Source of the DNA: Falsiroseomonas ponticola
GTDB taxonomy: Bacteria > Pseudomonadota > Alphaproteobacteria > Acetobacterales > Acetobacteraceae
Length of the DNA stretch: 64,000 nucleotides
Direction of reading: 5' to 3'
Assembly: GCF_016805305.1 (NCBI RefSeq)
Contig: NZ_JAERQN010000002.1
Coordinates: forward strand, 186,001 to 250,000
Each line of letters begins with the position of its first letter. The stretch's first letter is position 1. The notes beneath the pieces were generated by a model. The model saw only the letters and a program-made list of their open reading frames with translations. It had not been told where the DNA came from and did no database searches. The position numbers were made by a program, and so were the translations under genes. Below are positions 1 through 64,000 of the stretch, piece by piece.

Positions 1-192
1 TTTTCCTGCTCCCTGCTGCATGAGGCCCGGCCGGTGACGGCGGGGCGGCGATACGCCTTCCTGCCTTTCCTGTATGATGACGAGGCCGCGGCGATCCGCG
101 AGGAGGGTGCAAAATTCCTGGTGACGAACGACGCGGCCCGCCCGGGTCCCCCCCTGGCCGAGGCAGCCGAGGCTCCTTCTCCCGTGGCGTGA
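1..192 (+). CDS. 2OG-Fe(II) oxygenase, C-terminal fragment
   Basis: The open frame enters from the window edge and ends at TGA 190-192, giving 63 C-terminal residues. The stretch SLLHEARPVTAGRRYAFLPF resembles the end of the double-stranded beta-helix of prolyl-4-hydroxylase-like 2-oxoglutarate/Fe(II) oxygenases. There the His is the distal iron ligand and the downstream Arg binds 2-oxoglutarate. The substrate cannot be inferred from so short a piece. Its stop overlaps the GTG of the next gene (GTGA), which suggests translational coupling with the rRNA methyltransferase. Confidence 0.6.
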   Translation, partial: FSCSLLHEARPVTAGRRYAFLPFLYDDEAAAIREEGAKFLVTNDAARPGPPLAEAAEAPSPVA

Positions 193-1139
193 GGGGCGAT
201 TTCGAGCGTGACGAGCGCGGCCCGGAGGGCTGGGCCGAACGCCGCCTGCCGCCGGAGGGCAGCCATGCCAGCGGCCGCGGCTACGGCCCCGGCGGCCCCG
301 CCGCCGGCCTGACGCCCCGCCCGCGCCCCAACCCCGGCGGCCCGCCGGAGGGTGGCTGGCGGGACAGCGACCTCGACCGCCTCTGCGGCCCCGCCGCCGT
401 CACGGCCGCCTTCGCCGTGCGGCCCGATGCCGTGCTGCGGCTGTTCTACACGGAGACGCGCAAGCGGGAGGCCGGGCCGGTCTGCGCCATCATGGCGAAG
501 AACCGCCGCCCCTACCGGGAGGTCTCGCCGGAGGAGATGATCCGCATCGCCGGCACGGAGCATCATGGCGGCATCTGCGCCATCGCCGTGCCGCGGGCGG
601 TGCCGGAACTCGGCGCCGGGCCCTTCCCCCCGGCCCTGCTGGCCGCGCCGGTGCTGCCGCTGCTGGACGGCATCGGCAACCCGCACAACCTCGGCGCCAT
701 CGCGCGCTCCGCCGCCTTCTTCGGCTGCACGGGCATGCTGCTGTCGGGGGACCCGCGCCAGGCGGGGCTGTCGGACGCCGCCTATCGCACGGCGGAGGGG
801 GGGCTGGAGCACCTGGCGCTGATGAAGCTGGCCAACCCCGCCATCGCGCTGCGGGCGCTGGCGCCGAAATTCACGACGGTGGCCGCGGTCGCCGCCGGCG
901 GCATGGCCCCCGCGGACCTGCCCCGCAACAAGCCGTTCGTGCTGGTGCTGGGCAATGAGGAACGGGGCCTCCCCGGCCTCACCATCGCCGCCTGCGCCCA
1001 CCGCGTGACCCTGCCGGGCAGCGGCCATGTGCAGAGCCTGAACGTCTCGGTCGCGGCGGCGGTGCTGATCCATGCGATGGGGATGCCGAAGGCCGAGGCG
1101 GCGGCGAAGGCGGAGGCATCGCCAACCCCGCCCGCGTGA
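189..1139 (+). CDS. TrmH/SpoU-family RNA 2'-O-ribose methyltransferase
   Basis: SPOUT-class enzyme that transfers methyl from SAM to a ribose 2'-OH of rRNA or tRNA. Residues 1-65 are Gly/Pro/Arg-rich and probably disordered. About 70-145 match the SpoU substrate-binding domain, and about 155-305 form the knotted SPOUT domain. The three SpoU motifs are visible: NPHNLGAIARSA, VLVLGNEERGLPG and SLNVSVAAAVLIHA. The GTG start overlaps the upstream stop by 4 bp. A shorter start near the binding domain is possible because the N-terminal tail is not a conserved fold. The target nucleotide is unknown; RlmB- or TrmH-like roles are equally possible. Confidence 0.85.
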   Translation: MRGDFERDERGPEGWAERRLPPEGSHASGRGYGPGGPAAGLTPRPRPNPGGPPEGGWRDSDLDRLCGPAAVTAAFAVRPDAVLRLFYTETRKREAGPVCAIMAKNRRPYREVSPEEMIRIAGTEHHGGICAIAVPRAVPELGAGPFPPALLAAPVLPLLDGIGNPHNLGAIARSAAFFGCTGMLLSGDPRQAGLSDAAYRTAEGGLEHLALMKLANPAIALRALAPKFTTVAAVAAGGMAPADLPRNKPFVLVLGNEERGLPGLTIAACAHRVTLPGSGHVQSLNVSVAAAVLIHAMGMPKAEAAAKAEASPTPPA

Positions 1140-1201
1140 CTTGCCCGCCCCTGCCCAACCGGCGCACCCTTTCCGAAACCGGGCAGGGCAGGGGCACCAA
1201 C

Positions 1202-2194
1202 ATGCTGAACCGACGCACCATCCTCGCTTCCACCGGCGCGCTGCTCGCCGCCCCGGCGCTGGCGCAGCCCGTGGCGGGCGGGCGCACCGTGCGGCTCATC
1301 GTGCCCTTCCCGCCGGGCGGCGCGGTGGACATCCTCGCCCGCCTCATCGCCGAACGCCTCGCCCCCGTGCTCGGCCAGGCCGTGGTGGTGGACAACCGCG
1401 GCGGCGCGGGCGGGCTGCTCGGCGCCGATGCGGTGGCGAAGGGGGACCGGGACGGCACCGTGCTCGGCGTCATCAGCGTCACCACCCTTTGCGCCGTGCA
1501 GTACATGACGGCGCGCATGCCCTTCGACCCGGCGCGGGACCTGGCGCCGGTCAGCCAGATCACCGATGGCGCGCTGCTCTGCGTGGTGAATGCGGAGACG
1601 GCGCGGCGGAACGGCTGGACCGATTTCCGCAAGCTCATCGAATGGAGCCGCGCCAACCCCGAGCAGGTGAAGATGGGCTCCTCCGGCCCCGGCACGAACA
1701 GCCACCTGAACATCGAGGCCATCAACCGCTTCGCCCAGGCGAAGATCCTGCACGTGCCCTATCGCGGCGGCGGCCCCGCCATCAACGACCTGCTGGCCGG
1801 CACCATCGACATGATGTTCGACGTCATGCCCGCCCTCATGCCGCATGTCGAAAGCGGCAAGTTCCTGGCCTTCGCCGTCAGCAGCCAGGCGCGGCTCGGC
1901 ATCCTGCCGGAGGTACCGGGGATGGGCGATTTCGCCGATCTCGGCCTGGGCGGGCACAACCTGGTCAACTGGAACGCCATCATGACGGCGGGCGGCACCC
2001 CCGCCCCGGTGGTGGCGCGGCTGCACCAGGCCATCCAGGCCGTCGCCGCCGATGCCGCCTTCCGGGACCGGCTGCGGCCGCTCGGCTACGGCACCGTCAC
2101 CAGCCCCACCCCCGCCGCGCTGACGGAGCTGGTGGAGCGGGAGCGCCCGCAATGGCGCCGGCTGGTGGAGATCAGCGGCGCGCGCCTCGATTGA
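1202..2194 (+). CDS. Bug-family (TTT) periplasmic solute-binding protein
   Basis: 330-residue receptor of the tripartite tricarboxylate transporter type. The start at ATG 1202 follows a GGGCAGGGGC purine stretch and gives a signal peptide with a twin-arginine-like NRRTILAS followed by ALAQP. Family hallmarks are RLIVPFPPGGAVDILAR near the N-terminus, VVVDNRGGAGG, and HVPYRGGGPAINDLLAG in the middle. These proteins bind carboxylates or other small organics in the periplasm, but the ligand cannot be predicted. No TctA/TctB membrane genes lie nearby, so it is an orphan receptor. It is one of four such receptors in the window. Confidence 0.88.
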   Translation: MLNRRTILASTGALLAAPALAQPVAGGRTVRLIVPFPPGGAVDILARLIAERLAPVLGQAVVVDNRGGAGGLLGADAVAKGDRDGTVLGVISVTTLCAVQYMTARMPFDPARDLAPVSQITDGALLCVVNAETARRNGWTDFRKLIEWSRANPEQVKMGSSGPGTNSHLNIEAINRFAQAKILHVPYRGGGPAINDLLAGTIDMMFDVMPALMPHVESGKFLAFAVSSQARLGILPEVPGMGDFADLGLGGHNLVNWNAIMTAGGTPAPVVARLHQAIQAVAADAAFRDRLRPLGYGTVTSPTPAALTELVERERPQWRRLVEISGARLD

Positions 2195-2214
2195 GGGCTG
2201 GCGATCGGGCCTCC

Positions 2215-2229
2215 GTTCCTGCTATGTTC
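2215..2229 (+). promoter_or_regulatory. Predicted LexA (SOS) box, copy A
   Basis: GTTC at 2215-2218, seven bases, then GTTC at 2226-2229. This matches the alphaproteobacterial LexA operator consensus GTTC-N7-GTTC exactly. It lies 20 bp after the Bug gene and 200 bp before the amine oxidase, so neither neighbour is an expected SOS gene. The same box heads a second related element at 41391-41405. LexA binding is inferred from the motif alone. Confidence 0.55.
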
Positions 2230-2320
2230 AGTCTGCCGCCGCCCCTTGCGTGTCCGGCACCCCGCGAAAACGGTGCTAAATCGCCTAAATCGGCATAAAC
2301 GGCTAAAAGGGGTTAGTGGC
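2215..2320 (+). repeat. SOS-box-headed intergenic repeat, copy A
   Basis: After the LexA-type box comes a 21-base segment (2260-2280, CCCCGCGAAAACGGTGCTAA plus A) that is identical to the reverse complement of 41330-41350. The next 40 bases (2281-2320) match copy B at 30 of 40 positions without gaps. This tail is an array of roughly 9-base units of the form GC-n-TAAA-CG. The region from the box to the 21-mer also shares blocks (CTATGTTC, CGTGTCCGGC versus CGCGTCCGGC). No transposase or long ORF is associated. The function is unknown; it could be an SOS-controlled small RNA or a mobile regulatory repeat. Confidence 0.7.
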
Positions 2321-2429
2321 CTCAATGTCACGGGCCGGCGCCTTGTTCCGGCCGCCGGGGCGGGCAAGACGATCACGCCTGCGTCACGCGTCGGTGGCCG
2401 CGCCGCCGCCCCGCCTACATGGACCCTGA

Positions 2430-3704
2430 ATGCCTCGCCTCCCCGCTGATCCCGACCTCCTCGTCATCGGCGCCGGTGCCGCCGGCATCGCCGCAGCCCG
2501 CACCGCCCTCGAAGCCGGCCACCGCGTGGTGGTGCTGGAAGCCCGCGGCCGGGTCGGCGGGCGGGCGGTGACGGATACCGCGCGGCTCGGCCTGCCCTAT
2601 GACCTCGGCGCCACCTGGCTGCACCAGGCCGCCACCAACCCGCTGGTGCCGCTGGCGCAGGCGCTTGGCGTCACGCTGCATGATTCGGACGCGCTGCGGC
2701 GCGAACGCAGCCAGGTCGGCGCCCGCGCCCTGACGGCGGAGGAGGATGCCGCCTATGCCGCCGCCTGGACCGCGGCGGAGGCGCGGATCGAGGCCGCCGC
2801 GACGGATGGCGGCCCCGACCGCAGCCTGGCGGAGGGCATGGGGGCGACCGGCCCCTGGGCACCGGCGATCGAGGGCTGGCAGGGCGACATCATCTCCGCC
2901 GCCCCGGCCGGGCGCGTCAGCCTGCACGACTTCCACGCCAATGCGCTGGAAGGCGGCAACCGCCTGCCGGAAGGCGGCTTCGGCGCGCTGGTGGCGCGGC
3001 TGGCGGAGGGCCTGCCGGTGGTGCTGGATGCCCCCGTCACGCGCCTCGCCTGGGGCGGGCGGCAGGCGGTGGCGGAAGGCCCCTTCGGCACGCTGCGCGC
3101 CCGCGCCGTGGTCGTGACCATCCCGGCCAGCCTGCTGGCCGCGGAGGCGATCCGCTTCGACCCGCCCCTGCCGGCGGCGGTGCTGCAGGCCGCGCACGAC
3201 CTGCCGCTGGGCCAGGTGGTGAAGGCGGGATTCCGGGTGGCGGGCGGGGAGCGCTTCGGCCTGCCGCCCTTCAGCTCCGTGGACCGCCTGGTCGCGCCGG
3301 GCGAGCCGCTGGTGGCGATGAGCCTCTTCCCCTTCGGGCGGCCCGTCATCTCCTGCCATGTCGGCGGCGATGCGGCGGCGGCGCTGGAGGCCGAGGGCGA
3401 TGCGGCGGTCGCGGCCTTCATGCGCGCGGAGATCGCCACCCGCTTCGGCGCGGATGCGCTGCGCTGTCTCGTGCCCGGCCCGATCGTCTCGGAATGGGGA
3501 CGGGACCCGTGGTCGCGCGGCGTGTACAGCTATGCGCGAATCGGTCGCGCCGCCGCGCGCGCCATCCTGGCCGAGCCGCTCGCGGACGGCCGGCTCTGCC
3601 TGGCGGGAGAGGCCACGGACCAGGGCATGGCCGGCACCGTCGGCGGGGCTTGGCGGTCCGGGGTGGGGGCGGGTCGGCGCGCGATGGCGGCATTGGCGGG
3701 GTGA
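2430..3704 (+). CDS. Flavin-dependent amine oxidase family protein
   Basis: 424-residue FAD oxidoreductase of the monoamine/polyamine oxidase family, which oxidises amines to imines with FAD. The N-terminal dinucleotide fold VIGAGAAGIAAARTALEAG (about 11-29) ends in EARGRVGGR, the diagnostic amine-oxidase FAD motif. DLGATWLH and the C-terminal GEATDQGMAGTVGGAWRSG complete the flavin site. There is no signal peptide, so it is probably cytoplasmic. The start at ATG 2430 puts the Rossmann motif close to the N-terminus, as expected. Its stop overlaps the start of the STAS-MlaE gene by one base. The amine substrate cannot be told from sequence. Confidence 0.85.
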   Translation: MPRLPADPDLLVIGAGAAGIAAARTALEAGHRVVVLEARGRVGGRAVTDTARLGLPYDLGATWLHQAATNPLVPLAQALGVTLHDSDALRRERSQVGARALTAEEDAAYAAAWTAAEARIEAAATDGGPDRSLAEGMGATGPWAPAIEGWQGDIISAAPAGRVSLHDFHANALEGGNRLPEGGFGALVARLAEGLPVVLDAPVTRLAWGGRQAVAEGPFGTLRARAVVVTIPASLLAAEAIRFDPPLPAAVLQAAHDLPLGQVVKAGFRVAGGERFGLPPFSSVDRLVAPGEPLVAMSLFPFGRPVISCHVGGDAAAALEAEGDAAVAAFMRAEIATRFGADALRCLVPGPIVSEWGRDPWSRGVYSYARIGRAAARAILAEPLADGRLCLAGEATDQGMAGTVGGAWRSGVGAGRRAMAALAG

Positions 3705-4813
3705 TGGCGAAGCAGGCGGCGGCAGGGCTGGAGATGCGGGGGGATGGCGCGGGCCGCGCCGCCCTGCTCTCCGGCCGCGTCGATACGGAAGCCGCCGCGC
3801 GCCTCTGGGAACCGCTGATGGCGGAGGCCCGGAAGGGAGAGGGCCTGGTGCTGGACCTCTCGGGCGTGGAGGCGGTGGACACCACCGGCGCGACGCTGGT
3901 GCTGAGCGCGGAATCCGCCGCCGGCGCGCGGATCGAGGGCGCGAGCCCGCCGGTCGTGGCCGTGCTGGACCGGGTGCGGGCGGCGCTGGCCGCGCCGCGG
4001 CCGAAGCCCGCGGCCTACAGCTTCTCCCCCATCAGCGGCATCGGCCGGCGGGTGGTGAATGCGGGCCATACCGCGCTGGACGCGGTGGGCTTCGTCGGCG
4101 AATTGCTGGTGGTGCTGCTGGCGACGATCATCCGCCCGCACCGTCTGCGCCTGCGCGAATTGCTGCGCCACCTGGATGAGGCCGGCACGCGCGCCTTCGG
4201 CCTCGCGGTGCTGCTGGGCTCGCTGCTCGGCGTCATCCTGGCCTTCCAGTCGGCCATCCCGCTCCGCCGCTTCGGGGCGGAGATCTTCGTCCCCAACCTC
4301 GTCGGCATCTCGCTGCTGCGGGAGCTCGGCCCGCTGATGGCGGGGGTGGTGCTGGCCGGGCGCACGGGCTCCGCCTATGCCGCCGAGCTCGGCACCATGA
4401 CGGTGAATGAGGAAGTGGCCGCGCTGCGCATCATGGGCATCGATCCCATGGCGCTGCTGGTGCTGCCCCGCGTGCTGGCGGGGATGCTGGTGATGCCGGT
4501 GCTCTCCCTGCTGCTGACGCTCGCGGGCCTCATCGGCATGGCGCTGATCATGGGCATGCTGGGCTTCCCGCTGACGACGGTGACGCAGCAGCTGACCTCG
4601 ACCATCACGCTCGGCGATTTGCTGGGCGGGCTGTTCAAGGCGCTGTTCTTCGGCCTCGCCATCGCCGCCATCGGCTGCCGCGCGGGGCTCGGCGCCGGGC
4701 GGGGGCCGCGGGCGGTGGGCGATGCCGCGACGGCGGCGGTGGTGGGCGGCATCGTCGCCATCGTGCTGCTGGATGGCGCCTTCGCCGTGATCTACGAGAA
4801 GCTCGGCCTGTGA
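3704..4813 (+). CDS. mlaE: MlaE-type lipid ABC permease with N-terminal STAS domain
   Basis: 369 residues. The first 95 or so carry a STAS/MlaB-like fold (VLDLSGVEAVDTTGATLVL). The remainder is the MlaE permease with about five membrane helices and the family signature RELGPLMAGVVLAGRTGSAY followed by ELGTMTVNEEVAAL. MlaE is the inner-membrane part of the phospholipid transporter that keeps the outer membrane asymmetric. Fusion replaces the separate MlaB of enterobacteria and is common in alphaproteobacteria. ATG 3704 overlaps the preceding TGA; GTG 3701 is an alternative. It is the first gene of a four-gene overlapping operon. Confidence 0.9.
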   Translation: MAKQAAAGLEMRGDGAGRAALLSGRVDTEAAARLWEPLMAEARKGEGLVLDLSGVEAVDTTGATLVLSAESAAGARIEGASPPVVAVLDRVRAALAAPRPKPAAYSFSPISGIGRRVVNAGHTALDAVGFVGELLVVLLATIIRPHRLRLRELLRHLDEAGTRAFGLAVLLGSLLGVILAFQSAIPLRRFGAEIFVPNLVGISLLRELGPLMAGVVLAGRTGSAYAAELGTMTVNEEVAALRIMGIDPMALLVLPRVLAGMLVMPVLSLLLTLAGLIGMALIMGMLGFPLTTVTQQLTSTITLGDLLGGLFKALFFGLAIAAIGCRAGLGAGRGPRAVGDAATAAVVGGIVAIVLLDGAFAVIYEKLGL

Positions 4814-5655
4814 CGGACCCGCCGCCCACCCTGCTGCGCCGCCCCGGGGAGGCCCCCACGCCTGAAGCGCCCAAGCCGGAAGCGCCCAAGCCGGAAGCGC
4901 CCGCCTTCGGCCCCGCCGTCATCGTGGCGGCGCACCTGACCGCGCGCTTCGGCACCAACACGCTGTTCCGCGACGTCAGCTTCGAGGTGAAGCGGGGCGA
5001 GGTCTTCGTCATCCTCGGCGGCTCGGGCTGCGGCAAGTCGAGCCTTCTCAAGCTGATGATCGGCCTGGTGCCGCCGGCCGAGGGCACCGTCTCCATCCTC
5101 GGCACCGATGTCTGGTCCACCGAGGGCGCGGCGCGGCTCGCGCTGCTGAAGCGCATCGGCGTCATGTGGCAGCAGGGCGCGCTGTTCGGCTCCCAGACCC
5201 TGCTGGAGAACGTGATGATGCCGCTGGCGGAGCACACCACCCTGCCGCAAGCGGCGCGGGAGGAGGTGGCCCGCGCCAAGCTCGGCCTGGTCGGCCTCTC
5301 GGAAGCCGCGGCGCGGCTGCCGTCGGAGGTCTCGGGCGGCATGCTGAAGCGGGCGGGGATCGCCCGCGCCCTGGCTCTCGATCCCGCCATCCTGTTCCTG
5401 GACGAGCCCTCGGCCGGGCTCGATCCCATCACCTCGGCGGGGCTCGATGAGCTGATCCGGGACCTGTCGCGCTCGCTCGGCACCACCTTCGTCGTGGTGA
5501 CGCACGAATTGGCCTCGATCCTCGCCATCGGAGACCGCTGCATCATGCTGGACCGGGAGGCCAAGGGAATGATCGCGGAGGGCGACCCGCGCGAGCTGCG
5601 GGACCACAGCACGCATCCCACGGTGCGCGCCTTCTTCCGCCGGGAAGCCGCGTGA
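4810..5655 (+). CDS. mlaF: MlaF-type ABC ATPase
   Basis: 281-residue nucleotide-binding subunit that powers MlaE-dependent lipid transport at the inner membrane. Walker A is GGSGCGKSS near residue 70. The signature is SGGMLKRAGIARAL, where M replaces the usual Q as in many MlaF proteins. Walker B is ILFLDEPSAGLDP, followed by the switch His in VVVTHEL. The N-terminal 30 residues are an unusual PEAPK repeat ahead of the ABC domain. The GTG start overlaps the mlaE stop by 4 bp (GTGA), as do most junctions in this operon. Confidence 0.92.
   Translation: MTDPPPTLLRRPGEAPTPEAPKPEAPKPEAPAFGPAVIVAAHLTARFGTNTLFRDVSFEVKRGEVFVILGGSGCGKSSLLKLMIGLVPPAEGTVSILGTDVWSTEGAARLALLKRIGVMWQQGALFGSQTLLENVMMPLAEHTTLPQAAREEVARAKLGLVGLSEAAARLPSEVSGGMLKRAGIARALALDPAILFLDEPSAGLDPITSAGLDELIRDLSRSLGTTFVVVTHELASILAIGDRCIMLDREAKGMIAEGDPRELRDHSTHPTVRAFFRREAA
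4862..4902 (+). repeat. 15-bp tandem repeat encoding PEAPK units
   Basis: About 2.7 copies of a 15-base unit (GAAGCGCCCAAGCCG) lie in frame near the 5' end of mlaF and encode PEAPKPEAPKPEAP. The multiple-of-three unit makes copy-number change tolerable. It probably forms a flexible linker outside the ATPase fold. Confidence 0.8.
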
Positions 5656-6668
5656 TGGCGGCGCGGGGGCTCTATCTGGGCGTCGGCGTGCTGGCCATCG
5701 CGGGTATCGCGCTGGCGGTCGGCTTCGTCATCTTCCTGGCCGGCGGGCGCGGCCTGCAGGCGACCGAGGTGTTCGAGACCTATATCGAGGAATCGGTGCA
5801 GGGCCTCGATGTCGGCGCCCCCGTGCGCTACCGCGGCGTGCCGGTCGGGCGCGTGACGCAGATCGGCCTGGTGGCGGCGGAATACCGGCGGCCGCCCGGC
5901 GTCGAATACGGCAGCGGCTTCCAGCTGGTCTTCGTCCGCTTCGGCATCGACCCCAACCTGGTGGGGGAGACGCCGTCGCTGGCGGATGCCGTGCGGCTCG
6001 GCCTGCGCGCGCGCATCCGGGCGCAGGGCATCACGGGGGTGAACTACGTGGAGCTCGATTTCGCCAACCCGCAGCGCTACCCGGTGCCCGACCTGCCCTG
6101 GCAGCCCCGCAACCCGGTGCTGCCGGCCATCCCCTCCACCGTCGCGCAGGTGACGAGCGCGGCGGAATTCATGGTGCAGCGCCTGCAGGGGCTGCCGATC
6201 GAACAGATGGCGGCGGACCTGGCCGCGCTGCTCGCCAACCTCAACCGGCAGACCGGGGATGGCGATGCCGCGACGGCGCTGCGCGAATTCGCGCGGTCCA
6301 TGACGCTGGTGCGCGGCGCGCTGGAGGAGAGCGACCTCGCCGGCGCGCTGGGCGAGCTGCGCGCCGCGGCGACCGATGCGCGCAACCTGCTGGCGGGGCC
6401 GGAGCTGCGCGGCGCCGTCGCCAATGCCGGCGCGGCCGCGGTGGAGCTGCGCCGCAGCGCCCAGCGCCTGCCCGGCGCGGTGGAGGGAATGGAACGGACG
6501 ATGCGCGCGGCGCGGGAGACCACGGTGGATGTGCAGGCCGAATTGCTGCCGATCCTGATCGACCTTCGGGCCACCACGGCCAGCCTGCGGGCCATGGCGG
6601 ACCAGCTGCGGGCCTCGCCCTCCCAGGCGCTGTTCGGCGCGCCGCCGACGCCGGATCGCCGGCGATGA
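5655..6668 (+). CDS. mlaD: MlaD-type MCE-domain protein
   Basis: 337 residues. One N-terminal membrane helix (about 8-30) is followed by an MCE domain (about 40-118) with VQGLDVGAPVRYRGVPVGRV, the MlaD hallmark, then a long helical C-terminal region rich in Ala, Leu and Arg. MlaD forms the periplasmic hexameric ring that passes phospholipids to or from MlaFE. The start used is ATG 5655, sharing its A with the mlaF stop; GTG 5652 is also in frame. The helical tail is longer than in E. coli MlaD and may bridge the periplasm. Confidence 0.9.
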   Translation: MAARGLYLGVGVLAIAGIALAVGFVIFLAGGRGLQATEVFETYIEESVQGLDVGAPVRYRGVPVGRVTQIGLVAAEYRRPPGVEYGSGFQLVFVRFGIDPNLVGETPSLADAVRLGLRARIRAQGITGVNYVELDFANPQRYPVPDLPWQPRNPVLPAIPSTVAQVTSAAEFMVQRLQGLPIEQMAADLAALLANLNRQTGDGDAATALREFARSMTLVRGALEESDLAGALGELRAAATDARNLLAGPELRGAVANAGAAAVELRRSAQRLPGAVEGMERTMRAARETTVDVQAELLPILIDLRATTASLRAMADQLRASPSQALFGAPPTPDRRR

Positions 6669-7303
6669 GCGTCCACGCCGCTGCGCCGGCGATGAGGCGG
6701 CGCCTCCTGCTGGCTGCCCCCGTCCTGCTGGGCGCGTGCAGCATCCTGCCGGAACGGCCCAACGTGCCGGTCCGCCGCTACGCGCTGGCGCCGCGCCGCC
6801 CGGCCACGCTCGATGCCCCGCGCGGTGCGCCGGTGCTGCTGCAGCGGCGGATGCGGGCGGTGCCGGGGTTGCAGGACCTCGGCCTGCGGCGCGCCCGGCC
6901 GGACGGCGCCTACGAATTCCTGCCCTATGAGGAATGGATCGCGCCGCCGGCCGACCTGGCCGATGCCGCGCTGCGCGCCTGGCTGCAGGCCAGCGGCCGC
7001 TTCGCCGCGGTGGTGCAGGCGGGCACGCGGGCGGATGCGGATTTCGTGCTGGAATCGCAGCTCACGGTGCTGGAGACCGCACCCCCCGCCCAGGCCGGCC
7101 AGGCCGGGGAGGCGCGCGCCGCCATCGCCGCGGTACTGCTGCGGGAGGAACGCCTGGCTTCCCGCGTCCTCGCCACGCTGGAGGCGACCGGCACAGCGCC
7201 CGTGCCGGCCGGTGCGACGCCGCCGCAGCAGGCGCAGGCGATGGAGGTGGCGCTGGGCCGGGCCTTCGCCGAGCTGGAGGCGCGGCTGGTCCTGCCGCGC
7301 TGA
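6665..7303 (+). CDS. ABC-type transport auxiliary lipoprotein (PqiC-like)
   Basis: 212 residues. The signal peptide ends in a lipobox, VLLGAC (Cys25), so the protein is predicted to be lipid-anchored. The remainder fits the ABC transport auxiliary lipoprotein family found beside MCE operons (PVRRYALAP near the start, EFLPYEEWIAPPADL in the middle). Such lipoproteins are thought to link MCE complexes to the outer membrane. It is the last gene of the mla operon and overlaps mlaD by ATGA. An internal ATG (Met10) would give a shorter signal peptide. Confidence 0.8.
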   Translation: MSVHAAAPAMRRRLLLAAPVLLGACSILPERPNVPVRRYALAPRRPATLDAPRGAPVLLQRRMRAVPGLQDLGLRRARPDGAYEFLPYEEWIAPPADLADAALRAWLQASGRFAAVVQAGTRADADFVLESQLTVLETAPPAQAGQAGEARAAIAAVLLREERLASRVLATLEATGTAPVPAGATPPQQAQAMEVALGRAFAELEARLVLPR

Positions 7304-7621
7304 GCGCTCCCGAATCTGTGATCGCGCGGGTCGCGGCCAGGCGGCCCGGCGCCTCGTGAGACGTGGTTTCGCGAAATGGCGTGATTCTCGACTTTGAGAC
7401 GGTCCGCCATCTCGCGTTAACGGTTTTCCCAGAAATCGCTGCGCAATCTCAGGTCGAGAAACAGGACCGCGTCCTGTCTCGTTCCTGACGCCGCCAGAAC
7501 GGCCCCCTGCGCGACCCGCCCCGCGGATCGCCACGGGATGTATCGCGCCGGGAACTACACCAAAAAGTTGCGTTAATGGCCTTGATTGCCGTTAGCACAA
7601 CTTTAACGTGCGGATCGGGCG
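7304..7621. other. Intergenic region between mla operon and DUF2939 gene
   Basis: This 318-bp gap contains no credible ORF. It is less GC-rich than its surroundings and holds a 10-bp palindrome TTTCGCGAAA (7367-7376), a GTTAACGG patch near 7418, and AT-richer DNA just before the next ATG (7560-7605, including AAAAAGTTGCGTTAATGG). It probably carries the promoter of the DUF2939 gene, but no convincing -35/-10 pair was found. Confidence 0.4.
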
Positions 7622-8308
7622 ATGAACACGCGGCGGCGGGCCATGATGTCGGACACCGAGTGGGACCAGGTCTGGAGGGAGTATGACGCGCGCAACCCCG
7701 CGCCGCCGCCCCCGCCTGCGCCCGCTTCCCTGCCCCCGCGCCCCTCCTTCGGCGCGGACCCCGCCCCGGCTTCCGCCGGCCCGCGGATCGGCGCCCGGCT
7801 CGGCCGCGCCATGGCCTGGGCCGTGCTGCCCCTGGCGGCGCTGGCCTGGCTCGGCGCCCCCTATGCCACCGCCTGGCACCTGGCCGCGGCGCTGGAGGGG
7901 CGGGACCATGCCGGCCTGGCGCGCCACCTGGACCCCGTCGCCCTGCAGGGCGCGGTGCGCGCCGCCCTGAACCCCGCGGTGGCGGAAGGCGAGCAGGCGC
8001 ACGCCTTCCTCACCGCCATGGCCGATGACATCGCCGCCGGCTGGGCCACCCCCGCCGCGCTGACCGAGGTGGCGCGCGCCCGCGGCGTCCGCCCCGGCAC
8101 CACGGCGGAGGGCCTGCGCCGCGCCGCGCCGGTCGGCCTGACCCGGTTCGAGATGCCGCTGCATGGCGCGGCCTCCCCCATCACGCTGCAGCTGGAGCTG
8201 AAGCAGGAGGGGCTGGCCCCGCGCTGGCAGGTGACGGGCGTGCGGCTGGACCAGGCGGCCCCCGCCATCGGCCCCGGCCCGGCGCTGCGCCTGAGCGCGA
8301 TGCGCTGA
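7622..8308 (+). CDS. DUF2939 family membrane-anchored protein
   Basis: 228 residues. A Pro/Ala-rich cytoplasmic N-terminus of about 55 residues precedes one membrane helix (about 62-82, AWAVLPLAALAWLGAPYAT). The DUF2939-like domain follows, with WHLAAALEGRDHAGLARHLD, which fits the family's pattern of computing residues around a D-x-x-x-L-x-x-x-D stretch. No enzymatic motif is visible. It is monocistronic, with its own upstream intergenic region. The function of the family is unknown. Confidence 0.6.
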   Translation: MNTRRRAMMSDTEWDQVWREYDARNPAPPPPPAPASLPPRPSFGADPAPASAGPRIGARLGRAMAWAVLPLAALAWLGAPYATAWHLAAALEGRDHAGLARHLDPVALQGAVRAALNPAVAEGEQAHAFLTAMADDIAAGWATPAALTEVARARGVRPGTTAEGLRRAAPVGLTRFEMPLHGAASPITLQLELKQEGLAPRWQVTGVRLDQAAPAIGPGPALRLSAMR

Positions 8309-8370
8309 CCATGGCGGCAATGACCCTGCCGCCGCCCCTCTGGCCCGCCTGGCTGCGGCGGATGGGCGGC

Positions 8371-8562
8371 TCAGCGCATCCCGCGGGCGAGGGCGATCGC
8401 CTCCCGCAGCACCGCCATGTCGCCGACATGGTTGGCGAGGATGAGGGCGAGGCGCGCATCGAAGCGCCGCGCGGCCTCGGCATCCAGGCCGCGATGCGCC
8501 TCCATGACCAGGGCGAGGAAGCCGTCCGGGTCCTGGAGCCGGGGTGAGGTGTCGAGGCTCAT
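8371..8562 (-). CDS. DUF2783 family small protein
   Basis: 63-residue protein (SLDTSPRLQDPDGFLALVME then FDARLALILANHVGDMAVL). It closely fits DUF2783, a family of short proteins found directly downstream of MhpA-type FAD hydroxylases. Here it overlaps the end of the hydroxylase by 4 bp on the same strand, the expected arrangement. The biochemical role is unknown; an accessory or stabilising role for the monooxygenase is a guess from linkage alone. Confidence 0.75.
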   Translation of the reverse strand: MSLDTSPRLQDPDGFLALVMEAHRGLDAEAARRFDARLALILANHVGDMAVLREAIALARGMR

Positions 8563-10163
8563 GGTGATCTCCCCATCGCGCGGTCGATCGCGGCGCTGAC
8601 CGAGGCCTCGTCGAGCGCGGCGAAGCGGGCCGCGATGTGCTGGTCCGGCCGCAGCAGCACGGCGCCGCCGGGCGGCGCGCCGTAGCGCGCGGCGGCCAGG
8701 CCGCTATGGTCCCAGAGCGCGCCGGGCGTCTCCTCCGCCGTCACGAACAGGGTGCGCAGCCCGGGCAGCGTCGGTGCCCAGACGGCATCGAAGACCACCA
8801 GGCAGAAATCGCGGCCGAGATGGCGCAGCAGCCAGTCCGGCTGGCCGTCCCGCATCACCGGCGCATCCGGCGCCGGCGCGCCCGGCACCGCGCCGCCGCC
8901 CCAATGCCCGGAATCCGCGCTGTTCAGCGGGCTGCCCGCCAGCGTCGCGGGGCGGGACAGGCGGCCGGAATTCACCAGCGGGCGGGCGAAGGCGTGGTCC
9001 CGCGCCAGTTCCAGCACGGCGTCCCGCCAGGCGCGCGCGCCCTCCGATTTCGGCGTGATGAAGTCGGTGCTGCGGGTGGAGTTGAGGATGTTCTCGTCCG
9101 TCGCGGGCACGCGTTCGGCATCGTAGCTGTCGAGCAGCCGCTCCGGCGCCGCCCCCCGCAGCACGGCGGCGAGCTTCCAGGCGAGGTTGTCGGCATCCTG
9201 CACCCCGCCATTGCCGCCACGCGCGCCGAAGGGGCTGACCTGGTGCGCGCTGTCGCCGGCGAAGATCACGCGGCCATGCCGGAATTTCTCGAGGCGCCGG
9301 CAGCGGAAGGTATAGACGCTGACCCATTCCAGCTCGAAGGGCACGTCGGGGCCCAGCATGGCGCGGACGCGGGGGATGACGCGGTCGGGATGCTTCTCGG
9401 CCTCCGGATCGGCATCCCAGCCCAGCTGGAAATCGATGCGCCAGACATCGTCGGGCTGCTTATGCAGAAGCACGGACTGCCCGGGATGGAAGGGCGGGTC
9501 GAACCAGAACCAGCGTTCGGTCGGGAAGGCCACGTCGCCCTTGATCACCACGTCCGCGATCAGGAAGCGGTCGCGGAAGACCTGGCCGGTGAAGGGCAGG
9601 CCCATCGCCTCCCGCAGCGGGGAGCGGGCGCCGTCGCAGGCCAGCAGCCAATCGGTCGTGAGGGTGTAGGCGCCGCCGGGCGCCTCGACCGAGAGCGCGA
9701 CGCGGTCCGCGCCGGGCTCGATGCCGGCCACGCGGTGCTTCCAGCGGAGATCGACGCCCGCCTCCACGCAGGCCTCCACCAGCCATTCCTCGACGTAGTA
9801 CTGCTGCAGGTTCACGAAGGCCGGGTATTCATGGCCCTGCTCCGGCAGCAGGTCGAATTCATAGGCTTCCTGGTCGCGGTGGAAGACGCGGCCGGTCTTC
9901 CAGGTCACGCCCTTGGCGCGGAGCTTCTCGCCGAGCCCGAGCCGGCCATAGATCTCCAGCGTCCGCTTGGCGAAGCAGATGGCGCGGGAGCCGGTGGAGA
10001 CGGTGTCGTCATCATCCAGCACCGTCACGGGGATGCCGTGGCGCGCCAGGTCCAGCGCCAGCGTCAGCCCGACCAGCCCGGCGCCCACCACGACGACGCC
10101 GCGGGCTTCGGGGCCGGCGGGCGGCGGCGGCGCGGCGTAGCGGGGGTTGGCGTGGGTGGGCAT
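8559..10163 (-). CDS. MhpA-like FAD-dependent aromatic hydroxylase
   Basis: 534-residue class A flavoprotein monooxygenase, similar to 3-(3-hydroxyphenyl)propionate hydroxylase, which uses NAD(P)H and O2 to hydroxylate a phenolic ring. The FAD motif is VVGAGLVGLTLALDLARHG (about 24-42). The second FAD motif is GDSAHQVSPFGARGGNGGVQ, with DADNLAWKLA. The C-terminal thioredoxin-like region (PDAPVMRDGQ to the end) is shorter than in PheA-type enzymes. It sits between an MBL-fold gene upstream and DUF2783 downstream, so it is probably part of an aromatic-acid degradation unit. The exact substrate is not predictable. Confidence 0.82.
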   Translation of the reverse strand: MPTHANPRYAAPPPPAGPEARGVVVVGAGLVGLTLALDLARHGIPVTVLDDDDTVSTGSRAICFAKRTLEIYGRLGLGEKLRAKGVTWKTGRVFHRDQEAYEFDLLPEQGHEYPAFVNLQQYYVEEWLVEACVEAGVDLRWKHRVAGIEPGADRVALSVEAPGGAYTLTTDWLLACDGARSPLREAMGLPFTGQVFRDRFLIADVVIKGDVAFPTERWFWFDPPFHPGQSVLLHKQPDDVWRIDFQLGWDADPEAEKHPDRVIPRVRAMLGPDVPFELEWVSVYTFRCRRLEKFRHGRVIFAGDSAHQVSPFGARGGNGGVQDADNLAWKLAAVLRGAAPERLLDSYDAERVPATDENILNSTRSTDFITPKSEGARAWRDAVLELARDHAFARPLVNSGRLSRPATLAGSPLNSADSGHWGGGAVPGAPAPDAPVMRDGQPDWLLRHLGRDFCLVVFDAVWAPTLPGLRTLFVTAEETPGALWDHSGLAAARYGAPPGGAVLLRPDQHIAARFAALDEASVSAAIDRAMGRSP

Positions 10164-10169
10164 GGCGCC

Positions 10170-11150
10170 TCAGCCATGCACCTCCGCGCTCTTCATCGCC
10201 GTGCCGTGTTCCAGCGCGCGCCACATCTCCACGTCGCGTTCCGCCGTCCAGATGCGCGGATGGTCCAGGCCCTTCGCCTCGTCGAAGGCGCGGGTCACGT
10301 TGAAGGGCATGCAGTGCTCGAAGATCACCCAGGACCCGTATTTCGGGCGCATGAAGCCCATGGTGTCGTCGTAGATCTCCTTCAGCCCCCAGCCCTTGGC
10401 CACGCCTTCGCGCACCCGGGTGAAGAGGTCCGTGGTGAAGGACCGCGTGCCCTCGATCGCGTCGCGGCAATCATCCTTCGTCATCAGCGCGCGGCCGCGG
10501 CCGGGCACCATCCGCTCCGCCCCCAGCGCCGCGACCGCATCGAGCGTCCTCGACCAGTCCGCGAAATGCGCGTCGCCGCAATAGGGGGTGGCGCCGAACT
10601 CCACCGTATCCCCGGCGAAGAGCACCTTCTCCTTCGGCAGCCAGACCACCGTGTCGCCGGCGGTGTGGCTGCGGCCGACATGGATGATCTGCGCTTCCCG
10701 GTCGCCCAGCCACAGGGTCATGCGCTTGTCGAAGCTGTGCGTCGGCCAGGTGAGGCCGGGGATGCTCTCCTTCCCCCGGAACAGGCGGGGGAAGCGGCCG
10801 ATCTCGCTGTCCATGTCCTGCCGGCCGCGTTCCACGATCAGGTCGCGCGTCGCCTCGCTGGCGATGATGACGGGGTTGCCGTAGCCGGAGGCGCCGAGCA
10901 CGCGGACCGCGTGGTAATGCGTCAGCACCACCTGGCCGACATGGCGCGGCGTGACGGTGGCGATGCGGGCCATCACGTCCTGCGCCATGGCGGGCGTTGC
11001 CTGCGCATCCACCACCACCACGCCGTCGGGCCCCACGATCACGCCGGAATTGGGATCGCCCTCGGCGGTATAGGCGAAGAGGCCCGGGCCCAGCTCGTCG
11101 AATGAGACGGTCTTCTCGGCCAGGTCGTTCGCCGATGCGAATCCGGACAT
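10170..11150 (-). CDS. MBL-fold metallo-hydrolase with degenerate HxHxDH motif
   Basis: 326 residues with the alpha-beta/beta-alpha metallo-beta-lactamase fold. Recognisable pieces are VIVGPDGVVVVDAQ, the first metal motif THYHAVR (His78, His80), GRSHTAGDTVVWLP (His162, Asp166) and VLFAGDTVEFG (Asp181). The canonical HxHxDH has become HxHxVR, losing the Asp and His that normally bind the second metal. It may be a mono-metal enzyme or a distinct subfamily. It is 6 bp upstream of the MhpA-like gene and probably co-transcribed, suggesting hydrolysis of an ester or lactone intermediate. Confidence 0.75.
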   Translation of the reverse strand: MSGFASANDLAEKTVSFDELGPGLFAYTAEGDPNSGVIVGPDGVVVVDAQATPAMAQDVMARIATVTPRHVGQVVLTHYHAVRVLGASGYGNPVIIASEATRDLIVERGRQDMDSEIGRFPRLFRGKESIPGLTWPTHSFDKRMTLWLGDREAQIIHVGRSHTAGDTVVWLPKEKVLFAGDTVEFGATPYCGDAHFADWSRTLDAVAALGAERMVPGRGRALMTKDDCRDAIEGTRSFTTDLFTRVREGVAKGWGLKEIYDDTMGFMRPKYGSWVIFEHCMPFNVTRAFDEAKGLDHPRIWTAERDVEMWRALEHGTAMKSAEVHG

Positions 11151-11343
11151 GGGGCTTCCTCCGCGGTGCTTGCAAGGGTGGCATGGGCCCGGCGCGGATC
11201 AAGCGCAAGCCTGAGCCATGGCAACGACTTTCCCATTCCGGGAGCGTTCTGCATGAAGTAAATCACCATTCCAATCAAGTTCCCGCGCGGCTACCCTGCA
11301 AGCGTTGGATGGCGCCGGCGGGGTGCCTGATCGACGGGGAACA

Positions 11344-12078
11344 ATGACCAGAAATGCGAGCCTGACGCCTCTGCCTGGCTCCTGCGCCGCCTGTGCCGTG
11401 CGACCCTTCGCCCTGTTCAGGGTTGTGCCGCAGGCCCGGGTCGGTGAGATCGCGAAGGTCCGGTCGGGCGTGCGCCTGGTGCGGGCCGGGGAAGCGATCC
11501 ATGACAGCGTCTTCACCCTCTATGCCGGCTGGGCCTTCTCCTGGACCGCGACGCCCGATGGCCGCCGCCAGGTGCTGGACTTCCACCTGCCCGGCGACCT
11601 GGTGGAGCGCAGCGAGGATGGCGCGGAGGTGGAGGCGCTGACCGATGCCTCCTTCTGCATCCTCGCGCGCGACCGGCTGTGCGAGTTCATGGGCCGCGAC
11701 CCGGGCCTCGCCCTGTCCTACGCCGAGGGGCTGACGCGCGACCGCGCCCGGATGCGCGAACGCCTGACCAGCCTCGGCCGGCGGGATGCGGCGGGGCGCG
11801 TCGCGCATCTGCTGCTGGAACTGCACGGGCGGCTGGCGCGCCGCGGCGGGGCGGATGCCCGCGGCGCCGCCGTGCCGCTGAAGCAGGCGCATCTGGCGGA
11901 TGCGCTGGGCCTCTCGGTGGAACACGCCAACCGGGCGCTGGCCGCCATGCGGAAGGACGGGATCGCGACGCTGAACAAGGGGCGGCTCGAGATCCTGGAC
12001 CGGGAGGCGCTGGAGGACATGGCCGGCTGGTCGGGCCCCGCGCAGCCCGGCATGCTGGCGCGCACCCTGGCGGTGTGA
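11344..12078 (+). CDS. Crp/Fnr-family transcriptional regulator
   Basis: 244 residues: a cyclic-nucleotide-binding-type beta barrel (about 25-140) and a C-terminal helix-turn-helix (about 150-225, including LSVEHANRALAAMRKDGIA). The N-terminus has a CAAC pair (Cys14, Cys17) as in oxygen-sensing FNR/FixK proteins, and another Cys near SFCILARD. The third clustered Cys of the usual iron-sulfur site is missing, since PFALF occupies that stretch. ATG 11344 was chosen because GGGGA lies 7 bp upstream. It diverges from the MBL/MhpA cluster and may control it. Confidence 0.82.
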   Translation: MTRNASLTPLPGSCAACAVRPFALFRVVPQARVGEIAKVRSGVRLVRAGEAIHDSVFTLYAGWAFSWTATPDGRRQVLDFHLPGDLVERSEDGAEVEALTDASFCILARDRLCEFMGRDPGLALSYAEGLTRDRARMRERLTSLGRRDAAGRVAHLLLELHGRLARRGGADARGAAVPLKQAHLADALGLSVEHANRALAAMRKDGIATLNKGRLEILDREALEDMAGWSGPAQPGMLARTLAV

Positions 12079-12118
12079 GGGGCGGCCGGGCTAGCTTTCC
12101 GGCCCGAGACCGCTCCGG

Positions 12119-12766
12119 ATGCCGACCATGATGCCGTCCCTGCTGCGCCGACTGGCCGCCCTGCTGCCGCTGCTGCTGCTGGCCGTGCCGCCGGCGCAGG
12201 CGCAGGCGCAGCAGGGCGACCCGTCCTTCACCCTGGTCAACCGCAGCGGCCAGGTGATCAACGAGATCTACGTCTCCCCGACGCGGGAGCCGAACTGGGG
12301 CCGCGACCTGCTGGGCCAGTCCACCCTGGCGAATGGGCGGAGCTTCCCCGTGCGCATCGCGCCCTCCGCCGGCTGCCGGCAGGATATCCGCGTGGTCTAT
12401 GCGGATGGCCGGCCGGAGGAACGGCGCAACCAGGATACCTGCGCGATCACGGAGATGGTCTTCGGCACCGCCGCGCCGCGCGCGCCCCAGGCGGGCGCAT
12501 CGCCGAACCCGGGGGGCAACCCGTCCTTCAACCTGGTGAATCGCGGCCGGGCCGCGATCCGGGAGATCTACGTCTCCTCCGCCCGGGACAATGACTGGGG
12601 GCCGGATCGCCTGGGCCAGAACACGCTGCCCATCGGCCAGCACCTGCCCGTGCAGCTGCCGCAGGGCGATTGCGTGAACGATATCCGCATCGTCTGGATG
12701 GATGGCCGGCCGGAGGAACGCCGCGCCGTGGACACCTGCCAGCTGGTGAACGTGGTCTTCCCCTGA
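12119..12766 (+). CDS. Secreted protein with two tandem Cys-containing domains, unknown function
   Basis: 215 residues. A signal peptide (about 1-32, LPLLLLAVPPAQAQA) precedes two copies of a domain of about 80 residues. Copy 1 reads FTLVNRSGQVINEIYVSP, NWGRDLLGQSTL, CRQDIRVVYADGRPEERR, DTC. Copy 2 reads FNLVNRGRAAIREIYVSS, DWGPDRLGQNTL, CVNDIRIVWMDGRPEERR, DTC. Each copy has two Cys, likely a disulfide in the periplasm. A short Pro/Ala/Gly linker joins them. No named family is recognised with confidence. Its last base overlaps the FkbM gene start. Confidence 0.7.
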   Translation: MPTMMPSLLRRLAALLPLLLLAVPPAQAQAQQGDPSFTLVNRSGQVINEIYVSPTREPNWGRDLLGQSTLANGRSFPVRIAPSAGCRQDIRVVYADGRPEERRNQDTCAITEMVFGTAAPRAPQAGASPNPGGNPSFNLVNRGRAAIREIYVSSARDNDWGPDRLGQNTLPIGQHLPVQLPQGDCVNDIRIVWMDGRPEERRAVDTCQLVNVVFP

Positions 12767-13551
12767 TGGCGTCGCTGGCGGAGCAGTACCGCGCGCTGCG
12801 GGACCGGCGCCAGGCCGGCGATCCGCCGGATTTCGAGGCGCTGCTGCGCCGCTTCTACACCGGCTTCCTGAAGCCGGGCGACACGGCCATCGATGTCGGC
12901 GCCTTCAAGGGCAAGCACACCTTCCCCATCGCCGCCGCCATCGCCGGCCCCGGTGCCGCGCTGCACGCGATCGAGCCCAACCCGGACATGGCGGCCGGGC
13001 TGCGCGCGCGCATCGCCGCCGACCCCGCGCTGTCCTTCGTCATGCTGCATGAATGCGCGGCGGCGGCGGAGAACGGCATCGCCGAATTCATCATCGCGGT
13101 GGAAACGCCGGGCTATAGCGGCCTGCGCCAGCGGGACTACGACCAGCCCGATGTCACCACGCGGCGCATCGGCGTGCACACCGTGCGGCTCGACTGGCTG
13201 CTGCCGCACCTGCCGGGCCTCGCCTACATCAAGCTCGACATCGAGGGCGGCGAGTTCGACGCGCTGCGGGGGGCGCAGGGGCTGCTGGACCGCCACCGCC
13301 CCGCCATCAGCTTCGAATTCGGCCGCCGCGCCTATGGCGCCTATGGCGTCGATCCCGCCGCGGTCTTCGACTGGTTCGAGGCGCGGCGCTACGCGCTGTT
13401 CGACATCATCGGCAACCCGCTGCGGGTGAAGGACCGCTTCCTGCGCGCGGATCGCCTGCCCGGCGTCTTCGACTTCCTGGCGGTGCCGGCGGAAAACCGC
13501 AACCTGCTGCGGCTGGCGCAGGCGCAGCAGGACCCGCCGCTCACCACGTAA
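12766..13551 (+). CDS. FkbM family methyltransferase
   Basis: 261-residue SAM-dependent methyltransferase. Motif I is AIDVGAFKGKHTFPIA (about 41-56), the acidic strand end is LHAIEPNP, and the FkbM-specific block is YIKLDIEGGEFDALRGA near residue 160. FkbM-type enzymes O-methylate sugars or polyketides. ATG 12766 shares a base with the upstream stop, pointing to co-expression with the duplicated-domain secreted protein. Its 3' end overlaps the convergent histidine-kinase gene by 11 bp. The acceptor is unknown. Confidence 0.85.
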   Translation: MASLAEQYRALRDRRQAGDPPDFEALLRRFYTGFLKPGDTAIDVGAFKGKHTFPIAAAIAGPGAALHAIEPNPDMAAGLRARIAADPALSFVMLHECAAAAENGIAEFIIAVETPGYSGLRQRDYDQPDVTTRRIGVHTVRLDWLLPHLPGLAYIKLDIEGGEFDALRGAQGLLDRHRPAISFEFGRRAYGAYGVDPAAVFDWFEARRYALFDIIGNPLRVKDRFLRADRLPGVFDFLAVPAENRNLLRLAQAQQDPPLTT

Positions 13552-14839
13552 GGCGCACGCGCAGGCCCGGGGCCGCATCCTCGAGCGCGATGCGCATCCC
13601 GTGCAGCTCCGCCACCGCCGCCACCAGCGCAAGGCCGAGCCCCGTGCCCGGCGTGGCCCGCGCGGCATCCAGGCGATGGAAGCGGCGGAACACCTGGCCG
13701 CGCGCCTCCGCCGGGATGCCCGGCCCGTCATCGGCGATGGTGATCGCGCGATCCTCCAGCGCCAGGCGCACCGTGCCATCCGCGCGGCCGTGGCGGATGG
13801 CGTTCTCCACCAGGTTGGCCAGCATCTGCACCAGCAATTCACGGTCGCCCTGGATGACCGCGCCATGGTCGATCCGCGCCACCAGGATCTGCCCGCGCTC
13901 CTGCGCCGCGGGGGCGTAGAGTTCGGCGACGGTGGCGCAGACCTCATCCAGCGCCACCGGCGCGAAGGCCGCGCGGCGGGCGCCGCTCTCGACCTCCGCG
14001 ATGCGCAGCAGGGCGGCGAAGATGTCGAGGATGCGGTCGCATTCCGCGACGGCTTCCTCCGCCCCCTCCATCGATTCCAGCCGGCGGCGCAGGCGGGTGA
14101 GGGGCGTGCGCAGGTCATGCGCGATGTCGTCGCTGACCTGCCGCAGCGCGGCCATGGTGAGCTGCAGGCGGTCCAGCGTCGCGTTCACGCGCCGCGCCAG
14201 CTGGTCGAACTCGTCGCCGCCGGGGCGGGCCGCGAGCCGCACCTCCATCCGCCCCTCCTCCACCTGCGCCAGGGCGCGTTCCATGCTGGCGGCGCGGCGG
14301 GCGACGCCGCGGCCCACCAGCAGCCCGCCGCCCAGCGCCAGCAGGATGGCCGCGCCGCCCACCCAGCCGGCGGCGCCCAGCAATTGCGCCTCCAGAGCCC
14401 TGACCGGCGCCAGGTCGCGGCCCACCAGAAGAAAGTGGTTGGCGGGGAGCGCGGTGCCGAAGGCCAGCATCACGCTGTCCTCCCGCGCCGTATCGACCTC
14501 GATGCTCGACCAGCCGGCCTGGCGAGGTGCCACGGCGAGGTTGCCGGCGATGCGCCCGCCATCGGGGCCCGACAGCAGGAAGAACTGCGTGCCGCCCCGG
14601 TCGGCGGCGATCCGCGCCTCGATCGACAGCGCGAGGGAGGGCACGCCGCCAAGCCGCGCGGCGTTCAGCAGCACGCCGACATCGCGCTCGATCTCGGCCG
14701 CGATCTGCCGCACGGCGAAGCGCGAGGTCGCCCAGTAGCCGATGCCCGCGAGCAGCGCCGTGCCGAGCAGCGTGAGGGCCAGGTGCAGCAGCGTGATGCG
14801 GAAGCCCGTGGTGCCGGCCCAGCGGCGCAGCGCGGTCAT
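13541..14839 (-). CDS. HAMP-containing sensor histidine kinase
   Basis: 432 residues. TM1 (about 15-36), a periplasmic sensor of about 115 residues, TM2 (about 153-177), a HAMP domain (about 178-230), then HisKA with the phospho-acceptor His241 in SDDIAHDLRTPLTRL and an HATPase domain (NLVENAIRHG, DDGPGIP, GTGLGLALV). ATG 14839 overlaps the response-regulator stop by 4 bp; upstream in-frame codons belong to the regulator gene. With its partner it diverges from the Do-protease gene, suggesting an envelope-stress type system, but the signal is unknown. Confidence 0.9.
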   Translation of the reverse strand: MTALRRWAGTTGFRITLLHLALTLLGTALLAGIGYWATSRFAVRQIAAEIERDVGVLLNAARLGGVPSLALSIEARIAADRGGTQFFLLSGPDGGRIAGNLAVAPRQAGWSSIEVDTAREDSVMLAFGTALPANHFLLVGRDLAPVRALEAQLLGAAGWVGGAAILLALGGGLLVGRGVARRAASMERALAQVEEGRMEVRLAARPGGDEFDQLARRVNATLDRLQLTMAALRQVSDDIAHDLRTPLTRLRRRLESMEGAEEAVAECDRILDIFAALLRIAEVESGARRAAFAPVALDEVCATVAELYAPAAQERGQILVARIDHGAVIQGDRELLVQMLANLVENAIRHGRADGTVRLALEDRAITIADDGPGIPAEARGQVFRRFHRLDAARATPGTGLGLALVAAVAELHGMRIALEDAAPGLRVRLTW

Positions 14840-15510
14840 GGATCGGGCGGCCGGATGGTGTAGCCCGCGCCGCGCAGCGTCTGGATCAGATGCGGCTCCC
14901 CGAGCTTGGCGCGCAGCCGGCTGACATGCGTCTCCACCACGGAGGTGCGCGGGTCGAAATGGATGTCCCAGACGCCTTCCAGCAGCATGCTGCGCGTGAC
15001 CACGCGCCCGGCATGGCGCAGCAGGTATTCGAGCAGCCGCCATTCGCGCGGCTGCAGGTCGATCCGCTGGCCCGCGCGCGTGACGGTGCGGCGCAGCAGG
15101 TCCATCTCCAGGTCGGCCACGCGCAGCGCCGTCGCCTCCTGCGCCATGGCGGCGGGGCGGCGGCCCAGCGCGTGCACGCGCGCCAGCAGCTCCGGCAGCG
15201 CGAAGGGTTTCGCGAGGTAGTCATCCGCGCCGGCATCCAGGCCTTCCACGCGGTCGTTCAACGATCCTCGGGCGGTCAGCATCAGGGCGGGGGTGGCGAT
15301 GCCGGCGGCGCGCAGCGCGCGGACCAGGCCGAGCCCATCCAGGCCCGGCAGCATGCGGTCCACCACCAGCACCTCGAACCCCCCGCCGATCGCCTCCATC
15401 AGCCCCTGCCTGCCATCGGCGACATGGCTGACCAGGTGCCCCGCCGCACCCAGCGCGCGGGCGATGTCGGCGGCCGTGCCCGCATCATCCTCCACCAGCA
15501 GGATCCGCAA
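14836..15510 (-). CDS. OmpR-family response regulator
   Basis: 224 residues. The receiver domain has acidic residues VEDD at 7-10, phospho-acceptor Asp51 in VVDRMLPGLDG, the Thr in MLTARG and Lys in YLAKPF. It is followed by a winged-helix OmpR/PhoB DNA-binding domain (REWRLLEYLLRHAGRVVTR, HVSRLRAKLG, LRGAGYTI). The start appears to be TTG at 15510, preceded by an AAGGGGG purine tract; no ATG exists at the domain boundary. It is translationally coupled to the kinase. The protease gene starts 122 bp away on the other strand and is a plausible target. Confidence 0.9.
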   Translation of the reverse strand: MRILLVEDDAGTAADIARALGAAGHLVSHVADGRQGLMEAIGGGFEVLVVDRMLPGLDGLGLVRALRAAGIATPALMLTARGSLNDRVEGLDAGADDYLAKPFALPELLARVHALGRRPAAMAQEATALRVADLEMDLLRRTVTRAGQRIDLQPREWRLLEYLLRHAGRVVTRSMLLEGVWDIHFDPRTSVVETHVSRLRAKLGEPHLIQTLRGAGYTIRPPDP

Positions 15511-15631
15511 CCCGCGCCCCCTTCGACCTTACCGATCCGTATGCCTGCCGCGAGCAGCCCGAGAGGGCGGCCCGCTACCTCCACGACACGCCTTCCCGTT
15601 CAGGGAGGGACGCTTCGCAGAGGGATACACC

Positions 15632-17137
15632 ATGAGCGACAAGTCCCAGCCCGCCCGCAAGGCCCCCGGCGGGAAGCGGCATTTCTGGGCCGCCGGTTTC
15701 CTGGCCCTGGCCTTGGGCACCACGGCGCTGACGACGCTGCCGATGGCCGGCAGCGCCCAGACGACGGCGCCGGGCGCCCCGGCCGTGGTGCTGCCGCATC
15801 AGCGCGGCCCACAGGGCTTCGCGGACCTCGCCGCCCGCGTCGCGCCCTCCGTGGTGCGCGTGACCGTGACCGGCCAGGTGGAGGCGACGCCAGCCTCCGT
15901 CGAGATCCCGCCGGAGCTGCGCGGCACGCCGCTGGAACAGTTCTTCCGCCAGTTCGAGCGTGGCCAGCGCGCGCCGCGCGGCGAACAGCGGGGCGAACAA
16001 CGCCGCAGCGTCGGCCAGGGCAGCGGCTTCATCATCGATGCCGCCGGCTACATCGTCACCAACAACCACGTGGTGGGGGAGGCCTCCGCCGTGAAGGTGG
16101 AGCTGACCGATGGACGCGAACTGCCCGCCCGTGTCATCGGCACGGACCCGCAGACGGATCTGGCGCTGCTGAAGGTGGAAGCGGGCGGCCCGCTGCCCGC
16201 CGTGACCTGGGGCGATAGCGACCAGCTCCGCGTCGGCGACTGGGTGGTGGCCATGGGCAATCCCTTCGGCCTGGGCGGCAGCGTGACGGCGGGCATCGTC
16301 TCCGCCCGCGGCCGGCAGATCGGCGCCGGGCCCTATGACGACTTCATCCAGACCGATGCCCCGATCAACCCGGGCAATTCGGGCGGCCCACTGTTCAATG
16401 CGAATGGTGAGGTGGTCGGCATCAACACCGCCATCTATGCGCCGGCGGGCGGCAATGTCGGCATCGGCTTCGCGGTGCCGGCGCGGATGGCGCGCCATGT
16501 CATCACGGACCTGCAGCAGGATGGCCGCGTGGCCCGCGGCTGGCTCGGCGTCTCCATGCAGCCGCTGAACGCGGAACTGGCCAGCGCGCTGCGCCTGCCG
16601 GATACGCGGGGCGTGCTGGTGGCGGGGGTGGAGCCCGGCAGCCCCGCCGCCGCCGCCGGCGTGAAGGCGGGGGACGTGGTGGTCGGCATCGATGGCCGCC
16701 CGGTCGCCGTGGCGCGGGACCTGGCGGTGGCGGTGGCGGAGGCCTCGCCGCGTTCCACGGCCACGCTCACCCTGCTGCGCGACGGCCAGCGGGTGGAGCA
16801 GGCCGTGACGCTCGGCCAGCGGGAGGCCCCGCGGCAGGAGGCCCGCGCCGGCGGGGCGGAGGCGCCGCGCCAGGCCTCGCTCGGCCTGCGCCTGTCCACC
16901 GGCAAGGCGGGCGATGGCGTGACGGTGGCCGCGGTGGAGCCCGGCAGCATCGCCGCCACGCGGGGCCTGCAGGCGGGCGACGTGATCCTGCGGGCGGGTG
17001 AGCGCGAGGTGCGCCGGCCGGAGGATGTCAGCCAGGCCGTCGCCGCGGCCCGCAGCGCGGGGCGCCCGGCCATCGCGCTGCAGGTGGCGCGGGACGGCGG
17101 CCGCGCCTTCATCGCCCTGCCGCTGAACGCGGGCTGA
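15632..17137 (+). CDS. Do-family (DegP/HtrA-like) periplasmic serine protease
   Basis: 501 residues. A signal/anchor segment (about 17-42) precedes a trypsin-like domain with catalytic triad His146 (TNNHVVG), Asp176 (DPQTDLALL) and Ser250 (NPGNSGGPLF). Two PDZ domains follow (about 285-375 and 405-495; RGWLGVSMQPL starts the first). It degrades or refolds misfolded envelope proteins. A Gln/Arg-rich LA loop (about 108-128) lies before the barrel strand carrying the His. ATG 15632 follows GGAGGG and precedes the signal sequence. It is divergent from the two-component system, a common arrangement for stress-responsive proteases. Confidence 0.93.
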   Translation: MSDKSQPARKAPGGKRHFWAAGFLALALGTTALTTLPMAGSAQTTAPGAPAVVLPHQRGPQGFADLAARVAPSVVRVTVTGQVEATPASVEIPPELRGTPLEQFFRQFERGQRAPRGEQRGEQRRSVGQGSGFIIDAAGYIVTNNHVVGEASAVKVELTDGRELPARVIGTDPQTDLALLKVEAGGPLPAVTWGDSDQLRVGDWVVAMGNPFGLGGSVTAGIVSARGRQIGAGPYDDFIQTDAPINPGNSGGPLFNANGEVVGINTAIYAPAGGNVGIGFAVPARMARHVITDLQQDGRVARGWLGVSMQPLNAELASALRLPDTRGVLVAGVEPGSPAAAAGVKAGDVVVGIDGRPVAVARDLAVAVAEASPRSTATLTLLRDGQRVEQAVTLGQREAPRQEARAGGAEAPRQASLGLRLSTGKAGDGVTVAAVEPGSIAATRGLQAGDVILRAGEREVRRPEDVSQAVAAARSAGRPAIALQVARDGGRAFIALPLNAG

Positions 17138-17210
17138 TGGGGTTCCGGCCGCGCGGTCTTCGCCGCTACCCTGGCCGTCGAATGGCAGGGTGACCGCGAC
17201 AGATCGATGA

Positions 17211-17238
17211 GCCCTCTCCCCCCGGGGAGGGGGAGAGG
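17211..17238. repeat. CCTCTCCC/GGGAGAGG palindromic element
   Basis: CCTCTCCC at 17213-17220 pairs with GGGAGAGG at 17231-17238 around a CCCGGGG-containing centre, and is followed by GGGTGAGG. This motif resembles short palindromic intergenic repeats common in GC-rich proteobacteria. It lies in the leader between the protease and the isocitrate-lyase-family gene and could act as a transcription or mRNA-stability element. Confidence 0.55.
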
Positions 17239-17338
17239 ATCGGGTGAGGGGGGCGCGGCGATCCTGCGCGGCCCCCTCGCGCCGTTTCCGACCTGCCGCC
17301 GCCCCGCCCCGAACGCGATGCAGGGAATGTCCACCACC

Positions 17339-18199
17339 ATGAATGCCACAGCACGCCGCCAGGCCTTCCGCGCCATCCTGGCGGGTGATTCCTGCGTGCA
17401 CCCGGCCTCCGTCTTCGATGCCATCTCCGGCCGCATCGCCGCCGAGATCGGGTTCGAGACGGCGATCCTCGGCGGCTCCGTCGCCTCCCAGGCGGTGCTC
17501 GGCGCGCCGGACCACATCATCCTGACGCTGACGGAACTGGCCGACCTGGTGCGGCGCATCACGCGGGCGGGCGCGCCGCCGCTGCTGGTGGATGCGGACC
17601 ACGGCTTCGGCAATGCGCTGAACGTCATGCGCACGGTGGAGGAGCTGGAGGCCGCGGGCGTCGCCGCGCTGACCATCGAGGACACGCTGCTGCCCCGCCC
17701 CTACGGGCCCGACGCCACCGCGCTGCTGCCGCTGGAGGAGGGGCTCGGAAAAATCCGCGCGGCGCTGGCGGCGCGGAGCGATCCATCCCTGGTGGTGGTG
17801 GCGCGCACCGGCGCGCTCGGCGTCACCTCGACCGCTGACGCGATCGCCCGCGCGCGGGCCTATGCGCAGGCGGGCGCGGACGGCATCTTCGTCACGGGGC
17901 TGTCGGACCTGGCGCAGCTGGATGCGTTGCGGGACGCCACGGGCCTGCCGCTGCTGGTCGGCAGCGCCAGGGCGGGGATCGGTGGTGCCCCGGTGCTGGC
18001 CGCGCATGGCGCGCGCGTGGCGTTGCAGGGCCACCACACCTTCCCCGCCGCGGTGAAGGCCATGCGGGACACGCTGCAGGCGCTGCGCGATGGCGTGGCG
18101 CCGAAGGACCTGCCGGGCCTGCCCGATGCCGCGACGATGAAGCGGCTGCAGCGGGAGCCCCATTACGACGCGGCGATCCGCGACTTCCTCGGGGGGTAG
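17339..18199 (+). CDS. Isocitrate lyase/PEP mutase superfamily enzyme (oxaloacetate decarboxylase-like)
   Basis: 286 residues of the phosphoenolpyruvate mutase/isocitrate lyase TIM-barrel fold, which makes or breaks C-C or C-P bonds next to a carboxylate. Visible are LLVDADHGFGNALNVMRTVEELEAAG (Mg-binding DxDxG region), LTIEDTLLPRP, and VVVARTGALG in place of the usual ARTDA. The KKCGH loop of true isocitrate lyases is absent, and the length fits oxaloacetate decarboxylase-like members. The start is uncertain: ATGs at 17318, 17327 and 17339 are all in frame, and the extra upstream codons run into the palindromic element. Confidence 0.75.
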   Translation: MNATARRQAFRAILAGDSCVHPASVFDAISGRIAAEIGFETAILGGSVASQAVLGAPDHIILTLTELADLVRRITRAGAPPLLVDADHGFGNALNVMRTVEELEAAGVAALTIEDTLLPRPYGPDATALLPLEEGLGKIRAALAARSDPSLVVVARTGALGVTSTADAIARARAYAQAGADGIFVTGLSDLAQLDALRDATGLPLLVGSARAGIGGAPVLAAHGARVALQGHHTFPAAVKAMRDTLQALRDGVAPKDLPGLPDAATMKRLQREPHYDAAIRDFLGG

Positions 18200-18281
18200 G
18201 CGCGCGCCGCCATTCCCGCATACTGCGCGGAATGACGGAGGAAACGGATAGGGCAGGGCGCGCCAGCGGCGCCGCGCGCGC

Positions 18282-19517
18282 ATGAGGCGCCTGGCCGGCC
18301 TTGCGCCCTTCCGCCAGAAGGGCTTCCGGCGGCAGTTTCCCGCCGATATCGCGACCTCCTGGGGCTTCGAGATGGAGACCCTGGTGCTGGGCTGGTACAT
18401 CCTGGTCAGCACGGGATCGGTCGTCTGGCTGACGGCCTTCGCCTCCGTCCAGTATCTCGGCACGCTGGTCTCGCCCATGTTCGGCGTGATGGGCGACCGG
18501 CTCGGCCATCGCGGCGTGCTCTGCGTGATGCGCGGGCTCTATGCGGTGCTGGCCTCCGTCATCGGCGTGATGGCGCTGACGGGAACCATGTCGCCGCTGG
18601 CCGTGATGGCAGTGGCGGCCGTGGCGGGGCTGGTGCGGCCTTCCGACATGGGCATGCGCAACGCGCTGATTGCGGCCAGCGTGCCGGCGCCGCAGATGCC
18701 GGCGGCGATGGGCATCTCTCGCACCACCGCCGATACGGCCCGCGTGATGGGCGCGCTGGCGGGGGCGGGGCTGGTCGCGGCGCTCGGCATCGGCGCGACC
18801 TATGCCATCGTGGTGCTGCTGTACCTGGTCAGCCTCGGCCTGACGCTGGCGGTGCCCGCGGTGCGTCGCGTCGCGGCGGCGCCGGCCTCGCCGCTGCGGG
18901 AATTGCGCGACGGCTTCGGCCATCTGCGCGACACGCCGCCGCTGATGGCGGCGATCCTGCTCGCCTTCCTCGTCAACCTGCTGGCCTATCCCGTCTCCGG
19001 CGGGCTGCTGCCCTATGTGGCGCGGGAGGTCTATGGCGTGGACCGCACCGTGCTCGGCTACCTCATCGCCTGCTTCGCGGGGGGCGGGCTGCTGGGGTCG
19101 CTGGTGATGATCGGGCGCGGCGGCGTGGCCTTTCCGGGACGGGTGATGCTGGTGGCCTGCGCCATCTGGTTCCCGCTGCTGATCGCCTTCGCCGCCGTGA
19201 CCGATCCCCGCGCCGGGCTGGTGCTGATGGGCCTGGCGGGCTTCGTGCAGAGTTTCGCCCTGGTGCCGATGTCCGTGATCCTGCTGCGCTGCGCGGAGGA
19301 ACGGTTCCGCGGGCGGGTGATGGGGCTGCGCATCCTGGCCGTCTATGGGCTGCCACTCGGGCTGCTGGTGGCGGGGCCGCTGATCGAATGGATGGGTTTT
19401 GCCCGCACCATCACGATGTATGCGAGTCTTGGGTTGATCTGCACGGGGGCGATCGCGCTGCATTGGCGCCGGCATCTCTGGCCGGCGGAGGCGCCGGCGA
19501 ATACGGCGCTGCGCTAG
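18282..19517 (+). CDS. MFS transporter (EntS-like)
   Basis: 411 residues with about 11-12 predicted membrane helices and no large soluble domain. The N-terminal half has the MFS loop GVMGDRLGHRGVL between TM2 and TM3, with FQ-like start GFRRQFPADIATSW typical of the EntS/exporter-like subfamily (cf. transmembrane secretion effector). It ends with a short basic tail (WRRHLW). The substrate is unknown. It follows the isocitrate-lyase-family gene by 80 bp on the same strand, and its end overlaps the convergent LysR gene by 4 bp. Confidence 0.83.
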   Translation: MRRLAGLAPFRQKGFRRQFPADIATSWGFEMETLVLGWYILVSTGSVVWLTAFASVQYLGTLVSPMFGVMGDRLGHRGVLCVMRGLYAVLASVIGVMALTGTMSPLAVMAVAAVAGLVRPSDMGMRNALIAASVPAPQMPAAMGISRTTADTARVMGALAGAGLVAALGIGATYAIVVLLYLVSLGLTLAVPAVRRVAAAPASPLRELRDGFGHLRDTPPLMAAILLAFLVNLLAYPVSGGLLPYVAREVYGVDRTVLGYLIACFAGGGLLGSLVMIGRGGVAFPGRVMLVACAIWFPLLIAFAAVTDPRAGLVLMGLAGFVQSFALVPMSVILLRCAEERFRGRVMGLRILAVYGLPLGLLVAGPLIEWMGFARTITMYASLGLICTGAIALHWRRHLWPAEAPANTALR

Positions 19518-20407
19518 GCCGTGAGAGCCTTTGCCAGCCATTCCGAAAACGCCTGCACGGTGGATCGCCGCGCCGCCATTTCCGTCATCACCAGGTGGTA
19601 GCCCGTGCCGTCCTCCATCACGCCATCGAAGGCGCGCACCAGGCGCCCTTCCGCGATGGCGTCCCGCACCAGCACGCCCCAGCCGATGCCGATGCCCTGG
19701 CCGGCCTCCGCCGCCGCCAGCGCCATCGCCGTCTCGTCGAAGCGCGGGCCGGGCGCGACGAGGGCAGGGTCGATCCCCACGGCCTCCGCCCAGGCGCGCC
19801 AATAGGGGCGTTCCGCATAGTGCAGCAGCGTCGCGCGGGGCAGGGCGGCGGCGGCGGAGTCGGGCAGGGTGGCGCGCAAGGCGGGCGTGCAGACCGGCAG
19901 CATCTGCTCCCGCGTCAGGCGCCGCACGACATAGTCCGGCCAGTCGCCATTCCCCGTGCGGATCGCGACATCGACATCCGCGCCATGCAGCTGCGCGAAG
20001 TAGCGATGCGTCTCCAGCCGCAGGTCGATCCAGGGATGGGCGCGGGCGAAATCGCCGATGCGCGGCGCCAGCACGCGCATGGCGAAGCTGCGCGCGGCGT
20101 TCACGACGAGGGTCGTGCGGCTGCGCGGCTGGCCGATGCGGAACAGCCCGCTCTCCAGCGTCTCCAGCCCCCGCCTGGCGTAATCCGCCAGCACATCGCC
20201 GGCCTCCGTCAGCCGCAAGCCGCGCGGCCCGCGGGTGAAGAGGGGCTCGGCCAGCCGCTCCTCCAGCGCCTTCACCTGGCGGCTGATGGCGCCCTGCGTC
20301 ACGCCAAGCTCCGCCGCCGCGCGCGCCATGTTGAGGTGCCGCGCCGCCGCATCGAAGGCCCGCAGCGCCTGCAGCGGCAACCCGGCCATGCCTTGAGCTG
20401 AACTCAT
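19514..20407 (-). CDS. LysR-family regulator (GcvA-like)
   Basis: 297 residues. The N-terminal winged helix-turn-helix is LQALRAFDAAARHLNMARAA then GVTQGAISRQVKALEERL, and the C-terminal periplasmic-binding-like effector domain spans about 95-295. The sequence style (PLFTRGPRGLRLTEAG) matches GcvA-like members. ATG 20407 or the internal ATG at 20389 could be the start. It is transcribed away from the hydantoinase-type operon starting at 20484, with only 76 bp between them, so it is very likely that operon's regulator. Confidence 0.88.
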   Translation of the reverse strand: MSSAQGMAGLPLQALRAFDAAARHLNMARAAAELGVTQGAISRQVKALEERLAEPLFTRGPRGLRLTEAGDVLADYARRGLETLESGLFRIGQPRSRTTLVVNAARSFAMRVLAPRIGDFARAHPWIDLRLETHRYFAQLHGADVDVAIRTGNGDWPDYVVRRLTREQMLPVCTPALRATLPDSAAAALPRATLLHYAERPYWRAWAEAVGIDPALVAPGPRFDETAMALAAAEAGQGIGIGWGVLVRDAIAEGRLVRAFDGVMEDGTGYHLVMTEMAARRSTVQAFSEWLAKALTA

Positions 20408-20483
20408 GGCTGGCGAGCCTATCCCGCGCCTTTCCGCCCCGCCATCCCCGCCCCAGACTGCGCCCAACCACGAAGGACGCCGC

Positions 20484-22136
20484 ATGACCGCCCCGGCCCC
20501 CGGCTTCGATCCCGTCACGCTCCAGATCCTCTGGAGCCGGCTGATCTCCATCGCCGATGAGGCCGCGGCCGCGCTGCTGCGCACCTCCTTCTCCACCATC
20601 GTCCGCGAATCCAACGATTTCGCGACGGTGCTGATGGATGCGGAGGGCAACAGCCTGGCGGAGAACAGCATCGGCATCCCGAGCTTCGTCGGCCTGCTGC
20701 CGAAGACGCTGCGCCACATGCTGGCGGAAATCCCCCGCGAGGAGCTGCGGCCCGGCGACTGCCTCATCACCAACGATCCCTGGATGGGCACGGGCCATCT
20801 GCTGGACATCACCATGGCCCAGCCGATCTTCCGGGGCGACACGCTGGTGGGCTTCGCCGGCGCCACCTCCCACATGCCCGATATCGGCGGCACCTTGTGG
20901 TCGGCGGATTGCACGGAGGTGTTTGAGGAAGGCCTTCGCATCCCGCCCGCGAAGTTCCTGATCGAGGGGCGGGAGAATCGCGAACTCGCCCGCATCATCC
21001 GCGGCAATGTCCGCGTGCCCGACCAGGTGATGGGCGACATCCAGGCGCAGGTGACGGCGACCAGCGTCTGCGCGCGGCGCGTGCTGGAATTCCTCGATGA
21101 CACCGGCCTGCAGGACCTGCGCGCGCTGTCGGCCACGCTGCAATCCCGCGCCGATGCGGCGATGCGCAAGGCGATCGCGGCGCTGCCGGACGGCACCTGG
21201 CACGGCACGGTCTACGCGGATGGCTACGAGGATCAGGAGACGCGCATCCAATGCGCGCTGACCATCGCGGGCGACCGGCTTTCGGTGGACTATGCCGGCA
21301 CCTCGCCGCAGATCGCGCGCGGCCTCAACAGCGTGATGAACTACACCTACGCCTACACCGTCTATCCGCTGAAATGCGCGCTGGATCCGCTGACACCGCG
21401 GAACGAGGGCAGCTATCGCGCGGTGGAGGTCACGGCGCCGGAGGGCAGCATCCTCAACCCGCGCTGGCCGGCGGCGGTGAATGCGCGGCACCTGACGGGG
21501 CTGTTCCTCTCCGGCGCGCTCTACCAGTGCCTGGCGCAGATCGTGCCCGGCATCGTGGTGGCGGATAGCGCGAGCCCCGCGCCGCGGCCGGTCTATACGG
21601 GCCGTGACAACAATGGCGACCGCTTCAGCCAGGTGCTGTTCGGCAGCGGCGGCATGGGCGCCGCGGCGCATCGCGATGGCCTCAACACCACCGCCTTCCC
21701 GACCAATTCCGGCTCCGGCTCCATCGAGGCCTTCGAGGCTTCGGCACCGATCCTGGTGTGGAAGAAGGACCTGATGCCGGACAGCGGCGGGCCCGGGCAG
21801 TTCCGCGGCGGGTTGGGCCAGGAGATCGAGCTGGAGGTGATGACGCAGGAAAGCGTGCGCCTCTCCCTGATCGCCGACCGCATGAAGCATCCGGCCGGGG
21901 GCCTCGATGGCGGCCAGGCGGGCGCGCCGGCACTGGTGCAGTTGCAGGATGGCCGCAAGCCGCATCCGAAGTCGCGCAGCACGCTGCAGCCCGGCGACCG
22001 GCTGCTGATGCATCTCGGCGGCGGTGGCGGCTATGGCGACCCGCGGGCGCGCGATCCGGCCGCGGTGCGGCGCGATGTCGAGGATGGCTATGTCTCGCCC
22101 GAGGGGGCGCAACGGGATTACGGGGTGACGCCATGA
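20484..22136 (+). CDS. Hydantoinase B/oxoprolinase family protein (HyuB-like)
   Basis: 550 residues covering the whole HyuB domain: FDPVTLQILWSRLISIADEA at the start, RESNDFATVLMDAEG, NDPWMGTGHLLDITM, and the C-terminal GGGGYGDP. HyuB pairs with HyuA to hydrolyse cyclic amides such as hydantoins or 5-oxoproline using ATP, or to carboxylate ketones in related enzymes. The start at ATG 20484 is supported by GAAGGA 9 bp upstream. It is the first gene of a five-gene operon in which every junction overlaps by 1-4 bp. The actual substrate is unknown. Confidence 0.88.
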   Translation: MTAPAPGFDPVTLQILWSRLISIADEAAAALLRTSFSTIVRESNDFATVLMDAEGNSLAENSIGIPSFVGLLPKTLRHMLAEIPREELRPGDCLITNDPWMGTGHLLDITMAQPIFRGDTLVGFAGATSHMPDIGGTLWSADCTEVFEEGLRIPPAKFLIEGRENRELARIIRGNVRVPDQVMGDIQAQVTATSVCARRVLEFLDDTGLQDLRALSATLQSRADAAMRKAIAALPDGTWHGTVYADGYEDQETRIQCALTIAGDRLSVDYAGTSPQIARGLNSVMNYTYAYTVYPLKCALDPLTPRNEGSYRAVEVTAPEGSILNPRWPAAVNARHLTGLFLSGALYQCLAQIVPGIVVADSASPAPRPVYTGRDNNGDRFSQVLFGSGGMGAAAHRDGLNTTAFPTNSGSGSIEAFEASAPILVWKKDLMPDSGGPGQFRGGLGQEIELEVMTQESVRLSLIADRMKHPAGGLDGGQAGAPALVQLQDGRKPHPKSRSTLQPGDRLLMHLGGGGGYGDPRARDPAAVRRDVEDGYVSPEGAQRDYGVTP

Positions 22137-23101
22137 TGACCATCACGCGCCGTGCCTTCGCCGCCCTGGTGCTGGCCGCGCCCGCCGTGGCGCGGGCGCA
22201 GATCACGCGGCCCGTGCGCCTCATTGTCCCCTTCGCCGCTGGCGGCGGATCGGACACGCTGGCGCGCCTGCTCTCCGTGCCGCTGAGCGAGCGTCTCGGC
22301 CAGCCCGTGGTGGTGGAGAACCGCGCCGGCGCGGGCAGCCAGATCGGGGCGGAGGCGGTGATGCGCAGCGCGCCGGATGGCACGACGCTGCTGCTGGGCG
22401 ATACGCCGCTCGCCACCATTCCCGCCGTGCAGGTCGCGGGCGGACGCCCCGCGCCCTTCGACGCGGCGCGGGATTTCACGGCGGTGTCCGCGCTCGCCAT
22501 CGCGCCGGCGCTGGTCGTGGTCGGCGGGCAGTCCCGCTATCGCACGCTCGGCGAATTGCTGGCCGCTGCACGCGCCAATCCGGCGGCGATCGACTTCGCC
22601 TCGGCGGGTGTCGCCAGCTCCACGCATCTCATCCTGGAACTGCTGCAGATGCGGTCCGGCGTGCGCGTCACGCATGTGCCCTATCGCGGCGCGGCGCCGG
22701 CGGTGCAGGACGTGCTCTCGGGCACCGTGCAGGCGACGATCATGGCGCTGGCGACGGCGGCGCCCCTCGTGCAGTCCGGGCAGATCCGCGTGGTGGGCGT
22801 CGCGTCCGAACAGCGCATCGCCGCCATGCCCGATGTGCCGACGCTGAAGGAGCAGGGCATCGACCTCGTCTCCGGCTTCTGGTGGGGCGTGCTCGGCCCG
22901 CTTGGCATCCCGGAGCCGGTGCTGGCGCAACTCGTCGCCGCGATCGACGCCTCCATGGCCAGCGAGGCGATGGCGGCGCGGCTGCCCTCCCTTGGCCTTA
23001 ACCGCCTCGCTCTTGGCCCCGCCGAGTTCCGTGCCCTGCTGGCATCCGAGACGCGCCGATGGGGTGAGGTGGTGCAGGCCGCGGGGATCAAGCCTGAATG
23101 A
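22133..23101 (+). CDS. Bug-family (TTT) periplasmic solute-binding protein
   Basis: 322 residues. The signal peptide has TRRAFAALVLAAPAVARAQ (twin-arginine-like), then VRLIVPFAAGGGSDTLARLL, VVVENRAGAGSQIGAEAV and THVPYRGAAPAVQDVLSG, all family hallmarks. It starts at ATG 22133 within the stop of the HyuB gene (ATGA) and overlaps the HyuA start by 4 bp. A receptor lodged between hyuB and hyuA strongly suggests that it captures the substrate, or a precursor, of that enzyme pair. No TctA/TctB is present in the operon. Confidence 0.9.
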   Translation: MMTITRRAFAALVLAAPAVARAQITRPVRLIVPFAAGGGSDTLARLLSVPLSERLGQPVVVENRAGAGSQIGAEAVMRSAPDGTTLLLGDTPLATIPAVQVAGGRPAPFDAARDFTAVSALAIAPALVVVGGQSRYRTLGELLAAARANPAAIDFASAGVASSTHLILELLQMRSGVRVTHVPYRGAAPAVQDVLSGTVQATIMALATAAPLVQSGQIRVVGVASEQRIAAMPDVPTLKEQGIDLVSGFWWGVLGPLGIPEPVLAQLVAAIDASMASEAMAARLPSLGLNRLALGPAEFRALLASETRRWGEVVQAAGIKPE

Positions 23102-25173
23102 GCTCGCCTTCGGTTCGCATCGGCGTCGATGTCGGCGGCACCTTCACCGACTTCGTGCTGGTGGATGAGGCGCGATCGCGCGTCCTGACCGGCAAGCGCC
23201 TGACCACCCCCGACGATCCCGGCCGCGCCATCCTGGAAGGGCTCGACCGGCTGCTGGCGGAAGCCGGTGTCGGCATCGGCGATGTCCGGCAGATCGTCCA
23301 CGGCACGACGCTCGTCACCAACATCGTGATCGAGCGCAAGGGCGCGAGGATCGGCCTGATCACCACGCGCGGCTTCCGCGACAGCCTCGAGATGGGGCGG
23401 GAGATGCGCTACGACCTCTATGACCTGTTCCTGGAGAAGCCGGAGCCGCTGGTGCCGCGCCCGCGCCGCCACGCGGTGACGCAGCGCCACGATGCCCATG
23501 GCACGGAACGCCTGGCGCTGGCGGAGCATGAGGTGCGCGACGCCGCCCGCGCGCTGAAGGCGCAGGGGGTGGAGGCGGTGGCGGTGTGCTTCCTGCACAG
23601 CTACCTCGATGCCAGCCATGAACGCCGCGCTGCCGCGATCCTGGCCGAGGAGTTGCCCGGCCTGCCCGTCACGCTCTCCTCCGACGTGGCGCCGGAGATC
23701 CGCGAATACGAACGCGCCAACACCGCCTGCGTGAACGCCTATGTCACGCCGCTGATGGACCGCTACCTCGCGGTGCTGGAGGCCGCGCTGAAGGCGAAGG
23801 GCCTCGGCGGCCCGCTGCATCTCATGCTCTCCGCCGGCGGCATCGCGACGGTCGGCTATTCCCGCGCCAACCCCGTGCAGCTGATCGAAAGCGGCCCCGC
23901 GGCCGGCGCCACGGCGGCCATGCATCACGGCCGCATCGCTGGTGTGGCCGACATGATCTCCTTCGACATGGGCGGCACCACCGCGAAGATGTGCCTGATC
24001 GAGAAGGGGGAGGCCGAGCATGCCTCGGTCTTCGAAGCCGCCCGCGTGCGCCGCTTCCGCAAGGGATCGGGCCTGCCGCTGAAGGTGCCGGTGATCGACC
24101 TCATCGAGATCGGCGCCGGTGGCGGCTCCATCGCGCAGGTCAGCGCCATGGGGCTGCTGACGGTGGGGCCGGAAAGCGCGGGCTCCGTCCCCGGCCCGGT
24201 CTGCTACGCCCGCGGCGGCACGCACCCCACCGTGACGGATGCGGACCTGCTGCTCGGCTACCTTTCGCCGGAATACTTCCTCGGCGGCGAGATGGCGCTG
24301 GACCGTGGCGCGGTGGAACGCGCGATGGAGGAGCACCTGGCGAAGCCGCTCGGCATCACGGTGCTGGAGGCCGCGGCCGGCATCCATGCCATCGTGAACG
24401 AGAACATGGCGGCCGCGACGCGCATGTATGTGGCGGAGAAGGGGCGCGACCCCCGCCGCTACGCCATGCTCGCCTTCGGCGGGGCGGGGCCCGTGCATGC
24501 CTATGGGTTGGCGAAGCTCTTGAAGCTGCCGCGCGTGATCGTGCCAGCGGGGGCTGGCGTCGCCTCCGCGCTCGGCTTCCTGGTCGCCGCGCCGGCGATC
24601 GACCTGGTGCGAAGCGGCGTGCAGCGCTTGAACGCCGTGGAGTGGTCTGGCGTCGCGCAAAAATTCGCGGCGATGGAGGCGGAGGCGCGGTCGATGCTGG
24701 AGGATGCGGGCGCCGCGCCCGGTGACGTGACGTTCCGCCGCAGCGTGGACATGCGCTATGCCGGCCAGGGCTTCGACATCGCCGTGCCACTGCCCGACGC
24801 CATCGATGCCGCCAGCGTCGAGGCCGCCTTCCTCGATACCTATCAGCGCCTCTTCGACCGGCGCATCACGGGCGTGCCGATGGAGGTGCTGTCCTGGCGC
24901 CTCAACGCCACCGCCTCCCGCCCCTCCGTGCCCGAATCCAGCGCGGCAGGCGACGGCCAGTCGCTGAAGGGCGAGCGCCCCGTCTGGTTCCCCGAGACCG
25001 GCATGGCGCCCTGCCGGGTGCATGACCGCTACCGGCTGCGCCCGGGAGAACGCCATGCAGGACCGGCGGTGGTGGAGGAACGCGAATCCACCATCGTCAT
25101 CGGCCCCGACGCGACCTTCATGGCCGACAGCCACGGCAACATCATCATCGACCTCGCAGGAGACGCCGCATGA
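23098..25173 (+). CDS. Hydantoinase A/oxoprolinase family protein (HyuA-like)
   Basis: 691 residues. It begins with the actin-like ATP-binding motif IGVDVGGTFTDFVLVDE (about 8-24) and has GTTLVTNIVIERKGARIGLIT, MGGTTAKMCLI and FGGAGPVHAYGLAKLL. It is the ATPase subunit paired with HyuB, and length and domain order match N-methylhydantoinase A/5-oxoprolinase-like proteins. ATGA overlaps join it to the receptor gene upstream and the aminotransferase downstream. Hydantoinase, oxoprolinase and acetone-carboxylase-like activities cannot be separated here. Confidence 0.9.
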   Translation: MSSPSVRIGVDVGGTFTDFVLVDEARSRVLTGKRLTTPDDPGRAILEGLDRLLAEAGVGIGDVRQIVHGTTLVTNIVIERKGARIGLITTRGFRDSLEMGREMRYDLYDLFLEKPEPLVPRPRRHAVTQRHDAHGTERLALAEHEVRDAARALKAQGVEAVAVCFLHSYLDASHERRAAAILAEELPGLPVTLSSDVAPEIREYERANTACVNAYVTPLMDRYLAVLEAALKAKGLGGPLHLMLSAGGIATVGYSRANPVQLIESGPAAGATAAMHHGRIAGVADMISFDMGGTTAKMCLIEKGEAEHASVFEAARVRRFRKGSGLPLKVPVIDLIEIGAGGGSIAQVSAMGLLTVGPESAGSVPGPVCYARGGTHPTVTDADLLLGYLSPEYFLGGEMALDRGAVERAMEEHLAKPLGITVLEAAAGIHAIVNENMAAATRMYVAEKGRDPRRYAMLAFGGAGPVHAYGLAKLLKLPRVIVPAGAGVASALGFLVAAPAIDLVRSGVQRLNAVEWSGVAQKFAAMEAEARSMLEDAGAAPGDVTFRRSVDMRYAGQGFDIAVPLPDAIDAASVEAAFLDTYQRLFDRRITGVPMEVLSWRLNATASRPSVPESSAAGDGQSLKGERPVWFPETGMAPCRVHDRYRLRPGERHAGPAVVEERESTIVIGPDATFMADSHGNIIIDLAGDAA

Positions 25174-26126
25174 CCAAATCCGCCAGCCACGCATGGCTCG
25201 ATGGCAGGCTGGTCCCCTGGGCCGAGGCCACCATCCATATCTCGACCGAGGCGGTGCTGCGCGGCGAGAATGTCTTCGAAGGCATCCGCGCCTATTGGAA
25301 CGCCGAGGAAGGCCAGCTCTACACCTTCCGACACGCCGACCACATCGCTAGGCTGCGCCAGGGCGCCCATATCATGCGCATGGAAGTGCCCTACACGGAT
25401 GCGCAGATCGAGGCCGCGTCCCTCGACCTCATCCGCGCCTGCGGCTACCGGGAGACGATCCACTACCGCCCCGTCGTCTATTTCGCGGAAGGCGAGCTGA
25501 CGCATTACCTGCCGAGCGAGATCCGCACGGGCTTCTTCATCCTCGCCTTCCCGATGCCGTCCAAGCCGACCATCGAGACGGGCGTGAAATCCTGCGTCAG
25601 CACCTGGCGGCGCAACAGCGACATGGCGTCGCCATCCCGCATCAAGGCCGGCAGCAACTACCACAATTCGCGCCTGGCCTATGTGGAGGCGCGGCTGAAC
25701 GGCTTCGGCCCGCCCGTCATGCTCAACGCCGCGGGCAAGGTGGCGGAAGGCCCCGGCGCCTGCATCATGATCGTCCGCCGCGGCAAGCTCATCACGCCGC
25801 CCGTCACCGCCGATATCCTGGAGAGCATCACGCGGGAGACGGTGATGGAGCTGGCGGAGCGCGAACTCGGCCTGACGGTGGTGGAGCGCGACATTGACCG
25901 CTCCGAACTCTATGTCTGCGAGGAAGCCTTCTTCTGCGGCAGCGGCGCGGAGGTGCTGCCCATCGCCTCCATCGACCATTACGCGATCGGGGATGGCAAG
26001 CCCGGCGCCATCACGAAGCAGTTGCAGAAGCTCTACTTCGACGTGGTGCGCGGCAAGGTCGAGAAGTACAGGCACTGGCTGACGCCGGTCTATGGCGCCG
26101 AGGCCACGCGCCAGGCGGCGGAGTGA
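25170..26126 (+). CDS. Class IV aminotransferase (IlvE-like)
   Basis: 318-residue fold-type IV PLP enzyme. The PLP lysine is Lys159 in SRIKAGSNYHNSRLA. Other conserved parts are AWLDGRLVPWAEATIHI and LRGENVFEGIRAY at the N-terminus, and ESITRETVMELAERELGL and EEAFFCGSGAEVLPI in the C-terminal half. Branched-chain and D-amino-acid aminotransferases share this layout. In an operon with HyuAB it could deaminate the amino acid released by ring opening, giving a 2-oxo acid for the next enzyme. That role is inferred from context. Confidence 0.85.
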   Translation: MTKSASHAWLDGRLVPWAEATIHISTEAVLRGENVFEGIRAYWNAEEGQLYTFRHADHIARLRQGAHIMRMEVPYTDAQIEAASLDLIRACGYRETIHYRPVVYFAEGELTHYLPSEIRTGFFILAFPMPSKPTIETGVKSCVSTWRRNSDMASPSRIKAGSNYHNSRLAYVEARLNGFGPPVMLNAAGKVAEGPGACIMIVRRGKLITPPVTADILESITRETVMELAERELGLTVVERDIDRSELYVCEEAFFCGSGAEVLPIASIDHYAIGDGKPGAITKQLQKLYFDVVRGKVEKYRHWLTPVYGAEATRQAAE

Positions 26127-27787
26127 TGGGGCGCAGCGTCGGGCGCCTTGTCGCCGAAAGCCTCGCCGCCCAGGGCGTCGACCTGATGTATTGCGTGCCG
26201 GGCGAAAGTTTTCTTGGGCTCACGGATGCGCTGGTCGATGTGCCGCAATTGCGTCTCGTCGTCTGCCGGCATGAGGGCGGCGCGGCGTACATGGCGGTGG
26301 CGGATGGGCGCATGCGGGCGGGGCGCGCGGGCGTCTGCCTCGTCTCCCGCGGGCCCGGCGTCTCCAACGCCATGATCGGGCTGCACACGGCGCATCACGA
26401 CGCGGTGCCGATGGTGCTGCTGATCGGCCAGGTGGAGCGCCGCGAGCGCGGCCGCCAGGCGCTGCAGGAACATGACTACGGCAAGCTGCTGGCCGACATC
26501 ACCAAGGCCGTCATCAATGTGGACCTGCCATCCCAGGCCAGCGAGGCCGTCGCGCGCGCCTTCCACCTCGCCGAATCCGGCACGCCCGGCCCCGTCGCCG
26601 TCGTCTTCCCGGAGGATGTGCTGGACGAGGCCGCGGATGACCTGCCGCTGGCCAGGCCCCGCCCCCGCGCCACGCCCGGACCCTCACCCGCGCAGATGGA
26701 TGAACTCGCGCGGCGCCTCGCCGCCGCGCAGCGCCCGCTGGTGCTGGTGGGCGGCGCGATGGATGGCCCGCCGGAGACCCTGGCCGCGCTGAAGCGCTTC
26801 GCGGAGGCCTGGAGCCTTCCCGTCTCCCCCACCCATCGCCGGCCGCACCTCTTCGACAGCCACCACCCGCACTATGCCGGCTATGTCGGCAACCGGGTTC
26901 AGCCGCGGCTGATGGCGGAGATGCGGGAGGCTGACCTGCTGGTGGCGCTGGGCGAGCGCATGACCGATGTGGTCAGCCAGTCCTGGACCTGGCCGACCGC
27001 GCCCGACCCGCAGATGCCCTTCGTGCATGTCTGGCCGGACCCGAGCGAGCTGAACCGCGTCTGGCGCGCGGACCTCGCCATCTGCGCCGATCCCGCCGCG
27101 GTGGTGGCGGCGCTGCTGGAACGCAAGCCGGCGCATCCCTCCGGCCGCTGCGCCTGGATCGCGCGGCTGCACGCCATCCACCGGGAGCTGACGGTGCCGA
27201 GCTGGGAGGCCGCGCCGGATGGGGTGAACTTCGCCGCCGTCTGCGTGGGCGTCGCGGAACGCATGGCCGCCGATGCCGTGCTGACGACGGATGCCGGCAA
27301 TTTCACGAGTTTCGTGCACCGGCACATCCCCTTCAAACCGGGGCAGATCTTCCTGGGCTCCGCCGTCGGCGGCATGGGGGCGGGCATGCCGATGGCGGTC
27401 GCCGCCAGCATCCGCCACCCCGGCCGCCAGGTGATCGCGGTGGCGGGCGATGGCGGCGCGCTGATGACGGGGAACGAGATCGCCACCGCCATGCGCCATG
27501 GCGCCGCGCCGGTGCTGCTGATCCCGGACAACCGGACCTATGGCTCCATCGGCATGCACCACGAGAACCGCTACCCGGGCCGGCCCTTCGCCAATGCCGC
27601 GGACCTGGTGAACCCCGATTTCGCCGCCTGGGGCCGCGCCTTCGGGGCGGAGGGATTCACCATCCGGACGGAGGACGACATCGCCCCGGTCCTCGACGCT
27701 GCCCTGGCGCCGAGGTCCGTGCCGGCGGTGGTGCATGTCCATGCCTCCGCCCTGCAGGTCACGGCCTTCCGGCGCCGGAAGGCGTGA
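26126..27787 (+). CDS. Thiamine diphosphate enzyme, acetolactate-synthase-like
   Basis: 553 residues with the three-domain ThDP layout. The N-terminal Pyr domain holds catalytic Glu50 in VVCRHEGGAAYMA. A central domain spans about 190-330, and the C-terminal PP domain has the cofactor motif GDGGALMTGNE ending in IPDNRTYGSI. Such enzymes decarboxylate 2-oxo acids or condense them. It is last in the hyuB-bug-hyuA-aminotransferase operon, so it may process the 2-oxo acid made by the aminotransferase. ATG 26126 shares its A with the upstream stop. No regulatory subunit is adjacent, arguing against ordinary valine/isoleucine synthesis. Confidence 0.85.
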   Translation: MGRSVGRLVAESLAAQGVDLMYCVPGESFLGLTDALVDVPQLRLVVCRHEGGAAYMAVADGRMRAGRAGVCLVSRGPGVSNAMIGLHTAHHDAVPMVLLIGQVERRERGRQALQEHDYGKLLADITKAVINVDLPSQASEAVARAFHLAESGTPGPVAVVFPEDVLDEAADDLPLARPRPRATPGPSPAQMDELARRLAAAQRPLVLVGGAMDGPPETLAALKRFAEAWSLPVSPTHRRPHLFDSHHPHYAGYVGNRVQPRLMAEMREADLLVALGERMTDVVSQSWTWPTAPDPQMPFVHVWPDPSELNRVWRADLAICADPAAVVAALLERKPAHPSGRCAWIARLHAIHRELTVPSWEAAPDGVNFAAVCVGVAERMAADAVLTTDAGNFTSFVHRHIPFKPGQIFLGSAVGGMGAGMPMAVAASIRHPGRQVIAVAGDGGALMTGNEIATAMRHGAAPVLLIPDNRTYGSIGMHHENRYPGRPFANAADLVNPDFAAWGRAFGAEGFTIRTEDDIAPVLDAALAPRSVPAVVHVHASALQVTAFRRRKA

Positions 27788-27790
27788 CCC

Positions 27791-28927
27791 CTACAGCAGC
27801 TCCAGCTGCCGCGCGGCCATCGCGCCCGGCACCTTGAACTGCGTGCAGTCGAGCGAGGCGCTGAAGCTGTTCTGGACGCCGCGGCCGGTATAGCCGCGGC
27901 CATCCAGCCCGAAGCGCCGCAGCGCCAGCTTGAAGCGCTGCGCCAGCAGCTCCGCATAGGGGCCGGTACCGGTCTGCCGCGCGCCGAAGCGGCTGTCATA
28001 GAGCTGCCCACCGCGCGTCTCCCGCACCAAGGCGAGCACGCGGGCGGCGCGTTCCGGGTGGTGCTCCGCCAACCAGGCCTCGAACATCGCCTTGATCTCG
28101 AGCGGCAGGCGCAGCAGCACATAACCCGCCCGGGTCGCGCCGGCGCGGGCGCTGGCTTCCAGGATGCGCTCCATCTCCGCGTCGTTCAGCCCCGGGATCA
28201 TCGGCGCCGCCAGCACGCCCACGGGAATGCCGGCCTTCGCCAGCTCCGTGATGGCGCCGAGACGCTTGAGGGGCGAGGCCGCCCGCGGCTCCATCACCCG
28301 CGCCAGCTTCATGTCGAGCGTGGTGACGGAGAGGCAGACATGCACCAGGTTCCGCGCCGCCAGGCGCTGGAGGATGTCGATATCCCGCACCACGCCCGCG
28401 CCCTTGGTCACGATGGTCACGGGATGGCCGAATTTCTCCAGCACCTCCAGCGTGCGCCGCGTGATGCCGAGCGTGCGCTCCACCGGCTGGTAGGGGTCGG
28501 TATTCGCCCCCAGCGCCACCGGCTTCGGCTCATAGCCTGGCTTGGAAAGCTCCTTCTCCAGCAACTCGGGCAGGTTCGGCTTGAACATCAGCCGGGTCTC
28601 GAAATCGAGGCCGGGGGACATGCCGACATAGGCGTGGGCCGGGCGGGCATAGCAGTAGACGCAGCCATGCTCGCAGCCGCGATAGGGGTTCAGCGAGCGG
28701 TCGAAGCCGATATCCGGGCTGTCGTTCCAGGACAGCGCGGATTTCGCGTGATCCCGCGTCAGCGTCGTCGGCAGCGGCGGCATTTCCGCGAATTCCGCGG
28801 CCAGCGTGCCCCAGCCATCATCCCACGCCTCGGTCCGCGTGCTTTCATAGCGCACGCCGGGATTGGTGACGGCGCCCCGGCCCTTGCGGGCCAGGGAGGG
28901 CATCGCGGAGGCTCCCCCATCAGGCAT
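27791..28927 (-). CDS. PA0069-family radical SAM protein
   Basis: 378 residues. The radical SAM cluster motif is GCEHGCVYCYARP (Cys85, Cys89, Cys92). The stretches SLNPYRGCEHGC and ANTDPYQPVERTLGITR resemble SplB-like/PA0069 proteins. The reaction is unknown. A conserved C-terminal NSFSASLDCTQF carries a further Cys. The start is taken at the first ATG; Met9 (28903) is an alternative. It converges with the ThDP gene (3-bp gap) and diverges from the glycosyltransferase cluster 73 bp away. Confidence 0.88.
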   Translation of the reverse strand: MPDGGASAMPSLARKGRGAVTNPGVRYESTRTEAWDDGWGTLAAEFAEMPPLPTTLTRDHAKSALSWNDSPDIGFDRSLNPYRGCEHGCVYCYARPAHAYVGMSPGLDFETRLMFKPNLPELLEKELSKPGYEPKPVALGANTDPYQPVERTLGITRRTLEVLEKFGHPVTIVTKGAGVVRDIDILQRLAARNLVHVCLSVTTLDMKLARVMEPRAASPLKRLGAITELAKAGIPVGVLAAPMIPGLNDAEMERILEASARAGATRAGYVLLRLPLEIKAMFEAWLAEHHPERAARVLALVRETRGGQLYDSRFGARQTGTGPYAELLAQRFKLALRRFGLDGRGYTGRGVQNSFSASLDCTQFKVPGAMAARQLELL

Positions 28928-29000
28928 CGTCCGGTCCTTCGATTTCCTGGTTTGTTCTCACGGAAGGTGGGGTATCCCCGGGCAGTGCGTCAAGAACAAA

Positions 29001-29672
29001 ATGCGAATTGAGGGCCTCTCCATCGTCATCCCCGTGCTGGAGGCCGCGGCGACGCTGCCCGGCACGCTGGCGGCGCTCGGCCCGCAGGACATCGTCGTCG
29101 CCGATGCCGGCAGCGCGGATGGCACCGTGGCTGTGGCGGTGGCCGCCGGCGCCCAGGTGGTGCAGGCGCCGCGCGGCCGGGGCAGCCAGATCGCCGCGGG
29201 GATCGAGGCAGCCGCCGGCCCCTGGCTGCTGCTGCTGCACGCCGACACCCGCCTGGCGCCGGGGTGGCAGGACGCTGTCCGCGGCGCGATGCGCGACGCC
29301 TCCCGCGCCTGGCATTTCCGCTTCGCGCTCGATGACGGATCGGCCGCCGCGCGGCGGCTGGAACGCGCCGTCGCCTGGCGCTGCCGGATCCTCGGCCTGC
29401 CCTATGGCGACCAGGGGCTGCTGATCCACCGGGACCTGCTGGACGCCGTCGGCGGCATGCGCCCCCTGCCGCTGATGGAGGATGTGGATCTGGTCCGCCG
29501 CCTCGGCCGCGCGCGGATCGGCGCGCTGGACGTCCCGGCGGTGACGAGTGCCGCGCGCTTCCGGCGGGAAGGCTATCTCCGTCGTTCCGCCCGCAACCTG
29601 ACCTGCCTCGCCCTCTGGTTCGCCGGCGTCAGCCCCGCCACCATCCAGCGGATCTATCGGGGACGGGGATGA
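29001..29672 (+). CDS. Glycosyltransferase, arsenosugar-cluster type (TIGR04283-like)
   Basis: 223-residue GT-A fold glycosyltransferase 2. LSIVIPVLEAAATLPGTL opens the nucleotide-sugar fold. VADAGSADGT and LLLHADTRLAPGW carry the acidic residues that bind the metal and UDP-sugar, and GDQGLLIHRDLLDAVGG and PLMEDVDLVRRLGR complete the domain. This pattern fits the TIGR04283 family found in arsenosugar biosynthesis loci. Start ATG 29001. Its end overlaps a TIGR04282-type gene by ATGA, the usual pairing. Confidence 0.82.
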   Translation: MRIEGLSIVIPVLEAAATLPGTLAALGPQDIVVADAGSADGTVAVAVAAGAQVVQAPRGRGSQIAAGIEAAAGPWLLLLHADTRLAPGWQDAVRGAMRDASRAWHFRFALDDGSAAARRLERAVAWRCRILGLPYGDQGLLIHRDLLDAVGGMRPLPLMEDVDLVRRLGRARIGALDVPAVTSAARFRREGYLRRSARNLTCLALWFAGVSPATIQRIYRGRG

Positions 29673-30247
29673 GGGGCGACACGCTGGTGGTCTTCGCGCG
29701 CGCGCCGAGGCTCGGCGCGGTGAAGCGGCGGCTGGCGAAGGGAATCGGTGCCCTGGCGGCATTGCGCTTCTATCGCGGCCAGCTTTCCGCCGTGCTGCGC
29801 GCCACGGCGCGGGACCGACGCTGGCGCACCGTGCTGGCCGTGACGCCGGACCAGGCGCCGGCGCGCTGGCCGGTGGCCGCGCCGCGAATCGGGCAGGGGC
29901 GGGGCGACCTCGGCCAGCGGATGCTGCGCGCCATGCGGCCGCATCGCCGCTGCGTGCTGGTGGGCAGCGACATCCCCGGCATCGCCGCCCGCGACATCGC
30001 GGCGGCCTTCCGGGCACTCGGCCGCGCGGATGCCGTCTTCGGCCCGGCCATGGATGGCGGCTACTGGCTGGTGGGCCTGGGCCCGCGCCGCCCCGCCACC
30101 CCCTTCGCCGCCGTGCGCTGGTCCAGCCGCCATGCGCTGGCCGATACGGAACGGAACTTCGCCGGGCGCCGGCTGGCCCGGCTCCGCACGCTGCGAGACG
30201 TCGATACCGCCGCCGACCTGGCGGCCCTCAGGAAGCATCATCGATGA
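29669..30247 (+). CDS. DUF2064 glycosyltransferase-like protein (TIGR04282-like)
   Basis: 192 residues. VVFARAPRLGAVKRRLAKGIG at the N-terminus, VGSDIPGIAARDIAAAF and FGPAMDGGYWLVGL are characteristic of the DUF2064/TIGR04282 family, a nucleotidyl/glycosyltransferase-like fold. It is the standard partner of the upstream TIGR04283-type glycosyltransferase. It overlaps both neighbours by 4 bp, so three genes form one unit. Neither ArsM nor ArsS radical SAM is next to it, so arsenic chemistry is only suggested. Confidence 0.8.
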   Translation: MRGDTLVVFARAPRLGAVKRRLAKGIGALAALRFYRGQLSAVLRATARDRRWRTVLAVTPDQAPARWPVAAPRIGQGRGDLGQRMLRAMRPHRRCVLVGSDIPGIAARDIAAAFRALGRADAVFGPAMDGGYWLVGLGPRRPATPFAAVRWSSRHALADTERNFAGRRLARLRTLRDVDTAADLAALRKHHR

Positions 30248-31017
30248 CAAGCCCCGACTGGAGCCGCACCAGCGCCGACTATGCCCGGCACCGCCAGGGA
30301 TTCCCGCCGCGCTTCCTGGACCAGCTGGAACGCGACGGGTTGCTGGCGCCGGGCATGGCGGTGCTCGACCTCGGCACCGGGACGGGCACGCTGGCGCGCG
30401 GCCTGGCGGCGCGGGGCGCCACCGTGCTCGGGCTGGACCCCGCCCCCGGCCAGATCACGCAGGCCCGGCGCCTGGCGGCGGAGGAAGGCCTCACCGGCCG
30501 CGCGCGCTTCGAGGAAGGCCTGGCGGAGCGCACGGGCCAGCCGGGCGAGGCCTTCGAGATGGTGATCGCCGGACAGTCCTGGCACTGGTTCGACCGCGGC
30601 CTGGCGGCGGCGGAGGCCTGGCGCGTGCTGAAGCCCGGCGGCGCGCTGGTGATCTGCCACTATGACTGGCTGCCGCTGCCCGGCAGCGTGGCGCATGCCA
30701 CCGAATGGCTGATCGAGGCGCATAACCCCCGCTGGCGCATGGGCCGCAGCACGGGTTTCTACCCGGCCTGGGCGGGCGACCTCTCCCTGGCTGGCTTCCG
30801 CGACATCGGCTTCGCGGGCTTCGACCATGACGCGCTCTACAGCCGGGAGGATTGGCGCGGCCGCATCCGCGCCTCCGCCGGCGTGGGCGGCGCGCTGGGG
30901 GGCGATGCGGTGGCGCGCTTCGATCAGGAACTCGCCACGCTGCTCGACCAGCGCTTCGGGCAGGACCCGCTTCCGGTCCCGCACCGCGTCTTCGCGATCT
31001 GGGGCTACCGCCGGTAG
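30244..31017 (+). CDS. Class I SAM-dependent methyltransferase
   Basis: 257 residues with the Methyltransf_11-type fold. Motif I is VLDLGTGTGTLARGLAARG (about 40-58), motif II LGLDPAPGQI, then VIAGQSWHWFD and LKPGGALVICHYDW. WHWFD is typical of a bacterial methyltransferase group acting on small molecules. It overlaps the DUF2064 gene by ATGA and ends 4 bp before a strong hairpin. The methyl acceptor is unknown; a glycosylated product of the upstream pair is a context-based guess. Confidence 0.83.
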   Translation: MTSPDWSRTSADYARHRQGFPPRFLDQLERDGLLAPGMAVLDLGTGTGTLARGLAARGATVLGLDPAPGQITQARRLAAEEGLTGRARFEEGLAERTGQPGEAFEMVIAGQSWHWFDRGLAAAEAWRVLKPGGALVICHYDWLPLPGSVAHATEWLIEAHNPRWRMGRSTGFYPAWAGDLSLAGFRDIGFAGFDHDALYSREDWRGRIRASAGVGGALGGDAVARFDQELATLLDQRFGQDPLPVPHRVFAIWGYRR

Positions 31018-31020
31018 CCC

Positions 31021-31056
31021 CATACCAACGGCCGCTTGCAGCGGCTCGTTGGTATG
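31021..31056. terminator. Strong hairpin, probable bidirectional terminator
   Basis: CATACCAACG (31021-31030) pairs perfectly with CGTTGGTATG (31047-31056). Inside it GCCGC/GCGGC extends the stem around a TTGCA loop with one bulged T, giving about 15 bp in all. It lies between convergent genes (methyltransferase and RND permease). There is no clear T-tract, so Rho-independent function is probable rather than certain. Confidence 0.65.
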
Positions 31057-31081
31057 CGTTTACCGCCCTCAATCGCCGGGC

Positions 31082-31155
31082 GGCCGCATCCGCGGCCTTG
31101 GCTCGCCGGACTGCCGGCGGGCCGCGTCCGCGGCCTCGGCCGGCTTCGCCGGCCG
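31082..31155. repeat. Cluster of three short GC hairpins (REP-like)
   Basis: Three consecutive perfect inverted repeats: GGCCGC-ATCC-GCGGCC (31082-31097), GGCCGC-GTCC-GCGGCC (31120-31135) and CGGCCGGC-TTC-GCCGGCCG (31137-31155). The first two are near-identical copies 38 bp apart. They lie between the methyltransferase terminator and the RND permease stop and resemble REP-type intergenic elements. Confidence 0.6.
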
Positions 31156-31181
31156 CAGGTCACGCCATCATGCCGTCGGGA

Positions 31182-34100
31182 TCAGCGGCCATGCGGCGCC
31201 GGCTTCGGCGTGCCCGCGAAGCGCGCCTTCACCCATTCCCGCATGGTCTGGAACACGACGTAGAGCATCGGGATCATGAAGATGCCGATGATGGAGGCCG
31301 CGAGCATGCCGCCGAAGACCGGCATGCCGACCGCGCGGCGGGACGCGCTGGCCGCGCCCGTCGCGATGATCAGTGGCACCAGGCCGAGCACGAAGGCGAT
31401 GGAGGTCATCATCACGGCGCGGAAGCGCAGCCGCGCCCCCATCACCGCCGCTTCCTGGATCGACATCCCGGCCTCGCGCTTCTCCTTCGCGAATTCGATG
31501 ATCAGGATGCCGTTCTTGGCGGCGAGGGCGATCAGCACCACGAGCCCGATCTGCGCATAGACGTCGAGCGAGAGGCCCGCGATGCCGATCGCCGCGAAGG
31601 ACCCCAGCACGCCGACCGCGATGGAGGTCAGCACCGGGATCGGGATCACCCAGCTCTCATACAGCGCCACCAGGAAGAGGTAGGCGAAGAGCAGCGCGAG
31701 GGCGAGGATGACGCCCGTCTGCCCGCTCGCCAGCCGCTCCTGGAAGGCGGTGCCGGTCCATTCATAGCCATAGCCCTGCGGCAGCACCCGCTCCGAGAGC
31801 TGCTCCATCGCGACCAGCGCATCGCCGGAGGAGATGCCCGGCCGCGGCGCGCCGTTGATGGAGACGGTGCGGACATTGTTGTAGCGGCTGATGGTCTGCG
31901 GGCCGAGCACCACGCGGATATCGGCGACGCTGCGCAGGGGCACCATCTCCCCGGCCGCGTTGCGGACATGGATGCGCCAGATGTCGGGGATGTCGTCGCG
32001 GTCCGTCGATTCCGCCTGGATGTTCACCTGCCAGGACCGGCCGAAATAGTTGAAGTCGTTGACGTAGAAGCCGCCCAGCGTGGTCTGCAGCGCGGTGAAG
32101 ATGTCGCTGATGCGCACGCCCAGCGCCTGCGCCTTGTCGCGGTCCACATCGAGGAAGAGCGACGGGTTGTTGGCCGCGAAGGTGGAGAACACCGCCTGCA
32201 GGCGCGGATCCTGGTTGGCGGCGACGACGACGCCCAGCATGGCGCTCGCCATCTCCTCCGGCGGGCGGCCTTCCAAATTCTGCAGCTGGTACTGGAAGCC
32301 GGCACCGGTGCCGAGGCCGATGATGGGCGGGATGTTGAAGGCGAAGGTGTTGGCCGCCCGCACCTGCTGCGTCGCGCCGAAGACGGTGCGGATGGCGCTG
32401 AAGACGCTTTCCTGCGCCGTGGTGCGGTCCGCGAAGGGCTTCATGCGCACGACGATGAAGGCGGCGTTGGACTGCGCGCCGCCATCGATCAGGCTGAAGC
32501 CGACGATGGCCAGCACGCGCTCCACCCCCGGCACCGGGCGGATGATCTGCTCCACCTGCTCCACCGCCGCGCGGGTGCGGGACAGGGAGGCGCCCTGGGG
32601 CAGCTGCATCTGCACGAAGAAGGCGCCCTGGTCTTCCTCCGGCAGGAAGCCCTGCGGCGTGCGGCCGGCGAGGAAGGCGATGCCGCCCATGAAGACCGCG
32701 GTCAGCAGCAGCGAGAGGATGGAAAGCCGCACCAGGCGCGCGACGATGTTGCCATAGCCGTCCCGCACCCAGTCGATGCCGCGCATCACCGCGGCCAGCA
32801 CGCCCTTCCGCGGCCCGTGATGCGGCCGCAGGAAGACGGCGCAGAGCGCGGGGGAGAGCGTCAGCGCATTGATGGCGGAGATCACCATGGCGACGGAGAC
32901 CGTCACCGCGAATTGCGCGAAGAGCGCGCCGGACAGGCCGGGGATGAAGCCCACGGGCACGAAGACCGAGAGCAGGACCAGGGTGATGGCGATGATCGGC
33001 GCCGTGATCTCCGCCATGGCCTTCTTCGTGGCCTCGGCGGGGGTCAGGTGCGGCTCCTCCTCCATCACCCGCTCGACATTCTCCACCACCACGATCGCGT
33101 CATCGACGACGATGCCGATGGCCAGCACCATGGCGAGCAGCGAGACGGTATTGGCGGAGAAGCCCACCACCAGCAGCACCGCGAAGGTCGCGATCAGGCT
33201 GACCGGCACGGCGATGACCGGGATGATGGTGGCGCGGAAGCTGCCGAGGAACAGCAGCACCACGATCACCACCAGGACGAAGGCCTCCAGCAGCGTCTTG
33301 ATCACCTCATGCATCGTGTCGGTGACGAAGGTGGAGGTGTCGTAGAACACGTCCGTCCGCATCCCCTCGGGGAAGCGGCGGTTCATCTCCTCCAGCGTCG
33401 CCTTCAGTGCCGACGCCGCCGCCACCGCATTGGCGCCGGGTGCCAGGTAGGTGCCGAGCGTGATGGCGGGCTGGCCGTTGAGGCGGCTTTCCGTGTCCAT
33501 CCGCGCCGCGCCCAGTTCCACCCGCGCCACGTCCCGCAGCCGCAGCAGCGACCCCTGCGCATTGGCGCGGATGACGATGTTGCCGAATTCCTCGGCCGTC
33601 GAAAGCCGGCCCTGGGTCTGCAGGTTGAACTGGAACTGCTGGTCGTCGCTGATCGGCCGCGCGCCGATGCGGCCGACCGCGGCCTGCACGTTCTGCGCCT
33701 GGATCGCCGCCACCACGTCGGACGGCGTCAGGTTCAGGCTGATGAGCTTGTCCACCTCGAACCAGATGCGCATGGAGTAGTCCATGGCGCCGAACATGGA
33801 GACCTGGCCGATGCCGGGCACGCGCGCCAGCCGGTCCAGCATGTTGATGGTGACGTAGTTCGAGAGATAGAGCGGGTCATGCGCCGCGTTGGACGACGTC
33901 ACGGTCAGGAACTGCAGCACGGCGGAGGATTGCTTGCGCACGGTCACGCCCTGGCGCTGCACTTCCTGCGGCAGGCGGGCCAGCGCGGATTGCACGCGGT
34001 TGTTCACGTTCACCGTCGCGATGTCGGCATTGGTGCCGAGGGCGAAGGAGACGTTCAGCGCATAGGTGCCGTCATTGGCGCTGTTGGAGGACATGTAGAT

Positions 34101-34328
34101 CATGCCCTCCACGCCGTTCACGGCACTTTCGATCACCTGCGCGACCGTCGATTCCACGACGGTGGCGGAGGCGCCGGGGTAGGAGGTGCTGACCTGCACC
34201 TGCGGCGGCACGATGTCCGGGAACTGCGCCACGGGGATGCGCAGCATGGCCAGCGCGCCGGCCAGCGTCATCACGATGGAGATGACGATCGCCAGCCGGG
34301 GCCGGTCGACGAAGACGGAAGAGATCAT
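31182..34328 (-). CDS. RND multidrug efflux permease (HAE1/AcrB type)
   Basis: 1048 residues, the full length of an AcrB-like inner-membrane proton/drug antiporter, with 12 membrane helices and two large periplasmic loops. The TM4 proton-relay Asp pair is in [16 protein letters not shown]. The N-terminus ([20 protein letters not shown]) and FARGxS-like [11 protein letters not shown] segments agree with the HAE1 family. It follows its adaptor by 6 bp on the same strand. No TolC-type channel is adjacent, so it probably uses an outer-membrane factor encoded elsewhere. Drug range cannot be predicted. Confidence 0.95.
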
Positions 34329-34334
34329 GGCGGA

Positions 34335-35504
34335 TCAGCCCCGGCCGGGGCTGCGCAGCGGCGCGTTGGCCGGTCCGGGCTGCACGGGCTGGCCCGGGCG
34401 CACGCGCTGCACGCCCTCCACCACCACGCGCTCCCCACCCTCGAGCCCGCGCTCGATCACCACCTGGTCGGCGATGCTGCGGCCGAGCGTCACGGGGCGG
34501 CGGGCGGCCTTGTTTTCCGCGTCGAGGGCGAAGACGTAGTTGCCCTGCTGGTCCTGCAGCACGGCGCTGCGCGGGATCACCACGGTGGGCACGGGCTCCG
34601 CGCCCTCCACGAAGACGTTCACGAACATGCCGTCGATCAATTCGCGGTCCACCCCGCCTTCCGGCCCGGGGGAGGCGCCGCGCGCGGGGTTCGGCATCAC
34701 GGCGCGGACCAGCACGGTATCCGTGTTGCGGTCCACCTGCGGGTCGATGAAGTCGATGCGCCCGACCTGGCCGTAGATGGCGCCCGTCACCAGGCGGATG
34801 CGCACCCGCGTGGCATCCGCGCCGCCGCGGCTGGCGTAGCGGTCGCGCAATTCGGTGCCGGTGCGGAGGTTGACGGGGAAGGCGATGCGCATCGGATCCT
34901 GGCTGACGATGGTCGCCAGCGGGTCGCTGCTGGGGCCGACGACGGAGCCGACGGAGAAGGTGGAGCGGCCGATCTTGCCATCGATCGGCGCGGCGATTTC
35001 CGTGTAGCCGAGGTTGATCTGCGCGACGCGCAGCTGCGCCTGGGCGCCGAGCAGGGAGGCCTGGGCGGAACGCTGCGCCGCCGTCGCGTCATCCACGCGC
35101 ACCTGCGTGCCGGCGGAGGTGCGGACCAGCTCCCGCGCGCGGGCCAGGGCGATGTTGGCGTTCTGCAGCTCGGCCTCGGCGGAGGCGACGGTGGCCTGGG
35201 CGCGGGCGACCTCGGCCTCGAAGGGCGCGCGTTCCAGGCGGAACAGCACCTCCCCGGCCTTCACCTCCTGGCCCTCGCGGAACAGGCGCTCCTGCAGGAA
35301 GCCGGTGACGCGAGCGCGGAGTTCCACGCGCTCCGGCGCCTCCACCCGGCCGACGAATTCGGTGCTTTCCGTCACCGGCCGCCGCTCGACCGTGACGACG
35401 CCGACCGCGGGCGGCCCGCCCGGCCCGGGCTGCGCCAGCGCGGGCGCGCCGGAGAGGAGAAGCAGGAGGGCCGCGCTGGGCGCGGCGAGGCGGGCAAGAC
35501 GCAT
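34335..35504 (-). CDS. RND efflux periplasmic adaptor (membrane fusion protein)
   Basis: 389 residues. A signal peptide with [14 protein letters not shown] is followed by the barrel-sandwich half-motif [21 protein letters not shown] helical hairpin spans about 95-160, the lipoyl return is [13 protein letters not shown], and the beta-barrel has [12 protein letters not shown]. It links the AcrB-like permease to an outer-membrane channel. ATG 35504 gives a conventional signal peptide; ATG 35513 is three codons earlier. It heads the adaptor-permease operon, and no regulator lies next to it. Confidence 0.93.
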
Positions 35505-35573
35505 GGGCACCATCCGACGATTGGATCGGTTCTGGGCGCCTCGCCATCCGCGCGTCAAGTTTCGTGAATGTTA

Positions 35574-36179
35574 CTACCCGGCGGCGAGTGGCGCCCTTGC
35601 ATTCTCAAAGGTCGTGATCTGGTCGGCAAGCGTCAGCGTCAGCCCGATCTCGTCGAGGCCCCGCAGCAGGCAGTCCCGCGCGAAGGGCGGCACGGTGAAG
35701 GGGTGCTCCGCGCCGTCCGGCGCGGTCAGCACCTGGCGCTGCAGGTCCACCGTGATGGTGGCGCCGGGGGCGGCGGCCACGGCCTGGCGCAGCGCGTTCA
35801 CGATCGACTCCGGCAGCTTCACCGGCAGCAGCCCGTTCTTCAGCGCGTTGCTGAAGAAGATGTCGCCGAAGCTCTCCGCCACCACGGCGCGGAAGCCCAT
35901 GGCGAGCAGCGCATAGACCGCCGCTTCGCGCGACGACCCCACGCCGAAGTTGCGGCTGGCCACCAGGATGCCGGCCCCGTTGAAGGGGGGCTGGTTGAGG
36001 ATGAAGTCGGGCCGCGTCGCACCTTCCGGGGTGAAGCGGAGGTCGTGGAAGCCATAGGCGACGTAGCGTTCATCCCGCGGCCGCCGCATGAAGCGGGCGG
36101 GCATGATCTGGTCCGTATCGACATTCGGCATGTCGAGCGGCGCGGCGATGGCCGTCAGGGTCGTGAAGGGCTCAGGCAT
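35574..36179 (-). CDS. leuD: 3-isopropylmalate dehydratase small subunit
   Basis: 201 residues, the usual LeuD length. With LeuC it isomerises 2- and 3-isopropylmalate in leucine synthesis. The swivel-domain markers are MPNVDTDQIMPARFM and the substrate loop NFGVGSSREAAVYALLAMGFRAVVAESFGDIF. It follows leuC by 6 bp. LeuA and leuB are not in the window. It could instead serve a citramalate-type pathway; homologous subunits are hard to tell apart by sequence. Confidence 0.92.
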   Translation of the reverse strand: MPEPFTTLTAIAAPLDMPNVDTDQIMPARFMRRPRDERYVAYGFHDLRFTPEGATRPDFILNQPPFNGAGILVASRNFGVGSSREAAVYALLAMGFRAVVAESFGDIFFSNALKNGLLPVKLPESIVNALRQAVAAAPGATITVDLQRQVLTAPDGAEHPFTVPPFARDCLLRGLDEIGLTLTLADQITTFENARAPLAAG

Positions 36180-36185
36180 GGTGGA

Positions 36186-37559
36186 TCACCCTTCCGCCTG
36201 CATGAGGCGCCCGGCGAGCGCCGACGCCGCGGCGGAGGCGGGAGACACCAGATGCGTCCGCGCCCCGCGCCCCTGGCGGCCGGCGAAATTGCGGTTGGAG
36301 GTGGAGGCGCAGCGCTCGCCCTCGCCGACGCTTTCCCCGTTCATGGAAACGCAGAGCGAGCAGCCGCTCTCCTCCCACCGCGCGCCGGCTTCCAGGAAGA
36401 TGCGGTCCAGCCCCTCGGCCTCCGCCGCGCGCTTGGTGGCCGACGAACCCGGGGAGACCAGCATCGGCACGGCGATCTTCCGCCCCTTCAGCACGGCGGC
36501 GGCGGCGCGCAGGTCCTCCAGCCGCGAATTGGTGCAGGAACCCAGGAAGACGCGATCGACGCGGACATCCGCCATCGCCTCGCCCCCCTGCAGGCCCATG
36601 TAGTCGAGGCTCCGCTTCCAGGCGCGGGCGCGGGCCTCGTCGGGGGCCTCCTCCAGCCGGGGGACGCGGGCGGCGAGCGGCACGGCTTCCTCGGGGCTGG
36701 TGCCCCAGGTCGCCATGGGGGTGATGGCGGCGGCGTCGAGCATCACCTCCCGGTCGAAGGCGGCGTCCGCATCGCTGGCGAGCGTCGCCCAGGCCGGGTC
36801 GGGCTGCGCGGGGGCGTGCGGCCGGCCGGCGAGCCAGGCGGCGGTGATGGCATCCGGCGCCACCATGCCGGTGCGGGCGCCGGCCTCGATCGCCATGTTG
36901 CAGAGGGTGAGGCGGCCCTCGACGGACAGCGCGCGGACGGCGCTGCCCGCGAATTCGATGGCGCCGCCAAGGCCGCCGCCGGTGCCGATCGTCGCGATCA
37001 GGGCCAGCGCCATGTCCTTGGCCGTGGTGCCGGCGGGAAGCTGGCCTTCGAAGCGTGCGCGGATCTGGCGGGGCTGGGACTGCCAGATGGTCTGCGTCGC
37101 CAGCACATGCGCGACCTCGCTGGCGCCGATGCCGAAGGCCAGCGCGCCGAGGGCACCATGCGTCGAGGTGTGGCTGTCCCCGCACACCACCGTCATGCCC
37201 GGCAGGGTCAGGCCCTGTTCGGGGCCGGCGACATGGACGATGCCCTGGTCGGGATCGGCGAGGTCGAAGGCGCGGATGCGGTTGGCGCGGGCATTCTGCT
37301 CGAAGGTCTCGATGATGCCGCGGATCTCGGGGTCCTGCACCGCGTCGGTGCGCCGCGCATTGGTGGGGACGTAGTGGTCCCCGAAGCCGAAGGTCAGGTC
37401 CGGGCGCCGCACGGGAATGCCGCGGGCGCGGAGCATGTTGAAGGCGTGGAAGCTGCCTTCGTGGAAATAGTGCCGGTCGATGTAGAGCAGCACGAGCCCG
37501 TCATCGCGCGCATGCACGAGATGGGCATCCCAGATCTTCTGAAACAGCGTTCTTCCCAT
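36186..37559 (-). CDS. leuC: 3-isopropylmalate dehydratase large subunit
   Basis: 457 residues of the aconitase superfamily. The iron-sulfur Cys ligands are in LGSCTNSR and SGCSLC, and other signatures are VCGDSHTSTHGALGALAFGIG and CASTSNRNFAGRQGRG. ATG 37559 gives MGRTLFQKIWDAHLV, the normal LeuC N-terminus; upstream in-frame codons lie opposite the SMP-30 gene and are spurious. It forms an operon with leuD. Some positions (AWATLASDADAAFDREV) vary from enterobacterial LeuC, so a paralogous hydro-lyase role is possible. Confidence 0.93.
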   Translation of the reverse strand: MGRTLFQKIWDAHLVHARDDGLVLLYIDRHYFHEGSFHAFNMLRARGIPVRRPDLTFGFGDHYVPTNARRTDAVQDPEIRGIIETFEQNARANRIRAFDLADPDQGIVHVAGPEQGLTLPGMTVVCGDSHTSTHGALGALAFGIGASEVAHVLATQTIWQSQPRQIRARFEGQLPAGTTAKDMALALIATIGTGGGLGGAIEFAGSAVRALSVEGRLTLCNMAIEAGARTGMVAPDAITAAWLAGRPHAPAQPDPAWATLASDADAAFDREVMLDAAAITPMATWGTSPEEAVPLAARVPRLEEAPDEARARAWKRSLDYMGLQGGEAMADVRVDRVFLGSCTNSRLEDLRAAAAVLKGRKIAVPMLVSPGSSATKRAAEAEGLDRIFLEAGARWEESGCSLCVSMNGESVGEGERCASTSNRNFAGRQGRGARTHLVSPASAAASALAGRLMQAEG

Positions 37560-37620
37560 GGCCGGACCTTGGCCCCGGCCCCGCTGGACGGCAAGAGGGG
37601 TGCGGGGCAGGGTGCGCGGC

Positions 37621-38511
37621 ATGTGGACCGACCCGCCCCGCCTCATCCAGCCCTCCCTCCTCTCCCGCCTGCCGGAGGCGCTGCGCCGCCTGCGGCCGAC
37701 CGCCTGGGCGGATGCCAACCGCGCCGGCCAGGCGGTGGACAGCTTCCTCGAGGGGCCCTGCTTCGATGCGGCGGGGAACCTCTACTGCACCGATATCCCG
37801 CATGGCCGCGTCTTCCGCGTGGCCGGTTCGCACTGGGAGGTGGTGGCGGAATACGAGGGTTGGCCGAACGGGCTGGCGGCGCGCGGCGAGGACCTGCTGG
37901 TGGCGGATTACCGCCACGGGCTGCTGACGCTCGATCCCGTGACGGGCGCCATGGCGCCGCTGCTGGAGACGATCCTCAGCGAGGGGCTGCGGGGCATCAA
38001 TGACCTGATCCTGCTGCCGGATGGCGGCGTGGTCTTCACGGACCAGGGGCAGACCGGGCTGCAGGACCCGACGGGCCGCGTCTGGCGGCTGCATCCGGAT
38101 GGGCGGATGGACAAGCTGATCGGCAACGGGCCGAGCCCGAACGGGCTGGTGATGAACCGCGCCGGCACGCATCTCATGGTGGCGATGACGCGGTCCTGCG
38201 AGATCTGGCGCTTCGTGCTGCGGCCGGATGCGGTGGTGGCGAAGGCCAACCTGTTCTTCCGCATCCCCGCCGGCACCTCCGGCCCCGATGGGCTGGCCGT
38301 CGATGCGCATGACCGGCTCTTCGTCGCCAATCCCGGCCATGGGCAGGTCTGGGTGGTGGATGCGCATGGGCTCTGTACCCACCGGATCGACTGCACCCCC
38401 TTCGGCCGCATGCCGACCAACTGCACCTTCGCCCCCGATGGGCGGACGCTGGTGATCACCGAAAGCCAGTCGGGCAGCCTGCTGGCGGCGGAGATTCCTA
38501 GCCCAAGGTGA
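37621..38511 (+). CDS. SMP-30/gluconolactonase-like beta-propeller protein
   Basis: 296 residues forming a probable six-bladed propeller. Recognisable parts are FLEGPCFDAAGNLYCTDIPHGRVFRV, whose Glu is a metal ligand, INDLILLPDGGVVFTDQG with conserved Asn/Asp, SPNGLVMN, and PDGLAVDAHDRLFVAN with the metal Asp. The family hydrolyses sugar or other lactones with a divalent metal. No signal peptide is seen. The start ATG 37621 lies 61 bp from leuC on the opposite strand. The 3' end overlaps the convergent Bug gene by 14 bp. Confidence 0.83.
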   Translation: MWTDPPRLIQPSLLSRLPEALRRLRPTAWADANRAGQAVDSFLEGPCFDAAGNLYCTDIPHGRVFRVAGSHWEVVAEYEGWPNGLAARGEDLLVADYRHGLLTLDPVTGAMAPLLETILSEGLRGINDLILLPDGGVVFTDQGQTGLQDPTGRVWRLHPDGRMDKLIGNGPSPNGLVMNRAGTHLMVAMTRSCEIWRFVLRPDAVVAKANLFFRIPAGTSGPDGLAVDAHDRLFVANPGHGQVWVVDAHGLCTHRIDCTPFGRMPTNCTFAPDGRTLVITESQSGSLLAAEIPSPR

Positions 38512-39457
38512 TCCCCGTCTCCCGGATCAGGTCCCGCACCAGGGCGCGTTCGCGCACCAGGCGGGCGGCCAGCGCATCGGCCTCGGCGGGCGTCGCCTCG
38601 GCACCGGCGGCGGCGTAGCGGGCGCGGACCTCGGCGTCGGAGGTCGCGTGGTTCACCGCCTCCTCCAGCGTGCGGCGGATGGGCTCCGGCGTGCCGGCGC
38701 GGCAGAAGAGGGCATTCCAGCTCGTGACGTCGAAACCGGAAAAGCCCTGGCTGGCGATGGAGGGATGGGCGCCGATCCCCGCCGCATTGGTGGTGCCGAC
38801 GATGACGGCGCGCCCGCCCTCCACCAGCGGGTTGAGGGAATTGCCGGAGATGATGGCGGCATCGAGCGTCCCCGCCGCCAGATCCCGCGCCGCCTCCGCC
38901 CCGCCCCGGTAGGGCACGTGTTCCAGCCGCACGCCGCCCGCGCGATGCGCCAGCATGACGCCGGCGAGGTGCCCGATGCTGCCCACCCCCGGCGATCCAT
39001 AGGAAAGCCCGCCCGGCGCCGCCCGCGCGGCGGCGAGGAAGGACGCCACATCCGTGATGCCCCGCCCCCGCGCGACGCCGAGCAGATAGGGCACATCCGC
39101 CACGGTGCCGACCGGGGCGAAGTCACGCTCATAGTCGAAGGACAGGTTGCGGTTGATGAACTGCGCCACGACGAAGCTGGCGCTGTCGAAGAGCAGGGTG
39201 TGGCCATCCGCCGGCGCCTGCACCACCTGCGCCGCGCCGATCGCGCCGCCGGCGCCGGAGCGGTTCTCCACCACGATCTGCTGGCCGAGGAAGGCCGCCA
39301 TCCGCGGCTGGATCAGCCGCGCCAGCGTGTCCGAATTGCCGCCGGGGGCGAAGGGCACCACGAGCCGGATCGGCCGGTTCGGGAAGCCCGCCGGGCGCTG
39401 CGCCAGCGCCGGCGCGGCGAGTAACGAGAGGGCGAGCAGCAGGCGGCGCGTGGCCAT
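38498..39457 (-). CDS. Bug-family (TTT) periplasmic solute-binding protein
   Basis: 319 residues. The signal peptide is ATRRLLLALSLLAAPALAQ, followed by IRLVVPFAPGGNSDTLARLI, IVVENRSGAGGAIGAAQVV and EHVPYRGGAEAARDLAAG, characteristic of the family. ATG 39457 is preceded by a strong GGAGGA at good spacing. It stands alone between the SMP-30 gene (convergent) and a RibD-like reductase (divergent), with no permease genes. The ligand is unknown. Confidence 0.9.
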   Translation of the reverse strand: MATRRLLLALSLLAAPALAQRPAGFPNRPIRLVVPFAPGGNSDTLARLIQPRMAAFLGQQIVVENRSGAGGAIGAAQVVQAPADGHTLLFDSASFVVAQFINRNLSFDYERDFAPVGTVADVPYLLGVARGRGITDVASFLAAARAAPGGLSYGSPGVGSIGHLAGVMLAHRAGGVRLEHVPYRGGAEAARDLAAGTLDAAIISGNSLNPLVEGGRAVIVGTTNAAGIGAHPSIASQGFSGFDVTSWNALFCRAGTPEPIRRTLEEAVNHATSDAEVRARYAAAGAEATPAEADALAARLVRERALVRDLIRETGITLG

Positions 39458-39531
39458 GGCGGTTCCTCCGGTTTGGGGCGGAGCGTAAGGCCGCGGGCGC
39501 CCGACTGTCATTCCCCCGCCGGAGTCCCGCC

Positions 39532-40059
39532 ATGCCCGCCTTCCTCCATTGCCACATCGCGACGACGCTGGATGGCAGGATCGCCCGCGCCGACGGGTCC
39601 GTGGACTGGCTGACGGAGGGCGCGCCGCCGCCGGAGGCCTTCGGCTTCGAGGCCTTCTATGCCGGCATCGACGCCATCCTGATGGGCCGCGGGACCTTCG
39701 ACGCCGTGCGCGCCATGGGCGACTGGCCCTATCCCGGCAAGCCCACCGTGGTCGTCACCGCCCGCCCCCTGGCCGATGCGCCGCCGGAAGTGGAGGCGAT
39801 CGGCGGTGTCGCCGCCGCCGTCGCGGCGCTGGAATCGCGCGGCCATGCGCGGGTCTGGGCGGAGGGCGGCGGGCAGCTGCTGCGCGGGCTGCTCGCGATC
39901 GGGCGGCTCGACCGGCTGGAGATGGCGGTGCTGCCGCTGGTGCTGGGGGAGGGGCCGATGCTCTTCCCGCCGGGCACCCTGGAGACGCGCTTCCGCCTGG
40001 CGCAGGCCCGCGCGGTGGAGGGCGGGTGCCTGCACCTGGTCTATGACCGGATCGCCTGA
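39532..40059 (+). CDS. Dihydrofolate-reductase-fold (RibD C-terminal-like) reductase
   Basis: 175 residues, the size of stand-alone RibD_C proteins. FLHCHIATTLDGRIA opens the NADPH-binding fold, DAILMGRGTFDAV and KPTVVVTARPL form the middle, and ARVWAEGGGQLLRGLL is the nucleotide-binding GGG motif. These proteins reduce pterin- or deazaflavin-like compounds, but the specific substrate is not deducible. It lies 32 bp before the CaiB-type gene in the same direction and may be co-transcribed. Confidence 0.8.
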   Translation: MPAFLHCHIATTLDGRIARADGSVDWLTEGAPPPEAFGFEAFYAGIDAILMGRGTFDAVRAMGDWPYPGKPTVVVTARPLADAPPEVEAIGGVAAAVAALESRGHARVWAEGGGQLLRGLLAIGRLDRLEMAVLPLVLGEGPMLFPPGTLETRFRLAQARAVEGGCLHLVYDRIA

Positions 40060-40091
40060 GGGCCGATAATCGGGGCGAGAAGGAACCACCG

Positions 40092-41282
40092 ATGACCTCC
40101 CCCACGCCCCTCGCCGGCCTCCGCGTGCTTGAATTCACCCACATGATCATGGGGCCCTCGGCCGGCATGGCGCTGGCGGACCTGGGTGCCGAGGTCATCA
40201 AGGTGGAGCCGGCGCCCGATGGCGATTCGACCCGGCGGCTGACGGGCTCCGGCACCGGCTTCTACGCCGCCTTCGGGCGCGGGCGCCGCAGCCTCTGCGT
40301 CGACATGAAGAAGCCGGAGGGCATCGCGCTGGTGCAGCGCCTGGCGGCGCGGGCGGATGTGCTGGTGGAGAATTTCCGGCCCGGCGCCATGGCGAAGCTG
40401 GGGCTGGGCTACGAGGACCTGGCCAGGGTCAATCCGGGGCTCGTCTATGCCTCCTGCAAGGGGTTCCTGCCCGGGCCCTATGAGCACCGGACGGCACTCG
40501 ACGAGGTCGTGCAGATGATGGGGGGCCTCGCCTACATGACCGGGCCCACGGGGCGGCCGCTGCGGGCGGGCAGCAGCGTGATCGACATCATGGGCGGGCT
40601 TTCCGTGACGGTCGCGATCCTGGCCGCGCTGCGGGAGCGGGAGGGCACGGGCCGCGGCGGGCATGTGCAGGCGGGGCTCTTCGAATCGGTGGCGCTGCTG
40701 ATGTCCCAGCACATGGCGCAGGCCCATATGACGGGCGTCGAGCCGCCGCCCATGTCCACGCGCCTGCCGGCCTGGCCGGTCTACGACATCTTCGACACGG
40801 CCGATGGCGGCCAGGTCTTCGTGGGCGTCGTCACCGACACTTCCTGGCCCATCTTCTGCAACGCCTTCGGGCTCGGGGACATGGCGACCGACCCCAGCCT
40901 CGCCACCAAGAACCAGCGGGTGGAGGCCCGGGCGCGGACCATCCCCCGCATCGCCGCGGCGCTGGCGGCCTATACCAAGGCGGAGCTGATGGCGAAGTGC
41001 GAGGCGCTCGGCCTGCCCTTCGCGCCGATCGGGCGGCCGGCGGAGCTGTTCGAGGACCCGCACCTCAACGGATCGGGCGGGCTGGTGCCGATGACGCTGC
41101 CGGATGGGCGGCCGATCAAGCTGCCGGCGCTGCCGGTCTCGATCGACGGCGCCCGGCCCGGCGGCGCGGGGGATCTGCGGCCGCCCGGGGCGGATGGCGC
41201 GACGATCGCGGCGGAGCTGGGCTATTCGGCGGAGGAGATCGCGGCGCTGCGCCAGGCGGGGGTGATCACGGGCGGGGTGTGA
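40092..41282 (+). CDS. CaiB/BaiF family (class III) CoA-transferase
   Basis: 396 residues. Class III CoA-transferases move CoA between carboxylic acids through an aspartyl-CoA intermediate. The likely catalytic Asp165 is in SSVIDIMGGLSV. Family features are LAGLRVLEFTHMIMGPSAGMALADLGAEVIKVE, the CoA region VLVENFRPGAMAKLGLGYEDL, and the C-terminal RPAELFEDPHLNGSGGLV. The length is standard. It ends just before the second SOS-box element at 41290, which points back into its 3' end on the other strand. Confidence 0.9.
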   Translation: MTSPTPLAGLRVLEFTHMIMGPSAGMALADLGAEVIKVEPAPDGDSTRRLTGSGTGFYAAFGRGRRSLCVDMKKPEGIALVQRLAARADVLVENFRPGAMAKLGLGYEDLARVNPGLVYASCKGFLPGPYEHRTALDEVVQMMGGLAYMTGPTGRPLRAGSSVIDIMGGLSVTVAILAALREREGTGRGGHVQAGLFESVALLMSQHMAQAHMTGVEPPPMSTRLPAWPVYDIFDTADGGQVFVGVVTDTSWPIFCNAFGLGDMATDPSLATKNQRVEARARTIPRIAAALAAYTKAELMAKCEALGLPFAPIGRPAELFEDPHLNGSGGLVPMTLPDGRPIKLPALPVSIDGARPGGAGDLRPPGADGATIAAELGYSAEEIAALRQAGVITGGV

Positions 41283-41289
41283 CTTTTTA

Positions 41290-41405
41290 GTCGCTAACCC
41301 GTTTAAGCCGATTATGCCGTTTAAGCGGGTTTAGCACCGTTTTCGCGGGGGGGGCTCAGCGCCGGACGCGCCTCCGGCGGTGGCCGGACCGAACATAGGG
41401 CGAAC
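41290..41405 (-). repeat. SOS-box-headed intergenic repeat, copy B
   Basis: Read on the minus strand, a LexA-type box is followed by the 21-mer shared with copy A (41350-41330) and a 40-base tail (41329-41290). The tail reads as about 9-base units: GCTTAAACG, GCATAATCG, GCTTAAACG, GGTTAGCGA. GCTAAACCCG at its start can pair with CGGGTTAGC at its end (one bulged A), with an inner TTAA/TTAA pair. The element sits in the 146-bp gap between the CaiB-type and LysE genes, 39 kb from copy A and inverted relative to it. Confidence 0.7.
41391..41405 (-). promoter_or_regulatory. Predicted LexA (SOS) box, copy B
   Basis: GAAC (41391-41394), seven bases, GAAC (41402-41405) on the plus strand, which is GTTC-N7-GTTC on the minus strand. 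It matches the alphaproteobacterial LexA consensus exactly and shares CTATGTTC with copy A at 2222-2229. The lysE stop lies 24 bp to the right, so the box is downstream of lysE and not at its promoter. Confidence 0.55.
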
Positions 41406-41428
41406 AAAACCCTTCCGCCACCCTTTTC

Positions 41429-42070
41429 TCACCCCGGCCGCTTCGCCACCGCCAGCCCCAGGCCGAGCGCGATCATCGCCCCGCCCGAGGCCTCCCGCAG
41501 CCGTCGCACCAGGGTCGGCCGCGCCGCCGCGCCCTGCCGCAGCCGGCCGGCGGCCAGCGCCACCGCGACATCGGCCAGCGTGTTCAGCAGCACCGACACC
41601 GTCCCCAGCACCACGAATTGCAGCCCGGCATGGCCCGCGGCGGGATCGACGAATTGCGGCAGGAAGGCGAGGAAGAAGGCCGCGGTCTTGGGGTTCAGCG
41701 CCTCCACCACCACCCCCTCCCGGAAGGCGCGGCGGGGGCCGCCAAGGGGAGGCATCGGGGGCGCCACGGGGCCGGCCAGGGCCTCCGCCCGCGCGGTGCG
41801 GATGGTGCGCCAGCCGAGCCAGACGAGGTACAGCGCGCCGGCCCATTTCAGGGCGTTGAACAGCTCGGCACTCGCCAGCACCAGGGCGGAGACGCCGAGG
41901 CTGCCGGCCAGCACATGCGCCATGCCGCCCAAGCCGGTGCCGAGGCTGCTGGCGATGCCCTCCGCCCTTCCGCCCGCCAGCGTCCGCGCCGCGACATAGA
42001 ACAGGCCGGGGCCCGGCGTGATGGCCAGCAGCAGCGCGGCGGCCAGGAACAGGGGGAGCGCCTCCGTCAT
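41429..42070 (-). CDS. LysE-family amino-acid exporter
   Basis: 213 residues with about six membrane helices. The N-terminal hallmark ITPGPGLFYVAARTLAGGRAEGIASSLG is the LysE/RhtB signature, and EALNPKTAAFFLAFLPQFVDP is the conserved middle motif. It exports amino acids or similar small metabolites across the inner membrane. The start overlaps the PaiB stop by 4 bp, forming a two-gene unit that diverges from the MocR-type regulator at 42819. That regulator is therefore a candidate controller. Confidence 0.9.
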   Translation of the reverse strand: MTEALPLFLAAALLLAITPGPGLFYVAARTLAGGRAEGIASSLGTGLGGMAHVLAGSLGVSALVLASAELFNALKWAGALYLVWLGWRTIRTARAEALAGPVAPPMPPLGGPRRAFREGVVVEALNPKTAAFFLAFLPQFVDPAAGHAGLQFVVLGTVSVLLNTLADVAVALAAGRLRQGAAARPTLVRRLREASGGAMIALGLGLAVAKRPG

Positions 42071-42690
42071 GCGGGCATCGCCGCGGCCACGGCGCGATCC
42101 GCCGGGCGGTCGCTGGCGGACAGGGCGGCGCGCACGCCGTCCCGGTCCGCGGCGTTGCGGTTCTGGCTGAGCTTGCGCTTGCCCTCCAGCCGCGTGATCG
42201 GCAGGCGGAGCCCGACGATGCCCTTCAACTGGCCGCGGATGAAATCGGCCGGCGCGTCGGAGACCGCCCAGGGTGTCTGGCGCGGCGCCTCGTGCCGCTC
42301 CGTCAGCCTCGTCACCAGCGCCAGCAGGCGGTCGGGGTCGTCGTAGAACTCGGCCGGGCCGCAGGCCTGGATGGTGACGTAGTTCCAGGTCGGCACCACG
42401 CGGTGATGCTCCGCCTTGGAGGGGTAGAAGGAGGGGCTGACATAGGCGTCCGGCCCCATGAACACCGCCAGCGCCTCCCCCAGCGGGGGCAGGCGCCCTT
42501 GCGGGTTGGCGCGGGCCAGGTGGCCATGCAGCGTGCCGAAGGGGCCGTCATCGGGGTCGAGGAAGAGGGGCAGGGGGCTGGCCATCAGGCCCTGCTCCGT
42601 CGCGGTCACGAGGTTGGCCAGGCCCGCGCCGCGGATCGCCTCATGCAGGGCGGGCAGGTCGTCCAGGCGGAAGGCGGGGGGGATGTACAT
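42067..42690 (-). CDS. paiB: PaiB-like FMN-binding negative regulator
   Basis: 207 residues, usual for the family. It starts MYIPPAFRLDDLPALHEAI, as PaiB proteins do, and has PLPLFLDPDDGPFGTLHGHLARAN and YVSPSFYPSKAEHHRVVPTWNYVTIQ, the flavin-reductase-like split-barrel core that binds FMN. Family members repress sporulation and protease genes in Bacillus; in proteobacteria the role is unclear. It is the first gene of the paiB-lysE unit opposite the MocR regulator. Confidence 0.85.
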   Translation of the reverse strand: MYIPPAFRLDDLPALHEAIRGAGLANLVTATEQGLMASPLPLFLDPDDGPFGTLHGHLARANPQGRLPPLGEALAVFMGPDAYVSPSFYPSKAEHHRVVPTWNYVTIQACGPAEFYDDPDRLLALVTRLTERHEAPRQTPWAVSDAPADFIRGQLKGIVGLRLPITRLEGKRKLSQNRNAADRDGVRAALSASDRPADRAVAAAMPA

Positions 42691-42720
42691 GGCTCGGTCT
42701 CCGCCCTGGACCCTGCCGTG

Positions 42721-42735
42721 CTTCTGGCCCAGAAG
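42721..42735. promoter_or_regulatory. 15-bp palindrome upstream of paiB and pdxR-like gene
   Basis: CTTCTGG (42721-42727), one central C, then CCAGAAG (42729-42735) form a perfect inverted repeat 31 bp upstream of paiB. It lies in the shared divergent promoter, next to the GGCCAGTT repeats. It is a candidate dimeric-repressor operator, unverified. Confidence 0.45.
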
Positions 42736-42739
42736 GAAC

Positions 42740-42808
42740 GGCCAGTTCCGGGCAGAATCAGTGGGCCAGTTGATGGCGCCGGTTTGGGGGCTAGTTCGGG
42801 GGCCAGTT
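42740..42808. promoter_or_regulatory. Direct-repeat operator array GGCCAGTT in divergent promoter
   Basis: GGCCAGTT occurs at 42740-42747, 42764-42771 and 42801-42808, with GGCTAGTT at 42789-42796. Start-to-start spacings are 24, 25 and 12 bp, near multiples of 12. MocR-type regulators typically bind direct repeats in the promoter they share with a divergent target, which fits the layout here. The last repeat ends 10 bp before the regulator's ATG, suggesting autoregulation. Confidence 0.6.
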
Positions 42809-42818
42809 CGGGGGCGCC

Positions 42819-44243
42819 ATGCGGGATGGGGAGCCCGGGATCGGGCAGCGGATGGTGGCCGCGATCCGCCAGCGGATCGTCTCCGGGCAGGACCCGCCGG
42901 GCACGCGCCTGCCTTCCAGCCGCGCGCTGGCGGCGGAATGGGGCGTGTCCCGCACCACCGTGACTGCGGCCTATGACCAGCTGGTGGCGGAAGGCTACCT
43001 GGAGGTCCGGCAGGGCGCGCGGCCGGTGGTGGCGGCGGGGCTGCGCGGCGATGGCGCGGCGGGCGGGGCGGCGGGCGGCGTGGGGGCGCGGCTTTCCGCC
43101 TTCGGGCGGCGCCTGGCGGGTTTTCCCGTGCCGGCGGGGCCGGGGGAGCCGGGGCTGGTGGCGGATTTCCGCTACGGGGAGCTCTCGGCGCGGGATTTCC
43201 CGGCCCTGCCCTGGCGCCGGGCGGTGACGGGCGCGCTGGCCCGCGCGCCGGCCGTGCTGCGCTATGGCGACCCGGCCGGGTCGCCGGCGCTGCGGGCGGC
43301 GCTGGCGGGGTATCTCTGGCGGGCGCGGGGGCTGCGCTGCACGGCGGCGCAGATCGTCATCGTCAACGGGTCGCAGCAGGGGATCGACCTCTGCGCGCGG
43401 CTGATGCTGGACCCCGGCGATGCGGTGGCGATGGAGGAGCCCGGCTATGCCCTGGCCCGCCAGGCCTTCGCGGCGCTGGGCGCGCGGGTGCTGCCGGTGC
43501 CGGTGGACCGGGACGGGATGCGGACGGCGGCGCTGCCGCCGGCGCGCCTGGCCTATGCGACGCCGTCCCACCAATTCCCGCTGGGCGGCGTGCTGCCGGT
43601 GGCGCGGCGGCGGGAGCTGCTGGCCTGGGCGGCGCGGCACGGCGCGGCGGTGATCGAGGACGATTACGACAGCGAATACCGCTACGACATCGCCCCCGTG
43701 CCGCCCCTGCAGGCGATGGATGAGGAGGGGCGCGTTCTCTACCTCGGCACCGCGTCGAAGACGCTGTCGCCCACGCTGCGGCTGGGCTGGCTGGTGGTGC
43801 CGCCGGGGCTGGTGGAGCCCTTCGCCCGGGCGCGCCGGCTGCTGGACCGGCAATCCCCGGCGCTGGAGCAGGAGGCGCTGGCCGCGCTGGTCGAGGGCGG
43901 GGCCTATGAACGCCATATCCGCCGCGCGCGGCGGCAGAACGCGGAACGCCGCGCGGCGCTGCTGGCGGCGCTGGCGCGGCAGCTCGGCGATTCCGTGGTG
44001 GTGGAGGGGGCGGCGGCCGGGCTGCATGTGGTGGCCTGGCTGCTGGATGTGCCGGCGGCGCTGGAGGCGGCCCTGGTCGCGGCCGGGCGCGCGGCGGGGA
44101 TCGGGCTGCACCCGGTGACGCCGCTCTTCGCCGAGGGGGTGCCGGCAAGGGTCGGGCTGGTGATGGGGTATGCGGGGCTGGAGGTGGCGGCGATCGAGCG
44201 GGGGGTGGCGGTGCTGGCGGGGGTGCTGCGGGGGGTGGGGTGA
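42819..44243 (+). CDS. MocR/PdxR-family regulator (GntR-HTH plus aminotransferase fold)
   Basis: 474 residues. The N-terminal GntR winged helix (about 7-75) has LPSSRALAAEWGVSRTTVTAAYDQL, and the C-terminal fold-type I aminotransferase-like domain (about 115-470) has PLP lysine Lys314 in GTASKTLSPTLRLGWL. These proteins sense PLP or an amino-acid adduct and bind direct repeats. It diverges from the paiB-lysE unit across the repeat array at 42740-42808, so paiB/lysE are probable targets. Its end is followed at once by a 12-G run. Confidence 0.9.
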   Translation: MRDGEPGIGQRMVAAIRQRIVSGQDPPGTRLPSSRALAAEWGVSRTTVTAAYDQLVAEGYLEVRQGARPVVAAGLRGDGAAGGAAGGVGARLSAFGRRLAGFPVPAGPGEPGLVADFRYGELSARDFPALPWRRAVTGALARAPAVLRYGDPAGSPALRAALAGYLWRARGLRCTAAQIVIVNGSQQGIDLCARLMLDPGDAVAMEEPGYALARQAFAALGARVLPVPVDRDGMRTAALPPARLAYATPSHQFPLGGVLPVARRRELLAWAARHGAAVIEDDYDSEYRYDIAPVPPLQAMDEEGRVLYLGTASKTLSPTLRLGWLVVPPGLVEPFARARRLLDRQSPALEQEALAALVEGGAYERHIRRARRQNAERRAALLAALARQLGDSVVVEGAAAGLHVVAWLLDVPAALEAALVAAGRAAGIGLHPVTPLFAEGVPARVGLVMGYAGLEVAAIERGVAVLAGVLRGVG

Positions 44244-44244
44244 A

Positions 44245-44256
44245 GGGGGGGGGGGG
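44245..44256 (+). repeat. Homopolymer run of 12 G
   Basis: Twelve consecutive G residues start one base after the stop codon of the MocR-type gene. They lie outside any coding sequence. The run is long enough to slip during replication or to be miscalled in sequencing. Confidence 0.85.
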
Positions 44257-44471
44257 AGTGAAGCGGTAGGCTCTCACGGGAGCCGAATGGCTGTTGCCGA
44301 CCCGGAGCGGACATCCCTGCGACGTCGCGGAACGCCCCGGCTGCGATGTGCCGGCCGCAGGCGCCAATCACCTGAGTTGCCCAATTTCCCAACTTAAATC
44401 GAACACTCAGAACACATTCGCGTCCCGCCCCTGTATGCTGGTTTTTCGCATAGCGCATTCAAATGGGATAG

Positions 44472-45605
44472 TTAGCTGCCAGCACGGCGCTCGTGCAGCA
44501 TCGCCAAAAAGGTCCACTGCAACAATGTTTTGCGCGTCATACTGCCCTTCGCGGTCATGAAAACGGAAGGCAAACTTTCCAGCAACTTCGAACTAGCAAG
44601 ATCTAAGAATTGGTCGCGCCCCGCAGCTTCTATCAAGCGACGCGAGGCTTTTTCTTTTAAGTGATGTGAGGCATTTCCTTTCAGACCGCAAAGAAAAACT
44701 GCCTTACCTTCGTGGCGGAGGCGCTCGATCAGTGGAAAGAAATCCATGTCTTTTGTCATAATTACGAAGACATCAACCGTACCGGCGTGAAGGTCGTCCA
44801 TAACGTCCATGATTAGATTGCAGTCCACACCTTTCTCTCCAAAATCGCGGAGGTCTGTGCCCCAGTGCACTTTGGTTTCGCCCCAGTCTGCGTAATCGCC
44901 AACTCGCTCAGCGACAGCGTCGAAGAATCGTTCAGTAAAATCGAAATCGACTCTTTTGCCAATCGTTCTCTCCTTGCTGTTGTAATAGTGCAGAACCCCC
45001 TTCGGGACGGTTTCGAGGTTGCGATTGATCCAATTTTTGCGTTCAGTATCGCCGTTGCGATTGGCCTTTGATAACTCCGCCTTTAATTCACGAATCTGGC
45101 GCTGACGATCGATCTTCTTGGGCGCATAGATAGCCCCTTTGCAGGACACACTGAGATAGTGGTCCGCATGTGATTGCTCTTCCGAAATTGGAAACAGAGC
45201 CTCAAGCAGATTATGCTTGCGAGCCCCAATTTCGACGTCCAGCGGGTTAGACTGGTTTACGAGCAGCGCATTAGGGCGAAGCTGGGTGCCGGCGGCACGG
45301 TAGCGCGCTTCCATGCGCGCCACCACATTGAGTTCAACCAACGCAAGGCAAAAGCTCAACATTTCCGCGTAAATTTCAGGTCCGTCAGGAGTGTTAAATT
45401 TGTCATACAGAGCCTGTTGGAGCGTAAGATCTCCGTTTGACTGAAGGAGCAGATGGTCATAAAGTTTGTTATGGCCGATTTCGTACAGCTCAGCGGCGCT
45501 TAGCTTTGCGCCGTAGCCGTCGATATAGATACCGATATTAAGGCGGATTGGTTTGCAGCCAGTGAGATGCTTACCATCGATAGCGTGACCTGATATGCGC
45601 TGCAT
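44472..45605 (-). CDS. NYN (LabA-like PIN) domain protein in an AT-richer island
   Basis: 377 residues from ATG 45605, which has GGGGAG about 9 bp upstream; an in-frame ATG at 45704 lacks such a site. The protein reads as a split NYN/LabA nuclease-like fold. LNIGIYIDGYG near the N-terminus supplies Asp29. EKGVDCNLIMDVMDDL (Asp261) and VFVIMTKDMDFFPLIERLRHEGK (Asp286, Asp288) form the second half. About 230 residues lie between, including a charged helical stretch. NYN proteins are often RNases. The gene is much poorer in G+C than its neighbours (about half), has no partner gene, and looks horizontally acquired. Confidence 0.75.
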   Translation of the reverse strand: MQRISGHAIDGKHLTGCKPIRLNIGIYIDGYGAKLSAAELYEIGHNKLYDHLLLQSNGDLTLQQALYDKFNTPDGPEIYAEMLSFCLALVELNVVARMEARYRAAGTQLRPNALLVNQSNPLDVEIGARKHNLLEALFPISEEQSHADHYLSVSCKGAIYAPKKIDRQRQIRELKAELSKANRNGDTERKNWINRNLETVPKGVLHYYNSKERTIGKRVDFDFTERFFDAVAERVGDYADWGETKVHWGTDLRDFGEKGVDCNLIMDVMDDLHAGTVDVFVIMTKDMDFFPLIERLRHEGKAVFLCGLKGNASHHLKEKASRRLIEAAGRDQFLDLASSKLLESLPSVFMTAKGSMTRKTLLQWTFLAMLHERRAGS

Positions 45606-45842
45606 ATAAAAGCTCCCCTGGCTTGTAGCGTAGCAACCCACCTGCCGTGCCGCCGCACATCTACCGCGGACCACGCAAAGCCTAGCAGCATGAGGACACC
45701 ACACAACTGCAACGCGAATTGTCGGCGCTGCAGACGTGAACGCCAGCGCTCGCTCGACCTTGCGTGCTTGGCTTCAGCGCCCTGCCGAGGTCTGCTCCCC
45801 GCCCAACCCGGACATCACCATCCGGCTCGGTGACCACCCCCC

Positions 45843-46679
45843 TCAGTGGTGGATGAACACCGGGCAGCGCGCATCCCGCAGCAGCACATGCGTGGCACTG
45901 CCCGTCACCAGCCGGCGCAGCCCGCTTTCCTCGAAGGCGCCCAGCACCAGCAGCCGCGCGCCCAGACCCTCGGCCTCGGCCAACAGCAGGTCGGCGGGGC
46001 GGGTGCCGACCATCGGCAGGGCCGTGGCATCGATGCCGTGGCGGCGGAGGAAGGCGCAGGCTTCCTCGGCCATGGCCAGCGCCGCGGCGCGATCCTCGGC
46101 GGCGGAGGCGACGCGCACCGGCGAACCCTCCGCCAGGCCCAGCAGGGCGAACAACTGCAAGGCGGCCATGGCGGGCAGGGAGGCATCGTAGCCCACCAGC
46201 ACCGGGCCCTGCGTGCCCAGCGGGGCGCCGGGCGGCACCACCAGCAGGGGGCGGGCGCCGTCCATCAGCAGATGCTCGATGACGGGGGCGACGCTGTCCT
46301 CCGTCTGCTCCCGCCCCAGCGTCGCGTCGCGGCCGACCACCACCAGGTCATGCGTCGCGCCGGCGCGCAGCAGGGCGGGCTCGGGGGCCTCGGCCAGGCG
46401 GAGTTCGGTGTAGGGCGTCTCGCCGGCCACGGCGGCGCAGGCGGCGAAGGCGGCGGCGGCATCCTCCTCCGCCCGCTTCGCCAGCGCCTCGTCCCGGCGG
46501 GCCTTGAAGGCGGCGCCGCCGAGGGGGACGAATTCGTGCTCGCTGCGGGTGTGGGGATTGTCCAGCACCACGGCGGCGGTCAGGGCGGCGCCGGTGCGGC
46601 GGGCCAGCGCGAAGGCGGCGTCGCGGGCGGATTGGGCGCCGGGCGTATCGTCCAGCGCGACCAGGATGCTGCGCAGCAT
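45843..46679 (-). CDS. Universal stress protein, two tandem Usp domains
   Basis: 278 residues with two UspA folds, about 1-145 and 155-278. The first opens with MLRSILVALDDTPGAQSARDAA and has HDLVVVGRDA. The second opens with PVLVGYDASLPAMAALQL and ends with LLVLGAFEESGLRRLVTGSATHVLLRDARCPVFIHH, containing the Gly-rich ATP-binding style motif. These proteins aid survival under stress in the cytoplasm. The gene is monocistronic. The Gly spacing in the second domain is degenerate, so ATP binding is uncertain. Confidence 0.85.
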   Translation of the reverse strand: MLRSILVALDDTPGAQSARDAAFALARRTGAALTAAVVLDNPHTRSEHEFVPLGGAAFKARRDEALAKRAEEDAAAAFAACAAVAGETPYTELRLAEAPEPALLRAGATHDLVVVGRDATLGREQTEDSVAPVIEHLLMDGARPLLVVPPGAPLGTQGPVLVGYDASLPAMAALQLFALLGLAEGSPVRVASAAEDRAAALAMAEEACAFLRRHGIDATALPMVGTRPADLLLAEAEGLGARLLVLGAFEESGLRRLVTGSATHVLLRDARCPVFIHH

Positions 46680-46768
46680 GGTGTGTCTCCCTCCCGCCCA
46701 GCGTAACGCGGAACGGGGCGGCGGGACACGGGGGGGCCTCGGGGGGGGGCCTCGGCGCCGCGCCCGGT

Positions 46769-47974
46769 TCAGGGCCGGGGCCGCAGCACCCAGAAGCCGA
46801 GCGAGCAGATCACCAGCGCGACCGCGAAGGTCAGCAGCGCCGCGCCATTGCCGCCCCAGCCCGCGACCAGGCCCGAGAGGCCCTGCAGCACCGCGGCGCC
46901 GAAGAAGAAGCTGAGGTTGGAGCAGGAGAGCGCGCGGCCCGTCTGCTCCGGCGGCACCGCGCCGCGGACGAGGGAGAAGGCCAGGACCTGGAAGGAGATG
47001 ATGGCGCCGAACAGCACCAGCAGCACCAGGTCCCAGGCGACCGGCATGGCGGGCAGGCCCAGCGCGCGGGCGATCGGGTCGCCGGCGACGATCAGGGCGA
47101 TGAGGCCGGCGGCGGTCAGGTGGCTCAGTGTCATGAGCACGGGGGCCTGGCCGAAGCGCTTCAGCACCAGGCCGGCCAAGGCGGGGCCGATGGTGAGGGC
47201 CACGGTGCAGGCCAGCAGGATGTTGCCGGCGGCGATGCGGTCCAGCCCCTTGCCCTCCATCAGCCAGGGCCCGCCCCAGAGGCCGCGCACGCCGAGCACG
47301 GCGGCGAAGGAGGCGAAGGTGAAGACCATGACGCCGCGCAGCCCGGGGGTGAGGGCGACGCGCCCGACCTCCCGCAAATCATGCGCCAGGCCGCGGCGGG
47401 GCGCGGGGGCGGGGCGGTCGGAGGGGACGAGCAGGGCGACGAGGGCGATGGCGAGGGCCGCGATGCCGGCGCAGGCCCAGAAGCCGGCGCGCCAGTCCAC
47501 GGCCTCGATCAGCAAGGCGAGGGGGCTGGCGGAGAGCAGCATGCCGGTATTGCCGGTGGCCTGGATGATGCCGGACCAGACGGCGAAGCGCGGCGCGGTG
47601 AGGGCGCGGGCGGCGAAGGTGATGGGGCACATCAGCATGCCGGAGCAGCCGGCGCCGAGCACGGCCTGGGCGAGGGCCATGGACCAGGGGCCGGTGGCGA
47701 GCGCCGCCATGACCGCGCCCGATCCCGCGACGGTGAGGAGGAAGAGGTTGGTGCGCTTCACGCCGTAGCGGTCGAGCGCGATGCCGACCGGGATCATCAC
47801 GGCGGCGAAGGCGGCGGGGAAGATGCCGGTGATCTGGGCCAGCGCCTCCGCCGTGATGCCGAGGTCGCGCGTCAGGACATCGACGGCGACGGCGGGCAGG
47901 GTGCGCGCGGCGTTGGAGAAGATGTGGCCGGTGCAGAGCAGCAGGATGGCCAGCGCGACGGGCGTGGCGGGCAT
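46769..47974 (-). CDS. MFS transporter
   Basis: 401 residues with about 12 membrane helices. The TM2-TM3 loop shows PVGIALDRYGVKRTNL, the MFS D-R-x-G motif, and the C-terminal half has SNLSFFFGAAVLQGLSGLVAGWGG. There are no soluble domains. ATG 47974 is preceded by AGGAAA. It lies downstream of the GlcD-like oxidase on the same strand, separated by a hairpin at 48001-48024, and might take up the hydroxy acid oxidised there; this is only inferred from position. Confidence 0.83.
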   Translation of the reverse strand: MPATPVALAILLLCTGHIFSNAARTLPAVAVDVLTRDLGITAEALAQITGIFPAAFAAVMIPVGIALDRYGVKRTNLFLLTVAGSGAVMAALATGPWSMALAQAVLGAGCSGMLMCPITFAARALTAPRFAVWSGIIQATGNTGMLLSASPLALLIEAVDWRAGFWACAGIAALAIALVALLVPSDRPAPAPRRGLAHDLREVGRVALTPGLRGVMVFTFASFAAVLGVRGLWGGPWLMEGKGLDRIAAGNILLACTVALTIGPALAGLVLKRFGQAPVLMTLSHLTAAGLIALIVAGDPIARALGLPAMPVAWDLVLLVLFGAIISFQVLAFSLVRGAVPPEQTGRALSCSNLSFFFGAAVLQGLSGLVAGWGGNGAALLTFAVALVICSLGFWVLRPRP

Positions 47975-48000
47975 GGCGTTTCCTGGTTTCTTCGTTCGTG

Positions 48001-48024
48001 CCGCCTCCCCTGCGGGGGAGGCGG
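48001..48024 (-). terminator. Hairpin after the GlcD-like gene
   Basis: CCGCCTCCCC (48001-48010) pairs with GGGGAGGCGG (48015-48024) around a TGCG loop, a 10-bp perfect stem. It lies 10 bp beyond the stop of the minus-strand oxidase gene and 27 bp before the MFS start. No U-tract follows, so it may attenuate rather than fully terminate. Confidence 0.55.
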
Positions 48025-48033
48025 GAGTGCCGT

Positions 48034-49428
48034 TCAGTTCCGGAACATCTTCCCGGGATTCATGATGCCCTTGGGGTCGAGTGTCGCCTTCAGGCTGCGC
48101 ATCACGGCCAGCGCCTCGATCCCGTGCTCGGTCTCGAGGAATTCGCGCTTGCCGAGGCCGATGCCGTGTTCGCCGGAGCAGGTGCCGCCGAGCGCCATGC
48201 CGCGCGCGACGATGCGGCGGTCCATGTCCCAGGCGCCTTCCAGCCCCTTCGGATCGGCCGGGTCGTAGAGCACCATCTGGTGGAAATTGCCGTCGCCGAC
48301 ATGGCCGACGATGCAGGTGGTGTGGCCGAGGCTCTTCGCTTCCTCCTTGGCGCCGACAAGGGCTTCGGTGAGGCGGGAGATGGGGACGCAGACATCGGTG
48401 GTCAGCGCGCGGCGGCCGGGGATCCAGGCGACGCCGGCCCAGTAGCTGTCATGCCGCGCCTTCCACAGTTTTGCCCGAGCTGCCGGATCGGTTTCCCACC
48501 GGAAGCCGCTGCCGCCATGGTCGGTGGTGATGGCCTCGACCAGCTCCGCCTGTTCCTTCACGGCCCCCTCGGTGCCGTGGAATTCCAGGAACAGCGTCGT
48601 CAGCGGCTGGAAGCCGTCGAGCTTCGAGAAGGCGATGGAGGCCGCCATCATGTCGTCGTCGAGCAGTTCGATCCGCGCGACGGGGATGCCCATCTGCATG
48701 ACCTGGATCGTGCTCTCCACCGCGCCGGCCAGCGTCGGGAACTGCACCACGGCGCTGCTCATCGCCTCCGGGATGCCGTGCAGGCGGAGCCTGACCTTGG
48801 TGACGACGCCGAGCGTGCCCTCGCTGCCGATGAACAGCCGCGTGAGGTCGTAGCCATTGGCCGCCTTGCGGGTGCGGCCGCCGGTGGTGATGACGCGGCC
48901 ATCGGCGAGGACGACCTCGAGGCCCAGCACATTCTCCCGCATCGTGCCGTAGCGCACGGCATTGGTGCCGGAGGCGCGGGTGGCGACCATGCCGCCGATG
49001 GTGCAGTGGCTGCCGGGATCGACGGGGAAGAAGAGCCCCTTGTCGCGCAGGAACTCGTTCAGCTGCTGGCGCGTCACGCCGGGCTCGATCAGGCAGTCCA
49101 TGTCCTGCTCGTTCACCTCCAGCACGGCCGTCATGCGGGAGAGGTCGAGGGAGATGCCGGCGCGGACGGGGTTCACATGCCCCTCCAGGCTGGTGCCGGC
49201 GCCGAAGGGCACGACGGGGACATTGTGCTGGTGGCAGAGGGCGAGGAGGCGGCTGACTTCCTCCGTGGTCTCCACGAAGGCGACGGCGTCGGGCAGCGTG
49301 GGCGTGGAGCTGTCCTCGCCATGGCTGTGCTGTTCGCGGATCGCGCCATTGGTGGTCATGCGATCGCCGAGGAAGGCGCGGGCGGCGGCGATGACGGCAT
49401 CGACGGGGCGGGCGGAGATGGTGTTCAT
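48034..49428 (-). CDS. GlcD/D-lactate dehydrogenase-type FAD-linked oxidase
   Basis: 464 residues. The N-terminal PCMH-type FAD domain has PVVPFGAGTSLEGHVNPVRAG, EPGVTRQQLNEFLR and GSHCTIGGMVATRASGTNAVRYG. The C-terminal cap ends in LGGTCSGEHGIGLGKREFLE with the catalytic-region His. Members oxidise 2-hydroxy acids such as D-lactate or glycolate and pass electrons to quinone or cytochrome. GlcE/GlcF partners are absent, favouring a single-subunit D-lactate dehydrogenase-like enzyme. The gene diverges from the HpaI-type aldolase, another 2-hydroxy/2-oxo acid enzyme. Confidence 0.88.
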   Translation of the reverse strand: MNTISARPVDAVIAAARAFLGDRMTTNGAIREQHSHGEDSSTPTLPDAVAFVETTEEVSRLLALCHQHNVPVVPFGAGTSLEGHVNPVRAGISLDLSRMTAVLEVNEQDMDCLIEPGVTRQQLNEFLRDKGLFFPVDPGSHCTIGGMVATRASGTNAVRYGTMRENVLGLEVVLADGRVITTGGRTRKAANGYDLTRLFIGSEGTLGVVTKVRLRLHGIPEAMSSAVVQFPTLAGAVESTIQVMQMGIPVARIELLDDDMMAASIAFSKLDGFQPLTTLFLEFHGTEGAVKEQAELVEAITTDHGGSGFRWETDPAARAKLWKARHDSYWAGVAWIPGRRALTTDVCVPISRLTEALVGAKEEAKSLGHTTCIVGHVGDGNFHQMVLYDPADPKGLEGAWDMDRRIVARGMALGGTCSGEHGIGLGKREFLETEHGIEALAVMRSLKATLDPKGIMNPGKMFRN

Positions 49429-49595
49429 CAGGGGCTCCGGGGGCCTGGCCCTGCCGGCCGGCCCGCGGGGCTACCCTGCCATGCGGCGGCCGCTGCCGCA
49501 AAGGCGCGGGCCCTGCGTTGACGGTAGCCCTGACCCGGGCCTAGCGTCCGTACTTGTCCTGTCATCATACAACCCAAAGGGGGGACGGAATTCCA

Positions 49596-50351
49596 ATGGC
49601 AAACGGCGTCAAGGCGGCCTGGGCCGCGGGCAAGCCCGTGGTGAATGGGTGGCTCGCCATCCCGAACGGCTTCTCGGCCGAGGTGATGGCCCAGGCGGGC
49701 TGGGACAGCCTGACGGTGGATATCCAGCACGGCGTGCAGGACTACATGTCCATGGTCGCCTGCTTCCAGGGCATGCAGCCGCATGGCGTGACGCCGCTGG
49801 TGCGCGTGCCCTGGAACGAGCCGGGCATCATCGGCAAGGTGCTGGATGGCGGGGCCAAGGGCGTGATCTGCCCGATGGTGAACACGGAGAAGGAGGCGCG
49901 GGACCTCGTCTCCTTCTGCCGCTACCCGCCGAAGGGCGCGCGCAGCTTCGGCCCGATCCGGTCCGGCATCTACGGCGCGGCGGCGGACACCAACGCGGCC
50001 AATGACGACGTGCTGGTGATCCCGATGATCGAGACCAAGACGGCGCTCGACAACCTGGAGGCGATCGTCAACGTCCCCGGCGTCGATGCCATCTACATCG
50101 GCCCGTCGGACCTCAGCCTCTCGCTCGGCCTGGCGCCGCTGCAGGACCGGCGGGAGCCGGAGTTCCTGGCGGTGCTCGACCGGATCCGCACCACGGCCCA
50201 TGCGGCCGGCGTGAAGGTCGGCATCCACACCATGACGGGCCAGTACTCGAAGGAGATGTTCGAGCGCGGGTTCAACCTGGCGACCATCATGAACGACAGC
50301 GGCCTGATGCTGACGGCCGCGCGGGCGCAGGTGGCGGTCGCCAAGGGCTGA
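49596..50351 (+). CDS. HpcH/HpaI-type class II aldolase
   Basis: 251 residues. The family cleaves or forms C-C bonds between pyruvate or acyl-CoA and an aldehyde with a divalent metal. Motifs are WDSLTVDIQHGVQDYMSM, the base and substrate region TPLVRVPWNEPGIIGKVLDGGAKGVICPMVN, MIETKTALDNLEAI (metal Glu) and YIGPSDLSLSLG (metal Asp). ATG 49596 follows an AAAGGGGGGAC ribosome-binding stretch. The gene ends at a strong convergent hairpin (50362-50386). The natural aldol substrate is unknown. Confidence 0.88.
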   Translation: MANGVKAAWAAGKPVVNGWLAIPNGFSAEVMAQAGWDSLTVDIQHGVQDYMSMVACFQGMQPHGVTPLVRVPWNEPGIIGKVLDGGAKGVICPMVNTEKEARDLVSFCRYPPKGARSFGPIRSGIYGAAADTNAANDDVLVIPMIETKTALDNLEAIVNVPGVDAIYIGPSDLSLSLGLAPLQDRREPEFLAVLDRIRTTAHAAGVKVGIHTMTGQYSKEMFERGFNLATIMNDSGLMLTAARAQVAVAKG

Positions 50352-50361
50352 CCGCGCAGGC

Positions 50362-50386
50362 GGCGGCGGGCGCGGTGCCCGCCGCC
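50362..50386. terminator. Hairpin terminator between convergent genes
   Basis: GGCGGCGGGC (50362-50371) and GCCCGCCGCC (50377-50386) form a perfect 10-bp stem with a GCGGT loop. It occupies most of the 36-bp gap between the aldolase and the MCP stop codons, so it can serve both directions. A T-tract is lacking on either side. Confidence 0.65.
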
Positions 50387-50387
50387 G

Positions 50388-52376
50388 TCACGCCGCCTGG
50401 CGGGCGGCGATGGCGGCGATGATGCGGGCCAGCGCTTCCCGCTGCCCGTCGTCCGGCGTGACGAAGCAGAGGCGGAGCCGCCCTTCCACCCCCACCACCA
50501 TCGCCTGGCCGCTGAAGCCGATGCCGGGCTGGGCGAGCTGGATGGAGACGGAGGCGCCGACCGGCGGCGGGCTGCCCCCGGCTTCCAGCGCGCAGCCCGT
50601 CATGGACAGGTCGATCACCGTCACGGTGCGGATGGCGCCGTTCGGCAGGCGCAGCTGCGCGGGCATGTCGGCCGGGATGCGCGGGGCGGCGCGGCGATCG
50701 ACCTCCGGCGCCGATTGGCGCACCACCTTCACGAGCTTGCCGCGCAGCGCGCCCACCGCATCGCTGGCCGCGGCGGCGCCTTCGCGCAGCTGGGCGGCGC
50801 GGCTGCCGGTATCCGCCACCCGGCCGGCGACGCGGGCGATGCCGTCATTGACGCTGCCCGCGGCCTGGGAGGCCAGCGCGATGGCGCGGGCGATTTCCTG
50901 CGTCGCGGCGCCCTGTTCCTCCATCGCGGCGGCGATGGCGCTGGCGGCGCCGTTCACCTCCGCCACCGCATTCGCCATCTCCGTCACCACGCTGACGGTG
51001 CTGTCGGTGGCGCGGGTCACTTCCTCCACCTGGGCGGCGATCTCCTCCGTCGCCCTGGCGGTCTGGGCGGCCAGCGTCTTCACCTCGTTCGCCACCACGG
51101 CGAAGCCCTTGCCGGCATCACCGGCGCGGGCGGCCTCGATCGTCGCATTGAGGGCGAGGAGGTTGGTCTGCCCCGCGATGTCGGCGATCAGCCGGGCGAC
51201 GCCGCCGATGCGCTCCACCTCCCGCGACAGGGCCTCGATGCTCAGGCGCCCTTCCTGGCCGCGGGCGGCGGCCTTCTCGGTGGCGTTGGCGGTGTTGGTG
51301 ACCTGGACGACGATCTCGCGGATCGAGGCGCCGAGTTCCTCGGTGGCGGCGGCGACGGTCCGGACATTCGCCTGCGCCTCCCCGGCCGCTTCCCGCACCT
51401 GGCCGCTTTCGGCGGCGACCAGGCTCGCGGTATCGGCCATGGCCTGGGTGTCGCGGCTGATGGCGGCCATCTGGGTGGCCACCAGGTCCACCGCCCGGCC
51501 GGTCTCGGTCTCCACCTTCTCCGCCATGTCGCGCAGCGCCGCGGCGCGGTCGGCCTCCGCGCGGCTGCGGGCCTCGGCCTGCGCGTTGCGGCCGGCCTCG
51601 GCTTCCCGGAGCCCGGCCTGGAAGACGATGACGGCGCGGGCGAGTTCGCCCACCTCATCGCCGCGGGCGCCATGCGGGATGGCGACGTCGAGCCGCCCGG
51701 CGGCCAGGATGCGGGTGGCGTTGGTGACCTGGGTGATGGGGCGCGTGACGCGCCCGACGATGATGGCGGCGACGCCGACCAGCAGCGCCAGCACGGCGGC
51801 CAGCAGCGCGATCGCGGCCCAGAGGTCCCGCCGCGCCTGTTCCATCGCGGCGGTGACGAGGCTGCCGCTATCGGCGATCTGCGCATCCAGCAGCAGGCCG
51901 ATCGATTCGGTCAGCGGGTCGATGGCGGGGTAGAGGCGTTCGCGCACCAGCGAATCGAGCCGCGCCGCGTCCCGGTCCCGCACGATGAGGGTGAGGTCGG
52001 CCAGCAGGCGCTGCGCGGCGGCGATGCGGGCGCGCGCATCGGCCATGGGCGCCGCGCTGCCCGGGGAGAGTTCCATGGTGGCCACGGCGCGCCAGGAGCG
52101 GTCGATGACGGTCGCGGCCTCCGCCAGCGCCTTCGCCCCTTCCTCCCAGGTGAAGCCGCCATTGCGCACCTTGTGGGAGGCATCGACCACGCTGACCGCA
52201 TAGGCATCCGACAGCGCCTTCAGATGCACCATCGGCTGCAGCGCCTGGTGGGAGACATGGGCGAGCGAATCGGAGGCCTGGCGCAGCGACAGCGCGCCGA
52301 AGCCGGTGGAGCCGAGGGCCAGGAGTGCGACGAGGCCGACCAGGGCGGGCAGGAGGGTGGCGAGGCGCAGGCGCAT
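50388..52376 (-). CDS. Methyl-accepting chemotaxis protein with C-terminal PilZ domain
   Basis: 662 residues. TM1 (about 9-31), a periplasmic four-helix-type sensor (about 32-185), TM2 (about 188-210), HAMP (about 212-265), and the signalling hairpin whose tip reads [25 protein letters not shown] (about 400). After the MCP coiled coil a PilZ domain starts at Arg561 (RRAAPR) and has DLSMTGCAL, the two motifs that bind cyclic di-GMP. The fusion would let c-di-GMP modulate chemotaxis signalling. No che genes are adjacent. Confidence 0.9.
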
Positions 52377-52477
52377 GGCGGGCTATCCGAAGGTGAAGGC
52401 GGTGGGCCGCTACTGTTTCGTGCGAACATTAACCGGCGTTGAACCACCGCGCCGGGCGGTGGCCCCGCGCCCGGCGT

Positions 52478-53413
52478 TCAATCGCCGGGGCGGATGCCCG
52501 CGGCCTGCAGGATGGCGCGGTAGCTGGTGAACTCCGCCTGCTGGAAGGCGGCGAAATCCTGCTGGCCGCGATAGGTGATGGGGGTGGAGAGGCGGGCGAA
52601 GCCCTCCACCGTGGCGGGGGCGCGCAGCGCCCTTTCGCAGGCGGCTTCGGCGCGCGCCAGGAAGGCGGGCGGCGTCGCGGCCGGCGCGTAGAGGCCGGCC
52701 CAGATGGAATGCACGAGGTCGAAGCCCTGCTCGCGCAGCGTCGGCACCTCCGGGAATTCGGCCATGCGCGCTTCGGCCATGACGCCGAGCCCGACCAGGT
52801 TGTTGGCGCGCATGCCGCCGGGCAGGTCGGCATAGACGGAGACGTCGCCGCGCAGCAGGGCGATGATCGCTTCCGCGCTGCCGCGGAAGGGCACATGCGT
52901 CATCGGCGCGCCGGTGCGCAGCGCCAGCGCCGCCATGACGATATGCGGGATGGAGCCGGGGCCGGCGGAGCCGTAGTCGATCCCGCCCCGCGTGGCGCGC
53001 GCCCGCGCCACCAGGTCGGCGGCGTTGCGCAGGCCGCTGGCGGGCGCCGCCATCATCATCACCGGCGCGTCGCCCAGCAGGCAGACCGGCGCGAAATCCG
53101 CGAGGCGATAGGGCAGGTCCGGCCGGAAATGCGGCTGGATGACCATGGGGCCGCTGGTGGTCAGCAGCAGCGTCGTGCCATCCGGCCGGGCGCGCGCCAC
53201 TTCCTGCGCGCCGATCGCGCCCGCCGCGCCGGTGGTGTTCTTCACCACCACGGGCGCGCCCAGCGCTTCCGCCATCACCGGCGCGACCAGCCGCGCCATG
53301 CGGTCCGCGCTGCCGCCGGCGCCGAAATTCACCACCAGGGTGATGGGCGCCTGGGCACGGGCGGTGCCGGTGGCGACGGCAGCGGTGAGGAGGAGGGCGA
53401 GCAGGAAGCGCAT
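52478..53413 (-). CDS. Bug-family (TTT) periplasmic solute-binding protein
   Basis: 311 residues with a Sec signal peptide (LLALLLTAAVATGTARAQ), then ITLVVNFGAGGSADRMARLV, VVVKNTTGAAGAIGAQEVA and THVPFRGSAEAIIALLRG. NFGAGGSADR in place of the usual PFxPGGxxD and KNTTG in place of ENRxG mark it as more divergent than the other three receptors here, perhaps with a different ligand type. The agmatinase-family gene is 57 bp upstream on the same strand, so they may be co-expressed. Confidence 0.87.
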   Translation of the reverse strand: MRFLLALLLTAAVATGTARAQAPITLVVNFGAGGSADRMARLVAPVMAEALGAPVVVKNTTGAAGAIGAQEVARARPDGTTLLLTTSGPMVIQPHFRPDLPYRLADFAPVCLLGDAPVMMMAAPASGLRNAADLVARARATRGGIDYGSAGPGSIPHIVMAALALRTGAPMTHVPFRGSAEAIIALLRGDVSVYADLPGGMRANNLVGLGVMAEARMAEFPEVPTLREQGFDLVHSIWAGLYAPAATPPAFLARAEAACERALRAPATVEGFARLSTPITYRGQQDFAAFQQAEFTSYRAILQAAGIRPGD

Positions 53414-53470
53414 GCGGGGCGTGTCCTCGGGCGGGTTGGCCCCGCCCGCGAAGCAATACCCGCGCCAGTG

Positions 53471-54433
53471 TTACGTTTTCGTGACGCGCGCTTCCGCCAT
53501 CAGGCAGAGGATCTCGAACATCATGGTCGCGGCGATCAGCGCGGTGGCGTTGTTGAGGTCGAAGGGCGGCGCCACTTCCACCACATCCGCGCCGATGATG
53601 GGCAGGCCGCGCAGCGCGCGCAGCATGCGCTGGGCCTCCCGCGGCATCAGCCCGCCGATCTCCGGCGTGCCGGTGCCGGGGGCGAAGGCGGGGTCGAGGC
53701 AATCGACGTCGAAGGTGAGGTAGCAGGGCGCGTCGCCGAGGACGCGCCGCGCTTCCGCCATCGTCGCCTCGATGCCGAGGTCCTGGAATTCCTCGATGGT
53801 GATGATGCGGATGCCCTGGTCGCGCGCCCAGTGCATGTCGGTCGCGTCGAAGAGCGAGCCGCGGATGCCGATCTGCACGATGCGCGCCGGGTCCAGGAGC
53901 CCTTCCTCGATCGCGCGGCGGAAGGGCGTGCCATGGGTGAAGCGGGCGCCGCCGAAATAGGTGTCGTTGGTGTCGGAATGGGCATCGAAATGCACCATGC
54001 CGATCGGGCCGAGGCCGGGCCGCGCGCGGTGGATGCCGCGCAGGATGGGGAGCGAGATGAGGTGGTCGCCGCCCAGCGCCAGGGTCCAGGCGCCGGTGGC
54101 GCGGATCTCCGCCACGCGATCCTCGATCAGCGTGAGCGAGGCCATGAGGTCGGCGGGGTTGGTGGGCGTGTCGCCGACATCGGCGACGCGGCACAGGCGG
54201 CAGGGCTCGACGCGCGTGACGGGGTGCGCGCGGCGGATGATGGAGGAGACGTTGCGGATTTCCCGCGGGCCGTGGCGGGGGCCGGTGCGGTTGGTGGTGC
54301 CGAGGTCGAAGGGCACGCCGAGCAGGCCGATATCGACCTGGGTCGCGTCCTCGATCTGCGGCAGGCGCATGAAGGTGGCGGGGCCGGCGAAGCGGGGGGT
54401 GATGGCGCCGTCGAGGGGCTGGGGGAAATCCAT
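53471..54433 (-). CDS. speB: Agmatinase/arginase-family ureohydrolase
   Basis: 320 residues. The binuclear Mn site is complete: His124 (LGGDHLI), Asp150/His152/Asp154 (HFDAHSDTND) and Asp242/Asp244 (FDVDCLDPA). The substrate loop TYFGGARFTHGTPFRRAI agrees with agmatinase rather than arginase. Such enzymes hydrolyse agmatine, guanidinobutyrate or similar guanidino compounds to urea and an amine. It sits downstream of a four-hairpin repeat and upstream of a divergent Bug-type receptor, which could bind a guanidino compound. Exact specificity is uncertain. Confidence 0.85.
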   Translation of the reverse strand: MDFPQPLDGAITPRFAGPATFMRLPQIEDATQVDIGLLGVPFDLGTTNRTGPRHGPREIRNVSSIIRRAHPVTRVEPCRLCRVADVGDTPTNPADLMASLTLIEDRVAEIRATGAWTLALGGDHLISLPILRGIHRARPGLGPIGMVHFDAHSDTNDTYFGGARFTHGTPFRRAIEEGLLDPARIVQIGIRGSLFDATDMHWARDQGIRIITIEEFQDLGIEATMAEARRVLGDAPCYLTFDVDCLDPAFAPGTGTPEIGGLMPREAQRMLRALRGLPIIGADVVEVAPPFDLNNATALIAATMMFEILCLMAEARVTKT

Positions 54434-54455
54434 GCGGGGATGGTCCTGGTGGTTC

Positions 54456-54595
54456 CGGGGAAGGCTCTGCCTTCCCCGTACCCCATCCGCCAGGGCCGTG
54501 ACGGCCCTGGACCGTCATCGGGTGAAAAATCTCCCGGTCCAGGGTCCGGCTGGACCCTGGCGTGGGGGTTCAAGGGGGAGCGGAGCTCCCCCTTG
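54456..54595. repeat. Four-hairpin intergenic repeat mosaic
   Basis: Four perfect inverted repeats follow each other. CGGGGAAGGC/GCCTTCCCCG (54456-54478, TCT loop); CCAGGGCCG/CGGCCCTGG (54490-54510, TGA loop); CCAGGGTCC/GGACCCTGG (54539-54560, GGCT loop); CAAGGGGGAGC/GCTCCCCCTTG (54571-54595, GGA loop). They fill most of the 168-bp gap between hemY and the agmatinase start. The pattern recalls mosaic hairpin repeats common in alphaproteobacterial chromosomes; it may also terminate the haem operon. Confidence 0.75.
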
Positions 54596-54601
54596 GCAAC
54601 C

Positions 54602-55864
54602 TCAGACCGGCAACTGCTGCGGACTCGTCCACCCGATCGTGCCCACCGAATTGCACGCCGGGCAGGCCGGCGCCCAGTCGGCATGGTCCGTGCCGCAGGA
54701 GGAGCAGCGCCAGCGCGGCTCCGGCGCCGCCGTCGCGGCGGCGCGCAGCCAGCGGGCCTGGGCGGCGCGGCCTTCCGGCAGGTCGCCCTTCTCCACCTCC
54801 TCGAGGTCGCACAGCGCCAGGTAGGCGCGGCGGTCGGCGCGGCCGGAGGCGACCAGCGCATCGAGTTCCGTCCGCGCGCGGCCCGTGAGGCCGGCGGCGA
54901 GCGCGGCGCGGCCCATCAGCAGCTGGCTTTCCGGGTGCTTCGTGTTGTTGTGGATCAGCGCCTCCACCGCTTTCACGCGGTGCAGCGGGTCCTCCTCCTC
55001 CAGCAGGTAGTCGCGCGCCAGGTCGGGGTGCGGGCGGGCGGCCCAGGCCTGTTCCAGGGTGGAGCGCGCGCGGCGCGGGCTGCCGGCGGCGCGCAGCCGC
55101 GCGGCGAAGGCGAGCGCGGCCGGGGCGAAGGCGGGGTCCGCCTGGAAGGCCTGGCGTTCCAGCTCGATGGCGCGGGAGGGGTCGGGTTCCTGCTGCGCGG
55201 CGGCCAGGGCGAGCCCGGCCTGGGTCGGGCCGGGGGCGGCCAGCGACAGGGCTTCCCGCCAGTCGCGGGTACGAAGCGCGAGGGTTTCCCGTTCCTGCCG
55301 CAGCCAGGCGGCGCCGGGCTGGGCGGCTTCCGCTTCGCGGGCCAGGCGCTGGGCGGTCGGCCAATCCTCCCGCTGGATGGCCTGGCGGAGCAGGCCGCGG
55401 AGCCCGAGGAAGCGGGCATCGGGGCGGGCGGCCAGCGCCTGGAAGACCTCGGCGGCCGCATCCTCCCGCCCCGCCAGGCGCTCGGCCTCCGCGGCCAGCA
55501 GCAGGGTCTGGGGGGTGTCGCCCAGCCCCTTGCGGGCGCGCTTCACCTCGATGCGCGCGACATCGGGGGTGCCGGCGGCCAGCGCGATCAGGGCGCGGGT
55601 GAGGGCGGCGTCACCCTCGTTCCGGTGCTTCGCCGCGCGGCTGGCGCGGATGCGGCCGGGCAGGCGGCGGAGCGCGCCGATCAGCACGAGGATCAGGTGC
55701 AGCACCAGGAACAGCACCGCCAGCAGCAGCAGGGCGACGGGCAGGCTGACCAGGATTTCCGCATCCGCCACGCGGATCTCGACCGCGCCGCCGAGGCGGG
55801 CGAGCCAGAGGATGCCGGCGAGGCCGCCGGCGAGCAGGACGAGGTAGAGGAGGGCGCTGCGCAT
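54602..55864 (-). CDS. hemY: HemY-like TPR membrane protein with C-terminal zinc ribbon
   Basis: 420 residues. Two N-terminal membrane helices (about 5-22 and 40-64) are followed by a long tetratricopeptide-like helical region, as in HemY proteins encoded with haem-biosynthesis genes. The extreme C-terminus has two CxxC knuckles, CSSCGTDHADWAPACPAC, a rubredoxin-like zinc ribbon similar to that of LapB/YciM. The zinc ribbon suggests metal or haem contact. ATG 55864 is placed by the TM helix; it follows the Mic60-like gene by 10 bp. It is the last gene of the hemC-hemD-Mic60-hemY unit. Confidence 0.85.
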   Translation of the reverse strand: MRSALLYLVLLAGGLAGILWLARLGGAVEIRVADAEILVSLPVALLLLAVLFLVLHLILVLIGALRRLPGRIRASRAAKHRNEGDAALTRALIALAAGTPDVARIEVKRARKGLGDTPQTLLLAAEAERLAGREDAAAEVFQALAARPDARFLGLRGLLRQAIQREDWPTAQRLAREAEAAQPGAAWLRQERETLALRTRDWREALSLAAPGPTQAGLALAAAQQEPDPSRAIELERQAFQADPAFAPAALAFAARLRAAGSPRRARSTLEQAWAARPHPDLARDYLLEEEDPLHRVKAVEALIHNNTKHPESQLLMGRAALAAGLTGRARTELDALVASGRADRRAYLALCDLEEVEKGDLPEGRAAQARWLRAAATAAPEPRWRCSSCGTDHADWAPACPACNSVGTIGWTSPQQLPV

Positions 55865-55874
55865 GGCGGCGGCC

Positions 55875-57248
55875 TCAGCCGGCGGCCAGGCTGCGGAGCG
55901 CGGCGCGCGCCGCGACCAGCGCCTCCGCCTGGCTGATCCAGCCGCGCATCGCCTCCTTCGCCGGGGGCGAGAGGCGGGCGAGGCGCTGGAGGGCGGCCTC
56001 CAGGTCACCGGCCTCCAGCGCGCGGCGGGCGCGCTCGATCTCGGCGGCGGCGGCATCGCCCCAGAGCATCTCCTCCCCCCGCCGGACGGTGACGAGGCCG
56101 GAGAGGCGGCTGACGGCGCTGTCCAGCACGCCGGCGCCTTCGCGGGCCGGTTCGCTGGCGGCGCGGCCGGCGCGGGCGGCCTCCTCGAAGGACAGGCGGA
56201 GCGCCGATTCGGTGGGCGGTGCCACGGTGGCGAAGCGGGTGAGCGCTTCCGGCGCGTCGCGCAGGCCGGCGAGCGCGCCGCCGAGGGGGCGGCCGGCTTC
56301 CAGCGTGGCGCGGAGCGCATCGATGGTCGCCATGCGGCCGGCGCGGCCTTCCAGCGCCGCCAGGCGCTGCGCGGCGCCTTCGAGGGCGGCGACGCGGGCG
56401 GCCTGGGCTTCGGCGGCGCTGGCGCGGGCGGCCAGGCCCTGTTCCAGCGCGGTGGCGCGGCTGGCGATCGCCTGTTCCAGCGCGGCGGTGCGGGTCGCGA
56501 TGGTCTGTTCCAGCGCGGCGATGCGGCCGGCCAGCGCGGCTTCGGTGGCGCCGATGCGCTGCGCGGCCTGGGCCTGGGCGGCTTCCAGCGCCGCGTCGCG
56601 GGCCGCGGCCTCCCGCGCCAGGGCCTCGAGCCGCGAGGCGGCGGCGGCGGCGCGGGCCTCGTCCTGGCGGATCGAGGCCTCGGTGCGGTCGGAGAGGCGA
56701 TCGACGCGCTGGGTCAGCGCCTCCACCGCCGTGCGGGCGGCGAGCTGGGTGGGGTCGATGGCCGGGCGGGCGGCGGTGTCGCGCGCGATGCGCTCCACCC
56801 CGGCCAGGGATTCCGCCAGGGCGGCGGCGCGGCGCTCACCCTCCGCCAGCTGGTCGCGCAGCGGCGCGAGATCGACGGGCGGGCGGCCCTCGATGGCCGT
56901 CACGCGCTGGGTGAGGCCTTCCAGGCCGGTGACGCGCTGGGCCAGGCCTTCCAGGGCGGCGATGCGGGGGGGCAGGGCCTCGAGGCCCGCGATGCGGGCC
57001 GTGGTGCCTTCCAGCGCCGCCAGGCGGCGGTCGAGGCCGGCCACCTGCTGGAGCTGGGCGCGGAGTTCCGCGACCTCCGCCGCCAGGGGGTTGGCGGGGG
57101 GCTGGGCCGGCGGCAGGGGGCGCGCGATCAGCCAGGCGACGGCGCCCACCAGCACCACGCCGGCCACGGCGATGGGCAGGGCGGCGGGGTCGAGCCGGAG
57201 GCGGCGAAGACGGTCCTGGAAGGAGGTGGGCGGGGGAGGGGCGCTCAT
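55875..57248 (-). CDS. Mic60/mitofilin-like inner membrane protein (COG4223-like)
   Basis: 457 residues. One N-terminal membrane helix (about 25-43, LPIAVAGVVLVGAVAWLIA) is followed by about 280 residues of Ala/Glu/Arg-rich coiled coil with repeated R-(I/L)-AALE units, then a C-terminal helical mitofilin-type domain (DAPEALTRFATVAPPTESALRLSF to the end). Alphaproteobacterial Mic60 homologues sit between hemD and hemY, exactly as here, and are thought to shape inner membranes. Repetitive codon use makes shadow frames long. It overlaps hemD by ATGA. Confidence 0.85.
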   Translation of the reverse strand: MSAPPPPTSFQDRLRRLRLDPAALPIAVAGVVLVGAVAWLIARPLPPAQPPANPLAAEVAELRAQLQQVAGLDRRLAALEGTTARIAGLEALPPRIAALEGLAQRVTGLEGLTQRVTAIEGRPPVDLAPLRDQLAEGERRAAALAESLAGVERIARDTAARPAIDPTQLAARTAVEALTQRVDRLSDRTEASIRQDEARAAAAASRLEALAREAAARDAALEAAQAQAAQRIGATEAALAGRIAALEQTIATRTAALEQAIASRATALEQGLAARASAAEAQAARVAALEGAAQRLAALEGRAGRMATIDALRATLEAGRPLGGALAGLRDAPEALTRFATVAPPTESALRLSFEEAARAGRAASEPAREGAGVLDSAVSRLSGLVTVRRGEEMLWGDAAAAEIERARRALEAGDLEAALQRLARLSPPAKEAMRGWISQAEALVAARAALRSLAAG

Positions 57249-57991
57249 GATGCTCCTGGCGGGGCTGGTTCCGCGGCGCCGCCCGGGAGCAGCGCCAGCA
57301 AGGCGTCTTCACTGGGCCGGGCGGCGACATGCACCGCCCGGAAGGAGAGGGGGGCGATGGCGGCCGCGGCGGCATCCGCCACGCGCTGGCTGATCGCGAA
57401 GGCCTCCATCCCCGCCAGGGCGGCCGCATGGCCGGCGGCTTGGAGGAGGGTGATGGCACAGGCGGCGGAGCGAGGCGAGTGGAACAGGATGGATGTGATG
57501 CCGCCGGCGGAAAGAGCGGCGCGCGAGGCTTCCGGCAGGGTGAGGGCTGGCGCCGCGTGATAGGCGATGCGGCGCGTGACGCGGAAGCCGCGCGCGCGGA
57601 GATCGGCCGCGAGATCAAGGGCATAGCCTTCGCCGACCGCGAGCAGCAGCGGGCCCGCTTCCGGCCGCAGGCGTTCGGCGGCGAGGCGGGCGAGGTCGGT
57701 CGCGGTGCCGGCGGCGGCGGTCACATCGGTGAAACCGGCCTCCCGCGCCGCCTTCGCGGAGGCGTCGCCGACGGCGAGGAGGGGGAGGGGCGCCGGGCGC
57801 AGCGCCCGCGCGGCGGCGCGGCTGGTGATCAGGATGGCCTGGGCGCGCGGGGCCGCGAAGGGGCGGGCTTCCAGCACCAGGGCGGGGGCCAGCACGGGCG
57901 CCAGGCCGCGGGCGCGCAGCCGCGCGGCGGTTTCCTCGCTGCCCGGCTCCGGCCGCGTCACCAGCACCTGGCGCGGCGCCACGGGGTTCAC
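57245..57991 (-). CDS. hemD: Uroporphyrinogen-III synthase
   Basis: 248 residues of the two-domain HemD fold. Weakly conserved overall, it shows VLVTRPEPGSEETAARLRARG at the start and RAQAILITSRAAARAL in the first domain, and ITSILFHSPRSAACAI in the second, which carries the conserved Ser and region near the active Tyr. It closes and inverts ring D of hydroxymethylbilane to give uroporphyrinogen III. It lies directly downstream of hemC with a 4-bp overlap, the standard alphaproteobacterial order. Confidence 0.88.
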   Translation of the reverse strand: MNPVAPRQVLVTRPEPGSEETAARLRARGLAPVLAPALVLEARPFAAPRAQAILITSRAAARALRPAPLPLLAVGDASAKAAREAGFTDVTAAAGTATDLARLAAERLRPEAGPLLLAVGEGYALDLAADLRARGFRVTRRIAYHAAPALTLPEASRAALSAGGITSILFHSPRSAACAITLLQAAGHAAALAGMEAFAISQRVADAAAAAIAPLSFRAVHVAARPSEDALLALLPGGAAEPAPPGAS

Positions 57992-59013
57992 CCGAAGAGG
58001 TCGGCCGGGCTGTCGCGGCGGAGGCTGTCGCCGAGTTCGCGGCCGATCCGCGCCGCATCCGCGGCCGCGCCATGCAGGCTGCGCTTCAGCAGGAAGGAGC
58101 CGTCGGCGCGGGCCACCAGGCCCGTCAGGTGCAGGCGGCCATCCGGCAGCAGGCGGGCATGGCCGCCGATGGGGGTGCGGCAGGACCCGTCCAGCGCCGC
58201 CAGCAGCGCGCGTTCGGCGGAGGAGACGGCCTTGGCCTCCCGGTCCTCGATCCCCGAGAGGAGTTCATGCAGTTCGGTGTCGTCGGCGCGGACGGTGACG
58301 CCGACGATGCCCTGGCCGGCGGCGGGGACCATGGCATCGGGGTCGATCACGACACCCGCCTCCGCTTCCAGGCCGAGGCGGCGCAGGCCGGCCAGCGCCA
58401 GGAGGGAGGCGGTGGGGCCGCCGGGTTCGCGGACCTTGGCGAGGCGCGTCTGAACGTTGCCGCGGATCATCTCCACCCGCAGGTCCGGCCGCGCATGCAG
58501 GATCTGCGACTGGCGGCGGACGGAGGCGGTGCCGATGACGGCGCCGGCGGGCAGGCAGGCGAAGGGGTCGGAGGGATCGGGCGGGTTGCAGGCGGGGCCG
58601 AGGATCAGCGCATCGCGCGCATCCTCCCGCTTCAGGGTGCAGGCGAGGACGATGCCGGGGGGCATCTCCGTCTCCAGGTCCTTCAGGCTGTGGACGGCGA
58701 AGTCGATCCGGCCATCGGCCAGGGCCTCATGGATCTCCTTGGCGAAGAGGCCCTTGCCGCCGATATCGGCCAGGCGCTTGTCCTGGATCCGGTCGCCGGA
58801 GGTGGTGATGGCGTGTTCCTCGAAGGCCTTCACGTCCCGCAGCACGGGGCAGAAGCGGGTGATGAGGCCGAGGAAGTGGCGGGTCTGCCACAGCGCCAGC
58901 GGCGATCCCCGCGTGCCGACGCGCAGCGGGAGCGAGCGCATATGCGGCTTCACGGCCTGATGCGGGTGGGAAGCGCCAGGCTGGGACTGGGCGTGGGGAT
59001 GGGCTACCGACAT
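57988..59013 (-). CDS. hemC: Hydroxymethylbilane synthase (porphobilinogen deaminase)
   Basis: 341 residues from ATG 59013, or 317 from ATG 58941, which is the length nearer to E. coli HemC; the extra N-terminus is His/Pro-rich. [15 protein letters not shown] starts the fold, and [11 protein letters not shown] carries the Cys that binds the dipyrromethane cofactor. [14 protein letters not shown] is the catalytic-Asp region. It condenses four porphobilinogens to hydroxymethylbilane. It is the first gene of the haem operon and diverges from tsaD. Confidence 0.92.
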
Positions 59014-59071
59014 GGGCGCCGGACATAGGCCCGGTATCGGAAAGGCGAAAGTGGTGCAGGCGACGAAACCC

Positions 59072-60121
59072 ATGCGGCCCCTGCGGGACAGCGACGTGGT
59101 GCTGGGGCTCGAATCCTCCTGCGACGAGACGGCGGCGGCGCTGCTGCGGGCGGATGGGACCATCCTGGCGGAGGCCGTGCTCTCCCAGTTGGAGGACCAT
59201 GCCCCCTATGGCGGGGTGGTGCCGGAGATCGCGGCGCGGGCGCATCTGGCCCACCTGCCCGGGCTGGTGCGGCGGGTGATGGGGGAGGCGGGCGTCGGGC
59301 CGGGGGACCTGGCGGCGGTGGCGGCGACGGCGGGGCCGGGGCTGATCGGCGGGCTGATCGTGGGCGCGACGCTCGGCAAGGGGATCGCGCTGGCGGCGGG
59401 GGTGCCCTACCTCGGCATCAACCACCTGGAGGGGCATGCGCTGACGCCGCGGCTGCCGGGGGTTTTCGCGGGCGGGCTGTCATTCCCCTACCTGCTGATG
59501 CTGCTGTCGGGCGGGCATTGCCAATGCGTGAAGGTGGAGGGGGTGGGCCGGCATGTCAGGCTCGGCACCACGCTGGATGACGCGGTGGGCGAGGCCTTCG
59601 ACAAATCGGCCAAGCTGCTGGGCCTGCCCTGGCCGGGCGGGCCGCATCTGGAGAGGCTGGCGGCCTCGGGCGATGCCACGCGCTTCGTGCTGCCGCGGCC
59701 GCTGCTGGGGCGGCCGGGCTGCGACTTCTCCTTCAGCGGGCTGAAGACGGCGGTGGCGAACATCGTGGCCAAGGGGATCGACGAGCAGGGGCGGGCGGAC
59801 CTCGCGGCCGGCTTCCAGGCGACGGTGGCGGCGACGCTGGCGGACCGCGCGGCCCATGCGCTGGCCATGGCGCCGGATGCGACGGCGCTGGTGGTGGCGG
59901 GCGGCGTCGCGGCCAACCAGGGCATCCGCGCGGCGCTGACGGCGGTGGCCGCCAAGGCCGGCTTGCCGCTGGTGGCGCCGCCCATCCGGCTTTGCACCGA
60001 CAATGCCGTGATGATCGCCTGGGCCGGGATCGAGCGGCTGCGGGCGGGGCTGACGGAGGCGCTGGACCACGCGCCGCGGCCGCGCTGGCCGCTTTCGGAG
60101 CTTTCCGTCACCCCCGTGTGA
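59072..60121 (+). CDS. tsaD: tRNA N6-threonylcarbamoyladenosine synthesis protein TsaD
   Basis: 349 residues. TsaD transfers threonylcarbamoyl to A37 of ANN-decoding tRNAs. [14 protein letters not shown] opens the actin-like fold, NHLEGHAL holds the two metal-binding His residues, [11 protein letters not shown] the phosphate loop, and [12 protein letters not shown] and [13 protein letters not shown] the C-terminal motifs. ATG 59072 gives the expected N-terminus; GTG 59051 and codons back to 59012 are in frame too. It diverges from hemC with a gap under 60 bp. Confidence 0.93.
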
Positions 60122-60183
60122 GCGGCGGGAGCCTTGTCGCGCCTCGGGCGTTCCACCACCGCACAGGTATGGAGGATACGCCG

Positions 60184-60393
60184 ATGCGTTTCGCCCCTCG
60201 ATTCATGATGGCCGTGGCCCTGGCGCTGGGTGTCGCGGCCTGCGGTTCCTCGCCCGGCAGCCGGGCGGTCAGCGGCGGCCTGCTGGGCGCCGGCGCCGGC
60301 GCGGCGGTGGGCTCGCTGTCCGGCAATGCGGGCACGGGCGCCCTGGTGGGCGGCGGGCTCGGCGCGGTGGGCGGGGCCGTGACGGCGCGGTGA
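60184..60393 (+). CDS. Small glycine-zipper lipoprotein
   Basis: 69 residues. A signal peptide with lipobox VAAC precedes a glycine-rich helix (GGLLGAGAGAAVGSLSG, GTGALVGGGLGAVGG), a glycine-zipper pattern as in SlyB/OsmB-like proteins. GGAGG sits 8 bp before ATG 60184. Function is unknown; it is likely anchored in the outer membrane or inner-membrane outer face. It follows tsaD by 62 bp and converges with a PIN-domain toxin gene 1 bp away. Confidence 0.7.
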   Translation: MRFAPRFMMAVALALGVAACGSSPGSRAVSGGLLGAGAGAAVGSLSGNAGTGALVGGGLGAVGGAVTAR

Positions 60394-60394
60394 T

Positions 60395-60802
60395 CTAGCC
60401 CTCGGCTGTGAAGGGGTTGAGCGTCCTGACGCCCAGCCCCTCCACATCCGCCACGTTGCGCGTGACCAGCACCAAGCCGTGGACGTTTGCCGTGGCGGCG
60501 ATCAGGCCATCGATGACGGGCACGCTGCGGCCGGCGCCGATGCGGCCCCATTCATGCGCGACCCGCGCATCCACCGGAAGGATGCGCGCCGCGAAACCGC
60601 CCATGACGGCGGCCAGCCAGCGGTGGAGGGCCTCCGCCTTGGCGGGATCGCGCGGGCGCACGCCCTCGATCCCGCGCCGGATTTCCCCGAGTGTCAGCAC
60701 GCTCAGGAAGAGGTCTTCCTCCCGCACGCCCTGCCACCAGGCGGCCACGCCGGGATGGCCGCGCGCGCCCTTCCGGATCTCGGAGATGACGTTGGTGTCC
60801 AC
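60395..60802 (-). CDS. VapC-type PIN-domain toxin
   Basis: 135 residues. MDTNVISEIRKG is the PIN N-terminus with the first catalytic Asp, LTLGEIRRGIEG carries the Glu, VIDGLIAATA and LVTRNVADVEGLGV the later acidic residues. VapC proteins cut tRNA or rRNA. The start is a GTG (60802) directly before DTN; the two or three residues that usually precede it are absent, and no ATG is available upstream before the antitoxin stop. It is 8 bp downstream of the antitoxin gene on the same strand. Confidence 0.82.
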   Translation of the reverse strand: MDTNVISEIRKGARGHPGVAAWWQGVREEDLFLSVLTLGEIRRGIEGVRPRDPAKAEALHRWLAAVMGGFAARILPVDARVAHEWGRIGAGRSVPVIDGLIAATANVHGLVLVTRNVADVEGLGVRTLNPFTAEG

Positions 60803-60810
60803 CAGCCAGG

Positions 60811-61083
60811 TCAGAACACCGTCTCCCGTCCCGTGTCGCGGGGGCGGTCGAGGTCGATGCCATCGAGCGGCGCGTCTTCCAGCAGGGCCTTGAGGCCCGG
60901 GCGGGGGGCGAAGCGGTCCGTGAGGGAGGCCCGCACCGCCTCCGCCTGGGCGGGATCTGCCAGCGCCGCGACGATGGCCCGGACCAGGGCGGCATCCTCG
61001 ACCCGGACCTGCACTTCCAGCCGCTGCAGGCCGCGGCTGCGCTGGCGGCGACGGTGGGCGGCCAGGTTAGCGCCAGGCGCCAT
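60811..61083 (-). CDS. Putative antitoxin of the PIN toxin
   Basis: 90 residues. ATG 61083 is preceded by AAGGAGG, an excellent ribosome-binding site. The protein is basic at its start (HRRRQRSRGLQRLEVQVR), then helical (VRAIVAALADPAQAEAVRASL), and lacks a typical ribbon-helix-helix or AbrB motif. Its position just before a VapC-type gene in the same direction is the main evidence for antitoxin function. A stronger assignment would need homologue searches. Confidence 0.55.
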   Translation of the reverse strand: MAPGANLAAHRRRQRSRGLQRLEVQVRVEDAALVRAIVAALADPAQAEAVRASLTDRFAPRPGLKALLEDAPLDGIDLDRPRDTGRETVF

Positions 61084-61201
61084 GGGACAGGGCCTCCTTT
61101 ATTTCCGGAAACATATCCGGATGCCATGCTGGGCGGCAAGGGCCCCGCGGCTTGCGCCGGCCTGCCTTGCGCCCCCTTGGGCCCGGCGCTAGCCCCGGGG
61201 C

Positions 61202-62029
61202 GTGAATTACCGCCACGCCTTCCATGCCGGGAATTTCTGCGACGTCGCCAAGCATGCGCTGCTGGTGGCGCTGCTGCGTGGGCTGATGGCCAAGCCGAAG
61301 CCCTTCCGGGTGCTCGACACCCATGCGGGCATCGGGGCCTATGACCTCTCCGCCCCGGAACCCCAGCGCACGGGGGAATGGCGGGAGGGGATCGGGCGGG
61401 TCTCCGGCGCGGATGACCCGGCGCTGGCCGACTATCTCCGGACTGTGGAGGCGCTGGGATACCCGGCGGCCTATCCGGGGTCGCCCGCCATCACCCGGGC
61501 GCTGCTGCGGCCGCAGGACCAGCTGGTGCTGTGCGAGCTGCACCCGGAGGACCATGCGACGCTCCGCGCGCGATACCGCGGCGACGCGCAGGTCGCGGTC
61601 CACAGGCGCGACGCCTGGGAGGCGATCGAGGCGCTGACGCCCTTTCCGGAACGCCGCGGCCTGGTGCTGATCGACCCGCCCTTCGAGCAGGAAGGCGAGT
61701 TCGACCGCCTGGCCAAGGCCATCGCCCGGCTGCGCCACCGCTTCCGCGCCGGCATCGTCGCCGCCTGGTATCCCATCAAGCACCGCGCGCCGGTCCGCGC
61801 CTTCCACCACGCGCTGCAGGATGCCGCCGTGCCGGACTGCCTGGCGGCGGAGATCGTGATCCGGGAGCCGCTCGACCCCACCCGGCTGAATGGCTGCGGG
61901 CTGCTGGTGGCCAATGCGCCCTTCGGCTTCGAGGAACAGGCCGCTGTCATCCTGGCGCGCTTGCTGCCCCGGCTTTCCCGCGGCGAGGATGGGGCCGGCG
62001 CGGGCGTCACCCGCGTGACGCCGGAATAG
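61202..62029 (+). CDS. rlmJ: 23S rRNA (adenine(2030)-N6)-methyltransferase
   Basis: 275 residues. MNYRHAFHAGNFCDVAKHA is the strongly conserved RlmJ N-terminus, placed by the GTG at 61202. The SAM site has VLDTHAGIGAYDL and the catalytic motif is LIDPPFEQEGEF. It methylates A2030 of 23S rRNA in E. coli. About 8 bp separate it from gpsA downstream. A modest ribosome-binding site (GGGG) precedes the GTG. Confidence 0.93.
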   Translation: MNYRHAFHAGNFCDVAKHALLVALLRGLMAKPKPFRVLDTHAGIGAYDLSAPEPQRTGEWREGIGRVSGADDPALADYLRTVEALGYPAAYPGSPAITRALLRPQDQLVLCELHPEDHATLRARYRGDAQVAVHRRDAWEAIEALTPFPERRGLVLIDPPFEQEGEFDRLAKAIARLRHRFRAGIVAAWYPIKHRAPVRAFHHALQDAAVPDCLAAEIVIREPLDPTRLNGCGLLVANAPFGFEEQAAVILARLLPRLSRGEDGAGAGVTRVTPE

Positions 62030-62037
62030 GGACCAGC

Positions 62038-63024
62038 ATGACGGGGACGGGCCGGATCGCGGTGCTCGGCGCGGGCGCCTGGGGGACGGCGCTGGCGCAG
62101 CAGGCGGCGCGGGCGGGGAATGCCGTCACGCTCTGGGCACGGGATGCGGGCCGGGCGGCGGCGATCGCGGCGGCGCGGGAGAACCAGCGCTACCTGCCGG
62201 GCGTGGCGCTGGAATCGGCGGTTGGCGTGACGGCGGAGGCGGCTTCGCTGCACGGCGCTGATCTCTGGCTGCTGGTGGTGCCGGCGCAGCATCTGCGGGC
62301 GACGCTGGCCACCCTGCCCGATACCGGCGCGCCGCTGGTGGTCTGCGCCAAGGGGGTGGAGCGGGGGACGCTGAAGCTGCCCCTGGAAATCCTGGAGGAA
62401 GTGCGGCCCGGCGCCGCCGCGGCCGTGCTCTCCGGCCCCAATTTCGCGCATGAGGTGGCGAAGGGGCTGCCGGCGGCGGCCGTCATCGCCAGCCGGGATG
62501 CGGGGCTGCGGGGGCTGGCGGCGGAGCGGCTCGGGACTTCCGGCTTTCGGTTGTATGGCGGCGACGATCCGATGGGCGTGCAGGTCGGCGGCGCGGCGAA
62601 GAACGTGATCGCCATCGCGGCCGGGGCCGTGATCGGCGCGGGGCTCGGGGAGAATGCGCGGGCGGCGCTGGTGACGCGCGGCCTGGCGGAGCTGTCGCGC
62701 CTGGCGGTGGCGCTGGGCGGGCGGGCGGAGACGGCGGCGGGGCTCTCGGGGCTCGGCGATCTGCTGCTGACGACGACGGGGCCGGGCAGCCGGAACACCT
62801 CGCTCGGCATGGAACTCGGCCGGGGCGCCGCGCTGGAGGCCGTGCTGGCCGCGCGGGTCAGCGTGGCGGAGGGGGTGGCGACGGCGCCGGCGCTGGTGGC
62901 GCGGGCGGCGCAGGCGGGGGTGGAACTGCCGATCGGCGCGGCGGTGGCCGATCTGCTGGCGGGGAAGCTCACGGTGGCCGAGGCGATGGGCACGCTGCTG
63001 GCGCGACCGCGGAGGGATGAATGA
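62038..63024 (+). CDS. gpsA: Glycerol-3-phosphate dehydrogenase [NAD(P)+]
   Basis: 328 residues. The Rossmann motif is AVLGAGAWGTALAQQ (about 8-22). SGPNFAHEVAKGLP, the catalytic Lys region GGAAKNVIAIAAG, and GLSGLGDLLLTTTGPGSRN with the conserved Arg/Asn all match GpsA. It reduces dihydroxyacetone phosphate to sn-glycerol-3-phosphate for phospholipid synthesis. In relatives it often follows tsaD directly; here lipoprotein, toxin-antitoxin and rlmJ genes lie between them. The stop overlaps the next gene by ATGA. Confidence 0.93.
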   Translation: MTGTGRIAVLGAGAWGTALAQQAARAGNAVTLWARDAGRAAAIAAARENQRYLPGVALESAVGVTAEAASLHGADLWLLVVPAQHLRATLATLPDTGAPLVVCAKGVERGTLKLPLEILEEVRPGAAAAVLSGPNFAHEVAKGLPAAAVIASRDAGLRGLAAERLGTSGFRLYGGDDPMGVQVGGAAKNVIAIAAGAVIGAGLGENARAALVTRGLAELSRLAVALGGRAETAAGLSGLGDLLLTTTGPGSRNTSLGMELGRGAALEAVLAARVSVAEGVATAPALVARAAQAGVELPIGAAVADLLAGKLTVAEAMGTLLARPRRDE

Positions 63025-64000
63025 GCAGCCTCTTCCCGCCGGGGACGCGCGACAGCGTCACCCATCGCGTGCTGGCCTCCGAACTGGCGCCCGTGGCGGC
63101 GCTGATCGGGTCCGATGACCCGGCGCTGGCGGTGCGGGCAGCGGGGACGCTGATGACGCGGCTGCTGCTGACCCGCCTGCCCGGGCCGGGCTGCCGCCTG
63201 CTGCGGGAGGATTTTTCGTTCAGTGGCCATCTGGCGGAGGGCGACGAGGTCGTCATCAGCGCGGAGGTGGAGGCGCCGACGAACCCCGGCGTGGTGCGGC
63301 TGCGCTGCGCCGTGCGGCATGCGGGCGGCGAGCCGATCCTGACGGGCATTGCGGAGCTGACGGAACCGCTGGAGCGGCATGGCGACCTGACGGGGCCCTT
63401 CGGCACCCAGCCGCGGCGGCTGCTGGCGGCGATGCTCGCGCGCTGTGCCGGCCGGCCGCCGGTGCCGACCGCCGTCGCCCATCCCTGCGATGGGGAGAGC
63501 CTGCGCGGCGCGCTTCTGGCGGCGCGCCACGGCTTGATCACGCCGATCCTGGTGGGGCCGGAGGCGCGGATCCGTGCGGCGGCGGAGGGGATGGACCTGG
63601 CGGGGTTCGAGATCGTGCCCACGCCGCACAGCCATGCCAGCGCGGAAGAGGCGGTGCGGCTGGTCAGCCAGGGCCGCGCCGGCGCGCTGATGAAGGGCAG
63701 CCTGCACACGGATGAGCTGATGGTGGCGGCGCTGGCGCGGGAGGCGGGCCTCAGGACGGAGCGTCGTGTCTCGCACTGCTTCGTCATGGATGCGCCGCTC
63801 TATCCGCGGCCGCTGATCATCACCGATGCGGCGATCAACATCGCCCCCGACCTCGACGCCAAGGCGGATATCGTCCGGAATGCGATCGGGTTGGCGGCGG
63901 CGCTGGGGGTGGAGCTGCCGCGGATTGCGCTGCTCTCGGCGGTGGAGACGGTGACGGCGAAGATGGTGTCCACGCTGGATGCCGCGGCGCTGTGCAAGAT
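63021..64000 (+). CDS. Phosphate acetyl/butyryltransferase with N-terminal hotdog-like domain, partial
   Basis: The frame runs open from ATG 63021 to the window edge, 326 codons without a stop. The first 115 residues resemble a MaoC/hotdog-like dehydratase segment (EDFSFSGHLAEGDEVVISAEVEAP). From about 140 the phosphate acyltransferase fold appears (AVAHPCDGESLRGALLAARHG, ALMKGSLHTDELM, HCFVMDAPLYPRPLIITDAAINIAPD). This is the layout of bifunctional enoyl-CoA hydratase/phosphate acetyltransferases. It transfers acyl groups between CoA and phosphate. An ATGA overlap couples it to gpsA. The C-terminus is outside the window. Confidence 0.85.
   Translation, partial: MSSLFPPGTRDSVTHRVLASELAPVAALIGSDDPALAVRAAGTLMTRLLLTRLPGPGCRLLREDFSFSGHLAEGDEVVISAEVEAPTNPGVVRLRCAVRHAGGEPILTGIAELTEPLERHGDLTGPFGTQPRRLLAAMLARCAGRPPVPTAVAHPCDGESLRGALLAARHGLITPILVGPEARIRAAAEGMDLAGFEIVPTPHSHASAEEAVRLVSQGRAGALMKGSLHTDELMVAALAREAGLRTERRVSHCFVMDAPLYPRPLIITDAAINIAPDLDAKADIVRNAIGLAAALGVELPRIALLSAVETVTAKMVSTLDAAALCK

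Follow-up and report, generated by a model that had tools for sequence, protein, structure and literature searches.

Two intergenic elements in the window

The window, by which we mean the whole 64-kb stretch of Falsiroseomonas ponticola DNA analyzed here, contains two intergenic elements of the same build. Copy A lies on the plus strand behind a TctC/Bug receptor gene and copy B on the minus strand behind a LysE-type exporter gene. Each consists of a promoter-like head with a GTTC-N7-GTTC box, a spacer, and a core of ~9-bp units containing TAA. The features are as follows.

1136-2194, plus strand: TctC/Bug receptor gene next to copy A (Pfam PF03401); stop to box, 20 bp
2198-2204, plus strand: -35-like element CTGGCGA of copy A, ~18 to 19 bp ahead of the -10-like TATGTT (from sequence, column counts, and footprint)
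2215-2229, plus strand: GTTC-N7-GTTC box of copy A, GTTCCTGCTATGTTC, of the LexA-operator type, overlapping the -10-like TATGTT (2223-2228)
2235 (±1-2), plus strand: predicted transcription start of copy A, from the conserved purine 7 bases past the -10-like element
2262-2332, plus strand: core of copy A, ~9-bp TAA units (match to model R1 at C22:188262-188332, E 1.6e-17)
2316-2331, plus strand: terminal imperfect palindrome of copy A, GTGGCCTCAATGTCAC (from sequence, with modest family-wide pair support)
2430-3704, plus strand: flavin amine oxidase gene next to copy A (Pfam PF01593)
40092-41282, plus strand: CaiB/BaiF-type CoA-transferase gene, convergent with copy B (best NCBIfam match NF052585, 235 bits, below the cut-off of 750)
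41277-41348, minus strand: core of copy B, ~9-bp TAA units (match to model R1 at C22:227277-227348, E 8.3e-21)
41279-41294, minus strand: terminal imperfect palindrome of copy B, GCGACTAAAAAGTCAC, overlapping the stop codon (41280-41282) of the convergent CaiB-type gene
41391-41405, minus strand: GTTC-N7-GTTC box of copy B, GTTCGCCCTATGTTC (exact pattern search)
41416-41421, minus strand: -35-like element GTGGCG of copy B (from sequence, column counts, and footprint)
41429-42070, minus strand: LysE-type exporter gene next to copy B (Pfam PF01810); stop to box, 23 bp

A sequence-only reading of this stretch had placed copy A, headed by a perfect GTTC-N7-GTTC box, between a Bug receptor and an amine oxidase gene, and both assignments were borne out by Pfam. 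The box is present at 2215-2229, and the sole other exact site in the window is the one at 41391-41405 (minus strand). The 21-mer CCCCGCGAAAACGGTGCTAAA at 2260-2280 recurs exactly and inverted at 41330-41350, as had been described, and the 40 bases past it are identical between the copies at 30 of 40 ungapped positions (counted by eye). The distance between box and 21-mer is variable (30 bp in copy A, 40 bp in copy B, and up to ~130 bp elsewhere). By itself, the number of boxes in the window is weak evidence: from shuffled sequences, a mean of 0.42 was expected, and 10 of 100 shuffles contained two or more.

No Rfam family matched the window at the gathering threshold, and a strict Escherichia coli promoter scan returned nothing at copy A or copy B. 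No intrinsic terminator was found by a scan at the two copies. We rejected a phage or plasmid origin because copy B had no blastn match among 50,697 phage and 72,556 plasmid records.

Census and anatomy of the element family

An 18-mer taken from the 21-mer had 29 matches in the F. ponticola genome (up to three mismatches; 12 exact), compared to 3 for the reversed control. An exact box lay within 170 bp upstream in 18 of these 29 core-chosen matches, against ~0.04 expected by our arithmetic from 102 exact boxes, both strands, and 6.73 Mb. The association of box and 21-mer, which had been suspected from two copies, is thus beyond chance. From 29 aligned copies we built a sequence-only core model (R1). 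It had 56 matches in F. ponticola (genome G000), 55 in Falsiroseomonas algicola (G200), 55 in Falsiroseomonas stagni (G209), and 34 in genome G205, and none in the remaining 11 of the 15 genus genomes searched. A search over 39 relatives returned the identical four carriers. Over 200 family members, with stricter filters and a sample that did not include the other three carriers, only F. ponticola had matches. Copies are also common to G205 and the Acetobacteraceae metagenome-assembled genome D4_MAG_00010. The sequence-only reading was to be given up if the genome and its relatives held no further copies; the census contradicts that outcome.

We analyzed 172 of the 200 R1 matches (56 from F. 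ponticola, 43 from F. algicola, 43 from F. stagni, and 30 from G205), leaving out 12 of 55 in F. algicola, 12 of 55 in F. stagni (loci L416 and L417 among them), and 4 of 34 in G205. The alignment behind the model excluded 12 of 41 F. ponticola copies (eleven that were short, tandem, or odd, plus L018). Since 10 of the 29 model copies and 12 of the 41 listed copies had been chosen by their box, column counts over F. ponticola copies are biased, and the between-species footprint (below) and the 18 of 29 core-chosen matches are better checks. The F. ponticola assembly is listed at 6.83% contamination, which calls for caution over single copies on small contigs.

The box and the core keep a fixed arrangement. 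Of 172 copies, 88 had an exact box within 170 bp upstream, on the strand of the core. The three other placements (upstream on the opposite strand and up to 170 bp downstream on each strand) had no exact box in any of the 172, so all 88 exact-box cases agree in the order and strand of head and unit row. Counting relaxed boxes, whose pattern presupposes part of the motif, the number rose to 136 of 172, leaving 36 copies without a relaxed box and 84 without an exact one. Many copies carry box variants, with GTTT or GTTG as the first half or GATC, GGTC, or GTTT as the second. Several copies without an exact box have another -10-like hexamer at that place (TATGAT, TATGGT, or TATATT, by eye), and at least two cores are too near a gene stop for a promoter (C3:160596, directly behind it, and C11:85707, ~30 bp away).

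As read from the alignments, a typical copy begins with a sigma-70-like promoter, which GTTC-N7-GTTC overlaps, and continues with a C-rich spacer and then ~9-bp TAA units. In the aligned copies, a stop codon on the same strand (median of 30 bp before the box; interquartile range [IQR], 23 to 53; n = 98) is followed by an A/T patch, a -35-like CTGGC or TTGGC, ~18 bp, and a -10-like TATGTT within the box. Seven bases past the -10-like element (column 20), 30 of 34 F. ponticola copies have a purine. The spacer has a median length of 52 bp (range, 21 to 127; n = 132, with spacers below 20 bp excluded). The core begins with CGCGAAAACGGTGCTAAA and continues with ~9-bp units, e.g., CGGCATAAT and CGGCTTAAA, often with the imperfect palindrome GYGRCTAAAAAGYCAC at its end. 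In the few copies measured, the whole element was ~130 to 210 bp long. At L290 of F. ponticola (C28:123232-123515), three tandem cores in 109-bp steps share a single degenerate promoter, GTTCCTGTTATGGTC. Another dispersed repeat, of the GGGAGAGGGTTGGGTGAGGGGGG type, lies within or beside the spacer at L223, L229, L241, and L180.

A structured RNA with a conserved fold was unsupported. RNAalifold gave a consensus of 0 pairs over 29 cores, and the predicted F. ponticola transcripts folded only slightly better than shuffles (mean z of -0.75; SD, 1.18; n = 40). The terminal palindrome showed a small effect: pairing was 0.786 compared to a shuffle mean of 0.744, and 0 of 5,000 shuffles reached 0.786. 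T[TA]AG[CT] occurs in 101 of 172 copies, and all five outer pairs occur in 28 of 56 distinct 16-mers. We also rejected a peptide encoded by the core: one frame is open (GTG CTA AA..), yet the third positions of the CGG codons hardly vary (by inspection).

The box as a probable operator, its conservation, and rival explanations

The LexA site of alphaproteobacteria is given as GTTC-N7-GTTC in PMC3323433 and PMC12907096, and GTTCttgttatGTTC is the LexA box of two Caulobacter SOS genes in PMC12700426. We found the LexA DNA-binding domain (LexA_DNA_bind) in 14 of 15 congeners, F. ponticola included, and GTTCTA[TG]GTAGGTTC near lexA in 14 of 14. Exact boxes in the F. ponticola genome also lie at imuA (GTTCTTGCTATGTTC; the ImuA call is below the curated cut-off, with 84 of 150 bits), at a radical-SAM repair gene (TIGR03916; GTTCATGTTATGTTC), at the gene for UdgX (TIGR03914; GTTCTATATTTGTTC), and at recF (TIGR00611; GTTCCGTCTTCGTTC, ~230 bp ahead of the called start); the boxes of imuA and of the radical-SAM gene share TATGTTC. 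In total, the genome has 102 exact boxes, compared to 32 for the reversed control. Each of the four carriers has 33 sites of the promoter-overlapping form GTTCNNNNTAYGTTC, ten congeners have 2 to 7, and genome G206 has 29 (reversed controls, 0 to 1). F. ponticola had the highest box count among 200 family members, but five other Acetobacteraceae genomes reached 20 to 24, so the count is not unique by itself. At L184 of F. ponticola, a gene for an S24-type (LexA-like) repressor diverges from an exact box, GTTCCTGTTTTGTTC.

The elements largely occupy the same places in different species. Flanking DNA was shared between species for 164 of 172 copies, which fell into 53 groups, 14 of them with all four species; grouping required at least one matching flank, and two groups are not one-to-one (one with a tandem triple and one with two F. 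ponticola loci). At the copy A locus, the box of G205 is GTTCCTGCTACGTTC; the boxes of the copy B locus (LysE/CaiB) are GTTCGCCCTATGTTC in F. ponticola, GTTCGCTTTATGTTC in F. algicola, GTTCCCTTTATGTTC in F. stagni, and GTTCGTATTATGTTC in G205. We drew a footprint from 192 directed between-species comparisons, in which reference copies were selected for an exact box and pairs with an exact box on both sides count twice. Identity was 0.90 to 0.95 in GTTC, 0.80 to 0.96 in TATGTTC, and 0.86 to 0.96 in the -35 element (-16 to -13), compared to 0.39 to 0.77 in the adjacent bases (-12 to -1 and +15 to +21) and 0.58 to 0.75 at four bases inside the box. A lesser peak stands at the predicted start (+22 to +24; 0.78 to 0.83), and an upstream stretch extending into the gene had 0.58 to 0.82. 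Because both halves are kept at fixed loci while adjacent bases drift, the operator is under selection, beyond the descent of a repeat. By these alignments, the element family is old and selected. The claim that GTTC-N7-GTTC is a LexA operator has gained in strength from the conserved halves, the promoter-like frame, the form shared with repair genes, and the Caulobacter boxes, and we regard the box of the elements as very probably a LexA operator.

Mobility had been raised as an alternative in the sequence-only reading. For the present, mobile repeats are unsupported in view of the shared flanks, as is recent transposition, since positions are shared between species; gain or loss in the past is the part of the idea that stands. 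An element lies between Era and its convergent neighbor in F. ponticola and F. stagni, whereas in G205 three bases separate the stop codons of the two genes, and there is no such element at the Era locus of G152, G203, and G206, where the neighbor is kept (by eye). This presence and absence between species shows past gain or loss at the locus. The locus was compared in 15 genomes (L420 to L434), and that of F. algicola has a different flank.

At the LysE-CaiB locus of G205 (L245/L226), a ParD (TIGR02606)/ParE (PF05016) toxin-antitoxin pair separates the LexA-type promoter from the core, and the ParE frame ends within the TAA units of the core; the other three carriers have a short element there. 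As a lead, the unit row may act as an array of in-frame stop codons that closes gene cassettes, with ParD/ParE as the only clear case of cargo that we noticed.

The unit row itself differs in G205, the most distant of the four carriers, where its copies have changed together. The second unit is GTGCTAAA in 26 of 30 G205 cores analyzed (counted by eye), compared to CGCGCATAA-type units in the other carriers. Identity between copies of F. ponticola and G205 was 0.686 at the same locus (n = 25), 0.653 between different loci, and 0.721 within G205, where copies were found with the F. ponticola model and may be a biased set. Among the three closer species, copies at the same locus (0.83 to 0.84) were more alike than those at different loci (0.72 to 0.74). 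Either the preference of a trans-acting binder shifted, or the copies convert each other. An RNA-level binder is favored because row and promoter hold one order and one strand.

The strongest rival, though an unlikely one, is a DNA repeat of the REP/BIME kind, whose row would be bound by a nucleoid protein or topoisomerase acting to relieve supercoiling between convergent genes and whose promoter-like head would be kept by descent. Gene setting fits this. Among 157 copies, 79 lie between convergent, 67 between codirectional, and 11 between divergent genes, as given by a simple codon-composition caller that left 15 of the 172 copies with one side uncalled and hence out; 7 of 43 junctions in the window are convergent. 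The core start lies a tight distance from the convergent stop (median, 74 bp; IQR, 66 to 82; n = 120), so the row finishes near the stop of the opposing gene. The row is TpA rich within a GC-rich genome, and some cores have no promoter. REPs of the GTAG and CGTC superfamilies are likewise multicopy and intergenic and lie near stops, mostly between convergent or codirectional genes (PMC3733652). However, the elements are longer (REPs, 20 to 40 bp), have a conserved promoter with an operator, and largely share their positions between species. The core has no REP palindrome: we found no GTAG/CGTC-tagged hairpin of 6 to 9 bp, only a TTAG-type palindrome of 5 to 6 bp in part of the copies. Nor would a DNA repeat predict the single order and strand of the exact-box cases, and descent alone is insufficient for operator halves kept at fixed loci while adjacent bases drift.

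Very unlikely, in our view, is a Rho-dependent terminator or insulator at 3' ends, with the C-rich spacer as the rut site, the row as the termination zone, and the LexA promoter added or retained. The spacer composition (C, 0.454, and G, 0.306, with more C than G in 110 of 132 spacers), the negative scan for intrinsic terminators, and the end of the row at the opposing stop agree with it, but it leaves both the genome-wide unit change in G205 and the conserved operator unexplained. Least credible is the idea that GTTC-N7-GTTC is the site of another regulator, or that its first GTTC is part of an unusual promoter: the variant halves of many copies and the overlap of the second half with the -10 element suit it, but lexA, imuA, and other repair genes have the same form (with TATGTTC at imuA and the radical-SAM gene), the published alphaproteobacterial LexA site matches, and we know of no sigma-70 contact that reaches the first GTTC half.

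Proposed role and wider reach

We propose, with a probability of roughly 0.55, that copies A and B are members of an old family of LexA-controlled noncoding transcription units, with the unit row as the probable effector. In undamaged cells, LexA on GTTC-N7-GTTC would block a sigma-70-type promoter (CTGGC, ~18 bp, TATGTT), and RecA-driven cleavage of LexA after damage would let the promoter fire. The RNA would start ~7 bases past the -10 element, cover the C-rich spacer and all ~9-nt units (CGGCNTAAN type) of the row, and finish close to the opposing gene's stop codon. Its row might offer a single trans-acting factor, most likely one that binds RNA, a multivalent platform for binding or a decoy. 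LexA control is what we infer from the known identity of the operator, and transcription from the shape and polarity of the promoter. A damage-induced small RNA, as the sequence-only reading had suggested, is plausible, and the element position and key letters kept across species make it the probable product. The platform or decoy idea arises from the several like, same-strand sites in the row, changed together at most G205 loci; the decoy role is speculative.

The elements recall several known systems. Alphaproteobacterial LexA/SOS promoters (imuA and the Caulobacter SOS genes) have the same direct-repeat operator, with the TATGTTC half over a -10-like element; in contrast, the element copies that we read have no protein gene directly behind the promoter, apart from the ParD/ParE case in G205, and dozens of like copies run into a unit row. 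Correia elements and other promoter-bearing small repeats are dispersed and bring a promoter and regulator sites with them. The present elements differ in their LexA-type operator and largely shared positions, and we did not notice terminal inverted repeats in an unsystematic look. Multicopy small RNA families (cuckoo RNAs, AbcR, and Qrr) consist of many homologous, promoter-driven noncoding units; in our family, no conserved stem-loop was found, the effector part would be a row of ~9-nt units, and control would be of the LexA type. LexA also controls dispersed elements such as integron integrases and the ISCR transposase (PMC3108266 and PMC13393415), whereas in the copies that we read from Falsiroseomonas, we noticed neither a recombinase nor a transposase gene. 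Our literature searches, with most subscription papers outside reach, found no paper on elements like these.

Related patterns in G206 and in genus g16 are leads outside the core claim. G206 is without the core. Among its 29 boxes, GTTCGCATTATGTTC accounts for 9 of the 17 listed. At 15 loci that we read, CTTTGGC/TTTTTGGC units precede the box on its own strand (30 units in all and 0 in other placements). That these T-rich units lie upstream of the box and not downstream counts against the proposed LexA-controlled transcription units. CACTTTGGC/TTTTTGGC rows were seen upstream of the box at L400 to L408, L410 to L412, L414, and L415; TTCAAGGAG stands upstream in 9 of 15 loci and AAGTCCAGC ~13 bp downstream in 7 of 15.

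From g16, we sampled 20 boxes (L436 to L455), comprising 15 of the 23 in G015 and 5 of the 18 in G161. At 15 of these 20 loci, the 550 bp downstream of the box contain TTTGTCC[GA]AA (ATTTGTCCGAAAC units) on the same strand, with 44 units in all, 0 in other placements, and 1 to 10 per locus; as many as ten follow each other in 42-bp steps. Three of the 15 unit-bearing loci have the unit inside a gene. Six of the 20 boxes run straight into transposase-like genes (L436, L437, L439, L445, L446, and L454), of which the two tested are DUF4096 (PF13340) and the four others are alike by motif and eye. All six have GATTTGTCC (with a TTG leucine codon) at one coding position, a motif as in the noncoding rows. 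A search for the DUF4096-type motif over all loci examined had matches in g16 only. In 13 of 172 Falsiroseomonas copies, TTTGTCC stands on the strand of the core, no more than 120 bp upstream of it, compared to 0, 0, and 1 in the other placements. With g16, a second genus has LexA-type promoters joined to different same-strand unit rows, a hint that there may be a wider class. More tentatively, Acetobacteraceae might possess SOS-induced "array RNAs," i.e., dozens of LexA-controlled noncoding units per genome with lineage-specific rows (CGGCNTAAN in the Falsiroseomonas clade and ATTTGTCCGAAAC in g16). Such RNAs could serve as multivalent decoys or guides for a coevolving factor during damage and could perhaps be linked to the LexA-boxed DUF4096 genes of g16 that keep TTTGTCC. 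We consider this idea possible but on balance doubtful.

If the LexA-controlled units are real, 28 of the 33 GTTCNNNNTAYGTTC sites in the F. ponticola genome (by our assignment) belong to noncoding elements and not to repair genes. The SOS response would then induce many RNAs for which our searches turned up no name. Even without induction, LexA could be titrated by the ~30 extra exact operators in each genome. With the row of G205 changed at shared loci, a comparison of carriers and noncarriers offers a way to search for a trans-acting partner. A LexA box distant from repair genes, finally, need not be noise.
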